NCBI RefSeq assembly: GCF_048128805.1
Contig: NC_136008.1
Span: 15,975,572 to 16,039,571, forward strand
DNA: 64,000 bases
Source: Centroberyx gerrardi
Taxonomy: Eukaryota > Chordata > Actinopteri > Beryciformes > Berycidae
Direction: 5' to 3'
The position numbers and the translations under genes are program-made. The notes under the pieces were generated by a model. It did no database searches. It saw only the letters and a list, made by a program, of their open reading frames with translations, and was not told the origin of the DNA. Positions 1-64,000 of the stretch are shown here, piece after piece (position 1 is the first letter of the stretch; every line of letters begins with the position of its first letter).

Positions 1-138
1 CGGTCCCAGAGCCAGGACTCTGTGTTAAGCTGAGCTCTCCTCCCTCTCTCCCTCTGGGTCCAAATCAAAGCTCAGCCGGGTTCCTGCCCAGCTTTCAGCA
101 GAGGAGTCAGACAGAGGGAGAGAGAGAGAGGGGAGAGA

Positions 139-215
<77 letters not shown>

Positions 216-884
216 CCGGGCAGGAAATGCCTTCTAGAAGCCAGGAGTTGGAGTGATTCATGTGTGCAGGAATGTTGAGAGAGGAGGACCTAGGGTTGGA
301 GGAGTCCAAGGGGCCAGGCTTGAGAATTGATTTACTGTCAAGGCGAATTACAAAGTGAGTGGGGATATGGTTAAGGGAGTCCTTTTTAAAGGGAATCGCT
401 TCCTTCGTATTCCCCAGTGACATGCTTACCTCAACATGCAGGTTTGATGTTACTTCAATAAAAAACCCTGGACGGGACCTTGCTTCTCTTTTCAAGACTG
501 TTTTCCCCTGAAAGTGCCCATTGCAACATGTATAGTCTGTCTTAAAGTGATCAATCAAATGTATTGCATAGCTGTAAACCTTCCTGTTTCATTTGTACTG
601 TCTACTAAATGTAAAAATGCTAGTATGGGGTTCTGTGTTTGGATTCCTGTGAAAGGCAAAACTGTCTGTCTTATACTGTACATTCAGATTGTCCAGTTTT
701 AATGTTTTAGTGTAAGTAAACACCACAATCAGAACAATGTGAGTCTTGTTCTCTTGCTCCTTTGATTTGGTTGTAACGAGAACCCCTTTGCTGCCAGCGG
801 GGGGGTCCTGTGGTCTGTTCATAGCAGTTTGCGTTTCTTCTCTTTTTTGCCTTGTGTGATAAACCTTTCTTTTTTAAAATAAAG
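1..884 (+). other. Possible 3'UTR end of an upstream plus-strand gene
   Basis: No convincing coding sequence is visible. A canonical AATAAA lies at 878-883 and is followed by T-rich sequence, as at a 3' end. In vertebrates the gene convergent with TWIST1 on this side is HDAC9, so this could be its 3'UTR, but no HDAC9 coding residues are present and the link is positional inference only. The block also contains a long GA microsatellite. Confidence 0.2.
113..214. repeat. (GA)n microsatellite
   Basis: About 100 bases of almost pure GA repeat with a few GG interruptions at its left end. The long Ser-Leu open frame on the opposite strand is only a translation of this repeat. Confidence 0.97.
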
Positions 885-2686
885 TTCATTCCCCTATTAT
901 GCTCTTGAGTTTTTGCACATCATTTACATTTACATCTAGTTTTTGGACTATGAAGCTGCCTGCATATGATAGGAAAATTTGCAAAATAAAAGACTGGTTT
1001 GTTTTTCTGCCACACACTATACACTATTAAGTCTTTTCAAAAAACCATTTGAAAATTTTTCCAAAAATTTGTTTTAAAATTCAATACTTGCATTCTTCAT
1101 AATACTGACTTTGCATGAACATCTCAAATGGACTGCCTAAATCATTAGCCAAGCCTGCTTTTCCCACACTAGGTCCCATAACCCAGCTCTTCATTTTCAG
1201 GGGATCTGTGTAACCCTTTAAAGGGAGCTTAAGAGGCTTTCAAAACATTTCTTTGATGTGAGCATGCAAGGCTCCTTGTGGCAGTATTAGAGCAGTCAAG
1301 ATAAGGTGAGCTCTGAGCGAGTGATATATGACTTGCGCTGATACTTTCAAACCGAGCTTAAGCAATTTCACAGCAAGCTTAGTTCGTGGGACTGGTGTGA
1401 TATGCTATACACGCAATGATGAGACTGAAAAACCTCACTTGCAATCTACAGTTGCTTTCTGCAACACATCGCTCTGAAAACACTTTCAAATGGCAATGCT
1501 GCCCAAGACTATAGAAAGAAGTCATTAGGCCAACTCTGTGCTACGTGGATATGATGGTTCTTCAAGTAAGAGAGAAACCTTAAATAGATAGATGGTGCAT
1601 TACATAGCATGACAAGTTTTATTTTAGCAGGCCCATTCTTTCATGAAACTTTCATCAAAGCTCCTAAAATATTTTCACAAAGGTGTAGAGTTACTTCATA
1701 TTAGTAAGTATTTGAGTCAAATTAGACACCGACTCTTTTTTAAGTAGATTCCATCTGTCTTGGGCCTCAGGCCCTTGTGATTTTAAATGAGCTGTTACAA
1801 AGACAGAAAAATAACGAAGCCCAAATCCATCTGCACCGCCCCTCCCCAACTGCCCACAGAGCCAGTTGTAAAAGCAAACAAGTATTTTTAAAGGTGTCCA
1901 AGTAAGGAAGACATAGGCCTACCTATTTCCTCTAAATGGTCTTGAGTCTTCATGAGGCGAGTCTAGCCTGAAGTGCTATAAAAGTTATGAATTTGAATGC
2001 AATGTGCACATGCATGCACTGTGTGATAGATGATAATGATGATGGCATGCATCCAGTCAATTTCTCTCAAAGTAGCCAAAGGTAAAGATTTTTGCCAACA
2101 AGCAAGACCTGGAGCAAAGCAAACATGATTCAATCATCATACAGCTTTTTATAATCAAACAGCCTGTAAAATCATGAAATGATGTCTTTATGTTGAAGAA
2201 CTAGAGTGAGAACAGCACAGTATGGGAAAAATGCAAGCTACAGCAGTTTTTTGCTGGCAACAGCTCAAATCTGTAGGCTTATACATTCATCTGTTGGCCT
2301 AAACCATGCTCAATGTGGATTAATTTCATGTGTCAGATTGCTTAACTAGCTGGTAGTCTAGTTGAAAGAAGCCAGATCAGGATGTTAGCTAGCAATTAAA
2401 TAATTCTGGTAAAGTAAATACATGATTTAGCTCTGCATTACTGTGCATATGTTGCATTCTAAAACATGGGGGGTAAATACCAAGAGGTAACAGTTCTGTC
2501 ATTGGCAATTAGCAAATCTTTTACATTTCTTTTCCTTGTTTATTTCCTCTGAGTTTGTCCTCTGGCAGTATCTATCCTCTATGATGTTCTGTCTTCTTCC
2601 ATTGCACAGTTGATAACCATCACGATAATGGTGAAAAACCTTGCTTTATCCAGACAAATAACCAAATCCTCATTTCTTTATGACTA
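885..2686. other. Intergenic, no gene seen
   Basis: AT-rich unique-looking sequence between the AATAAA at 878 and the first LTR. Neither strand has a convincing open frame or splice-bounded exon, and no RNA gene was recognised. Confidence 0.6.
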
Positions 2687-3036
2687 TGTTCCTTGGTTAG
2701 TGTTAAAAAAGGCCAGCTATTTTTTCAGGCAGCTATTAGATGCTCTCCTCAGGACATTTCATTGAGGCAGAGCTGCGGGCAGCTAAAAAAGGACCTACGC
2801 TTATATGCCTGCATTGAGAGAATGCGCTGTTGTCTATATTCATACAGATTATTTTCAAGCTCGCTCCAGTTTTACGTCATATTTGTGTGTAGCTAAGAAA
2901 TCAAAATCTTGAATGTGAAAGAAGCTGAGTGGAATGTAGTGTGAATGTGTTAACACCGTTAACAACTTACTAAACTGTGCATTGAAGCTTCCTGTGTTCT
3001 GATAGGACACTCTGTAGCAGTTGGTAGATGGCACAT
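2687..3036 (+). repeat. 5' LTR of the BEL/Pao relic
   Basis: Begins TGTTCCTTGG and shares ordered blocks with 5320-5703: AGGCAGCTATTA, AGGACATTTC, CTAAAAAAGGACCTA, TAGTGTGAATGTGT and TCTGTAGCAG. The two LTRs differ by many substitutions and indels, so the insertion is old. The right boundary is approximate, and I found no clear target-site duplication. Confidence 0.7.
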
Positions 3037-3041
3037 ACCCA

Positions 3042-3440
3042 GCAAACAAGTCCCTGCGGGGCCACTGTGGGGTTTTTGTGGGCAGTGTGGGCTGGGGCAA
3101 ACCCACTCTAAACCCACAAGTGCCCACTCTGGTTTTGCCCATGCGGGGCCCACAGTCTTTTCCATCCTATGGGCCCCGTATGGGTTTTTTGTGGGCGGCC
3201 CACACTTGGGCAAGCCCACAGAAGGCCCATTCGGGCCCACCGTAGCTTTGCCCATGCGGGGCCCACAGTCTTTTTCCACCTATGGGCCCTACATGGTTTT
3301 TTTGTGGGCTGCCCATACTTGGGCAAGCCCACAGAAGGCCCATTCGGGCCCACCGTAGCTTTGCCCATGCGGGGCCCACAGTCTTTTTCCACCTAATGGG
3401 CCCCTTATGGGTTTTCTGTGGGCTTTCCTAGGTGTGGGCA
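3042..3440. repeat. GGGCCC-rich tandem repeat, 113-bp period
   Basis: The marker GCCCATGCGG recurs at 3137, 3250 and 3363, exactly 113 bases apart, within a tract built from the short word TGGGC and its complement. A related shorter patch is at 3577-3655. Overlapping open frames on both strands arise from the repeat and are not genes. The tract lies inside the retroelement, just after its 5' LTR. Confidence 0.85.
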
Positions 3441-5319
3441 ACCTACAAAAAACCCATATTGACTTTCTGTGATGGTATTATTAAAACTGGATACACACAA
3501 TCTGCATTTTGACATGACTCAGAGACATTTGAGTTTCTGGATGTAACACCAATAACAGCCTTTCCTTTTCTTTTTGGTGTGGGCTGCCCACGGGCCCTAG
3601 GGGCAGCCCACAAGGGGCCCAATTTTCAGCCCACAGTGGCCCCACAACTGGCCCCAGAACTAACTATGTGATTCAGCAGCCACATCATTTATTGATGAGT
3701 ATGAGGTAGACTATGAGTCAAGGCGTAGAACAGCACTACCGGAAGCATGCGCCCATTATAGCCCCCTGAAGGCACTTTCCAATATATAGAGAGGACCATT
3801 GACTTTTCATCTGAAACACTACAGATGTGCTTGGAGGCTCAGGGAGAGGAAGACAATATGTGGAGTGAAATTGGGATACTAGTGGAAAGGACTTTATTAA
3901 ATGTATTGCCATCTCATCCTTTTGAGTCACCACCTGGACTTGCCCAGAGTACAGAGGGCAGGGCCTATACCACACTAGAACCTGAATAAACATCTTCTTC
4001 CTGGGCCACCATTGGGAGCAACTCTGCTTTGAGTCCTCCTTAATTGCTGAGAGCAATCAATTGGGATTAGCAGTGCTGTAAAGAGGATTTTCAATCAGGA
4101 CTGTCTCTTGCCTGAAGATCAGCCTATCCTCAGGTTTATATGGTAGGGCTTAAACTGGGGAGACCATCCAGGCAGCAATAACCACCCAGAGGTAATCCAC
4201 CACCTGAATCCAGTGTTCAGGTCAGAGAGCAGCAAACTCTGGTTCACACAAGATGATTCAGAACCTCAAGAGCGCACCCAGAGGTTGATATGGCAGCATC
4301 TTCCCTTGGTTAGAACACCCTTGGTTACAAGCATGACTAATAGTAAAGTACAGCATCCTTGCATGTCAGTTTGATCCCTTAGGCTTCATTATCCCTTACA
4401 TTATCTGGGCTAAGATCCTGATCCAGAAGCTCTGGGTCAAGAAGTGGGAGTGGGACAAACCAGACCCACCTGATGACCTCCTTCAAGTATGGCTTGCTTA
4501 GGAGAACAAGCTTCCACCGCTGTCTAAAATCTCATTGTCTAGCCGTTATACTGACACAGACCTGCACTAGAAGTGTCCACATCTTCAGTGATGAAGATCC
4601 AAGTAGCATTTCTAGCAGCAACATCCAGAGTAGCCCCAAAACAGCAGTGTGCCCAGACAGGAACTCTGTGCAGCTCTCACCAGTGATGCCATCTGTGTAG
4701 CAGTCAAAGAAGCCATCCAAACATTCCAACATTGCATTGGATACCAAACATTTTTTGGCGGAACGTGGGAGTGAGAGATTAAGTCAAAACAGCCTTGCAA
4801 ACAACACTTGGCACTCAAACTGTCTTGGAGGAGATTCTGAGGACCGTTCTGATCGATATAGAGGGGATCTTGAACCCTAAGCAACTGTCTTCTGACATTG
4901 CAGATCCAGACCCGACCGAACATTTCTCTAATAGGGCAGCCACAAGTGGTTCCTCCAGAGTCTCAACTGCTGAGTCAGAAGAGGTAGAGACATAGCCAAG
5001 TTCTACCTGATCAGTTTTGTAAGTTTTTCATGCTCACTACTTACCTGCTCTCCAGAGGTGGCAGAGAGACAAAGACTTGGCGGTAGACTTGGCAGTTAGG
5101 ACCGGAGAGATGATAGTGGATCTGGACGCTCCAAGAACTCTCTGGCTGGTCGGAACTGTTAAAGACATTAACCCTGGAGTGGATGGGAGAGTACGCACAG
5201 CTGAAGTTAAAGTCAAAAAGTGAATCTTTATCAAGCCTGAAGCTCATCTCGTGCAGCTGCCCACTCTTCCCCTTCCCCAGGAAGTGGCAGATTCTTAGCT
5301 GGTCTATCAAACACAAATC

Positions 5320-5703
5320 TGTTAGACATATTTGGGTCGGCTGTTAAAAAGGGCAGCTATTTTACTATCAGGCAGCTATTATCCCCCTTCTCCCCCCAGG
5401 ACATTTCCTTGACGAAGATCTGCAATCACCTAAAAAAGGACCTAAGCTTATGTAATAGTCTGTCTCTGCATTGAGAGTGCTGCTGTGCTCTGTTTGCTCT
5501 GCTTCTTTTCCAAGCACACTTTAAGTTTTAAGTGTCATATTTGTGCATGCTGCTAAGAAAGCCTCACATATAATGAATACTTGCAGTTGAGAGGATTGTA
5601 GTGTGAATGTGTGAAGACGGTTTTTAAAGTTCCTCAACTTTGTACATCGAAGCCTCCTTTGTTCTGATGGGACACCCTGTAGCAGCTGGTGAACAGCATC
5701 AAG
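5320..5703 (+). repeat. 3' LTR of the BEL/Pao relic
   Basis: Begins TGTTAGACAT, about 100 bases after the readable C-terminal pol tail, where a 3' LTR should be. It aligns block by block with the copy at 2687. The right edge is estimated from where similarity stops. Confidence 0.7.
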
Positions 5704-8700
5704 GCATAGTTATTGCATCATTTGAAGTCAGACTTTGTCACAGTAACTTCACAGAAACTCTTAAACTCTCTACATTGCTTCAGCAGAACACTCCACAATT
5801 CTTCCCCTATAATTAATCCTTCACGAACAGTGCTATGATGTAAAGCAGAAAGTAAAACACCCAATATTCTTGACCTCATCTCCTTAACTTGCAGTGCCCA
5901 TTCTTTTTGAAGATTGGGTCTCCAGTTAGCCACAAAATCACTCTAGGTTACTCACTGACTGGACATCTCCTTGTTTGTTGTTCACCTGCTAAAATAGAAT
6001 TTCAAAACATGCCATTTGGTGGTAGATCATTTTATCCAAGGTCCCTTACAGAACCTATTTTTTATTTGACTTACCTTGTATCTTTATCACCGTTAGCACT
6101 CTCTCTTTACATTGTCCCTTTGTCACATTTAGTAAGCATGCTAACATATGCTGATTTGTGGTTCTCTGATAAAAAATCAACAGAAATAAAAAATAATGTG
6201 ATACTTTGTTGATCTCTGTAGGAAAGTTACCTTTTCACTACAGACCAGTGCCACTGGAGCTGATAGGAATTTATTGCGTTGCTCAAGGACACTTCTGCAG
6301 GGCACATAATTGCCAACATGGAGCTGTGAACGGTAAAGTGGCTACTCCTGGTCAAGCAGAGTGGCTATAATGATAATTGTGAATAATTTATTATGTGTTC
6401 CTCCATTCTTTCCTCATTACCTTGCATAGAAGAGAGAAGAGAAGATTTATCATTCAGTGTGAAATGATCTCTGTTTTCAAATTCTGTCAAAATCCCTCTC
6501 GTTTTTTTTTAGGAAAGGTTAATGTCAGGTAGTGGACCACATTTGAAAGACTCACTTTCACTTAGGTAGTGTAGCTTGCTTGCTAACTCAGTTGCAGTAG
6601 TTAAGTTTGAAAGGATCCAGGAAGACAAATACACTTAGCCCCCCTCTTCCCCACCTCCACTACCCACCAAGCCAGTAGCATTTGGCGCACAGCTGATTGA
6701 CAACTCAGAGCGAAGCCTTCCTGCTTCATGAGTTTGCCTTGATTGGTCAGATGCCTGAGCATTAAAATTTATATAGAAAGCAAATAGCAGAGTAATGGCG
6801 CTATCAATATTGCAGAGATTCTGACATATTATCTTGCTCATTTATGTTCACCCAACCTGGGGATTACTTTTGCTGTATTCAAATAAAATGTCAAGGAGTT
6901 GATGTATTATTTGTTGTCTTCATACGTGGAGATAAATGAAGAAGTCACCACACATTGTATTACTGTCATTTGTTAGATAAACTTGCACTATTTCAAACCC
7001 TCCCTACCTAAGTTGAAGATGACAGTAGGCTAAAACACAGCACAGCAAGGAAATTTTCCAGCTTTCTTGTGTGCATGTCAAGATTTGTATGAATCTGGCA
7101 TCTAGTAGTACAACGTGGTGTTTTTCTTTCCATGTGCTGTTACCATGCTCGAGGTGTAGGACAGTGCAAAAGAGACAGCACTGGCAGCAAAAAAGGAGAC
7201 TGTTTTGTGTGCTAGTGTGAAAAAGACCACCTCTAACTTAAAAACACAGACTGATGTCAGATGGGTGACTGCAGTAGACTCATTTCTCTTGGATTCATTG
7301 TGTGCCCAGTTCCCTGTGGCCTGTCATGTCTGTGAGGCCTCACTTTGTTTGGTTAACGGCTTGTGTGCATGAGTGCATCTATGGAGAAAATCTGTCATTG
7401 AATATAGTATGATAAATGCACTTAACAAGATTCATATATCTGAAACTACTTGTTTAAAATTTATTTGCTTGTTAAACATCATAAAGTGTTGTAAATTTAT
7501 GAATGGAATTTGTGTTGTAACAGCAAATACCACTTGTAATTTCTTTGTACAAAACAAGCTGATTAACCACATTTTACAGAAACATCCTTTCATGAGCAGA
7601 GGAAGAATTCCACTGGTTCACTTCTTGTTCCCTGAGATGAAACATTGATGACCCAACATAGATAGAGTTTATATTAGTGTCAGTGTCTCTGACTGGTGTC
7701 ATCCATACTGTTATCTTAGCCCTTCAAGGATTAATATACCTTTTCAAGTTTAATGAGATAAGAGACCTGGGGGAGTTTTCCCCCTGCTGTGTTCAAAGGC
7801 CATCCGGCCTTACAGGAACTGCTTTATCTCAGCCACTGATTGACCTGGCTGATAGGTGATACTGAGGAACCGCAGTGGCCCAGGGAAGTGGCCTCTCCAC
7901 TGGAGGAATGGGACTGGCAAACTTGGCCTCTCCTGTCTGTGAGAATCCCATCACTGGGGCTCCGGCATCCCTGGGATGCCGTCTCCTCTCTTTGATTCCT
8001 GTGACCAGGCACTTTTACGTGCCTACCTCCCTCACACCACCCAATCCAGAGCCCATAAAGCAAGTCTGCTGCTCTCAAGCTAGTTGGACAGGACGTGTTT
8101 GTAAGTGTTGCCTGAATGTGCCGCCAGGCGCAACAGTACCCTCAGGGCTCGTAAGACTCGTGATTTCTTCTCCAAACCCATGCTAAGAGACCATTTCTGG
8201 TTCCAGCTCAGTTCTTCTAAAATTTCGCCATTTGTGGCTTGTGACCATGGACCATCGGGATTTGCCTCATGATCTATATGGTATGGTAAAGGGTATGTGT
8301 TAATTAAGGACATAACTATCAGGAAAACAAAGTAAACCAATAATAATGGCCGGAGTGAAACGCCATCATGAAGCAACATGAGGCCTGATGGTCACAGAAT
8401 GATATTACTCTTCAGAAAAATGTCACAAATTTCTTCTAAAAACGTTAGATTGAATTCTAGTTCCACATTATGAACCTAATGCCATACAACAAATATATGT
8501 TTAACAAATCATCCATGTGACCATAAAATGACAAATTCCTTTCTTAGAGTGCTGTCCTCTTGGTATTTTAAGATATTCCAGGAGATTTAAGATACAAGAC
8601 AGCATGGTATGGGGAATGCAGCCCGAGGCAGGATCGCTCTGGGGAAATATTTTTCAAGGAGGGTTGAAGGGCTCTCTCATTATCACTATATATTGAGAGA

Positions 8701-11700
8701 ATAAAATGAAGGCCCCTGGAAAGGTCCCCAAGGCATCTGCATGCAAGGGAGTTGATTGTCCTTCATGCTACACACTATATCACACGCTAATCTCTGAGGG
8801 AAACATCTGTGTGTGGATACATGAGGCACGTGTTGGTGCAACTGAATAGCAGGTTGGAGACAGAGGGAAAAGCAGGGCTCCAAGCCCCATTAATGTTGCT
8901 GCTGCCATGTTTGTTCATCTGTGCAATTTCCAAATAACGTCATCACTCAAATACATTACAGAGGCTATGCCTGTCGCCTACTGTGAGCCATGTCATGTTA
9001 GATTTATTGCTGCTACGTCAATTCATGCTGTTAATTGTTCATAAAGGGAATCTTGAGGTATTGAAAAGTTATTCTAATCTATATGAAGAGTTAATTTCCA
9101 AAATTCTATATATTCATTTTAGGGAAAATATTATTATCTTGAGTTCATCATTCAATATATCTAAAATGTAGGTGATCCAGTAATCCATAATTCTTTTACT
9201 CAAGGAATTCTGTTGCCAACTATCCTTTAAAGATGTGTTTTGTTTTAATGTTGTGCTATCAATCATTTTGTAAGACTTAGAGTTATTTTTTCAAATGGTG
9301 GATATCTCATTTTAGAACCTAACTCTTTATATCTTAAATGCTGCTCTATCTGAAGAAGTTGTGTGAATGACAACACCTTGACAAAGAAAGAGTCCAAGCA
9401 ATTGAAAAATTAATTCAGTGTTAATCACATTTAAAATAGTTTTAACCATATTTAATGTTTAAAACTAAAAGTTTGTCAAATAAAATGACAGTATGATGTA
9501 TTGAATTACTGGGATTTCTGTTCCTCTATGAGACAAATCAAATTAAGGCAGCCATGTATTTGAACTGTACTTCAGTTTGTCAAAATATTTTTTATCTTTG
9601 CTCTGTGAAAGAGTCTCGCCAAATCTACCACTGTGGAATGCTAACGGGCCTAGCTCAATAACTAACATACACAGCTTGAAACAAAGCTTTCTGGACAATA
9701 CATGAAGGTCATCTACCTCATGAATCATTATCTAATCAATATAATTCATAAGGCCAGAGTGTGACGGAGCACTGTGGACGGTCCGCAGGTTTGAACTGAA
9801 CAGCACAGTGTAGCATGTTGGTGAACATAACCCTGCATTGGAGAACACTGCCCCCCCTCTAATGTAAGAATGTGTTACCCGACCAGACAGGAATGCATGC
9901 CCACGCCAATGGTAGGAGTCGTGACAGAGCATCGCTTTTGACAAAGTGGGAAATCACCATATACAAGTGGGGATCATGTGATTTAAATGCATTGGATGCC
10001 ACAGATTGTGGTAAACTGGAGTTAACGGCAGTTCCCCTCGTGTTTTGAAGTTCAGCTGGCACTGCCACCTCATATGGCCTGGTGTTAATCTGCCATGAAC
10101 AAGCCTGCATTATGCCAAGAGCGTAGTAGAAGTGACTGGGAAACAGGTGGCCTCCACTTTTCCTCATTTTCTGGTCTGAGCACTGGCTGCAGGACATGAA
10201 GCTGGACAGCTCACATTCTTTTGGGGAATTTCCTCTCAAACCACTTTGTTGGTAAAGGGAAATCAACCCAAAATATCACTCAAGTGTTACATATTTGTGT
10301 TTTTGTCTTGTTTGTTGAATCAGAGAACAGCCCTTCTGTCAATATTTTTAATAGAATTTTTACATTTTACAGACTGGGTTTAAGAAATAAAAACAATCAT
10401 ACTATTGCACAAGTCACTGCCCTTTAACCTTGGCCACTGTTCATATAAAGCAACAAATACATAATCATTCAGTGACTCCACCTGTGTAATATGGTAGGGA
10501 TTAATGTTGGACTAATGTTTATATGCAGAATCATGGTCGGTCACATTTGGAGACTACACATGCTCAGAGCGAGTTTGAAATATTTATCCCACAAGAAACT
10601 GTAATTAGACTGAAGACTGACTGGCTGTGTATCTCCTGCATTTTGCCTCTAGGTTTCCTATCATTTCATCATTTTCCTCTACTCCCAAAGCCACAACCTT
10701 CCCCCTCTAGCAATGTAGTCTACCTGCTGCGTATCACTAATCCGTTGTCCTTCACTTCTCACGTGCCTCAGTTTCCTTTCAATCATTATTCAGCAAGCTG
10801 GACAACATGCGGTGGCATTATGTGCTCACGATAAATGCTTTTTCATTATATGAAGTATAAAAAGTTAATGACAAGAAAAAAGCCACCACTTCTACCTCAT
10901 CCTCCATAGCCCTTGCCTTGGGGTTTGAAAGAGATGAGACTTAGATTTGAATAAGATGGTTGATACTGAGATGTGAGCTGGTTTGGCACAAAACTCCCAC
11001 ACTAATAGAAAATGGTACATGAGTACTGAAGCCAAACAAATCTTTATGTTTTGTCAATCATATTTAATTTGGCAACATAATATGCCTATTTACTATTTAG
11101 GGTGTTGTTTTTCTTAAGGACATAAATAATAATGTCACATTCTCATGACTTTTTTCTGTAAGGAAAGTATGTATTTTAGGACAGATAACCATAAATGGAT
11201 AATTTAAAATACATTGTCTGTTTAATATAGTTTAAGTAGTCCAGTTCTATTTGAGAGAAAGAGGCTTGATTGCAGGCATCTTTGTATGTACGTAACAATT
11301 CATCTGCTATCTTAACTCATTTTCAATAGCTCTAAAACTAAAAAGTCTATTGTTTTACGTGGAATGGGAAAGAAAGAGAACATAAATCTTCAATAAATTA
11401 CTCCATCTATATCTGAAAGACAACAAACGATCTCTTTTGCAAGAATATCCACATCATGGCTTCAAAAGACCCTGTCCACTGTTATCACTTATATCTTGGC
11501 TGGAGCAGAGAATGTGATTCCATGGATTGATGGAAATTGATAGCAGATTGTCTGCAAGGCTCCTTCTGGCACAGAGAAGGAGGGTTGTAACACATCACGA
11601 TTGGCAGTTTTCTTTACAAAGTGGTAAAAACACAGAAAGCTCATGTACTTTGTGATTGGATGAGGGCGAAGGACTCTTGCTGTGCAGGGTTTTGGAAAAG

Positions 11701-11901
11701 ATTCAGGTGGCAACTTGTTGAAAACAGGAAATGATTTTTGGTTCTATATCGGCTGGAACCCACTGTGACTTATAGGTTTAGGTTACGTCTTATTTGGTAG
11801 TTTATATGAGGGAAATTTCCTTCATGTCTGAGAAATACAAAACTTCATTGGTGATAGCGTATCACTGAAACTGTTTGAACAAATATAGCCATACCCCCCT
11901 T

Positions 11902-11942
11902 CCTCTCTCTCTCTCTCTCTCTCTCACTCTCTCTCTCTCTCA
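11902..11942. repeat. (CT)n microsatellite
   Basis: About 40 bases of CT repeat broken once by CA. Confidence 0.95.
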
Positions 11943-13054
11943 TCATCCTCTTTCGCACAGGTAGTGTGTTGCAACCACTCAGGTCCCCCAGTTTGTCATA
12001 GTAATAGACACTGTCAGGTGTCAGTCAACAATACCCAGACAGCCTGGGGAGTCATGGGAGCTCCAGTCCTCTGGTGCTGAACTTGGACTGAGATGAGAGA
12101 GCCTGGAGAGAGAGAGAGAAAGAGAGTGAGGTCTGCTTTCCATAAAATTCTGGTATCCTGCGAGGCAGCTCCACTTCATAATCATAAATCGTCTAGATGG
12201 AAATTGGGGATACGTCATATCCCAACATAACAACAGGGAAATTTCAAGCTCAAAAGATAGAATGGCAGTTCTCATGACAGTTCAAGATCAAAGAAAAATT
12301 GAAGATTTTTAAGGTTTCTGTTCCATTTTATTTGCTGCTTTGCAACAAGAGAAGGCAACTGCAGAATGCGTTGAGTTCAATACGAGTTCATTTCGCAAAA
12401 CAACACCTTCTTCTTTTGATGGACATTATATTTTCACACTTCTCGCACTATTTTAGCCTTTCCCTCGGAACTGATGGAGGCAAATATCAACATCTATGAT
12501 TGTGAGTACAGCAGTCTGTGATCGGCCCAGTCCTTCATCTCTCTCCTGGCGGCCGTGGAGCGTTGAGGTCCCCAGCCTCTCCCTGGCTTGTGCTCCGGCC
12601 AGCTCCAGCCCATGCGTGTAATGCTGTTTGTAATGAGAAATCTAAACAGGGAGCAGCAGTGAGGCATGACAGGAATGTGTTTCCATTGGAGGGAGCTCCA
12701 TGCAAGAAAAAGAAAAAGAAAAAAGAATAAGAGAAAAGTTGAGGCAGAGCTGCGTCCAGAAGGAGCACTCACTTGGGCCAAGGCGGAAGACTAATGTTAT
12801 TGTACATTGGCTGTCACTCTGCCAGCCCTCCCTCACCAATTGGTTCCTGGTCCCCCTACCCGTTTCTCCCCCGCCTCTCCCTCTGGTTCCCCGAGCCTCT
12901 GTTTGCTCAGGTGGACAGTGACACAGTTCTGAATGAGCCCCAGTCGTCCCCCTCTGCACGCATGGCTGTAGACTGTGTCATCGACTCGGAGTCCGGAGGG
13001 GCCTGCGGAGAGCTGGAAGTCGGAGCTCCAACCTGGGTTCACTCTGGACGGGAG

Positions 13055-13200
13055 GGAGCAGGAAGCAGGGGGACAAACACTGGGAGGAACAGAGAAATGG
13101 AGGGAAAATGCAAAGGAGAGAGAGGGGAATGAGTGGCATAAACAGAGGAGGAAGAGAGAGGGAGAAAAAGGGAGAAAGAATGAGAGAGGAGGAGTGACAG
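13055..13200 (+). repeat. Purine-rich low-complexity tract
   Basis: Roughly 145 bases that are almost all A and G on the plus strand (GGAGGAAGAGAGAGGG-like). It is degenerate rather than a clean microsatellite. The overlapping open frames through 12.5-13.2 kb in several phases come from this base skew and the GC-richer flank. Confidence 0.7.
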
Positions 13201-16200
13201 AGAGATGGAGAAAAATTCGACCACCCGTTTTGAAAATTAGTGAGGGGTGGTTATAGTCTGTGGAGGTTGTCTTGGTTTATGGTCCGTGGAGGTTGTCTTG
13301 AAACAGTGCCGTTTAGAGTTTATTTTATCATGCCATGCCGTCTCAGAACCTCTGTCAGGAATTCTCATTCTGCAAAGACTAATTACAGTGTAAACACTAC
13401 ATTAAAGTCTGCAGGCCACTCCACTTTAGTATTTACCTTTTCTTCCAAACAATCTTGACATCTTTCTACAGATTGATTTTGTCCAAGGAAACCTCCTTTG
13501 CTGGTGTATATTTGTTTTGAAACTGGCATGCAATTCATGCTGAAATGGATGGATACAGTTTTCAGTGAGCATGGGAATATAGCTCAGTTTGAAAGACAAC
13601 AGAATTGTTTCTCCCTGCAAATGCGACTTCATCTCAGTGAAAATGTGACCATAACCAGGTTTTTCCTCAAAGAAAAAGAAAAATTCAAGGTGCCAAAACA
13701 CTCAACACATACATTATGTATCTGTGGTGACTGTCATAGCAGTCTAAAACTCAAGAGAGGTAACTGACAGTGAACAGAAAATTGAATATCTCACTCTCTC
13801 TCACATCAAAAAAACGCAACCAGGAACCTTTGCTTCATTAGCACATGCATTGGTGCTGAGGAGCGGTCACTCAGTGTCAGTCACCTGCATGGCCGAGCCA
13901 AAGAACCTAATTACTACCACATGGGCCCAAAGGGCCGGAAGAGAATGCTTTTAAGGCAGCCAGAGAGTTATGGCCTCCCAGATCTTTTAGCATATAAAAT
14001 AAACAAGGAAACTGCTACTGCGTGTCTCTTTGTGTGTGTGCGCGCGTGTGTATGTGTGTCTCTGTATCTGTCACTATTTGATTCCTTTGTATTTCATTTT
14101 TAATTTTTGATCATTGTATAACATACCTGACCTTGCAGCCGCATATCTGAAAACCACATTGCATTTTTGGTACACTTCATGTGGCATGAAATGTTCTTTA
14201 GGTTTGCTAATACATACTGAAATTTAGTTAACTTGGGTTACTATGTATACACACAGGTCACAATATAATACATTAAAATAGAAAAGGCACACGCAGTTGC
14301 CTGGAGCTCTTGGAACAGTGCAATACTAATATAATATGTTATTGTATTACAGTGGTGCAGCATATACCTTAAAAATATGACCGTAGCATTTGTGTCTGTG
14401 TGATTCCTACACTGACACCTGAGGAGTGTTGATATTCAGGCTGGGCCAGTACCCAGCAGCTGCCTGGGAGGTGTAATAGGTTGTCTTACAAAGCACAGAC
14501 AGGAAATGAACCCTGGTATCTAGCTTAAATCAGCTACATCTGGACTCAATTATTCATCCTGGTTGTTTTTGGCTAGTGATAAATGATTTAGTCACACTGC
14601 TGACACCATTTTTCAAGGACAAATATAACTATGATATACCCTAAAGTAAAAAAAAAAAAAAAATTCAAAGTAGAGAGTTTGGCTCTTGGATGAGATGCAT
14701 GTCGCAGTTATTCAGCTACAGCTGTGAGCAAAGAAATCCTTCAACATATAATAAGAAATCTTATCAACATTCTGTTATTTTTATGGACAGGATGAGTTAG
14801 TGGTTGATTAAATGTTTGTATGTTTGTATCACCAGTAAGGTTTTGTCTCATTGGTATGTTTTTTTTCTATTAACTATGTGCTTCCACAATAAATACACAC
14901 TATTCTGGAATTTAAAAACAAAGAAAATCCATAATTAAGTTGCTATACCCTTATCTTGACATAGTGATCTGATGTTAAGGTCGATAGGAGTATTTTGTTG
15001 CACTTGCATGCAGGGTTGAGGAGAGCGAAAACATTCAAATATCTTTTCAGTCCAAATCAAACATGGGCATTTCTGTTGAGGCCACAGGAGAAAGTTTAAT
15101 AGCTCCTTGGAGGTTATGAACTGTTGACAGTTAATAAGTCATAAAATTCCCCCTTAAAGAGGATGCTAGATTCCATCTGCAGGGCACCCAGTACAAAGAA
15201 CCGGAAAGTAAATATCTAGCAATGGAAGTGGACTGGAATCTCTCAATGACTGCTCATGTAGAGTCTCTAGAGCGTGTCCCCCAAGGTTTCCTGATTTCTA
15301 GAGGCATGGAGGAAAAATGACCACATTACTGAGTAATTTGCCCTTAAAGTACACTGAGTTTTTTCTCTTTTGGAGAATATGGGGCTTTGAGAGTGGAGTC
15401 GGCGCATTGCAGGCAACTAACCTTGGTGATTACACCTCATATTATTGTACTTGTCATCTATTTTCTTTGGCCCTTGGGCTGTTTGCCATGGTAACAGCAC
15501 ACAGTGGGCTGTCTGGGCTGACCCTGCTGTCTTCTGCATTTCCCAGCTTGGCTGTGATGAAGGGAAGTCTCTGCCCGTGATCCCTAACCCCTGATGAGGA
15601 GGGTTCTCGATTTCAGCTCCAGGTCCCGGGCCTCATATCCCTCCCTGCCCCTTTGCCACCCCCAACCCAACCCCATCCAACTACAAGGGCATCCCTCCCT
15701 TGATTACGGCTCCTATTTTCTGAGCTCTGTGACAGAGCTGCCAAATTGCACCAGATTACTAAAATTGTCCCTTCTGCCCCCACATCTCTCCCAGAGAACA
15801 AGTGCAAGGTCGTCAGCAGCAGAGCCTGAGCCACTTCTGACATTTTGTTTGATGGTGCTTACCAGAGAGCATGACTGCCCGATGTTATTTCTGGGCCCGT
15901 GCGTCCCCATCTTTCAGTGAGGAGCAGTGGTGCTAAGACTAAGATTGCCCATGCTGCTTGGACAGGTGTCCGTGCCATATGCCATGGAAATGGCCTTACC
16001 AAAGGGACTGGGCTGTGAAGCTACCAGGCTCCATGTAGATGCTGAAGTGTGGCTGTAGGTTGGAAAGAGAGTGTTGATTTAAGCCCAGATTCTCTCATGC
16101 AGTGTCACCTGACAACAAAACTGGCCATGTTTTGGGTCACTGTAATCAAAGTTTAAGACATCCTTATCTTGGGGTATCCAGAAAACAAAACTTGTGTTTA

Positions 16201-16650
16201 ATTTGAGTGTTTTTATGTCCTGTGGGGTTGAAAGAAGAAAATATATTTACAAAAGCATGAAAATATTTTATCACTAGCAGCAGGGGCAGCAGTGTTTTAA
16301 TGACCTGATCCACAGGCCTCTGGCTGGCTGCAGGCTTTCTCAAACTGCAAAGAACCCACTGGTCCGCCTGCCAACCCTTGGGGCAGCATTGAGATGAAAC
16401 AGATAAGATAATTGACTCTAATGAAATCCAGAGGGCTGGGTCTGTCTGGACTAGGACTAGCTGGGCCCTTTCTCCCTTTTTTCCCTTTTTTGAAGGGGGT
16501 GTTCCATATTGATCTTGAATTTGAAGAGAGACTGTGGAAGTTGGTCTCTAATTCAAACCAGATCTCGTGCACCAGCCCTGGTAGTCCAGAGCTTTGATAC
16601 TGTTTGAAGTTCTGCAAGTGTACACGGCACCATCGGCCTGCTGGACCCTG

Positions 16651-16662
16651 TTGTCATGACAA
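16651..16662. promoter_or_regulatory. 12-bp perfect palindrome next to a homeodomain-type core
   Basis: TTGTCATGACAA is its own reverse complement and is followed four bases later by TAATTA, the core bound by many homeodomain proteins. The pair sits in a non-coding stretch of higher complexity. This could be a composite regulatory site, but nothing in the sequence alone proves function. Confidence 0.2.
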
Positions 16663-19600
16663 CTCTAATTACCTTGCTTTACGGCCTAGTTTTTACACAG
16701 GAAAGGAGCCATTATGTTCTTTGGGCATTTGCATCTCTCTGGGGCAAGTGTTAAAGGTCAGGAAAATGAACCAAAATAACACATAATATGAATACAACAC
16801 AAACTTTGTGCATTGTTGCTCAATATGCGGGAAAAGGTGACTCACTGCAATACAGAAAATCTAACATTATGGCAAGCGTTTCTTTTGTTAAACATTTCTT
16901 AAATTAGTTACTTAAACATATTTTCCCAAGGACAGTTTGCAGTCCATCATTCTCAAGTATTTCATTGTATTTTATGAAGGTTACAGTAAGGAGAAGCCTC
17001 TGCAATCTACTAGCTTGTGCTATTGTGCATTTTCATACTGACTCTAGACCACTATTAATGGTATGCTACTGTCCACCTTTCTCTCTGTGCACCAATCACT
17101 GATGACTCTACATCCATAGTAGTTTTACAAATTCTTTGTCAAATAAAAAATGCAGGAAAACACATTGTACAATAGACAGCCTTCGTCCTGCTGTATTATT
17201 TTTTTAATACTTTGTTTTTTTCCACAAAAAAACAGTCTAATCACAATACATAATCTATTCTTTTAATGTGGTAATATACTTGTGAAACAAAATAAACACA
17301 ATACTGCTTTTCCTAGCAGGTTCCCAGTTGCATTCAGACATAACCCAAAAAGTTAATGTTGTGCTAGAATTACATGTATATCTTTGCTCTTGGGTAATGT
17401 AGGCTGATACTTGATTATTTGGTTCAAAAACAGCAGAACATTATACCCAGGCTACACTGTTGCTTTCCCACAGTAGATGATTAAAGCTCTAATCAACAAC
17501 CTGTTCATGTATTTTCGAAGGGAAACATGAAAAGCTGCTGATCACCTGCGTCAAAGTAGATATAATGAGCAATGAATTAATTCACTTTGTCAGCGCTTTA
17601 AGTTTTCTTTCCTCTTTATATCCTACAAAAGAAGCATATGCCAACCATTTAAGTCATATACGGCATCCATTTACAAAATGATTTTATAGGATCACTTGAA
17701 TTTATTGGTGTTCATATAGCCTTAATCCATAGTGACACCGAGGTCAGTGGAATTAATAAAGGCATGGGTGAAAGTGTTTTTCTAAGGCAGAGTGGACTTA
17801 TGCAGACTCATTCCTCAGGAATCCAACCGCTCATGGTTACTGTTTCATATAGCATTTCTCTAATCTAATTTCTGTCTTTTACTGGAGTGGGGTTGCTCTA
17901 TGTGATATTGCCAAAGGAATTTCTTAATATGCAATAGTATCCATAAAAGGAATGGAACCTTTGTGTAAAAATGCTAATACAATAACAAAATTAGGTTAAC
18001 CGAACACAGAGATTGAAAGTCAAGTGGGCCAAGTCAGTTAGCACCAGATGTTATCAGACTGACCAGCGCGGTCGGGCAAAGGGCCTGAAGTGGTGTCACA
18101 CTGCCAGGGGTCACAGAGAGCCGGGAATCAAAGGGGGAGCCAGAGGTTGACCAAACACACTGTTCTCCCACTGCCCCCATGTAAAACTATCTGACAAACA
18201 CCAGTGGTCCTCTTTGAACTTGATTTAGCACCAAGGTCACAAACAGCCGGCTCTTCCATTGTGGAGGACGGAGCCAGCACCCTGATGACATGGAGATAGA
18301 CGAGATAAGCTCAGGTTAACGTCGTCTTACATAGTAGATATCAGTAGATTCTTGATGGGGTTTCCTACAGGAATCAGGGTGCAAACAGAAATATTCCACT
18401 GTGCTAAAATCTTAAGCAACATTTCAGACTGTTAACCAGGGCGACCCTGGAAGTATTCAATGTGTATGTGTAAATATGTGCATGTTAAATTTGTGTCGAT
18501 AACCACCTCTCACCAACCCAGTGTTATTTTGACAATTTATACTTATATATACATTAATATTAGTAATATATACTGTAGTACTATTACTTCAATTGTCTTT
18601 GAAGTAATCTGCCTGCAAAATCAGCATAAACATCAGTGAAAATATGTAATATTATTGGTAATATACTTATAACAACAAACTCAAAACTCTGTTAAATCAA
18701 CAGTTTTTATGTCTGGTGATGTACAGTGCAATAAATTATCATAATTACATCAAGTCATCAAGAAAATACATCCAACTTATCTGACAAAGCACATTTCAAC
18801 ACAAAACCATATCATTATCAACTAAACAACCATAAAACTAATTATAGCAGATGATACAAAAAAGAACCTTGTTTTTCATGTTGTTATTATTGTTGCTCTT
18901 GTTGTCATGTGACCAGGTGACTCTTCTGTCTGCGGATTGAGGGATCCTGACGCCATATGTGAGGAGTCAGCGTCCCGTACCGACGCCCCTGCTGGGATAT
19001 GAGGGAACAGATGATGAGTCATAACGTATATGGAAGATTAAAGACAGGCTAGAGTCTGTCAGGCTCCCAGTTCCTAAAGCAACAGATATCAACACTGATC
19101 ATGTTTACGCCTGGCCTGCTAAGTGACTTACAATATGGCAACACATGAAAAAAAATGTCATTAAAATGAATTCACTCAATGTACACAATAGCTTTCTGTC
19201 CAAAACAGATTTCAAGTGATGTTTGCGCTTGTTTGCTAATTTGCTTATAGATTCCCCACGAGCAGTTCAACTGTTTATTTCCTTTTCTCTGAGAAGTTTT
19301 AGATGTATTCATAATATTTGGTAGTTGTTTAAATCAGTTTGATGGTGCTGGACAGGATTTTAGCAGCACTTCTGTGATATGTAGTGGCTTACAGTTTTAA
19401 TTTAGATACAGTTTAGATTTTTATGGTCGGTGGCCTACAACTACAATTTTTTAATACTGCATTTTGTAGTTTATGCATTCCTAAATGTTCTATCTACACC
19501 ACCTTGTGATGAATCTATTATGTCCCCGTGTTCAGACTGAAATAACTTTACTGCCACTGCGTTTTTTAATTCGGTCTGTAGTTGTAAAGGAACAAGGTGT

Positions 19601-20294
19601 TGCAGTGACTGTCAGTTTGATTTCCTCTGCTTCCTCCTATGCCCCTAATTGTTGAGACGGAACTGAATCAGTTAAAAGTAAAGCAGTTGGTGCAGAAGGA
19701 ATAAGGAGATCATTGTACCACGAGGTAACAACACATCAATTATCAGTGTGACATGAGTGTCCCAGTATGCAGTGTTGGCGGGACTGGTGGGCCACCAGGT
19801 TAATGAAGGCAGGGGATTAACACCCGGGGAGTGGAGCGCCTCAGGGACGGGACAGGGGATGCTGTCATTAGAGCCTGTTAGCCCCGTTAGCCCTGGGCCA
19901 TACCAGGCCTGCATGCTTCACTCACTCACTCACTTTGGGACAAATTGTGTTCTGCCTCACTCAGGGACTTCACATCCAGTGAGAGATTATTTCTGTCAGT
20001 TGAGCTATTGAAAGTTTTCTATTAAGAACTTTAAAAAAATATACTTTGGATACTATGACAGATTGATTTAATCTACTATTTTCTATGGATTATAACTTTC
20101 ACAGCATATTGGGACATGTATTCAAGTTACTGCCATATGTGCTTTAGGTGCTTCACTGGATAGCGTGGTTCGGCCTCTGAAATGAGTGAAACAGTCACGA
20201 AAGTAAAACAGTTTACATTCTATAGTGAGGTATTCTTTTTCTCTATTCCCTCAGAAAATAATCATTTCTATTTCATGCTCAAACAGTGACTACA

Positions 20295-20296
<2 letters not shown>

Positions 20297-20329
<33 letters not shown>
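20297..20329. repeat. (TA)n microsatellite
   Basis: About 33 bases of uninterrupted TA. Confidence 0.97.
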
Positions 20330-20331
<2 letters not shown>

Positions 20332-23300
20332 CATCTTGATTGAACATAAACAGGAACATTTGAAATCATTGTGTTGGACTACAACTGCCCTCCACTTCAT
20401 CTGTATGTTTATACTTCCTGCGAGAGGCCCTCTATTTATGGACAACTGGAGAACACAAATAATCATCCCTCTCAAGTGAAAAATCTGCTTTTATTATCCG
20501 CAAAGTTTTGCCATGCCATTGTGTACTCTCACGCTGCCTCCTGATTGCCTGTTTATTATTACAGAGCTGCTGCTGAGCCAATGGGGAACCGGCCAATTCC
20601 AAAAGGTGCCAAGCCATTCCCAGCCATTTCCTGTCTGTGACATCATTGTGTATTCCCCTAAAGCACACTGATCCGTGTCTTGTCTGCAGCCTGGGTGGCA
20701 CACATCACACACAAAGAGGGCTAAACACAAGGTGCACAAGTTTTTAATATGCCCTTTGGACGTGTATCAAAGGACATTTTTGGTCCTGGATACGATCACA
20801 TGCCATGCCTGAATCATGGCGTCATTCTTCATGACCGTTGCACGTTTCAAATGTGATGAAACGCTGACCTGTTATGGTTTCAGATTTTGAGTTGAAATCT
20901 GTAATTTGCCAACTTAAACATGGTGTGTGTCCACAGGCCTTCAACCAGATTCAAACAAACATCCATTTAACATTTTCTCAAATAGCCAAAGGCCTGCAAT
21001 CCCTGTTGCGTCCTTTTTATCCAAAAATCTCATGAAATAAACTGCCAACATGGTAACGGTGCAAAGGAATCTGAATTTGGAAGGCAATGTTGCAGAAGAG
21101 AGTTTTATATATGATTTATTATTGTTTTTGCCAGAATCAAACAATCAAAATCAAACCTCGCCCCAAATGTTTCCCTCAATGAAGGTAAACAATGGATTAT
21201 AGCAATGATTGACTGTTTTTTTGGGTTAGGGTTCATCTACCACACCAATTCTCCATAATAAGAACTCCACACATTCTTAAATGCAAAGGTACATGATCAA
21301 AACAAATTTTCTTCTGCTTTTGGAAGATAAGATAAGAGATAAATCAGTGCAGCTTTAGCTTGTCTGAAAGACTGAGCTGTAACCAGTAAATCAACGAAGA
21401 AAAAGGTCAGTCAATAATTCTACCAAATGTTTTTGACGCCAAATGCCCAGCCATTCCTATCACTCTTTGGCTCATATGTTTACATAAATCAAAGTGCGCT
21501 GCAGGTGTCTGCATCACTTAGACATCAAGTGCTGCTGGACTGAGCAGAAAAGGTTTCTTGGCATGTAACACGTAAACGTTTCTCTGAGGTTTGTGTCTCA
21601 GATCAAACTAATATACAGACAAGGTTTTATCTTCAGGACAAAATCTACAATTCTGTTATTATAACCATGATTTTGAGCAGTTTGATCAATGTGTTATGTG
21701 TTGACAACTCTCTCCCAAAACTACAACCCAGATAATCAAGACTGTAATCTGCAATGCCATCAAGAGATAGTTATGGAGTTGCTCAATTGATAATGAGAGG
21801 AAAGCAGACTTCGTGGATCCTATATGATGTTGGAGCTTTTACAGCCAACTCAGCTTCATATCATAGTAGAGATAACAGCTCTGAAGCAGAGAATGTGGCC
21901 CCATCACTCTTGGTTCTGCTGCATTTTCTACACAGTGGGTCTCCACTTCGTTGTCCAAGGAGCTCTCTGCTTCCAGTTTTGGAACAGATCTGTTCATGTA
22001 GATAATAAGGGAACAAACTACCAAGGGACCAAGCTAATAGGAAATGTATGAGTTTAGTTCATCCTAAACTTACAGTACACTTTTACATCCACAGCAAAAT
22101 TGTATCTTTAATTCACAGTCAGACAAATTCATCTTGTCATAGTGCAACACACTATCAGCTCCAGTACTATAAATCAATAGTTTTTCTGCTCCAACTGCAA
22201 AAACCAGTGCAGGCTAAAGCTATAAGATAGTTGCATAGACGGCCGCTGCCATCTTTCTCCGCGGACTACAGTGAACGGATACGGGGGGATTGGGAAACAT
22301 GAAATTCTATCTTGTATTCTTTGAATGTGTTCTTCATTATTTCATGCCAGATCTGTTGGTCTTATCATTCAAAAAAGCACACAGCCCCAGGCAGCTGCTC
22401 ATTTCCAACAACAGCAACAGTAAAGGCCAATGGATCCAACAGGTACTCACAGCTGAGAAGCTCTAAGCTAGAAGAGGTGGAAGCTTTACTTCTAGTGGAT
22501 GATAACCACTTTCTTCATGGTAAGCATGACTAGCATTTAGCTTGGTTTGCTCTTTTTTTTTTCTCAACCACACTATAGGCGTAGAGGCCAGTGTTGCTAC
22601 ACTAAAGGCAATCATAGACCAGTAACAGAGTTGCCGTAGTGTACCAAAAAGTCTAATTTCAAATTTTCCATGTTGAAGACGGAGTCACTTTTCATCCATC
22701 ACAACTGTTACAGAATCAAAGATCACTCTCAGATGTGGGCATGCACTTGATGTTGATGGTACACAATTTGGCTGCTTTCAACTTGATTTAAGTCTTTTTT
22801 TTTTGCAGGTGACGACTGATCCTGCATTTCACATATGTATTAAATAAGATGCCTTCTCAACAAAGAGCTACATTATTCATAGATGTTAATGTATTCAAAT
22901 AATCAGCTGACTCCAGATGCAGGAGGCATGCACGGAAAGCTCTCTGTTTCTGTTTAGCCTCTCCTCTATTTCCTTGCCTGAAGTGCAGTACTGTACTTTG
23001 ATGTTGTCTCCAGCTCAGCTACTCCTGGGTTTGAGCGTTCACTTTCTGTGGCATTGTTAGAGGCATGTATAAAACTGTGCAGCCTGAAAAGGTGTGATTT
23101 CCTACAAAGTTCTTTCATTTGTCATTAAGACTCATTAAGAATTGTTCCAAGTGGAGTTAGAAATGCTCAGTTGGCAGCAAAGTTTGCACCTGCCTCTCTC
23201 CTGTTGGTCTCTCAGAAATAAACATATTTATGTAACAAAATAAATCAACTTGAGTTGTTTCAAGATATTAATATTGTTACAGTTAATCTGAGGGCTCCAA

Positions 23301-23777
23301 CATAATGATTTATCAGTTACACCACCGTTTGTTTTTTTCAAGCAGGCTACTTGCAATTGGAAAATACATAATTCAAATGAAGCGAGAGTAGACAGATGTA
23401 ATTTAGAATTGACTATAAAGTGACTTGACGCTACGGGTGTTACAATTCTTTACAAGCGCAATATAGGATAAATTGAAATAATTATAAGGAGGCAAAAATA
23501 ATAAATCTGACATGATCGATACTGAAGCCAAAATATATTTTTAGTCATTTTTCAGTATCCTGTCTGACTTGCTATCACCTGTCAGTTACAGACACAAGTG
23601 AATTATTTCACATTATTTAGTTATTTGGTTATTTCTATATTTGGTTACAAAACATTGTGAAGAGTTTTCAGACAAATGGAAACAATATATATATATATTT
23701 TTTGCGCAAGGCTTCCATGCATATAAAGCCTAAAGCAAGGCCCAATTATACTAGCATTAACACGAGACATTAAAGAT

Positions 23778-23842
23778 TCATAATAATACAAATAATACAA
23801 ATAATAATAAACATAATAATCATAATAATAATTTAAATAATT
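23778..23842. repeat. (AAT)n-like AT-rich repeat
   Basis: Imperfect AAT/AATAC trinucleotide-type repeat of about 65 bases. It accounts for the Tyr-rich minus-strand open frame over it. Confidence 0.85.
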
Positions 23843-24226
23843 TGTTAGGTTACATTTCTTTAAATCCATTGGTCTAAAAGATAATACATATCAAACATAA
23901 GACAAACTAATGATAAGCCTATCAAAGAAATGAGCGATAATAAGTTTCTTCCTACTTTTTGGAATCATGTCACGTTAGAGATCATAAAAAAAATCGAAGA
24001 AAAGTGAAATATGCCTATTGATAGTATAGTCATTTTTTTATTTGTTTATTTGTTATTTGTTATTTGTATTAAGAAAGTTTGACATAAATACTACTAGGCT
24101 TGGTAAGGTGCTTTATGCGTGTGTAACTGCAGTTTTTCTCAAATAGCCAGATCTTGATAAATTGGTTATAAATTGAATTCTGCTCTCTTTTTCTTCAGAC
24201 TCCCCCCTCTTCCATCCTCCTCCCTC

Positions 24227-24245
24227 CACACACACACACACACAC

Positions 24246-24316
<71 letters not shown>
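24227..24316. repeat. (CA)n microsatellite
   Basis: Ninety bases of CA repeat with a single G interruption at 24250. The Cys-Val open frame on the minus strand is an artefact of the repeat. Confidence 0.98.
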
Positions 24317-24318
<2 letters not shown>

Positions 24319-25786
24319 AAAAAAGCAAAAAAAAAAGCCTGAAACTAGTCTCTGATTGACGACAGTAGGCCCGGACTGTTGGAAGCTCTAGAAAAACATC
24401 CTGATCTTCACATATCGCCTCACAGAATTAAATACTTTCGCCTTAATAACTCCACATAGGATTAACCCAGTGTGTGCGGTAGGCTGTTTGCTTTTGCTTC
24501 GCCTACCTTTATCTCGGCGCGGTCAGACCAAAACCCATAGTAACCAATGGTCGTTGCAGGTGGCGGCGGCCCTTTTTAAAAATCCATTTTGATCAGAGCT
24601 TCTCGTTGAGCTGCTGTCTGTCTGTGCATGCAGATCCATACTGTAAGTCTGTGGAAGTAAAGCCACTCCGAGCTCTCTCTCTGCAGAGCAATGCACTGGA
24701 AGGCGAGTCTCTGCACAGTCTGAACATCTGCTCATTTCACGTGACTTTTTAAAAATACTAACATCTGTTCTAAATAGGTTTCATTCTGTGCCTCTGCATC
24801 GTGTCAATTGCCAACTCCTCTCCCTGCAAAAAAAGAGGGAAACTTATTTGAGGATATTGTATTGCATAAGGGAGTTGAATTGGATTTTTTTTTTTTAAGT
24901 ATAATTACATATCATGAATAGGCTGCAACTTGCATTTGTTGTATTTATTTGTTGTGTATTAAATGGAAAACCTAAATTTCAAAAGTTGCCAAAAAAGTAG
25001 CCTATTTTACTTGATCTATGGCCTAGACTGTATTTGTCAAGCATTTTTTTTCCAAAGTGAGAAAAGCCTGTGTACAGACCTACAGCCTACCTTGCGTGGC
25101 CCAAGCCTCCTTAAATTTCATAGACATCTGGGGATTCCATACATGCCTCGCAAGCCAATTACACACCTTCAAACGGGCACACGCTTTGATTCAAGGAGGG
25201 ATAGAAAGTTAGAAACACTTTCCCAGACCAGTACGGGCAATCAGACCCCGATAACCGTATGAAATATTTTTTTTTTAGTGCCAATAAGCCAACTAACTTA
25301 TAGGCTATATATGACAAGCACAACAACACTGAAAGCCTTGTCTGTTATTCGGTTATTAGGCTTTATGTTGCGCTGGGGATCCACAAATTCACTAAGGATT
25401 AATGTTAATACAAGGGCTAATTGACGTGACATCTCCCATTTATGTTTTGATCGCTGCTTTATTTCACCATAGGGCAGCTATTGTGTGTGTATGCTATACT
25501 ACAATGTATAGGCCTAACTGTAGGAGGGCAAGTAGTGTTTGTTGGATCTTTTCGGGTTTGAGAGAAATTTCCCCAACAACAGCGTATGTTATCCAGGACA
25601 ATTACTGCAGTATTGTTTATGTTTCGATGGCACAGCGCAGCTATTGGCACAAGACTATTAAAGATATTGAGCACAGGCCTAATGGTAGGTTGACATGACC
25701 TCAGTATTATTTATTTACTTAATGTAGTTTAAGGCCCGATCCTTAATTGAGTGTAAACAAAGGCAGCCCCGTAGAAAAAAAATAGC

Positions 25787-25893
<107 letters not shown>

Positions 25894-26516
25894 TTGTATA
25901 GGCTCTTTTACTGTTATCAAAATTCAGTTTCTGATATTTGCTGCATGAATTTTTACAGCAATGAAAGATTTATTAGGCTACTTTAAAATGTTGGTAAACA
26001 TTGGCGTTACTAAAATACTTTTATTTTTCAAATATAACTTCTGAAATTTACCAACACTGGGACTTGGATAAAATAATTATGGAGTTTCGTAGCTGTATTT
26101 TTTCATTTTCTACTTTTTTTTATTTATTTTTTTTATTTAAATAAAAATAGCCTAAATGTTTCCCCTCGTGTTTCGTGTAAGATGCAGCTGCTAAAGCATG
26201 CCAATAATAACTTAAATTGTTTTCCCAAGTGACTGTCGATAGTGGAAGCTGTTGTCGTTAAACCTGATGTGAAGCAGGTCCACTTGTACATATTATGGCA
26301 GGTAGATGCATGTCAGCTATTTATTTTAGGTCATTTCATATATAATGAATACCAAATGTCTGTCTATTTTTGTTGCTGAGACTGGCCTACTCTGCCATAT
26401 GTAAGTGTTTTTTTTTTTTAGAAAGTTCATGAAACTAGATTAACAATCAACAAATTATATTAAATATTCATAGTACAGAAACGAGGTAAAAGGCAATAAA
26501 TTCCATCGTCATTTTC

Positions 26517-26522
26517 TTTAAT
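26517..26522 (-). promoter_or_regulatory. Probable twist1 polyadenylation signal (ATTAAA)
   Basis: Read on the minus strand this is ATTAAA, the commonest variant signal. It lies about 465 bases beyond the proposed 3'UTR splice acceptor, a reasonable length for the second, non-coding exon of a twist gene. No closer minus-strand AATAAA was noticed. Confidence 0.45.
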
Positions 26523-26986
26523 GCAAAAAAATATACAAAAATTTACATAAAGATAATAAAAATAGGAATGTATTTCAGACACAGGATCTATTCCTCAATG
26601 TAACACGTTTCACCAATAAATAAATAAATGTATTCTGAAAACATTTTTTGCACAGGTTAGATCCACAAGTCAACCTACTGTGAGCTACACCACCCACTGA
26701 CAGTCTCACACAAAAACTGAGACAACTGCTTCGATGCACTTTGACCTCCACAGAAACAAGTCCAAAGGCATGCATTAAAAACATACATTTCCAACATTCG
26801 TCGTCAACAATAAGAAAACATATCAGAATGGAGTGTAGTGAGCCAACACTGCAAGTCCCCACCGGGCCTTGCAAAGTCATCCCGAAAGCCTCTGTCCTCT
26901 TTGGTTTAAATAGTGTTCTCCCATGTATCCAGCATTGGACTCCAGATTTGTCCCGTCAAGATTTGATAAGTAGAATCAGCAGTCAC

Positions 26987-27212
26987 CTGTGGGTCAGACA
27001 AGGCATTAATTATCACTAAACGGTGCATAAACACAAGTGAGATACACTGTTGCAGAATGTTGGACTATATTCTACTTGGTTGCATTAAAGAATAAAAACC
27101 CAGTAAAGCCCTATAAAAAGACCTGTTTTCTGCATTATTATTTGCCCATATTATGTAGGTAAGTTAGGGCCTTCTTCAGTTTGGAAGGCGACAGTTAGAA
27201 AACCGTGCATAC
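26987..27212 (-). other. twist1: Proposed 3'UTR intron of twist1
   Basis: Vertebrate TWIST1 has one coding exon followed by a short intron and a non-coding exon. On the minus strand the donor ATG/GTATGC is 26 bases after the stop codon, and the acceptor CTGACCCACAG is 226 bases downstream. The placement is from motif and family structure; no transcript was seen. Confidence 0.5.
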
Positions 27213-27238
27213 CATTTTGGGCATTATTTCTCCAGATG

Positions 27239-27745
27239 CTAGTGAGATGTTGACATGGACCAAGCGCCCTCCATCCTCCATACAGAGAAGGCGTAGCTCA
27301 ATCTCTCATGAGCCACATAACTACAACTTGCCATTTTGGAGTCCAGCTCGTCGCTTTGCAGCACTTGGCAGAGGAAATCGATGTATCTGGCCGCGAGTTT
27401 GAGGGTCTGTATTTTGCTGAGTTTATCTGAGGGCAAAGTGGGGATAATTTTCCGCAAAGCTGCGAAAGCCTCGTTGAGTGACTGAGTCCTCTGTCGCTCC
27501 CGGACGTTGGCCATGACTCTCTGCGTCTGCAGCTCTTCGAAAGACTGGGGGCTGCTGCTGCTGGATTTCTTCCCTCTTTTCCCAGGGGTCGGGCTATCTG
27601 AATCCTCCCCGTTTTTCCTGCTTGATCTCCTTTTCCTCCCACATCTCTTCGGCTGCCTATCCAGTTCCCCCTCGCTGTTGCTCAGGCTGTCCACCGGAGA
27701 GACAGGAGAGCTGCTCGACTCTTCCCCCATAATTTCCTCAGACAT
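27239..27745 (-). CDS. twist1: Twist-family bHLH transcription factor, Twist1 type
   Basis: Nuclear transcription factor that dimerises with E proteins, binds E-boxes and directs mesenchymal, cranial neural crest and skeletal programmes. The 168-residue protein starts [18 protein letters not shown]. Basic nuclear-localisation patches lie at about 37-44 and 55-60. The bHLH domain spans about 75-128, with DNA-contacting Glu83, Arg84 and Arg86 in NVRERQRTQ and helix 2 in [18 protein letters not shown]. The C-terminal Twist/WR box is at 148-168 ([17 protein letters not shown]), ending STSH. Nothing is broken. The open frame reaches a GTG at 27751, but the first ATG is at 27745. Met6 (27730-27728) has a better initiation context and lines up with TWIST1/TWIST2 starts, so a 163-residue product is possible. 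SLSNSEGE and the bHLH favour Twist1 over Twist2. Which teleost twist1 co-orthologue (a or b) this is cannot be settled here. Synteny with tmem196, macc1 and abcb5 supports twist1. Confidence 0.96.
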
Positions 27746-27913
27746 CACCACTTGGGTAGATGGCGACCAAAAGTGTCCGAAATTATTTTCCTCTCATGAA
27801 GTTAACGAATTATTCCACCTGTAGGTCTATCTGGCGTTGAAGACACCACAGTATCCATAGATGGGGCCCGGGGAGGACAAGTCTTTTCTGATACTTGAGA
27901 AACTTAGGCAGTT

Positions 27914-27920
27914 CTTATAG
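27914..27920 (-). promoter_or_regulatory. twist1: TATA box of twist1
   Basis: Minus-strand CTATAAG lies about 170 bases upstream of the start codon, which puts initiation near 27,885-27,890 and gives a 5'UTR of about 140 bases. It stands in a short GC-richer promoter with a CCAAT box 35 bases further upstream. Confidence 0.65.
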
Positions 27921-27954
27921 GCTGCATGGCGTAAAGTTTTTGGAGAGAGACAGG

Positions 27955-27959
27955 ATTGG
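27955..27959 (-). promoter_or_regulatory. twist1: CCAAT box of twist1
   Basis: Minus-strand GGCCAATCC, 35 bases upstream of the TATA box, at a normal distance for NF-Y-type promoter architecture. Confidence 0.5.
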
Positions 27960-30900
27960 CCAAGAAAATGAATTACGTGAGGCGAGGGGTGGGAGCATCC
28001 AAGGAACTATCACAAACGCTCTGAATACAAAGTCGGAGACAGTGTTGGAAAAAAACTCTAGCGCTAATATTTCAAAACACAGTAATTAAATAGTGCCTCA
28101 TGTCATTACAGATCATTTTCGACATTATTCCATTCCATTTCATTCGTTTTGATCTCCTATTGAGATGAACGTATGTTTTTATTCTCAACAAGACAAGTTC
28201 ACTGAAGTGAGTGAAAGTCGATAAGTAAATTGGATCCATGCATACTTCCAAGGGATTTTCTTAAAGAAATCACATTGAAATGACCAGGCTACATAACAAG
28301 CGTGTTTTAAGCGCGGGCACGAGCGCAAACTTTGCGTCTATTTATCCAAGCAACTGCGGATCAATCCAATCAGGGTACAACTAACATATTTATTGACACT
28401 TCATCTCACAGCTGTTCCTCTATTCATCCATCATTTGAGACTGACGCCCCTTATCAAGGATTATGCAATCCCTGCCTTTTAATTACCCAATCCCTCCCTT
28501 GGCATATAGTATCTATAATCATTACCTTAGTGAACTACATGGATTTTGAATTTACATTTTCAGGAGTCAGAGGCAAACCAAGTGAGATCAAAGGACTTCC
28601 ATATAGGCAACATATGATCCCAAGCCTACATTTTTGACATGCAGCCAGTACTGCAGTTTCAGTTTTTGCATGGAGGACTGCAGCATGCTCTAATTATATT
28701 GCCCACAAGAGGGCATGTTTTTTGTATACTGTGACATACCACAAAATATAAATAAAACTGTTGAATAACCAAGTTTATATTTGTTTGTTCATCCAAAAAA
28801 CAATGCAAGAAATGATTGTTCATTGTTGATTCCAGTCAATATAAGGAAGCGGCACCTCTCTGTATAGAGCTCCTCTGATATTTACTAGGATGGGAGTGAT
28901 ACAATATCCATCTTGTTTAGTAGAGGATTACTTTGTTTAGGTTGGAAAGGCTGTGGTCCACAGGAGCAGCATCTGGTTCAGGAAACAGGAGGGCAGCCAG
29001 GGTCAGAGGTCACAACACCAGCGAACATCCATTTACATCTTCGCCGAGGCCTGAGAGCAAAGCATTGTTCCAAGGGAAACCTCAGGGTACCAACAACACA
29101 CAGGGTTGTTTTAAGTGTGACCTGTGCTGCTTCTATTTTAATCTAACATTTCAGGGTCAAACTGAGGAGATTCCCTAAATTCATTGCATTCGGTCTCAAA
29201 CACAAGCGCACTTTTTGTTACCACTATTCTATAGACCAAACATGATGTTCCATTTTTTAAAATTTGGATGCTGAAATTTGAAATTGCATGTATCCAAAAA
29301 TGTAGATGATGGCATTGAAGGACAAAAAACATCAGGAAGAGCAGCTCTAGGCTTTTCAAGGTGAGCGTACCTGGCTGGCGGCTCTGTCCATGGTGCTGAT
29401 CTTAGCATACACTACCTTCTGGTCACCTTACAGGTATAGCAGCAAGATCTACCGTCACCTTGTTTGGATGACTTTATAGACTTTATATGCAGACAAATAT
29501 AAAATCTGGACTATAACCACCCTCATTTCTAGTTCCTCATTACTTTACCTCATTTGTCCTGCACTATCTCTAGCAAAAAGAACAAAAAGACCTGCATGAA
29601 ACATGCACGCTGGACAAGAATCATTGCATTTTACTTGCATAACTTTCAAAATAATGATGTCTAATATTGATCGTTTGGTTTACAGTTTCTTTAGAATGAA
29701 AGCAGCATACTGTGTATCAGAGAAAATTATATAACATTTCATACACAGCATGAAAATAAATGCTTTGCCACAGCACAAAGATATCACTTGATATTTTTTT
29801 TTAAATAATGCATAGGCTAGTATCTAAAACCACTATGTATGTTCGCATTTTTTGGCAGATTGCCCTGCAGTGTTGCACTCATTGCTGCTGAAGTGACTCT
29901 GAGAAAACACAGCTGCTTTTAGAGAATATGATGTCATCAGAGTGTACATTGACCCCACTGGTGTTGATCTTTAATAAAGACAAAACCTTCATCAGTCAGT
30001 TACAGACTCCAAATTGTGATGCTTTTTGTCGCCATGGGGAGGAACAAATACTTTGGGCGAGAGTAGCCCATATAATGAGAAGTACATAAAGAGGAGATGA
30101 TTTGAAACAGTGCTGATTGTTTACAGTGTGATTTACACTGCTGTCCCACATAGGCCTTTAAAGGCGGTAAATACAGATGAAGTAAGCCTTTGTCCTTATC
30201 AATGGGCAGTGAGTGGGAGTTATGATAAAGTCAAGTGTTTAATAGTGATTCATGCAACTTGACACACCAGTCATGAGTGACCCCAAAGCGTCATTAACCG
30301 CCCCTCCCAGAGGTCACATCAAGGCAGACACAACTCCGGCTCTCACTCACTAACTCTGAGCCAGAACCAGATCCACAGAGACCTGCCTTATTTTCTCTGC
30401 TACAGCCGTGGAAGGCCGTGTTTCTCTATCAGCCTACTCATATCTATTGAAATAACAAACCACAGTTCTCCACATGCACGGGTCTCCCACAATTGACGGT
30501 GATATTCATGTTCACTCCATTAAGTTTAACCACACTGAGTCCGATGCCAGCACGTCAAGATGGATCAACTGCCGGGGATGAGAAAAGACAGGGGTACGTT
30601 CTTCAAAGAGCGGTCCCAGATAGCCTCTAATCAAACCTTGGGACTAACAAGGTCAAGCCCCACTGTTGGATGACAGCATTTTTCCTCCGAGATTCGGCAA
30701 TAGCCTCAAAATGTCCCATTCCTGGAGAGAAATCCAGACATGATATCAGGGGTTTTCGATAACAGCAGTCCAGTGGTGGTGAGAGACGATTTGGGGTGTT
30801 GATTAGGGAGGTGAGGATGAAAACAGCCCTTTATAAGTTGTCTGGACATGAGGAGCCAGGACTCCTGAAGTTAGCTGTAAAAGAAATCCTTTGAAAACCA

Positions 30901-31094
30901 AAGTGCTTTGATGTTGAGGGTTCTAATCACGGTTCTACTTTAAGAGAGCACAATTTAACCTTGTTTGAATAAATGGAACAAAACCTGCCCATTCCTGGAG
31001 TCACAAAGTATCAAGTCTCATCTCACAAAAAGTAACATCTGTTTTGATCTTAATAGAATGTGTTTGTGTCTATCTACATATGTACATATATAAA

Positions 31095-31096
31095 CG

Positions 31097-31129
<33 letters not shown>
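31095..31129. repeat. (GT)n microsatellite
   Basis: About 35 bases of TG/GT repeat with a CG interruption. A shorter CA run lies at about 31,342-31,360. Confidence 0.95.
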
Positions 31130-32104
31130 AATAGATGCACTGTTAAATCCATTCATGTCATCGTAATAACTCTGTGGGATATCAGACAGCTCTACCGCAC
31201 AATGACACCTTATTAGCCACTAAGAACCAACAAACCTCCAGTTTGTTTTCACAGCTTGGAAGCTAGAGGTGATGTGGGGTCTAGGGAAGAACTGGCATCC
31301 CAGCAGTATAATCTCTGTTTAAAACCACACACACAAACTCGCACACACACACACACACACAAAACAAACACAGGCTTTCCTCCAAGGGTTTCAGAAAGGC
31401 TTTCACTGGTATAACTTTACTCCAAAAACGCAATATATGGATTGTGAAAACTAAAGCTTGTGTTATCACTAACGATATATCTCATTTTCAGATATTTATG
31501 TTCAACCCATTGTTTCTGACCATGAACACCATAAGATAAATGCCAGCCAATACATTTGCTGTTCTCACCACTGCTAAAACATGGACCTGAAGGCCACTGA
31601 GCCCTGCCTCCTGCTACCCATAAACCAGGCTGCCACCCAGCAGACCACACACATCCACCCAGGCCACTGCTGCGTGGAGACCAAGGCAGTGACCCGTGCA
31701 AAGAAAATATCTGTTCACAGAGTTACAGTAGCTGTACCGTGTTTTGGCCAGACCGCTTTCACAACAGGAGCTCAACAGGTGCTATTCTAAGTTCGGAGAG
31801 TACTGTGTCTGTGTATACCTGGTCAGTCTCATAAAGTGATGTGCTTGTTTTGTCAGTGTCACATTTAAAACACCCACAAGACATGCAATGGGTGTGAAAT
31901 GTAATACATGCCAAATACACATACATACATGTGTATAATGAAAAGAAGTCTACATACATAAGCAGAATGGAGGGGGAAAAAACAGTGACCAGTACAATCA
32001 AATGCTGCACAAGTACATAGTATATAGAATCAATGGTGAACAGCATATCCTCACTATTGGGTGAAAACCTTTTAATTAATCTCCAAAATATAAACTTTTC
32101 AGGA

Positions 32105-32290
32105 ACTAAGAGAGAGACATTTTTGAGTTTATCCAATGGGTTTTGAAAAGATTTTATAAACCTAACAACCGTTGTAGAATTTTCTCATCACATGTCATCC
32201 TTCAGTTTAACTTGAACCATGAAAATCACCAAATTAGAGTTATGAGGTTTTCACTCGATGACAGCGATGATATGTTACTGATAGTACAAG
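32105..32290 (+). repeat. Diverged dispersed repeat, copy 1
   Basis: Shares an ordered set of blocks with the reverse complement of 60,810-61,000: TTATCCA(A/G)TGGG, GAATTTTCTCA, TCACCAAA, GAGTTATGAGGTTTTCACTC. The order is conserved but spacing and many bases differ, which fits two old copies of one short interspersed element. I do not recognise its family. Confidence 0.55.
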
Positions 32291-32820
32291 AATAATGATT
32301 ATATATACTCAAATAAACAATGCAAGAAGACTCCTCACACAGAATACAACAACACAAGCAACTCTTGGCGCCAATCTAAAGCCATTCCTTCCTCCAAAGC
32401 TCTAAAATGCTGGCATCTATGGCATGGAGCCCAGCAAAATAATCCTGGCAGAGCACATTTCAGAAAGCAGTATAATATGCCATGTCACATAGGCTTATGT
32501 AAGTGATGAGCATAATGTCAGTAGTCCAGTGTGGTTCTTCACTCTAACCACAAGCGCTGTGAGGACTCCCACCACAGTCCCTGTTAATAAGGGCTCTGTG
32601 AGGAGAGAGGAGGTCAAACAGAGTGCTCCAGCTGCACACGAGGATGAATAGCATACAGGGGGATGATGGGCAGAGGTGTGGGGGCGGGGTGTGAGGACCT
32701 GGGGAATGCTCGGGACAGAGGAGGGTCTCCGAGCCTAGGCCAAAAACAACAGGGGAGCAGCGTGGATGCTCCCCGCAGGCTGCTCATCCCCAAGCCACAG
32801 ACTCCTGACAGGGGTGGAGG

Positions 32821-32822
<2 letters not shown>

Positions 32823-32866
<44 letters not shown>
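32823..32866. repeat. (GA)n microsatellite
   Basis: About 44 bases of pure GA repeat. Confidence 0.97.
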
Positions 32867-32871
<5 letters not shown>

Positions 32872-35397
32872 CTGGCAACCATCATGCTAGTCTTACCTGC
32901 ATTGTTATTATATACATTGTTGAGCAGAACAGTGAAAAGAAAGCGGAGGCTACTTTATAGAATCATATGGTGATTTATAACTGCGGCACTCCACATTCCC
33001 CCTCTATCAAAGGTAGGTCAGGTAGTTTTCAACCCAGCGAGCGTATAGTATAATAAATTCAAAGGGATTCAAACAGCTTTTGCCGGCAGTCAATCTTAAA
33101 TTACGTGGGGCAGTAACGACGATTACTCTCCTCTGAACTGCAGCTGTGTTCCCATCTCCCCCTGAATTCTGCTCACCTCCGCTCTTCCCAGTGTGTCAGT
33201 TAGAGGTGACCTCCTCCTCCCTGAGTCAGACCAATCTGTCAGGACACAATAGGCTACCTCTCCAGCTATGTTGTTTTTGGAATGGGAACCCTTCAGTCCT
33301 TCTTGTCCTCCCTCTTGGCTGACAGAAATTAGCCAAGAAGACACCCTTCTGACTGCTTTATCTCCCCTAATTTCAGTTCGCACTCATTACATAGATCTCG
33401 CGTTGTGTTCTTAGGAAGTTGTTTACTTGTACTCATCAGTGTGGAAGTGGCCGGCGGCCAGTCGACTCATCATGGCCACCCAGCTGGAGTTCTCATCAAG
33501 ATTTGAGTCATTCAGCTTGCTAGCACACCTCTCACCTGGAATATTTCCAGTTAGATCAGGACAAGCAAATAGAGTATTCATATTCCATTATGCATATCAG
33601 CCAGATTGCAGTCGCTGTATATTTGAAGTCTTTGCTTCCGTTGACATAAGAAGATTGATTTGCTTATGAGGATTACCTGCACCAGATACTAAAGGAGCAC
33701 GCAAAACTGTCATGACAGAATGAAGGGGCATCCTCTTAGCTTTATTCAGATATAGAGTCTGTTGAAGACATTACTTGCTGCTGTGAAGTGTGGACACCTG
33801 CAGCCCATGGCTCTGCTCACCATCTGTTGGCCATTCTTAAGGTCATAGTAGGTAAGAGGAATGTGTCTTCAATACAAGAATAAGCGGTGGCTCAGACAAT
33901 TGTGCCATTATTTTAGGTTCCCATAAAGCATTCAGAATCATTTAAATTAGGCAATTGTTTATATTGACTTCTCATACAGTAATAAGGCCTGAGATTTGAA
34001 GATGGCACATGTACAGTCAGTTATCAGATCTCATGTGGATCAGTAAAAACGCTGAAAACACTGTTCAAGGAAAACCTCTTACTTGAGGCCCGGTAGTGAA
34101 GTGCTCACTATCGAAATGTTGAAACGATCCTCTGCGGCAAAACCTTGCCATTCCCATGCCTCACCAGCTTTCCTCCATCTGTTTCTTAGATTATTGATGA
34201 ACTGAGAGTGTCACGGTTGGTACATCAGTCCTGTCAGCAGACACGCTACTTGCACCTCCCCCACGCCATCACAGTACACCTGACAAAACCTTTCACTGCA
34301 AGATAGGATGTGATCGCACCAACAAAAATAAACCCATCTAGTAACAGGGGGAACTGGAGAGAGACAGACTTTTGGCTTACCATCATTCCTACCTGCCATG
34401 TATCTCAGTAAAATAGAGAGTGTGTTGTGGTCTGGGGTGCAGATGAGTTCTCCGTTGTTTATCAAGAAGATTGGGCTTATTTGTGTGTTCTAATTTTCTT
34501 CGACCTTTATCACAGGGTTCTGCAATGACGAAATTTGATTTCTGTAAGGGTGGCTGATGGAAAAAGTGAGAGTGAGAGCACAGTGAGGTGTCCAAGGATG
34601 TGGATGGAGCCCAGCAAACCATAGTGATTACTCACAAAGCCGCTCTTCCAAACACTTCAGGCTTTTTTCTCTCCCTGTGAGTCATTTGGTAATAGAGTTT
34701 CCTCCTTCCCAGCGGTGGCCATGGGAAGAGGCTCCAAGCAGGCAGTTAGTCAGAAGAAAAGCATTGAACTCTGGGCAGGATCGACACCTTTGTAACGTAC
34801 ACTACAAATGGTTTCTCTTATAACGATTTCTACTAAAAAAGGAAACATACAATGCTGTTATCAGTTTACAAACCAAATAACAGTGTCTACATTTTTTGTG
34901 ATGGATTTGTGGCTCGGAGAGAAAGACTATATTTCAGAACCAGAATTTTTTTAGAACTTCAAAGGACAAAGCACTGAATTTGGATACTTGATTGCATTAT
35001 TTTAAAATAGATTTTGTTTTGAGGCGTAGAATATGTGCTGAAAAATGCCATTGATGCACCCCGATCCAAGCTGCTTCACTGAAGAAAGAGAACTGATTTT
35101 CTGTAGGTGTTAATTCCAGAAGGGACCGACAAGTGAGTCAATAAATCTCTGACTTTCAGCCACTCATCATGGTGTTGCTGTGCTCTTGTGGTGGAGTATC
35201 CATTACTGTATATTCAGAATCCAGTCTTATGGCAGTGTTCTCAGTGTCCATTACCTAGTGACTAAAACACCAGTGATAAATGAAGTGTGACCATAGAAAC
35301 AGTAAAGCTTTGTTTTTTTTTGTTTTGACTTTTCTAATTGTTGAACTTTCTCTTCTTTCACATCATCTATTACCAAATTATTAGGGTCCAATACGAA

Positions 35398-35412
35398 GGG
35401 GGGGGGGGGGGG
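35398..35412. repeat. Poly-G run
   Basis: Fifteen or so consecutive G residues, a likely indel hot-spot and a possible sequencing-quality issue. Confidence 0.9.
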
Positions 35413-37448
35413 CGTGTAGGAGACACCACCAGCACCTTTACAGCGTGCATAAATCAACAGGCTAATAAATTGAAAGCTAAATGACTTCTTGCCCTCAGCA
35501 TACATCATGGAGGGAAACCAAATGAAGCCTTATATACCCTAGAGGACAGAGGAATGCTTCTGTTCATAACAGTGATTTGTGGATGGCTCTCATGGCTGTT
35601 GGCTTCAGAAATCAGAGCTTGAAGAAAGACTTCAAACTCTTTGGACTTCAGTTACACTAACAAGGCAAAACATTGTGTGCAGTAAGGGCTGAGCATACTT
35701 ACCTGCATTAGCATGTTTTAATTTTAGATCTTTACATCTTTTTACTAACTTAAAAAAAAAAAAACATTTCCAAGAATTGCTATCCTTAGCAATTTTGATT
35801 TTTACAAGAGGCTAATATACTTTTATTTTAAATTTACCAGTACCAAAACCTCCTGACAACTTTATTACTGATTTATGACAGATATGTGATTGGTATTTCC
35901 ACTAAAATTATAATAAAACGAAATATAAAAAAAACCAAAAAAAAAAAACATTAATCTCAGAGGTTTGCAGGTAAGAGGTGGCAGAAGAAGAAAGGACATT
36001 ATAAAAGCAACATGATATCTGAAAGTGAATGTTTCATATTGTTAAATATCATCATTGTTCACACTCCATTTTGGTATGATATTATTACACTATTGAGACG
36101 TCAATTTATGATTTGCTTCACTATCATGTGAGATTATGTACTAGTTCTTCCCTTGATGGGAATATTATCTCCCCTATTATTCATTCATTAAATAGCTGTT
36201 AGTTGGCAATAGCAGATCAGAGTGAACACTAATGGGCAATTGTGGTGGGGATTCAAATTAACTCAACACTAATGCAATGGCGCCACCCCATGGATTGAAA
36301 ACATCTGGTCGAAAATCTGAAGTCTGCTTTGAATGTCTGTGATGGCTTTATGATAGTGTTTCCATTTTAGCCTACAATGAAAACACCAGATATTACAGAA
36401 ATTCCTTGTAAATTTAAGGATTATTTTGATATTCACCACAGCCCTGTGACAAATAACCATGAAAACGAGTCAAACTGAGGATTTAAAAATAAAACCTTTT
36501 AAAATGTAAAAAAATTTTGTATTAATGGTTTTATTAATGTATGTGTTCTCAGTGATAAAAAGACAGAGGCTACTTTAAACATTATGTTTTCATCAGAGCA
36601 GCCAACTGTTATACATTTAGTTATATAATATAGGCCAAAAACATGTCACCATTTCATATCAATCATGTTACGAGGAAAGCATTAAGTCATCTTTGGAAGA
36701 CAGGACAGCATAAAATGCATCTCCAAAATATAAAGGATAGTCAACATCTTTTTAATTAATCCATTATCCATATCCTTGAGCAAAAAGAAAAAGAAAGGAA
36801 TGCAGTAATGGACTAAGCTCTTCTTGGCAGTCAGTGAGCTGGGATGAGAGCCAGATGAAACAGCATTTTCAGCTATTTTTTCCTCTAAAAGAAAATAAAT
36901 GAAAAACAGCCTGTCAACCTTTCCCCAAACCCACTTGGATCACCGTGGCAATAGATTTAAGTGACAGATTTGGTGAGATGAGCTTTGTTTGTGAGGTCTC
37001 ACCCTGTCCAGTGTCCTGATGAAGACTAGGATGCCTAGGACAAATAGTATATACAAATAGTTTCACCTTATACAGGAGGTTCTGGCTGTTCTGAGCGATC
37101 CCCAAGACACAATCTGTATTCCGAATTTGCGATGGATGAAGCAGCCAGGGAATATACATGAAGTGTGCTGTAAAAAAAATGAGGTATCTCCCTCCACAGT
37201 AGAACAAGCTTCAGCCTCTTGGATGAAGGCCTAGTTAAATCCATTAATGCAATTTTATATGTTCCAGTCGAGGGGCGTACTTAAGAGTGCACAAGTCAGA
37301 GAACATTTTCAATCAACATGTCACACTCTGTTCTACATCCAAATCAGCAGCCTCCTCCTCTTCTGTAACAAAAACACAGCATGCCTTCAAGTAGACTGCT
37401 AAAAAACAGCTCCTCTCCACCATCAGCATACAGTACAGTTATCATATA

Positions 37449-38230
37449 CAGGTAACTGCCAAAATAAAGAACACACGTGAGTACACTAGGATACAAAGTA
37501 CATTGAAAGAAGGTGCTTCCATATGTGCAATCCTTAAGATAATTAAGCAATCACTGACTTAGAGAGAGGACTCACTGTTGGGGCAAGTTTGGCAGGAGCT
37601 TCAGTGACAAAGCCTGCTTAACCTGTTGATGTTTCATGAGAAACAGTGACTAAGGTGATGTTGTTGGCATGGAAATCTGAGTGAAAGACATAGGCGGCTT
37701 GGACTGGCTGTGGACAGGAGCACATACTCTCTGACCATAATGTCCATTCATTGGTTCGGGATATAAGGAAAAACAGACAAACCACTGAACTGTCCGTTCA
37801 GAACGTCACAGAGACACTATGGTCAGCCCTTATTACCGTAAAAATGCACTTTCGCGAGTGAAGTGGTGAAAAGAACACAGGCACAAAAAAATATGGTCAG
37901 ATGAGTCATACTTCTGCCTCCTCTCAGCAAGTGGGTGAGTACATGTGTGGCATGTCAAAAGAAGTTTGTTTCTTTTGGTTTCTTGTGGTATGGGGCCCAT
38001 TTTCCTGGCATATTTTGGTCCACTCAACGCCTTAGAGGGCAATGTAAATGCCAACAAATACAAGCCATTCTGAGTGATCATGTTCATCCTATGGTGAAAT
38101 TTCTGTCCTGATGGGAGTGGAGTCATCCAGAATAACAATGACCCCATTCATATTCATGCACAGGTGGTCACTGAAAGGTTTGACAAGTAGGAAAACAATG
38201 TAAACCATATCCCATTCACCAGATTCAAAC
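37449..38230 (+). mobile_element. Tc1/mariner DNA transposon relic
   Basis: The left end starts CAGGTAACTGCCAAAATAAAG, a terminal sequence common in fish Tc1-like elements. The plus strand then reads as a broken Tc1-type transposase. The N-terminal DNA-binding region is at about 37,575-37,740 (VGASLAGASVTKPA, then TVTKVM). The catalytic region follows (KIWSDESYFC with the second-Asp context at about 37,890, then a WGPFSWH-like block). At about 38,100-38,160 a degraded GVIQ-type segment precedes the expected third acidic residue. Several stops and frame changes make it inactive. No matching right terminal inverted repeat was found, so the element appears truncated. Confidence 0.75.
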
Positions 38231-39031
38231 ACAATTTACAGTATGCGAGATTCTAGAGCAGTGACTGAGACATAATTTTCCACCACCACCATCAAAATAC
38301 CAAATCTGTATCTTATGCAAGAACAGTGTCATATTAACACACTTTTGTTGGTGTTTACTTTAATTAGGGAGTTACCTGTTGGTGGATGGCATAGGCTTGC
38401 CAGGCCCATTATAGAGAGGCTTCAGCTCTTTTAGAAAACCCTATTCCACCCTCAGATACTCTTACACTGTTAGATATCATCAATCTTTGAACTTCAATGC
38501 ATTCCTTGGGTTAGTTGTGATAAAGAGATGTAATTTACTTTCTTGGTATAGCATATCCACTTTCCCTGATCATGTCTCGTCTACTTCTACAGATTTCCTG
38601 AATTTCCCAGGATACCTTTTGACAACTCCCAGAAATAGGGATGTTGCTTTCAGGTAGACATATGGGCATATAAATAGCTTGTAAGTGTGATTATTCAGCT
38701 GTGAGTTATAGTGTCTATGATCGTGGAGACCCAGGTGGCTTTCACATAAGCATTTGTGATTTGTCAAAAAACTGACAATATCCCATGCATTTCAATGAGA
38801 CGTATACTGATGGAAAACCAGGGGGTTCTGAAAAGTCTCTAAATCTAGCGACAAAGTCACCAAGGTGGCAACAGCGCATGTGTTTGCGGCCTTTCTCCAA
38901 AGTCTTGTGGCTGCATTGCATGATGGTCTATTGAGGCTACTGTCAGTGGAGAAACTGGTATCTCTGCCTCTTGCACAATGGATTTCCCTTTGTATGATTG
39001 TTGAACATTGTGCAAAATGGTGAGTCTTAAA
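38231..39031. other. Intergenic, no gene seen
   Basis: About 800 bases between the Tc1 relic and the rearranged block upstream of the SLC44 gene. No exon or RNA gene was recognised. Confidence 0.55.
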
Positions 39032-39373
39032 AGAAACCCTATTGCTCTTTGATTGATTGATAGATAGGCCTAGCTGAAAATTATTCTGCTATTAAACTCA
39101 CAGGTAGCTGAGCTGGAAACATCTTGACATCGCATTACGTCATTTGTCTGGTTTTGGCCCAGCCAATAGCTGTTTTTAATAGTGTTTTAGGGTGGGGGTT
39201 TTCCTTTAAATTCAAACCCTAGAAGGCCCCAGTTCCTGTGTTATAGGCTAGTCCCCATGAATTAGCTGAATCATATTCGTATATATCATATCGATATTTG
39301 CTTGTCACATAGGTTTTTTATTTTTTTTCAAGTAAAATCACTTGACAGCAGTGATAAATGTAATTGTTTTAAA
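39032..39373 (+). repeat. Segment A (first copy of duplicated flank)
   Basis: A 342-base non-coding segment running from AGAAACCCTATTGC to ATTGTTTTAAA. It recurs at 40,159-40,526 with very few substitutions and small indels. The two copies bracket the orphan SLC44 exon block in direct orientation. Confidence 0.93.
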
Positions 39374-39394
39374 GGTAGGTAGGTAGGTAGGTAG
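39374..39394 (+). repeat. (GGTA)n run at a rearrangement junction
   Basis: About five GGTA/GTAG units lie exactly between segment A and the copied SLC44 block. The source block begins with GTAG at 42,243, so the tetranucleotide probably arose or expanded at the join. It replaces the pyrimidine tract that precedes exon 6 in the real gene. Confidence 0.85.
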
Positions 39395-40158
39395 GTTTGT
39401 GTTAGTAAGTGTCCCTCTGAGTTCTGGATGCTGCCCCCTGATGCCTATGAATCTGGTTCCCAGCCCAAAAACTTCTTTGACCAGCGGTACTGTGACCCCA
39501 GCCTTGACCTGGCCACCACCGAACTGGTACAATAATAGCATAGTTTGTATTGTGTGGACTTGATCTCATAGTGCATTAACCTGGATGTATGTGCCTCTTC
39601 AGATAATTCAAGCATGTGAAGCATGTAATGTTATAATAAACTGTTGGAAAAAGGCCCTAATCAAAAGTCACAGGCTTCCTATTCTCATGTTTAATGCTAC
39701 GCTTCCTCTTTTTCAGAGTATCCAAAAGATCCTTGATGAAGAACTGTGTCCATCTTTTTATGTCCCAAGCTTATCAAGTAAAGTGCCCCTCTTTTATAAA
39801 TCCCTTTGTATACTTACCAAATCTTTGCATTCCTACCAAACATCAATTAGCCTAATTCTCATGACATATAACCAAAGTGCACAGGGTAAAGACAGAATGC
39901 TTATATATCCTGGAAATATTGAATGTAATTTTTAGTTAGACTAATGATTTGATGTTTACTTTGTCCAGCTCGAGGAAAGTGTCTGCCCAGTCTAAGTGCC
40001 CTGAACTACATCCCTTCTAACTTTACTCTGCCTGGTATGGTCTCCATCAACCACACCCTCGCAAGCCTCACAGATGCCATCGGGTTGGTACCTATCTGCA
40101 TCCTGAACGAATAATTTCTATGTTGGAACAGCCTAGAGAAAAAAAATCTTGTGTCTTC
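39391..40158 (+). pseudogene. Orphan duplicate of SLC44 exons 6-8
   Basis: A 768-base copy of 42,243-43,010, identical by eye except for two substitutions (near 39,633 and 39,805, T here against C in the gene). It contains exon 6' (39,395-39,526), exon 7' (39,717-39,777) and exon 8' (39,969-40,083) with the intervening introns, and the reading frames are intact. It lies upstream of the first recognised coding exon (40,840), so it cannot contribute to the normal product. The acceptor of exon 6' has lost its pyrimidine tract to a GGTA run. It is a partial gene duplication rather than a retrocopy because the introns are kept. Use in a transcript from a more distal promoter cannot be excluded. 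Confidence 0.9.
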
Positions 40159-40526
40159 AGAAACCCTATTGCTCTTTGATTGTCAATGGTAAACCTGTGT
40201 TTACCATTGACATTTTAGATAGGCCTAGCTGAAAATTATTCTGCTATTAAACTCACTGGTAGCTGAGCTGGAAACATCTTGACATCGCATTACGTCATTT
40301 GTCTGGTTTTGGCCCAGCCAATAGCTGTTTTTAATAGTTTTAGGGTGGGGTTTTTCCTTTAAATTCAAACCCTAGAAGGCCCCAGTTCCTGTGTTATAGG
40401 CTAGTCCCCATGAATTAGCTGAATCATATTCGTATATATCATATCGATATTTGCTTGTCACATAGGTTTTTTATTTTTTTTCAAGTAAAATCACTTGACA
40501 GCAGTGATAAATGTAATTGTTTTAAA
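40159..40526 (+). repeat. Segment A' (second copy of duplicated flank)
   Basis: Direct repeat of 39,032-39,373. The differences seen are AC(A/T)GGTAG, a 2-base deletion in TAGTGTTTTAGG, a G/T change, and a small palindromic insertion at 40,181-40,212 (arms of 14 bases around CTGT). After A' the sequence continues uniquely (CCCACACAAAG), so A' marks the original right-hand context. Confidence 0.93.
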
Positions 40527-40839
40527 CCCACACAAAGACAGTAATAATCCAATATTTGGATTTGTGAGAATTAACTAGAACTCCTGATTTATTTTATAAA
40601 CTTTGAGAATAGCCTGGCTAGTGGCAGTCAGACCTGCTGCACTGAACCACTGTTCCACGTTCGTTCATAAGCGCGCGCGCTGCATAACTGTTTAGCTTTG
40701 AATTTGAAAACAAACCGTCTCCAAATTTCCTTGGGTAACGTTAACAGTGTATGTAACCTACAAGAAAATATCGTTAATGTAAATTGAACTGAATTTCAAT
40801 GCAGGTTGGTTCTTTGCTTCAGCAAGAAAGCGTACTAAA
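40527..40839 (+). promoter_or_regulatory. Presumed 5' region of the SLC44 gene
   Basis: Contains a short CpG-rich patch (GCGCGCGCGC, about 40,671-40,680), and no clear TATA box. TTTCAATGCAG at 40,793-40,803 could be a splice acceptor for the exon carrying the start codon, in which case a non-coding first exon lies upstream. Transcription start is not visible. Confidence 0.35.
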
Positions 40840-41538
40840 ATGATTTACTCGGATGATGGTGAGTATCACTCGAGTGCAATTTTTACGCCGATTGAGTCCT
40901 GTAGTTAGATGTTGGTCACATTGCAACAGAAAATATACGCTAACGTTAGCAAAATGTCGAAACTCAAGTATGCAGAGAATGCCCTAATAACATATTATCC
41001 TATTACTCTAATATTATTGCAGGGTCTGCCGAGTTTACTGGACCGGTACTGGACCTGTTAACGCGAAGCAAAAGGTTTGTGCTGTCTTCTACAACAGACC
41101 GGAGTAGCTAGCTAGCTAACGTTACACCTAGCTATCATTTGAAAAAATATCAGTTAACATAGTGTGTGGGTTCTACGCTTCACTTTGGTTTAAGGTTCCC
41201 ATAAAATGACGAGATTTCAGAAAAACGACGCTCTAACGAAATGATTGACATGACAAAGTTCGAGATACTAAGTTAGGTTAAATGATGAACCTAGGTTAAA
41301 GTTAATGATTATTTTTTGGTCCAGAATGTAACGTTAATTGCATAAAGCGTTTAGTACGTTAGATATTCTCTTCAAAATTCAGTTATAGCATGTAGACCTA
41401 ATGTTAAATGTCTAACGTTATTTTGTCCCAGGTCGTGTACAGATATGCTGTGCTCAATTATCTTCCTCCTCGCTGTCACGGGCTTTATAGCGCTAGGAGT
41501 TATTGGTAAGAAATATTTCACCTGTAAGTTAATTCATT

Positions 41539-41618
<80 letters not shown>

Positions 41619-43017
41619 GAAGACATTTTATGGCAAGTTGTGGGCTTATGTAAACCCCCAGATAAATTGCCAAGATAGTGCTCTAATTTTGCTACTCCTA
41701 TGAGTGACCATCTATTTCAAACGCCCCCCTTTAGTCAACTCTCTTTTAAACTAAACTTGCTCTCTCTCCACTGACAGCCTGGCTACTTGGAGACTCTCGC
41801 AATATTCTGTTACCCAGGGACTCCGGTGGAATGTTTTGTGGAGCTGGAAAATATTTGTCAGTATCTTGTCTCTCTTTACATGCAAAAAACACACAAAAGA
41901 ATAATACAGTTATTACAAGGTTTTAATTGCGATTGCATTGATGAAAACCTACAAAAATCCTTCCCTTCCACTGTCAGGGACCGCCCCAACATGCTATATG
42001 TGGACTTGCTGAAGTGTGAAACGACGACTAACGTGATGCCTGCTGCGCTTGATGGTATAAAATGCCCAACAATGCAGGTAGACTTTCTTCTTCCTCTCTC
42101 ATATATGTAAAAACCCAACAATGCAGGTAAGACACAATACAAATATGATGCATGATGCTTGCCAGATAACCCCCCCCCCCACCCCTCCTTTTTTTTTCTC
42201 ATCTTTTTTTAATGACTGTCTCTGTCTTTCTCTCTCTCCTTTGTAGGTTTGTGTTAGTAAGTGTCCCTCTGAGTTCTGGATGCTGCCCCCTGATGCCTAT
42301 GAATCTGGTTCCCAGCCCAAAAACTTCTTTGACCAGCGGTACTGTGACCCCAGCCTTGACCTGGCCACCACCGAACTGGTACAATAATAGCATAGTTTGT
42401 ATTGTGTGGACTTGATCTCATAGTGCATTAACCTGGATGTATGTGCCTCTTCAGATAATTCAAGCATGTGAAGCACGTAATGTTATAATAAACTGTTGGA
42501 AAAAGGCCCTAATCAAAAGTCACAGGCTTCCTATTCTCATGTTTAATGCTACGCTTCCTCTTTTTCAGAGTATCCAAAAGATCCTTGATGAAGAACTGTG
42601 TCCATCTTTTTATGTCCCAAGCTTATCAAGTAAAGTGCCCCTCTTTTACAAATCCCTTTGTATACTTACCAAATCTTTGCATTCCTACCAAACATCAATT
42701 AGCCTAATTCTCATGACATATAACCAAAGTGCACAGGGTAAAGACAGAATGCTTATATATCCTGGAAATATTGAATGTAATTTTTAGTTAGACTAATGAT
42801 TTGATGTTTACTTTGTCCAGCTCGAGGAAAGTGTCTGCCCAGTCTAAGTGCCCTGAACTACATCCCTTCTAACTTTACTCTGCCTGGTATGGTCTCCATC
42901 AACCACACCCTCGCAAGCCTCACAGATGCCATCGGGTTGGTACCTATCTGCATCCTGAACGAATAATTTCTATGTTGGAACAGCCTAGAGAAAAAAAATC
43001 TTGTGTCTTCTACATCT

Positions 43018-43053
<36 letters not shown>

Positions 43054-46000
43054 CCTTCAGCTCTCTAATCACTGTCTACAACACCAAGCCCATACTTATG
43101 CAAATCTCTGAGGACTTTGTCTCTTCTTGGTACTGGATACTACTGTAAGTGTGATCTAAATAACTCTCATTTACCAAATAACAGACATCCATTTGTATGA
43201 CACTGATCTCTTGTGTTATTTCAGTGGTCTAATGTTGGCCATGGTCCTCAGTCTTTTCTTCATGCTGCTGTTGATGTATCCGCCCTTCATTGTGATCTCA
43301 ATATTCATTGTTGGAGTGCTAGCTCTAGGGGGCTACGGTAATACAGAACACATTTGCATTTTAATGCAATTGATTTGAATGCAAATATATCTGTTTCTAG
43401 GCTAGATTTATGATTCCATGTGATTGCGTTCCCCTCACACAGGAATATTTTACTGCTACTCAGAATATAAGTACTTCAGCACATCCAAACTGTCCATCAT
43501 GGATCTCAACTTCAGAACAAACGTCTCCGTTTACTTTCAAGTGAAGGAGACCTGGCTAGTATTCTGTGAGCTTCATAAACTATTATGTGGTGTTATGTCT
43601 TTCTATCATGAATATGGAATTTTTTGGTTGTGGTTAGTATTGTTGGGATGCTACAAACACTTATCTTTGTCTCTAGTGATCATGCTGATTGTGATTGAAG
43701 TCATTCTGGTGGTGATCCTAGACTGCTTCAGGAAGCGACTCTGTACTGCTGTGGCCCTTCTAGATGAGTCCAACAAGTGAGATTTCCACTTTCACATGAT
43801 AGTTATTGTTATGCCTGCCACAGGGCTATCCAATACACCTACAAGATCATTTGTAGATTATGTTTTGCCACTTTCAAGTTCACATTTTACGTCTTTTCTC
43901 ACTGGTGTTTTTAACGTTTCTGTAATAAGTGCTACCATTCCCCATTGCCCCTGGTTAAAACCAAAATACAACTAAAGGGGTGTCTTTGTTGCACAGGGCC
44001 ATAAGGTGCATGATGTCCACATTGGCTTACCCCCTGATCACCTTTTTACTGGTGCTGTTGTGTGGTTGCTACTGGGCAATGACTTCCTTCTTCCTGGCAA
44101 CCTCTGGAGCTCCGCTGTACAGGGTGGTGGCTCTCAACTCCTCTGCCAGTGGCTGCAGACTTATCAATAGCACAGACGAGTGTCACCCACAGGTAAAATA
44201 ATTTGACAATAGCGCTGTGTGGATTTGTTCTGTGCTTTCTAAATCACAAATAAAGTATCAAAGTGACTCTAACCTACTAGAGTTTTCCCCTCTCAACTTC
44301 CCATTTCCACCTCTTTACTCTGTTTTTCCTTTTCTTCCTTTTCCCATCAGACATTTGAATCTTCGGCCTACCCTCAATGCCCCTCTGTCCGCTGTATCTT
44401 CAATAAGTACGATGATGAAGGGGTATTCCAGCAGAACATCGTCTACCTGCATGTCTACAACACCGTTGCTTTCCTCTGGAGTGTCGTCTTTGTTATTGCC
44501 CTTGGCCAGTCCACTCTGGCAGGGACCTTTGCCTCGTACTACTGGGTGTTCAACAAGAGAGACATCCCTGCCTGCCGTGTGTACCAGGCCTTCATAAGGA
44601 CTCTATAGTAAGAGCTGCAAAACTTAACAGCATAGTGGTCTCCATAATGTGGTCCTGAACATTTTATATGTTACATACCTTTTAAAGGCACTCATATTTT
44701 TGTTGTTGTGTTTTTCTCCCTTTGAAAGCTTCCATTTTGGCTCTCTGGCATTAGGTTCACTACTGCTCACCATATTCCAGTTGCCAAGGATGATACTGGA
44801 GTGCCTTTACCACAAGTTTAAGGGTGAGGCCACCCCTAAAATTAATATTTGATACAAATTCTGATTATGTGAGTCTGTACTTCATAAACAGATCTCATTT
44901 TGGTTTTTATGTCTCCTCAGACTTTGAGGGGTCATGTGGACTGTTTGTATTCTCCCGTCTCCATTTTGGATTTTGGTGCTTTGGGCGCTTCCTGAATATC
45001 CTCAACCAAAATGCCTTTGTCATGGTAAGTCCTGTTAATGTTGCTATTCATTGACTTTGTCATCAAATACACTAATTATGTATCACTTTGCTCTGTTAGT
45101 GAAATAATGAATGTGCATATAATAATGTGTTATAGTAATGTGTGTTATTACTGTGATCATCAGATGGCCATTTATGGTGAAAACTTCTATAGTTCTGCTA
45201 GACTTGCCTCTGACCTGGTGATGAGGAATGTTGAGCGGTAGGTCTGCTGGACATTTTTCATAGGAGGGAAGTGCTTTCACATTCTGTCAGTTGTTGCTGA
45301 TATGCTCAATGTTTGTCCACAGGGTGGTGCTATTGGACCGTGTGACAGATGTGGTGCTGTTATTTTGCAAACTACTGGTGGTTGGACCAGTTGGTGAGGA
45401 AATAAAGCTGTATCTAATGTGATCAGTTTATCGGAAACTACAAATACGAGATTTAAACTCATCATATTACCTCATGACTCAAGTTTCTGTCTTCATTTCT
45501 TTCTTTCTTTCTAGGGGTGCTTTCTTTCTATGTCTTCTCTGGGAGAATCCGCTTGCCTGATGCCTTCCAGGCGGAGATGCTGAACTACTATTGGGTGCAA
45601 ATTGTTGTGAGTTCAAAAATAAATTGTGTTTGATAATGTTCACATTCTTGCCAAACTGGAATCGATTAGCACTCATATTGCTGTTTGTTTCATCTCAATA
45701 TTTAACACTAGTAAGGTGAAATAAAACAGTAAAATTTGGTTATCTGGGGGGTCATGTACTCATGACATGCTATTTACTAATAAGCAAATACCAGGGGTGT
45801 ACACATTTCTAGTGTTGCTCATTTAACACACTGTTTAATTCTGCTGTGTGCTAATGATATTTTGTCTAGATTGTGACGGTGGGAGCTTACATCATTGCTC
45901 AGGGCTTTTTCAGTGTCTACAGCATGTGTGTTAACACACTCTCCATCTGTCTTAGTGAGTACTACTGACCCAGTGCATCATTACTGAATCATCTCTATGT

Positions 46001-46194
46001 ACCAGTTACCAAAATCTCATTGTTACTCTCAACGTCATTAATGTAACCGTTGTTCTCTCCATTCTGTAGTGGAGGACCTGGAGAGGAATGATGGATCTTT
46101 GGAGAGGCCTTATTACTCCACCAGAAACCTGATGACCCTCCTTCACAAATCCAGGGGGGAGACCATAAAACAAGAAGCTGCACCTCTCTCCTAA
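40840..46194 (+). CDS. slc44a4-like: Choline-transporter-like protein (SLC44 family, CTL2/4/5 clade, most like CTL4)
   Basis: Multi-pass plasma-membrane solute carrier; relatives move choline or thiamine pyrophosphate. There are 21 coding exons: 40840-40858, 41023-41074, 41432-41505, 41778-41856, 41978-42077, 42247-42378, 42569-42629, 42821-42935, 43061-43144, 43225-43337, 43443-43565, 43677-43776, 43997-44192, 44351-44607, 44729-44823, 44921-45024, 45164-45237, 45323-45393, 45515-45606, 45870-45954, 46070-46194. All junctions are GT-AG and in phase, giving 716 aa, the family's usual length. Hallmarks in order: RSCTDMLC before TM1, CPTMQVCVSKCP in the large outer loop with sequons NFT and NHT, SEDFVSSWYWIL, KAIRCMMSTLAYPLITF, YWAMTSFFLATSG, ALGQSTLAGTFASYYW, MAIYGENF, LNYYWVQIV and the C-terminal EDLERNDGSLERPYY. 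MMST..YP and GSLERPYY point to CTL4 over CTL2/5, from memory only. In tetrapods no SLC44 gene lies between TWIST1 and MACC1. Confidence 0.93.
41544..41613. repeat. (CT)n microsatellite in SLC44 intron 3
   Basis: About 70 bases of CT repeat in the intron between coding exons 3 and 4. Confidence 0.97.
42243..43010 (+). repeat. Source block of the exon 6-8 duplication
   Basis: This part of the SLC44 gene (end of intron 5 to early intron 8) is duplicated at 39,391-40,158 over exactly 768 bases. Here the block is preceded by a normal pyrimidine tract (CTCTCTCCTTTGTAG) and followed by intron 8, so this is the functional copy. Confidence 0.93.
43021..43052. repeat. (GT)n microsatellite in SLC44 intron 8
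   Basis: About 31 bases of GT repeat just upstream of the exon 9 acceptor (CTTCAG at 43,055-43,060). Such runs near acceptors can influence splicing. Confidence 0.95.
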
Positions 46195-46569
46195 CCCTTT
46201 CTCCATCTCCGTACCCAGGTCTTCTCTGTCAGTTTCATTAAATATTCTCAGTGTTATCTGTTTGACCACTCTCTGTAGAGAGAAGTGCTCTGATGTAGTC
46301 TTTTGCTAACATATTGCCAGACTTTTGCAAAATCTCCAGTCTTGTCTTTTTTGTAATTGACAAGAAGAACATGTGACATAATCCAGAGACCAAATCTAAC
46401 CTTTGAAAATGTTTTTTTGCATTAATTATATATTTTCATTTCATTTTCAATGCATGATAAATATGCGCGAGTGCCCATGAGAAAGGTTTTTATGAGACCA
46501 GTTTTTCTCAATTCCAGCAATGTTTTTGGAGATAAGTTTTGTAGGACACTGACAAGATACATTAAATAT

Positions 46570-46575
46570 AATAAA
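46570..46575 (+). promoter_or_regulatory. Probable SLC44 polyadenylation signal (AATAAA)
   Basis: First canonical AATAAA downstream of the stop codon at 46,192-46,194, giving a 3'UTR of about 400 bases. T-rich sequence follows. Confidence 0.55.
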
Positions 46576-47030
46576 CAAACTAAGTGCATAATGCGTCATT
46601 GAAGAGGGTTTTTATTAAAAAATAGTGTAAGCCACTAGATCATAAATACACTACATGTCCACAAATAAATATCATACAACCAGACAATTACAGTTCATAT
46701 CAATTTTGTTTTAAAATAACCAGATGGTTTAAGTCCAAGTGTTACCTGTATGAAGACAGATGAAGCAGTCTTTACTGTCTTTTCTTGCTTTTTGTTGTAA
46801 CTGAAACTAGTGTAAGTTTTTACAACACTCTTTCCAGGAAATTATATGCAGGCTTCAGATGGCCCATCTTAGTTTGGGCACAAATATCTGTAGGACCCCT
46901 GTTCACCTTCTCATTACATTATTATTATTCTGTAATGCTTTTTGTTAATGTAATTTCTATTTTAAGATAGGATAACATGCTGCCATGGCATTTGTTTTGG
47001 GATACCACAGTTGAAATAATCTCTTAAGAA

Positions 47031-47296
47031 TAAGCTTCCCCATAAATGAAAAAGGAGGTCCAAGGCACTCAAGTGGATTAAGAAGATGCAAGCCGCAACA
47101 CGTATGTCACCAGCCAAGATAATGTTTTAGCCCAACTTAATAAAGACTCTGATAGTGGACTCTTAATCCACTTGAGTGCCTTGGACCTCCTTTTTCATTT
47201 TTGAAGACTTCAATCCCTGTCACCAAAGAGCACCAGTGGAAGATACCAAAGACACCTAAGTAGCGCTCCTCTTCTCTTTCTGTAAGCTTCCCCATA
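47031..47296. mobile_element. Small fold-back insertion with 14-bp target duplication
   Basis: The 14-mer TAAGCTTCCCCATA occurs at 47,031-47,044 and 47,283-47,296 and flanks a 238-base insertion, as a target-site duplication would. The insertion starts with one arm of a perfect 39-bp inverted repeat (47,045-47,083 and 47,161-47,199, separated by 77 bases) and then runs about 80 bases to an end reading CTCCTCTTCTCTTTCTG. A 14-base duplication suggests LINE-type endonuclease insertion, whereas the inverted repeat suggests a fold-back or MITE-like origin. I do not recognise the family. The perfect arms imply a young insertion or gene conversion. Confidence 0.7.
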
Positions 47297-47861
47297 TTTG
47301 AATTCAGTACAAGAAATTGCCTATTGTTCATGTTAATATGAATTTCTGTTTATATTTATAGGACAATAATGCAATAATAGCATTAATTAGACTAATACAG
47401 TTTAGACATTCCATCTCAGACTTAGTAGCCTATTTGTGTTCTTGTGACACGGAATATAGTATGGGTCTAGAACAGTCTAATCAATATTTGTGCACATGAA
47501 AGTAACCAGTAGATAAATTGTACTTGATCCTATTGTATCTGATCAGACCTAAAAAAAAATCTGGAATGTTTGAGTCCTGAACCTGAGAATGCACCCTTAT
47601 GTCCAGAAAACCCCCCTTGGTGTTCTAACAATCACATCATTATAGACTATTTTAGAAGGAGGCAGAACTGATCTTGGTGACTTTGTTGATTCAACCTTTA
47701 ACATAGTGATGATGACTTTTCATTGAATAAGACCTGCGGGATACTTGATCTTTCAGTAAATTCCTATAGAACAGAGACAACATGTTTCATGCGCGTGATT
47801 GTGTAGTTATGTCAGTTGTACAATTTGCTTTTCACATTTAGCAGTACCATTTTGAGCTTAC

Positions 47862-48110
47862 CTTCTCGCTCATTTTGTGGGAGCGGTGCGGTGAAAAATC
47901 CAGGAACATCCTCTGCTGTTCAGTACTGGCTAGTCAACAGGTGAGCCAGGTGAACAGAGCGCAGCCTCCAACGCTAACACTGGCCAGCACCACCATGGCT
48001 AGGTGGAGGGCTGGCAGGGTGTCTAGACGTCTACATTCTGCTCGCACAAACTGGATGCTGACGATGCCACTGATGAATCCACAGATACAGCAGGCAGAAA
48101 ATAGAATCAT
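47862..48110 (-). pseudogene. tmem196: tmem196 remnant exon with in-frame stop
   Basis: TMEM196 is a small four-pass membrane protein encoded next to MACC1 in vertebrates. This 249-base minus-strand exon covers the third and fourth membrane segments: it opens MILFSACCICGFISG after the acceptor CTGGACTGCCAG, continues through PALHLAMVVLASVSVGGC to WLTC, and ends HKMSEK before a good donor (AAG/GTAAGC, 47,861-47,856). Codon 59 is TGA (47,936-47,934) where the family has an Arg after WLTC; a CGA to TGA change explains it. The frame then continues in register (LASTEQQRMF), so the exon is otherwise intact. No convincing exon 1/2 or terminal exon was found on the minus strand in 48.1-52.5 kb or below 47.8 kb. 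It is most likely a gene dying after duplication. Confidence 0.8.
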
Positions 48111-51100
48111 CTGGCAGTCCAGAGGAAGGAGACTGGAAGGATATACCATGATGTGTAATTTGTATCAAGCTTGAGTTAAGTATCATTCAGACCCATCTTG
48201 GTCATACTTGACTATAAATACTGTAGCAACTGAACAGCCTGTGCCATTTTTATTATAAGCCAAACGCTTATACATGGCATGTTTAATGTACATTTATGAT
48301 CAAGGGTATTGCAAGTAATATGTACAATCAGTCCTGACTTATTTTTTGGCACATAATACACCACATAATCCACAGATTAAAAACTGCAAAAAGTTGTAAA
48401 TACATGCGTAACCAATTCATAATACTTTTATAAAATAATTGCCTCATTTATTTAAAGTATTGTTTTGTATTGTAAGTATTGTAATTATATTGTTTTAACA
48501 TACACCCACTGCACTCCATATAGGAAAAGCATCTGCCTGAGAGTGCCACCAGACTCCAGGTTATCTTCCATCCTTTCATCATTCCTTCAGATGAAGTCGG
48601 GTAAGAGTTGTATATCACCTTCAGTCTTGGGACAGTTTATGCTTTGAGTTGGAAAAGCATTAATCCATATGATACACAGGTCACCTGAACATGACAGGGC
48701 CTTGTTGCCCAGGTGTTGATGTGCTGATGTAATCCTCCAACTCTCTATGTTTGACTGTGAATTTTCCTTGGCAATGGAATCTTTAAATCCTCTTTTGCTG
48801 TTAATGAAAATGTTCAGGAACAATGTAATACCTGTAGAGAGTACAATATATAGTTAAAGCTGAATACCAAATAATTTTTCTATATATTACAAATACTGTA
48901 AGGTATAGGACTCACAGTAGGTCAGATTATAAGGAATATTTATACATTAACCAACAATCTGGTATATTTTGGATAGATGCTGTTATTAGTAGAGCAGCTA
49001 TTTTTATCTGAAATGATGGGCTGAAATGAACTTTGAAGTTTCTTAGGGTGGCCTATATTGTCTAATTTAGAGTTAGATGTAATCACATTGCGTAGCCAGT
49101 CCTTTGTGTATAGCTGGCAAAGTCTCTAGATGACCAAAATAATAAATGGTAAGAGGTGGAATATTCACTTCAGTCTTTACAAAAATGTAATGCCTTGTAC
49201 AGGCATAGATATTCATAATAATAAACTGTTATCTGCTCTCCCACTCTAACATTGCCTCGGATGCTATAAAAGGCCCCCACAACAAAAGTGGTCATATTTC
49301 ATTAGCCACAAAGTGTGATGCCTCAGTGCATCTGAAAAAAGGGAGACCTAAAAAGGCAGTGTCCATTTTTTCCTTGGTTGCCTTGGGCATTTTTCATTTT
49401 TTCCCCCCTCGTTTCACAGTAATGGGTGCCTCGGCTGAGTCCACCCCCTGTTGTGACAGCACAAGATACACTTTGACACAGCCTACAGTTAGGTGGTGAC
49501 AACCTGCCTTCTTCTCTCATTTTCCTATCATTGATGACATTTGAAACAAGGAGGCACACTCAAGAGCTCATTTGTACATTTTGTAAGCCTACAATCTGCT
49601 GGATTTTGAACTCTGTAAAGGTAATCAGTAATAATTAATTGATTTACATTTACATTAAGGTGACCTTCCCAATCCTGAAAGGATCTGAAAGTTATATCAC
49701 ATTTGAATTAATTCACAGTCATCTTATGGTAGTGTTTTGACAGCAGAGCAATATTAATAACAAACATCCACCTTAGCTGAAGGGTCTCATAGGTGCATGC
49801 TGTAGATACTTTAATTCAGTTGAATAAGTGTGGATGACAGAGAATTCATCCTGTAGTTGAGATTGATTTCAGTACATCAGACTATGTTCATCATCTTAGC
49901 TGTTACAGCTACAGCAGTAATGTTCAATATCTGATATTTAATAATTTAATCATTAACCTTTGACTCCTTAACTAAACGTAAAACAAAGCTGTTTAACGAT
50001 GATGAATCACATTTCTGAGCCAGAGGATCTAGATAATCTGGCTTTGAACTGAGAATCCTTCCTCTGAACTGCCCCTCACCCATTCTTAACTCTCACCAAA
50101 ACAGTAACCCTTTGTCCCGTGTCCCCTAATGAATTGGAAGGATGGAGTGAGCGCAGAGCAGTGCACTCCACAGGCCAGAGGGAGTCCAAACTCGACATTA
50201 GTTTCATTTCAGCAGTACCCTGCTCGTACAACATTTAACACAGTAATTGTGGTCGACTGTAACTGTTCTACCATCAGCTTAAGGTCAAGGTATATAATCA
50301 AGTTTTGAAGTCAGTCAGTTAAAGTTATAGTTCATACAGCTGACTTCATGATACTCTCAATCTGGTATTTTTGACTGCTCTTTGCATCTCCCCCTTTCAT
50401 TGTAAGTTCTGACTGCTAGAACTGGACTTCCTTAATGGTTCAGGAGAAATTACACTGTCCAATTAATTGGAGGGTTTTTACAATCAGTCAGAGAAAATGT
50501 TTTTCCCATTGAAAACTATCCCGCTAAATTATGTGGTACTGTTCCCTAATTGATTTTCACTTACTGCCAGAGCAATGACATATCTCTGGCTGACAAGGAG
50601 GTTTATAAAAGGGATATAAAACAAATAAGGATATGGCCCCTCTGTCTGATGGATGTTTATTTAAAATTATTGTTATTTTACTGAGAAAAAATATAACATC
50701 TCAGGAGTGAAGCGCAGATGATTTCCCTTTTGTCTCCTCACTATACAACTCTGGCCTGTGAAAGGATTCTTAGTCACCATAAATACATTAAACACAATGT
50801 TTAATGTCACAGCTTTTCAGCTCTTTTCTGCAACTTGAATGCACTGAGCCAGTCCTTGTCTTGACAGGATGTACTTGGTTCACAGCTTTTCAACTGCCAT
50901 TGATGGTCCCTTTAAAGTCTTTTATACAAAATGATCCTACATTCTCCTCAACCCTCACAAAAATATTTTTAAATATGGAAGCAAAACTACATACACTCAC
51001 TCTCTGAGAGGTCAGACATTAGGTCAATTGATTCTGTTGTTTGATATCTTTTCTTTTTACTTATTTGATTTGCTTTTCTGTGAGAGGAAACTGCAGGTGC

Positions 51101-51506
51101 ATTCACTCAGCTGACGCAGAGTAGGTTCAACATCCTGTGCTCTCTGTTTGGTAATATCACTGATAGGGAGCCAGCACACAATGCTCTCAGCTGAAACTGG
51201 CTTGAGCAAATAGAGTAGGGAAAAGCAAACAGTCAGAGAAAATCAATGGAAAACACTTGGCAGAAGTCCTTTGTTTCAATGACGTGATTTAACTTGGAAA
51301 ACTGTAAATGCATACTGGAGATGATACTATGCCACATAATATATTAAGTATTTAAATATGATTTAAATAACAATAAAATAATTGTATAGGATTTTATCTC
51401 TGGACATATGTGGCAATGTAACCAGCACACATTGTACTGACAGACTTTCTACAATATCTTTGTAAAATGCAAACAGATTAGTCTAAATAACACATTACAG
51501 TTAATA
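48111..51506. other. Intergenic, no gene seen
   Basis: AT-rich sequence between the tmem196 relic and the macc1 3' end. It was searched on the minus strand for missing upstream tmem196 exons (a start with MCTSG-like residues or a WSGVCFLLCG-like membrane segment) without success. Open frames are short and unsupported. Confidence 0.55.
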
Positions 51507-51512
51507 TTTATT
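51507..51512 (-). promoter_or_regulatory. macc1: Candidate macc1 polyadenylation signal (AATAAA)
   Basis: Minus-strand AATAAA about 1.2 kb downstream of the macc1 stop. It is the first canonical signal I noticed in that direction. The 3'UTR length is inferred. Confidence 0.35.
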
Positions 51513-52708
51513 CATATCTCATGCACCACAACACCATTTCAGTATCAAAGATAACAATCATATTCTTATAAATCAATGACTGAAGCCACTGACTACATGG
51601 CACCACTCTAAACACTGAGGTTTGTATTTGGCAGTAAAAACATCATTATGTAACGAGCATCAACACAATGAATAGTTGCAAAAGATGTAATGATTACATC
51701 ATATACTTTGTGAAATTATCTACTTTGTACATATCTAAAATAATACATCACAGTATAAAAATAGCAAATACAGTATTACTTATATTTTATGACACCTGCA
51801 TAGTAGCATCTTTACTAGTTGTTTTACTAGCATCAGGAAACTTAAAGTCATTGGTAGAACATTATCAGTTTTAGCACACAAACCTCAATTTACATTTATG
51901 AACTTTCAATTACACTTATTAGCTACCTTTGGAATGGATAGTCACCAAAGGTGTTCATCGTTATTGGTTTCTTGGCTCTCCATTCATCTGCTTATGTTTT
52001 CAAAACAGTCTAAAAATCCAAATGATACATATATTAATAGGGTCCAGGGTCCATACTGGTGATGTGGACGCTGGAAAGAAAAACGAGAACTGAATTCAGT
52101 GTCTGCTTGGAATTCTAGTAGTTAAAATGATAGGAATTAGAAAAGACCCTATAATCAAGTCCGTAGATGTGAACAGCATGTAAAAGACACTAGCTAGCTA
52201 GCTAATAGCTATGAGAAATCTAAAAGAACAGAAAAATAGGATCCAACGTATTTGACATATGATTAGAAATTGCATGCATTTCCAAAACTGAAAATGTTCT
52301 ACCAAATCTAAATTTCACTTTAAGGCTTTATCACATTGCATAGACGTACAGAGGAAAGTGACAAGCAACAATGCATTTTCTTGTTATCAGTATGAAGTGA
52401 CATTCCTTCACAACTCAAATAATGTCAGAGTGAAGTAGCTTAACGTCCATTCACCAAGTGAGACCTTCATTATAGTGCAAGTACCAGAATTAATTTGAAT
52501 ATATTTCCTTCCTTTCCTTCCTTTGTCTATGTAAAAAAATGAGTGAATCAAAGCAAGCAAGGCTATAGCACAATAGAAAGAGCTTAGTAACATCTTCATC
52601 AAAACCATGTTGCCTCTACACTGTAACATCTGCTGTGTAACAAAGACTCCAACTCTGTTTTCTCAAGTGCATGAAGGTGGTCATCACTAGAGTACGTTTT
52701 CCAAAGGA

Positions 52709-55700
52709 CTAGGTTTTGGGGTAAGCAGAAGCTCGAAGGATATCTAGACAGTTCACTGTGATGAGAGCTCCGGTCAGCTGCCTCCACTGTCTGGTTACAG
52801 GGTTCTTCATTTTGTCCAAGACCAGGTGGAGGTCCTGGATCATGTCCCTGTAGCTGTCTCCATAGCGCCGACTCCAGGAGTACAGGAAGTCATAGGCAGG
52901 TTTCCACATTGACTAAAACAGAACAGGAAAGACCCAAATACTGAATCAATTTGTAAACTAAATTTGCATCACACTCACAGCACGTTAGTATGGCTGATGC
53001 AAAAAAAAGAGTTCTGTGTCATTTATATCCATTATTTACTGTATCAATTCATACTTTAGTTATATTAAAGTAAACTGACCTGGGCACTGACTTCACCATT
53101 CTTCCCTCGGTGTGGTGCCTCATAGCCAGCTATCTGAGCACTGGAGAGTTTTCCAATTTTCTCAGCGAGCTCCCGCCATCGACTACCCAGCTCTACTGCG
53201 GTGGACAGAATGACTGTATTCTGAATCAACTGTGCCACAAGACTCAAAGAGTCCATCTTCAAGAGACCCTACAATGATAACCACATAGAAAAGCTGTAGC
53301 ACAACCATGGAAAGCAGAAGAAGACTAAGTTGGAGCAGACAGGCTTTTAAATTGCTATATATATGAGTGGTGGGTTGTGTGCATGTCCATTGTTTTGTGA
53401 GTTTGTTTTACTTTGAAGATTCAGTAACTGCAGTGATTTCTCCTGAATGTAGGGCACCCAAAGAGTTTTTTTCCCAATGTTGCCTGCCTGCTTGAAAAGT
53501 TAAATAAAAAAAACTTCCTCCTTCAATAACAAGCTAATTTTATCATAATTTGAAATGTATTGGTTTTTTTCTACTTACAACCATAAGCTCATGTTGGAAC
53601 TTTTTCCTGCTCTTCTCGGCGTGGCAGTCTTCCTTCAGTTTTTCCAGTACACAGGCTACCTTATCAGCTTCGGTTTCAGCATACCTCCGTGTGATGGTGT
53701 CCAGCGACAGGTTGCAGTACCCAAGGGCATCAGCAAAACCTCTCCAGCTGGTTATGTGTTCAGTGACCAATGTCTGGATGGCTGAGTACATATACGTAAG
53801 CTTCTTGAAGGGCAGTGTCATGTTGTCCAGGAGAACCTCTGTGGTGATATGAATGCCAGTGAAGTCAATCACCTGGTCTCTGGTAATGAGCTTGACATTT
53901 TTGCAGTGGACCAAGCCAGTCCTGCCTCGGAGGAATCCAATGTACCACTCTTTTACCTTTGAATTGCCCACTGACCTAACAGTCTCTCTGGACAGGAGAG
54001 CCACTGTGTCCCCCTTGAAGTACTCCAGAAGATACTCTACTCGTGGCTGACGGAGCACTGACTTTAGGGCTACCCCATACCATTGTAGGTTCACAGATCT
54101 ATTTTGAAATTTGGGGAAATCTGGAACAGCTTCTTCAGGAATGGGTAAGGATCTTGCCATCTCCTTTTGCCTGTCCATTTGCCTTGGTGCTCGCTTTTCT
54201 GACCGAATGGGTGCAGCTACAGGGGAAGGCATCTGGAAACGTGTGATAGTTACAGTTTTTGATTCCTTCACTTGTAGATCTAATTTGAAGGGAGTCATAT
54301 GTGCATTACCAGCATGAGATAATGCAACTGGTAGATGCAAAATTTTCCCGATTTTGAGTTGACTTTGTCTCACGTCTTTAATTTTGTCCTCAGCTTTGAT
54401 TTCAAACTTTGAGTCTGTGACACTAATGGCAATATGCAGGTCATTCAGTTTGTCTGGTTTAAACTGACGTTTTCCCCAGAGCTGCAACACAAGTGGAGGC
54501 AAGTTTTTGTTGCCCCTATGGATATCTGAAAATGGAAGCCTTGGTGGAATATCATCATGACAGCAGACAACCATTACAACCTTGAAGGACGGATGAATGT
54601 ACCTGGGACCATAAACTGCTACAGTGATTTGACGGTCAAGGTAATCCCAGACTGATGTGGCAGGGGACTGGATAACAGTGGCCTCTGCAGCTGCAATAAC
54701 ATAAAAATGTGTCTTCAGATCCTGCAGCTTCATCTGCATAATGTTCTTGTATATGTAACAGTCCTTTACTTTGTGATAAGGTCCCTCTCTTTTGTTCGAC
54801 ACTAGCGCAACCAGGGTGGTCATCACCTGACTTAATGGGTCACTCTTAACCTGTCCTGCTAGCTTCATCTCCAGAGAGATACATTCCTTTGTGTTGGGGT
54901 TGCTGAGGCTCACTTCCAGAAGTGGACTCATGGTTGTCATGTAGTTGTTGTTGAGTCCATGAGGAGGGTCTAGCATTGCTTTCAATGCAATCTCCTGAAC
55001 TTCTCCAGGAGGAACATGGCCTTCTGGGACATGGATACTAATTTCTGAGTCTGGTAATTGTAATGACCCTCCAGTGTGACCTATCTTGCAGACAACCTGA
55101 GAGTCAGTGGCCTGGGTCTGAGCCCATCCGGGGCTCTGGCTCATCAGACCCAGGTCCAGGCATGACCGAGTTAACTGCCTGTGGCTCAGCCAGGCCATTT
55201 TATAGGCCTCCCTGTCATTCTTTAGCCACTCAAAATCTGGGTTCAAAACTGGCCCAGGTGGTTTGAGACCTTTTTCCCTTTTGGACTCCTTTCTCTCCAA
55301 GTCATCCAGAATGTCTGATGCGCTCCTCCATCTCCCAGATCGGTTGGTGACCTTGCGTTTGTTTTCCAAAAAATTCCCCAGGTTGCCTTCATCTGAAGAT
55401 GTGCTTATGGCATCATCGTTATTTGTGTCCAAAGGGTTTGCGGGGTCCTCTTTTAGATTTGATGTGTTGGGAATATGCTTTTCTGTATCGCTGTGTACAA
55501 TGTCATCTAAGAAGGGATTGGATCCAGATAGTTTGTTCCAGAATGGATTAGTTGTTTGAGATGAATGTGAGACTTCTGGCTGTAAAACTGGCCACTCTGA
55601 ATGCTTTGTCACTTGTGAAATATATCTACCTGTAAAAACATTGAAATTTGTACAATAAGTCAGTGTTAACAGCATGTTTTACAGTCAGAAACGCAAGCTG

Positions 55701-55844
55701 TTAATGTTTCAAAATGGGAATTTCACCATTCAGGTTGCTGCTTGTTAGTGAGGCATTCTCATCCAGATCGATCAATGTCCCCTCAGATTTGCTCCGCATG
55801 AGACTCCCAACACGACGGAAGGACCTTGCTCTTCCAGCTGCCAT
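52709..55844 (-). CDS. macc1: MACC1 (SH3BP4/MACC1 family adaptor)
   Basis: Cytoplasmic-nuclear adaptor of the SH3BP4 family. Human MACC1 promotes MET expression and cell motility, and SH3BP4 works in endocytic trafficking. Four coding exons: 55844-55727, 55629-53579, 53268-53080, 52912-52709, all GT-AG and in frame, giving 853 aa (human about 852). The start [15 protein letters not shown] is followed by [11 protein letters not shown]. Two EH-binding NPF motifs lie at 67-69 and 77-79. [15 protein letters not shown] leads into the ZU5 domain (from about 224, [10 protein letters not shown]) and then the UPA region. The SH3 domain is near 600-655 ([27 protein letters not shown]). Two death-like domains close the protein, with [14 protein letters not shown] in exon 3 and [13 protein letters not shown] in exon 4. 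There are no stops or frameshifts. The large exon also opens into the upstream intron, which should not be counted as coding. Minus-strand orientation beside twist1 and tmem196 matches tetrapods. Confidence 0.96.
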
Positions 55845-56836
55845 ATTTACATCTGTAAACATGAAAACTATATTACTTGAATGTCAGCATATACTCAAAT
55901 AACATATCTGTCTCCCCTTATGTGCAGCATGTTACTGTGTCAGTCAACAATGTAATCCATTTTTATTATTCCTTAAAAGAGTGTAGCCAGGGCTCCTTAA
56001 TGAGTTTAAAATAATTCCACAGGTATCATATAAATATATCATTTAGTGTTTGGTGATATAACTGATCTATAAACAGCCGTGTATTTTGAAAAGCTTAGAC
56101 ACACAAAAACAACATACCTACACAACAAAAGACCTGTCCGTAAAGTTGTTTTTCTGTGTCAACTAAGTTTCCTGCAACACTGTGAGCCCGAGGGTTTCTG
56201 TACAGCTTCTTGCTGTCTGTTAAAGGAAGTTGAGACTGAGAGTTCCAGAGAATGGAAAGCCTGAACTCTTCAGTCTGTCACTTGTTTGCGTAAAAGGACA
56301 CTACCCATTCATGACTTGTCACAGTGAGTCAGTCATTAATAATGTGGTTTCTTACACCAGTGCACAAAAACAGGTTGGTCTTGTCTATGACACACCAGTC
56401 AGTTCTTTCAGTTCTTGCTATGATGATAGTGCGACTGTAGCCTACCTTTGACAGTAAACTGCTCTATTCTGATGAACTACTGTGTGTATGCAACTTATTG
56501 TAGTACAGTAAGCCTAATAAATAAACTATTAAAAATTATCAAACTGCATAGCCTGCGTGACAGTAGTAGCCTACTGCATGTCAGGTGAACTTATTATCAA
56601 ACAAATCCTATAGAAATAACGCACAAGTTTTGACAAAATAATGAAGCTCAGCAGCTTGATTAACTAAAGTTACAACAGCATCAGAAGCGTCTGGATAGGT
56701 GGCGATGTATATAGATTGAGGAGCCAAATATCAGTAACATATGTCCTTCATACGTCGTTCTATTTAAATTCGTAAAGTATCGTAGTCCCATATCAAATAT
56801 TTAAGACGGAAAGAGAAATCAAAGTTTGGACTCACC
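55845..56836 (-). other. macc1: macc1 5'UTR: proposed non-coding exon 1 and intron
   Basis: The start-codon exon has an acceptor TTTACAG just upstream (exon begins 55,852), so a non-coding exon is expected. A strong donor, CCAATG/GTGAGT, lies at 56,836/56,835 in a GC-richer patch that could be the promoter. Splicing would join ...CCAATG to ATGTAAATATGG, creating a tiny upstream frame ATG-ATG-TAA that ends two bases before the main ATG. Confidence 0.45.
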
Positions 56837-58799
56837 ATTGGCACGGGATGTTTGTAGTTTTGCGTCGGCGCCTTGGCAGTAAAAGAGGCCAATCCACTAT
56901 CATTTACACTTCTTTCTAGGGTGTGATTATGAAGTCCGCCTCCTCACGTTACAGGTCTTTGCTCTGTTTGCACTGTGACACGAAGCATTTTGGGACTAGA
57001 AGTTTGAAATAATGCAAGCGCCCTCAGGGAGGAGTGTCCTCTTAAATTTAGTAACTACCATACCCACAATGCAATTCTCTGTTTACGCATGAGACTTGCA
57101 ACACCTGAAACTGAGCGATACCTATAGTTTCGATACGGCTCATAGCTGTGGTGGAAGTGTGGTGATAAGCACGCGGAAAAGGCTTTTGCAAAACAGTGTC
57201 AGTTATTTATCTCATGCATGGCAAAAAATGATGTTGATGTGAAATGATTTATAATCCATCTAAAACGCCCTTGGCCCAAAGTTAAGTTGACAGTTAAAAA
57301 TATATTGATAGATTTTGTTTCTGTTGTGGTGAACTCAGTTTTAGTTGTCAATTAGCTGATCCGAAATGACAAATGTCTTTATGGCCTGTAAATGTTGTAT
57401 ATATTTATATTTTACAACTGATGAGGCCAGTTGTTCTAGCCCAATATTTTCTTACTGGGTCATTCATTTGGTACTTCTTTCATTGGGATAGTTTACTGGG
57501 TTTTAGTTTTTTATCACTGCTGTTTTGAGTAACTGTAGATCAAAGCCGAAGAACTGAGAGGTTCCATAATCTCATCAGGGAAACTTATCATTTTATCTCC
57601 CTGAGCAAGTTACAAACATTTCCATTTAGTTCCTGTGATAAATGACTACATGAATCATTCATTTCTAGACTGTTATATCATTTTTAATCCTCATACATGT
57701 AAGTAAAAAGGAGGCCACTATTTCATGAGATGGCATACAGTATAACTTACAAGGAAAGTACAACAGTTGCATATAGTGAATCAGAAACAATAACTACAAA
57801 TGTGCTATGCCCCTTAGGGAAAATGCAGATGTATTCTTGTAACTACTATCTTTGCTGAGCAATATCCAGGCTAAAGTTGAAATGGCTCTTTAAATCTGTT
57901 GTGGCCAGAGCTTTGCTGGCCTTGGCATCTGAAAGCAATTGGTGCTCAAGGAATGCGACTAAGCACTCTTGAGTAGATTATGAATGTTAATTTTTATGTG
58001 AAAAAGACGGTCGTACAATAGCCTGGACCTTAGCACCCCGTTAAACACTCCTTATTAAATAAGTGAAGGGATTTTGTAAAAGGTATGATTTGGCATGAGT
58101 AAACTCCTATTTTAAATGTGTTGATTTGTTTTCTACATATTCCACTGTTTTGCATATTCATCATGATCCAGGGCTATGCATGAATGATGTTAGTGTTGAC
58201 TTTGTAAATATGAAACAAGGAAGGACTGGATCCAGATAGTTGTATACCTGTATACCTCCTACAGTACAGTCTCAATAATTTCATTATCATTACTAAGTAA
58301 GGCCAAGTATCTGAATGCTGATAGTAAGACAGAACCTCTAACTAAATTGTGCCCACTAGTGCCTGTTTTGAGAAATACAATATACTGTGCATAATACACC
58401 AAAACACTTTATGTATAATAGTCTTATTTCAGTGTATTAAGACATATAGTTACCAGTAGAAAAGTATTGTAAGTACACAGTAATAAAATCTCTCCTATAC
58501 ATAATGTACTTACAAGGGTGTAACAAAACAATGCAACTACAAAGTGAAACTGTTTGAACTTACATTGTGTTGTTACACACATGGAAGTGCAAGTGTTTTA
58601 GAAAGGTTTCCACTGAATTTCAACACAGTATTATTGTGTGCTTACAATACTTTCCACAGGTTGCTACACAAGTTAATACATTATAAAGTAAAGTTTTAGT
58701 TTATACTTCACACCGTACAGCCATTGTTATGCCAGAGAGATTTGTACCCTGGATTATTATTGGAAATATTTTGGCTAAGACTAGAAATGGCAGTTTCCT
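56837..58799. other. macc1 promoter side and intergenic
   Basis: The first 150-300 bases (to about 57,150) are GC-richer with CpGs and probably hold the macc1 promoter. The rest is AT-rich. ITGB8, which separates MACC1 from ABCB5 in tetrapods, was not found. A small imperfect inverted repeat (GTGTAACAAAACAATG at 58,518-58,533 against 58,563-58,578, 15 of 16 matching) may mark a MITE-like repeat. Confidence 0.5.
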
Positions 58800-59563
58800 T
58801 TATTGATCCTCTTTATTGATCCTCAGTAAACTGAACAAAGGCTGCAGATCATGAATAGCGACACATACATCAAAGTCCTGTATGTAGATGAAATCATGAT
58901 GTGGGTGTAACTTGAACAAAGGGAAGTATCTTGCTTTCTTAAAGTAATCGTAGTAGATGAGATTCCCTGCATTTGATGCTAAAGGTTTGAGAGAGTCTTT
59001 GTTTTGAATGAGTGAGAAACATATTTTGTTTAATTCAAAATTTGACAGGAATGTGAATATGAGGCCTGGTGTTGTTACACAGGATCTAAACTTGTATGCC
59101 CTGTATTAGTACAATTTCTAATTTAATCTGGAATGCATGGTTGTGCAATTTTGTATGTTTGTTGTTTTGAGAGCATGTTTTCTATAGTGACAGAGAATGT
59201 CTTTGAACAGGTGACTGACAGCTTTGTGCATAGTGGACAGTAGCTTGCTCTTACAGGTGGAGTACATAAGGCTTCTTTGGTTGAAGAGATTATGCTGTGT
59301 ATATTCATATATATTCCTATGTTGTGGGTGTCAGCATCTAAGGCCCAGTGCTTCAGTTGGAGAGCTAATGTAGTTTCCCACACATCAGAGGAAGACAACA
59401 GTTTTACTAGTATTTTGCTGTTTAGTTTGTCTGTACTTTTGGAAAGTGGTACCCAACCTATGTGCCTTTTAGAAATCCTGTCTAGTCTCTGCTGGTGGGC
59501 TGCTGCACGAGTGCCTTTGAAAACCTCTTTCCTTTCATTCAGCTGGTTCTTTTTGTGACCCTT
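58800..59563 (-). pseudogene. Unidentified coding relic, two adjacent open frames
   Basis: Read on the minus strand, 59,563-59,126 is open for 146 codons (including HIGWVPLSKSTDKLN and LALQLKHWALDADTHN) and ends at a TAA. After a short gap and a one-base frame change, another run of about 100 codons is open to a TAA at 58,802-58,800 (including GNLIYYDYFKKARYFP and HPHHDFIYIQDFDVC). Two long adjacent open frames with protein-like, non-repetitive composition in AT-rich DNA are unlikely by chance, so this is probably a decayed coding sequence without introns: a retrocopy, a mobile-element protein or the 3' end of a lost gene. I do not recognise the family, and no start codon or promoter was assigned. 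Confidence 0.4.
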
Positions 59564-60121
59564 TTATTGGTTACTTTTTTGAACAACATTGACCTTATAA
59601 TATGTTATAGGGAACCTAATAGGTACCGTGTAGAAAACTGATAAAATTCCAACTCATCAAGGTGCACAGATAATCTATTGTTCAAGCACGGTTCTCATGA
59701 TTTACTATGGGCAGTGGGTTTATACTTTAATTGGCACCTATTAACATCATCATTTTCCACAGGGAATTTAACATTGGAGATGTTGAACTCATCTCAGAAT
59801 GTGTCACAGTTCCTGGAGTAGACATTGAGGTCCTCATGACTTAAGTGGAATACTAATTAGATAAAAAGGTTTAAAAAAAAATCTCCTTTCATAAAAAAAA
59901 AAAAAACATTTTTCAAATTTATCCACATAAATAAACTATAGGTATTTGTTTATATATGTTTTTCCCTGTAGACATGCATATTACTTTGTTGGTACTGGCT
60001 GTGTAGTGATTCTGCTTGGGACATTTTCGGTGATGCTGTTCTTCCATGCCATATTGATCAGCCGATCGCCTGGTTTGATACCCAGACCATCAGATTTCTC
60101 AACATCAGGTTACCAGAGTAA

Positions 60122-60236
60122 ATTTAAGTTTATTTATATGGTGCTTTAAAAACAAAGCAAGTTTGTACCAAAGTGCTTTACAAAACAACATATTTTATGA
60201 ATAGTAGAATGTACCAAGGTGCTTTACAGAGATACA
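60122..60236. repeat. Short interspersed repeat (TTTATTTATA...GTGCTTTACA type)
   Basis: Contains TTTATTTATATGGTGCTTT and two CAAAGTGCTTTACA-like units, a pattern frequent in teleost interspersed repeats. It lies in an abcb5 pseudogene intron, right after the exon remnant whose donor is near 60,109. Confidence 0.5.
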
Positions 60237-60670
60237 GAGTAAGGGGACTTTAATCAGATTGTGTTGTTGGACAGACCATTTTATGATATAGCAAATGCAG
60301 CAACAGTGTTTAACTTCAGTGACATTATATCCTGCTAATGTTACATTTACATTGTGGTAAAAACTCTTGTTCCTTGAGCATACTGTACATTTTACTTCAT
60401 GGATGACATTTAACTCTACTTTCTGCAGGGACATTAACACAATGAATGATGGACTTGGAGAGAAGATTTGTGCATTTGTGCAGTTTTTCTGCACATTTTT
60501 GGCAGGCATCATTATTGGTTTCATCTTTGGCTGGAAGCTGACCCCAGTGATTCTGGGAGTCAGTCCATTTCTTGCAGGATCAGCAGCTGTGTGATCCAAA
60601 GTAAGCTTCAGAAATTTAAATCTTCAGCTTCAGAAATCTTTTTATTTGTTCAGGAAAAGTAGAATTATTT

Positions 60671-60720
60671 TGTTCTGTTCTGTTCTGTTCTGTTCTGTTC
60701 TGTTCTGTTCTGTTCTGTTC
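60671..60720. repeat. (TGTTC)10 pentanucleotide repeat
   Basis: Ten uninterrupted TGTTC units within the abcb5 pseudogene. Confidence 0.98.
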
Positions 60721-60809
60721 CATTAAAATTTCCCAGATAGCTAGAATGACAGATTTCCTATAATTCAAAATAATGGAATGTCTGCCTTCTTTTAAAATTG
60801 TGCACTCTA

Positions 60810-61000
60810 GACTTTGCGTATCACTGTTATTGAGTGAAAACCTCATAACTCGAGTTTTGGTGATTGTCATGTTTTCAGTTCAGCAAAAGGAATATTTTGT
60901 CCTCTATGGGTTGAGAAAATTCTCAGACCTCTTGGGCTTATGAAACCTTCTAAACCCCACTGGATAATGTCCAGAATGCATTGTCATCAAGCTAAAAAAC
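60810..61000 (-). repeat. Diverged dispersed repeat, copy 2
   Basis: The reverse complement matches 32,105-32,290 in several ordered blocks, including GAGTTATGAGGTTTTCACTC and GAATTTTCTCA. A third partial match (TTGAGGTTTTCACCCAACAG) lies nearby at about 61,046-61,066 in the opposite orientation. Confidence 0.5.
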
Positions 61001-64000
61001 AAGGCTGGTTTTCTTAGTTACTGAAAAGTTGACAATTTGGAGAGTTGAGGTTTTCACCCAACAGCAGCATTATGCTCATTGCATTACTTCTACAGGTATA
61101 GATGGAGTTTAAAGCGCTGTTACATATGTCTGAAACATACATTTTTTTTGCCACTTGGTGGGGCCATTTCTCTACCATTCATATGGTGAGATGTTTTTTC
61201 TGCATTTTTCATAAGTGTTTTCATTATAAGCACTATGAAATGCTTTCATTAGATATCGTTGAAGTAGATGAAATACATAGTTATGAATAATCTAGTTTCC
61301 ATTAAAAGTCTATGGATATTAACCACTGGCAATGTCAGGATATGTTCCCCAAAGCAGTGAGCAGAACAGTGATGCCATTTCTGTTTCTTGTAGATTCTTG
61401 TCAGTCTGACAAGCAAGGAACTGTCTAGTTATGCCAAAGCAGGAGCAATGGCTGAGGAAATTTGGGTGGCAGTCAGAACTGTTGGAAAGTTAGCTAGATT
61501 AGACTCTCACTGCCTAATTATTTCTAGATGTAAAAATAATTCAGAAGGTTACAACCTTTGGAGTGAAGAGGGCATTTTTTTTTTACTAATGTCTCCATGG
61601 GACTCGCCCAGTTCATTATCTTTAGAACCTATACGTTGGCGTTCTGGTATGTGACAACGCTGTCTGTAGATGAGTTTATTTTTCTTAGATTCAGAAAAAA
61701 CATGGCCTCCTCATCATCAAACTTTTAAAGAGGATTAAAACTAATTCCTCCTTGATCATATTACTGTCTAGGTTTTCTTTTCAGTGATGATAGAGGCTTT
61801 CTCCTTAGGACAAGGTGCTCTGAACTTGGAGAGCATTGCCAAGGTTTGTGGCGCTGCTTGGAAAGTTTACAATACTATTGACATGGTACTTCTATGAGTC
61901 CATCTGCTCAAATATATTTCTAGAACTTTTAATTATAAAGGCATAACACCATGTGAGAAAGACACTGATATGAGCTGAGCATTTTCTCACAGCCCCGTCC
62001 AATAAGGAAGGACACAAGAAAGATTCTGTGAGAGGAGACATTGAGTTAAAAAATGTCCACTTCATTTACCCCTCAGGAAAAAATGCATCAAAGCGGATAC
62101 AGAGCTTTACCTTTTAACTTTCTTTAACTTACTTTTCTGTGTCAGTTTGTATCTCCCCTTCCTTGACACATTTTAAAAGGTAACTAACCCTCTTCTATGT
62201 AGTGAATTTGAGGGTGCCTCATGGGAAGACTATTCCTCTGGAAGGAGCCAGTGGGTGTGGGAAGAGCACCACCATTCAGCTTCTGGTGTCAGTCTATTGT
62301 CCAGGCTGCTCTGGGTAAGGTGAGCTCTCATGACTGTACACTTGTTGAAGACTCTTTAAAATGATAACTTCAGAAAACTGTGGGCTCTTTGCCTTTATGT
62401 ACTTTGTAAGCCAATGTGAGGCAGGATTTACCTAGGAAATATTTTGCTAACCATGCTATAGTTTTCCTCAGAATTATTAATATCATTAATAAATCTTCAT
62501 GTTATTATTCATCTACGTATTTCTGTGTGAATGTCTCCAAATGATATAATACAAACAAACAAACAAACAAAAAAGTCTGCAAAGCTCCAGACATTTGATT
62601 GGACACATTGTAGATATCACAAAAAGCACATAAACAAAAAGCATTATAATTAATTATTATTATTCTCTGGTTCCAGAAAGCCAAGAAAGCAGAGAAAACA
62701 GAAAGCTCCACATATCTCCTTCACCAGGATGCTGGCTCTGAATAAACCAGAGTGGCATTACCTGCTGGTTGGAGTTTCATGGGGACCCTGTACATCTCTG
62801 ATACTTTGGTAGAAAGTGTTTGGATTAAATGTGATCATCTATTTTTTTTTTCTTTTTTTGGTTAGTATGCCTTTGTCTCCAACAATCTCAAGGTTTTTGC
62901 TGAGATTCATGTGAACTACTGTACATTTATCCTGTTGTTACCTTATATTTACTATATGTTTTGTAGACATTAATCAGATTAACCCAATATATTACATTGT
63001 ATATTTTCAGGGTTACATGTTTGGAAAATGCGGGGAGCTTCTCACAATGAGGCTGAGGCTGCAGGTATCCATGCAGTGATGAGACAGGTAAAACACCACC
63101 TGTGATGCAGCTGAATCTGAATTACTGAAAGCATTGTATAAGGGCAGCTCTGTCAGTGTTACAGCAATTACTGTCAATTATTTTGACTAACCTCAGAACC
63201 TTGTCAAATTGCCTTTCCCAGGAGATTGGTTGGTTTGATGACAATGACAATGCAGTAGGGGTTTTAACCACCAAATTGGCCACAGATGCATCATTGGTGA
63301 GACTGCACTGTGATTTGCTCATAGAGCTAGGAATCCAATAAATCTCATCATATCAATAGCAGCTGGCATTTCCACCCAGCCTCAATCCAATCTCAGTCAA
63401 GACTGTGACTCTGCCTAAATGTCACTAGTTGCTATATGCAATACAGATTTAAAGGAACAATAATTGCTGCATACAATACAAATAAAATCATTGGTACATA
63501 CATTACAGATTCCAAAGCACTTTGCTTCGCCATTTCTAATGGCCAGCATAGGATAATATTGTTTATTTTTCCTGCTTTTTAGGCGACTGGATCGAGAATG
63601 GGTTTGGCTGCCAAAACATTGTGTTCTCTGACCATAGCTGTTATTATGGCCTTCATCCACACTTGGCAGCTAACGCTCCTCATCCTGGCTAGTGTGCCCT
63701 TCCTCACTGGAGCCAACTTTATTCAAATGAGGGCAATGGCAGGACTCTAAGGACCGGGCGACACTGGAGCAGTCTGGGAAGGTGCCAATAATATCTCAGC
63801 ACAGAGCATTAGACTCAGACATCAGGCTGTAAGGACCCCACTAATATTAAAATATGATTACTTTTTTTTTGTTGAAAAGTTAAAGACAGTTTTTGGTTTG
63901 ACACAAGAGTATGTCTTCTTTCACAATTTCATGCCCAATTTGAGTAAACCATATCAATAAGACATATATAATTTCACATTGAAGATCACCGATATTTATC

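Follow-up and report, generated by a model that had tools for sequence, protein, structure and literature searches.

Two duplicated segments that surround a segment of normal copy number, with the joins in cis, define the human rearrangements called DUP-NML-DUP (PMC6258378; PMC11658439; both cited in part). In the section of PMC6258378 relevant here, four cases in which arrays had shown two duplications on either side of a diploid segment turned out to be a duplication carrying a nested deletion. The region upstream of the SLC44-type gene described below has this layout in the present assembly: two repeated segments lie around a single-copy segment, and two novel joins occur in cis. Both copies are in direct orientation. 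As compared to the human cases, in the passages of these papers that describe them, the unit is small (2.9 kb) and was found by sequence rather than by array. Duplication with a nested deletion is an already described human class, and the present case is an ordinary kind of event; it provides a base-resolved, apparently young example of how partial gene copies originate, and its significance is otherwise local.

The FoSTeS/MMBIR model, as presented in the cited part of PMC2583991, is similar in that the order of the blocks is explicable by two switches, and dissimilar in that the joins at this locus are without in-register microhomology. Partial gene duplication and exon shuffling through tandem duplications in Drosophila yakuba (PMC5460883, results cited in part) likewise involve part of a gene duplicated beside its source, whereas the fragment reported here is without the promoter-like stretch. 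The locus also resembles the heterotype false exon gains of genome assemblies (PMC9516828) in its low divergence and in exons repeated beside the source gene, and differs from them, as far as the cited section describes them, in that the join has neither a gap nor any overlap. Duplications of protruding ends at nicked breaks, as described in part of PMC5730883, are on a smaller scale than the present locus.

The arrangement occurs in a window of 64 kb (i.e., the whole stretch of DNA analysed) that does not contain a single N. The blocks follow one another in the order flank, A, a 17-nt GGTA run, a copy of B, A′, exons 1–5 of the gene and the source of B, where A′ is the counterpart of A located directly upstream of the gene's CpG-rich stretch, and S denotes that stretch together with exons 1–5 (Table 1). 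A and B are present twice and S once. This A–B–A′ order had been proposed in the initial annotation of the sequence, and self-comparison of the window with base-level alignments confirmed it to the base, including block lengths and coordinates; the self-comparison also supports the view taken there that both repeated blocks come from one locus. In the self-BLAST, B gave E = 0 and the main piece of A (39061–39373) E = 6.6e-155, so the copies are not due to chance. The two instances of B, both 768 bp long, differ in two bases (2/768), as had been counted by eye and is now borne out by alignment; on both occasions, the upstream copy has a T where the gene has a C. Since exons 6, 7 and 8 equal their copies in three out of three comparisons, both mismatches are intronic. 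A and A′ proved as similar as they had appeared: aligned end to end, they show two substitutions, a gap of 2 nt and a complex indel of 28 nt; the aligner splits this indel into 23 + 5, and its extra bases occur only in A′. BLAST of the left flank (38400–39031) against the window returned, besides itself, only matches with E ≥ 0.4, and the self-comparison (rows of more than 60 columns, E up to 1e-5) yielded no further copies of SLC44 exons in the 64-kb window beyond B. As a candidate dispersed repeat, A was rejected: there is no third copy in the window, the other matches having E ≥ 0.067 or being due to its own hairpin.

Table 1. Features of the rearranged region and its source gene (positions are those of the window).
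Feature	Coordinates	Strand	Description	Remark
Left flank	38500..39031	.	Ends GAGTCTTAAA at A boundary	Single copy in window
A, first copy	39032..39373	+	342 bp	Base-level alignment and window self-BLAST
Join 1	39374..39390	+	17-nt insert GGTAGGTAGGTAGGTAG between A and B copy	GGTA-type run
B copy	39391..40158	+	Exons 6′, 7′ and 8′ with introns	768 bp
Exon 6′	39395..39526	+	132 bp	Identical to exon 6
Exon 7′	39717..39777	+	61 bp	Identical to exon 7
Exon 8′	39969..40083	+	115 bp	Identical to exon 8
Join 2	40158..40159	.	B copy end fused directly to A′ start	Blunt
A′, second copy	40159..40526	+	368 bp	Followed by remainder of the gene's upstream region
Perfect hairpin	40181..40212	.	14-bp arms, 4-nt CTGT loop	Inside A′, missing from A
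S	40527..42242	+	CpG-rich stretch and exons 1–5	Missing between A and B copy
Intact SLC44-type gene	40840..46194	+	21 coding exons	716 aa, ATG to stop
B source	42243..43010	+	Gene exons 6–8 with introns	768 bp

The exons of the source gene were placed by eye and then checked computationally: its introns have GT and AG ends in 20 out of 20 cases and the frame is continuous over the 21 exons. The upstream copy leaves this reading frame unbroken. The gene product matched the Pfam family Choline_transpo (PF04515) with 265.2 bits, against a cut-off of 26.9, and its solved relatives (by sequence, at E ≤ 0.001) are two distinct chains of Choline transporter-like protein 1, 7wwb (E = 6e-44) and 9qu3. 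Judged by these similarities, the gene is assigned, at the family level, to the SLC44 choline-transporter-like genes. The ratio of observed to expected CpG is 0.66–1.08 in four 500-bp bins from 40250 to 41499, 0.58 in 41250–41749, and 0.16–0.38 in all other bins of the scan, which covered 38500–43749; the CpG-rich, promoter-like stretch around exon 1, presumably the promoter of the gene, is thus mostly inside S.

The two joins are of a different nature. At the first, the insert GGTAGGTAGGTAGGTAG matches neither parent and repeats the GTAG that opens B; its GGTA run is the only run of GGTAGGTAGG or CCTACCTACC in the 64-kb window. The homology of A starts exactly at the second, blunt join and stops exactly at the first, and because its edges coincide with the joins, the four homology edges reduce to two joins. 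In register, microhomology amounts to 0 bp on either side at both joins. This is at odds with the initial annotation, in which microhomology had been suspected in a GTAG at one join and a GTCTT shared near the other: the GTAG belongs to B itself, A′ being followed by CCCACAC instead, and the two GTCTT words are offset from each other by a few bases. Amongst random pairs of 12-mers from the region, 6.5% share some 5-mer and 1.5% some 6-mer by chance. The insert at the first join may have been copied from the edge of B during joining, or it may have grown later by slippage. In Caenorhabditis elegans, according to the cited part of PMC5068794, polymerase-theta inserts are templated from the flanks, with snap-back copies accounting for a minor part.

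Four substitutions separate the copies in 1079 aligned bases, i.e., a divergence of 0.37% (95% CI 0.10–0.95%), counted over the segments aligned by BLAST (768 bases in B and 311 in A; the initial 29 bases of A, which do not differ from A′, are excluded); the near-identity claimed before is supported by this figure. Judged by such low divergence, the duplication appears to be young. A value of 0.37% is similar in magnitude to the diversity between alleles of outbred fish and is, therefore, compatible with a polymorphism as well as with merged haplotypes. Events are distributed as four in 342 bases between A and A′ and two in 768 between the two copies of B (Fisher p = 0.077; p = 0.33 for substitutions only), so that a difference in age between A and B is not significant.

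We favour, at about an even chance of being correct, a local germline rearrangement in which a tandem duplication was followed by a nested deletion sealed by end joining, in the order and by the type of repair pathway that we infer here. A 2852-bp unit (40159–43010), which begins with A′ and ends midway through intron 8, would have been doubled head to tail, which would yield the blunt join between B and A′. A nested deletion of 1716 bp (40527–42242) would then have stripped S from the first copy, and would have been sealed with the 17-nt insert that iterates the GTAG of the B start, as NHEJ or polymerase theta can do. The second copy would keep the gene whole, while the first would be left as a fragment. 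The layout modelled on these two steps (flank–A′–insert–B–A′–S–B–flank) departs from the observed 5501 bases by four mismatches and three gaps (23, 5 and 2 nt), all three of which fall within A; the 17-nt insert in it was taken from the observed sequence and hence constitutes no prediction. The earlier contention that one plain tandem duplication is insufficient for the A–B–A′ order is correct. Fork switching, which had been advanced in its place, does yield the observed product, but is not required, since duplication with a nested deletion gives the identical one. By construction, two template switches result in the same string, and a single haplotype cannot tell them from duplication plus deletion.

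The two-step reading draws its support from the coincidence of four homology edges at two joins, the 0 bp of microhomology and the 17-nt insert at one of the joins. In the part of PMC6258378 that deals with mechanism, NHEJ is recognised by blunt joints, microhomology that is absent or of 1–4 bp, and small indels; a blunt nested-deletion junction was common to two unrelated carriers in that study. At this locus, the blunt second join and the GTAG-iterating insert may be such marks, although later microsatellite growth would look alike and blunt joins can arise in ways other than end joining. The GGTA run may be such later growth, which would be a point against the two-step reading. It also counts against two steps that template switching needs one event, not two, and that in PMC6258378, as far as cited, most duplications are attributed to template switching in series and microhomology is enriched at their junctions; the sole resolved duplication junction described there amongst the nested-deletion cases had 3 bp of microhomology, and blunt joins also occurred in the group with duplications only.

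The main competitor is a single replication event (FoSTeS/MMBIR) in which the template was switched twice: on reaching the end of A, the fork would have moved ahead to B, copied 768 bp, gone back to the start of A and then completed replication normally. It would account for the product in a single event, and segments of one locus are indeed found in an order beyond that of one tandem duplication; moreover, DUP-NML-DUP represents 5% of the MECP2 duplications in the cited results of PMC11658439. A pure (TG)n tract follows the right edge of B at a distance of 12 bp, and a T run precedes the left edge by 45 bp, either of which could stall a fork, but this proximity carries little weight: one of the five tested edges is within 15 bp of a tract, as are approximately 2.6% of the positions in 38000–46500. 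The model calls for 2–5 bp of microhomology, and Gu et al. (PMC2583991, in the portion cited) report 2–5 nt at every sequenced PLP1 junction, whereas both joins here have 0 bp. Because the FoSTeS model needs microhomology at the switch, we weakly prefer the two steps with end joining, which, on the sequence of the joins, appears to fit at least as well as fork switching, and we regard the replicative event as rather unlikely, albeit a credible competitor. If instead the deletion and the intact gene resided on different haplotypes, the assembly could have placed a haplotype with the 1.7-kb deletion (flank–A–insert–B–rest) before the normal haplotype. The divergence of 0.37% (CI 0.10–0.95%) is compatible with two alleles of an outbred fish, and the edge of B is near the (TG)n tract, at which a contig may break off. 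In the cited part of PMC9516828, false duplications make up 4 to 16% of the sequence in older assemblies for three species, with heterotype cases as the main source and false exon gains as one type. Several of the examples given there adjoin assembly gaps, whereas this window is without any N; the overlap between B and A′ is 0 bp, so that a false join would not be explained by any shared word, and a real deletion allele carrying the insert would still be required. We consider an artefact improbable.

Allelic differences also enter into a further scenario, in which two alleles, one already with the nested deletion, underwent exchange or were joined end to end; the product would be the same, but the differences between A and A′ would be older and allelic. 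It would agree with the larger number of events per base in A/A′ (four in 342) than in B/B′ (two in 768), but this difference is not significant and no deletion allele was seen; we regard such an exchange as very unlikely. It is more unlikely still, to the point of being hardly conceivable, that A is a mobile element that inserted twice, separately. A is repeated and its outer flank is not, as such insertions would have it; however, the edges of A coincide exactly with the joins of B, and a search of 38000–44000 with Rfam, which is a library of RNA families rather than of mobile elements, gave no matches at the gathering score.

In the upstream copy, the pyrimidine tract of the acceptor of exon 6′ is replaced by the GGTA run, with four pyrimidines out of 16, against 16 out of 16 in the acceptor of exon 6. 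With a weight matrix built on the 20 acceptors of the gene itself, and with each acceptor omitted from the matrix used to score it, exon 6 obtained 11.2 and its copy −4.7, below all 20 true acceptors, although the matrix is crude in that two of these also have negative scores (−0.8 and −3.7). The acceptor of exon 6′ scored −4.5 when the full matrix was applied, a value equalled or exceeded by 64% of the 4163 plus-strand AG sites (the 20 acceptors excluded). The acceptors of exons 7′ and 8′ are unchanged from those of the gene. Given the damaged acceptor and the absence of the promoter-like CpG-rich stretch, the copy is probably inert and the fragment is probably not expressed; it could nevertheless mislead annotation into an extra SLC44 fragment. 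Amongst exons 2–12, exon 8′, should it be transcribed at all, would be compatible in phase with exons 3, 5, 9 and 10, but not with exon 2, and in a plain tandem duplication, splicing from exon 8 to the next exon 2 would be out of frame (phase 2 to phase 1). This raises the thought, to which we give little credence, that the deletion was compensatory, the nested loss having silenced the upstream copy in a two-step break and mend of the gene. Were it true, the plain duplication would have placed a second promoter and exons 1–8 before the gene, and the break and mend would have been caught while the copies were still 99.6% identical.

The hairpin in A′ starts 22 bases inside the blunt join. A scan of the window for perfect inverted repeats (arms ≥ 13 bp, loop ≤ 12 nt) gave eight matches, six in a TA run and two overlapping at the hairpin, which is, therefore, the only one outside the TA run. 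Its arms do not occur elsewhere in the window, so neither gain nor loss is favoured for the 28-nt indel between A and A′. The hairpin may have been left by snap-back synthesis during the same repair, or it may be a polymorphism of older date. Downstream of the gene, another inverted repeat (47049–47195) was noticed by eye, with arms of approximately 34 bp (47049–47082 and 47162–47195) and a spacer of 79 bases; it is possibly a small foldback or mobile element.

The neighbours of the SLC44 gene, identified with Pfam, are on the minus strand: a helix-loop-helix gene (27239–27793), which we take to be Twist-like, and an SH3BP4-type gene with UPA and DEATH domains (53543–55678), presumably MACC1-like. 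A third neighbour, an open reading frame on the same strand (47934–48164), which had no Pfam match, is assumed to be TMEM196-like. Elsewhere in the window, a tandem array with a period of approximately 112 bp (3059–3424; about three copies, 78–84% identity) is open in several frames, and a direct repeat (2701–3025 and 5342–5690; 72% identity over 356 columns) is perhaps an old mobile element.
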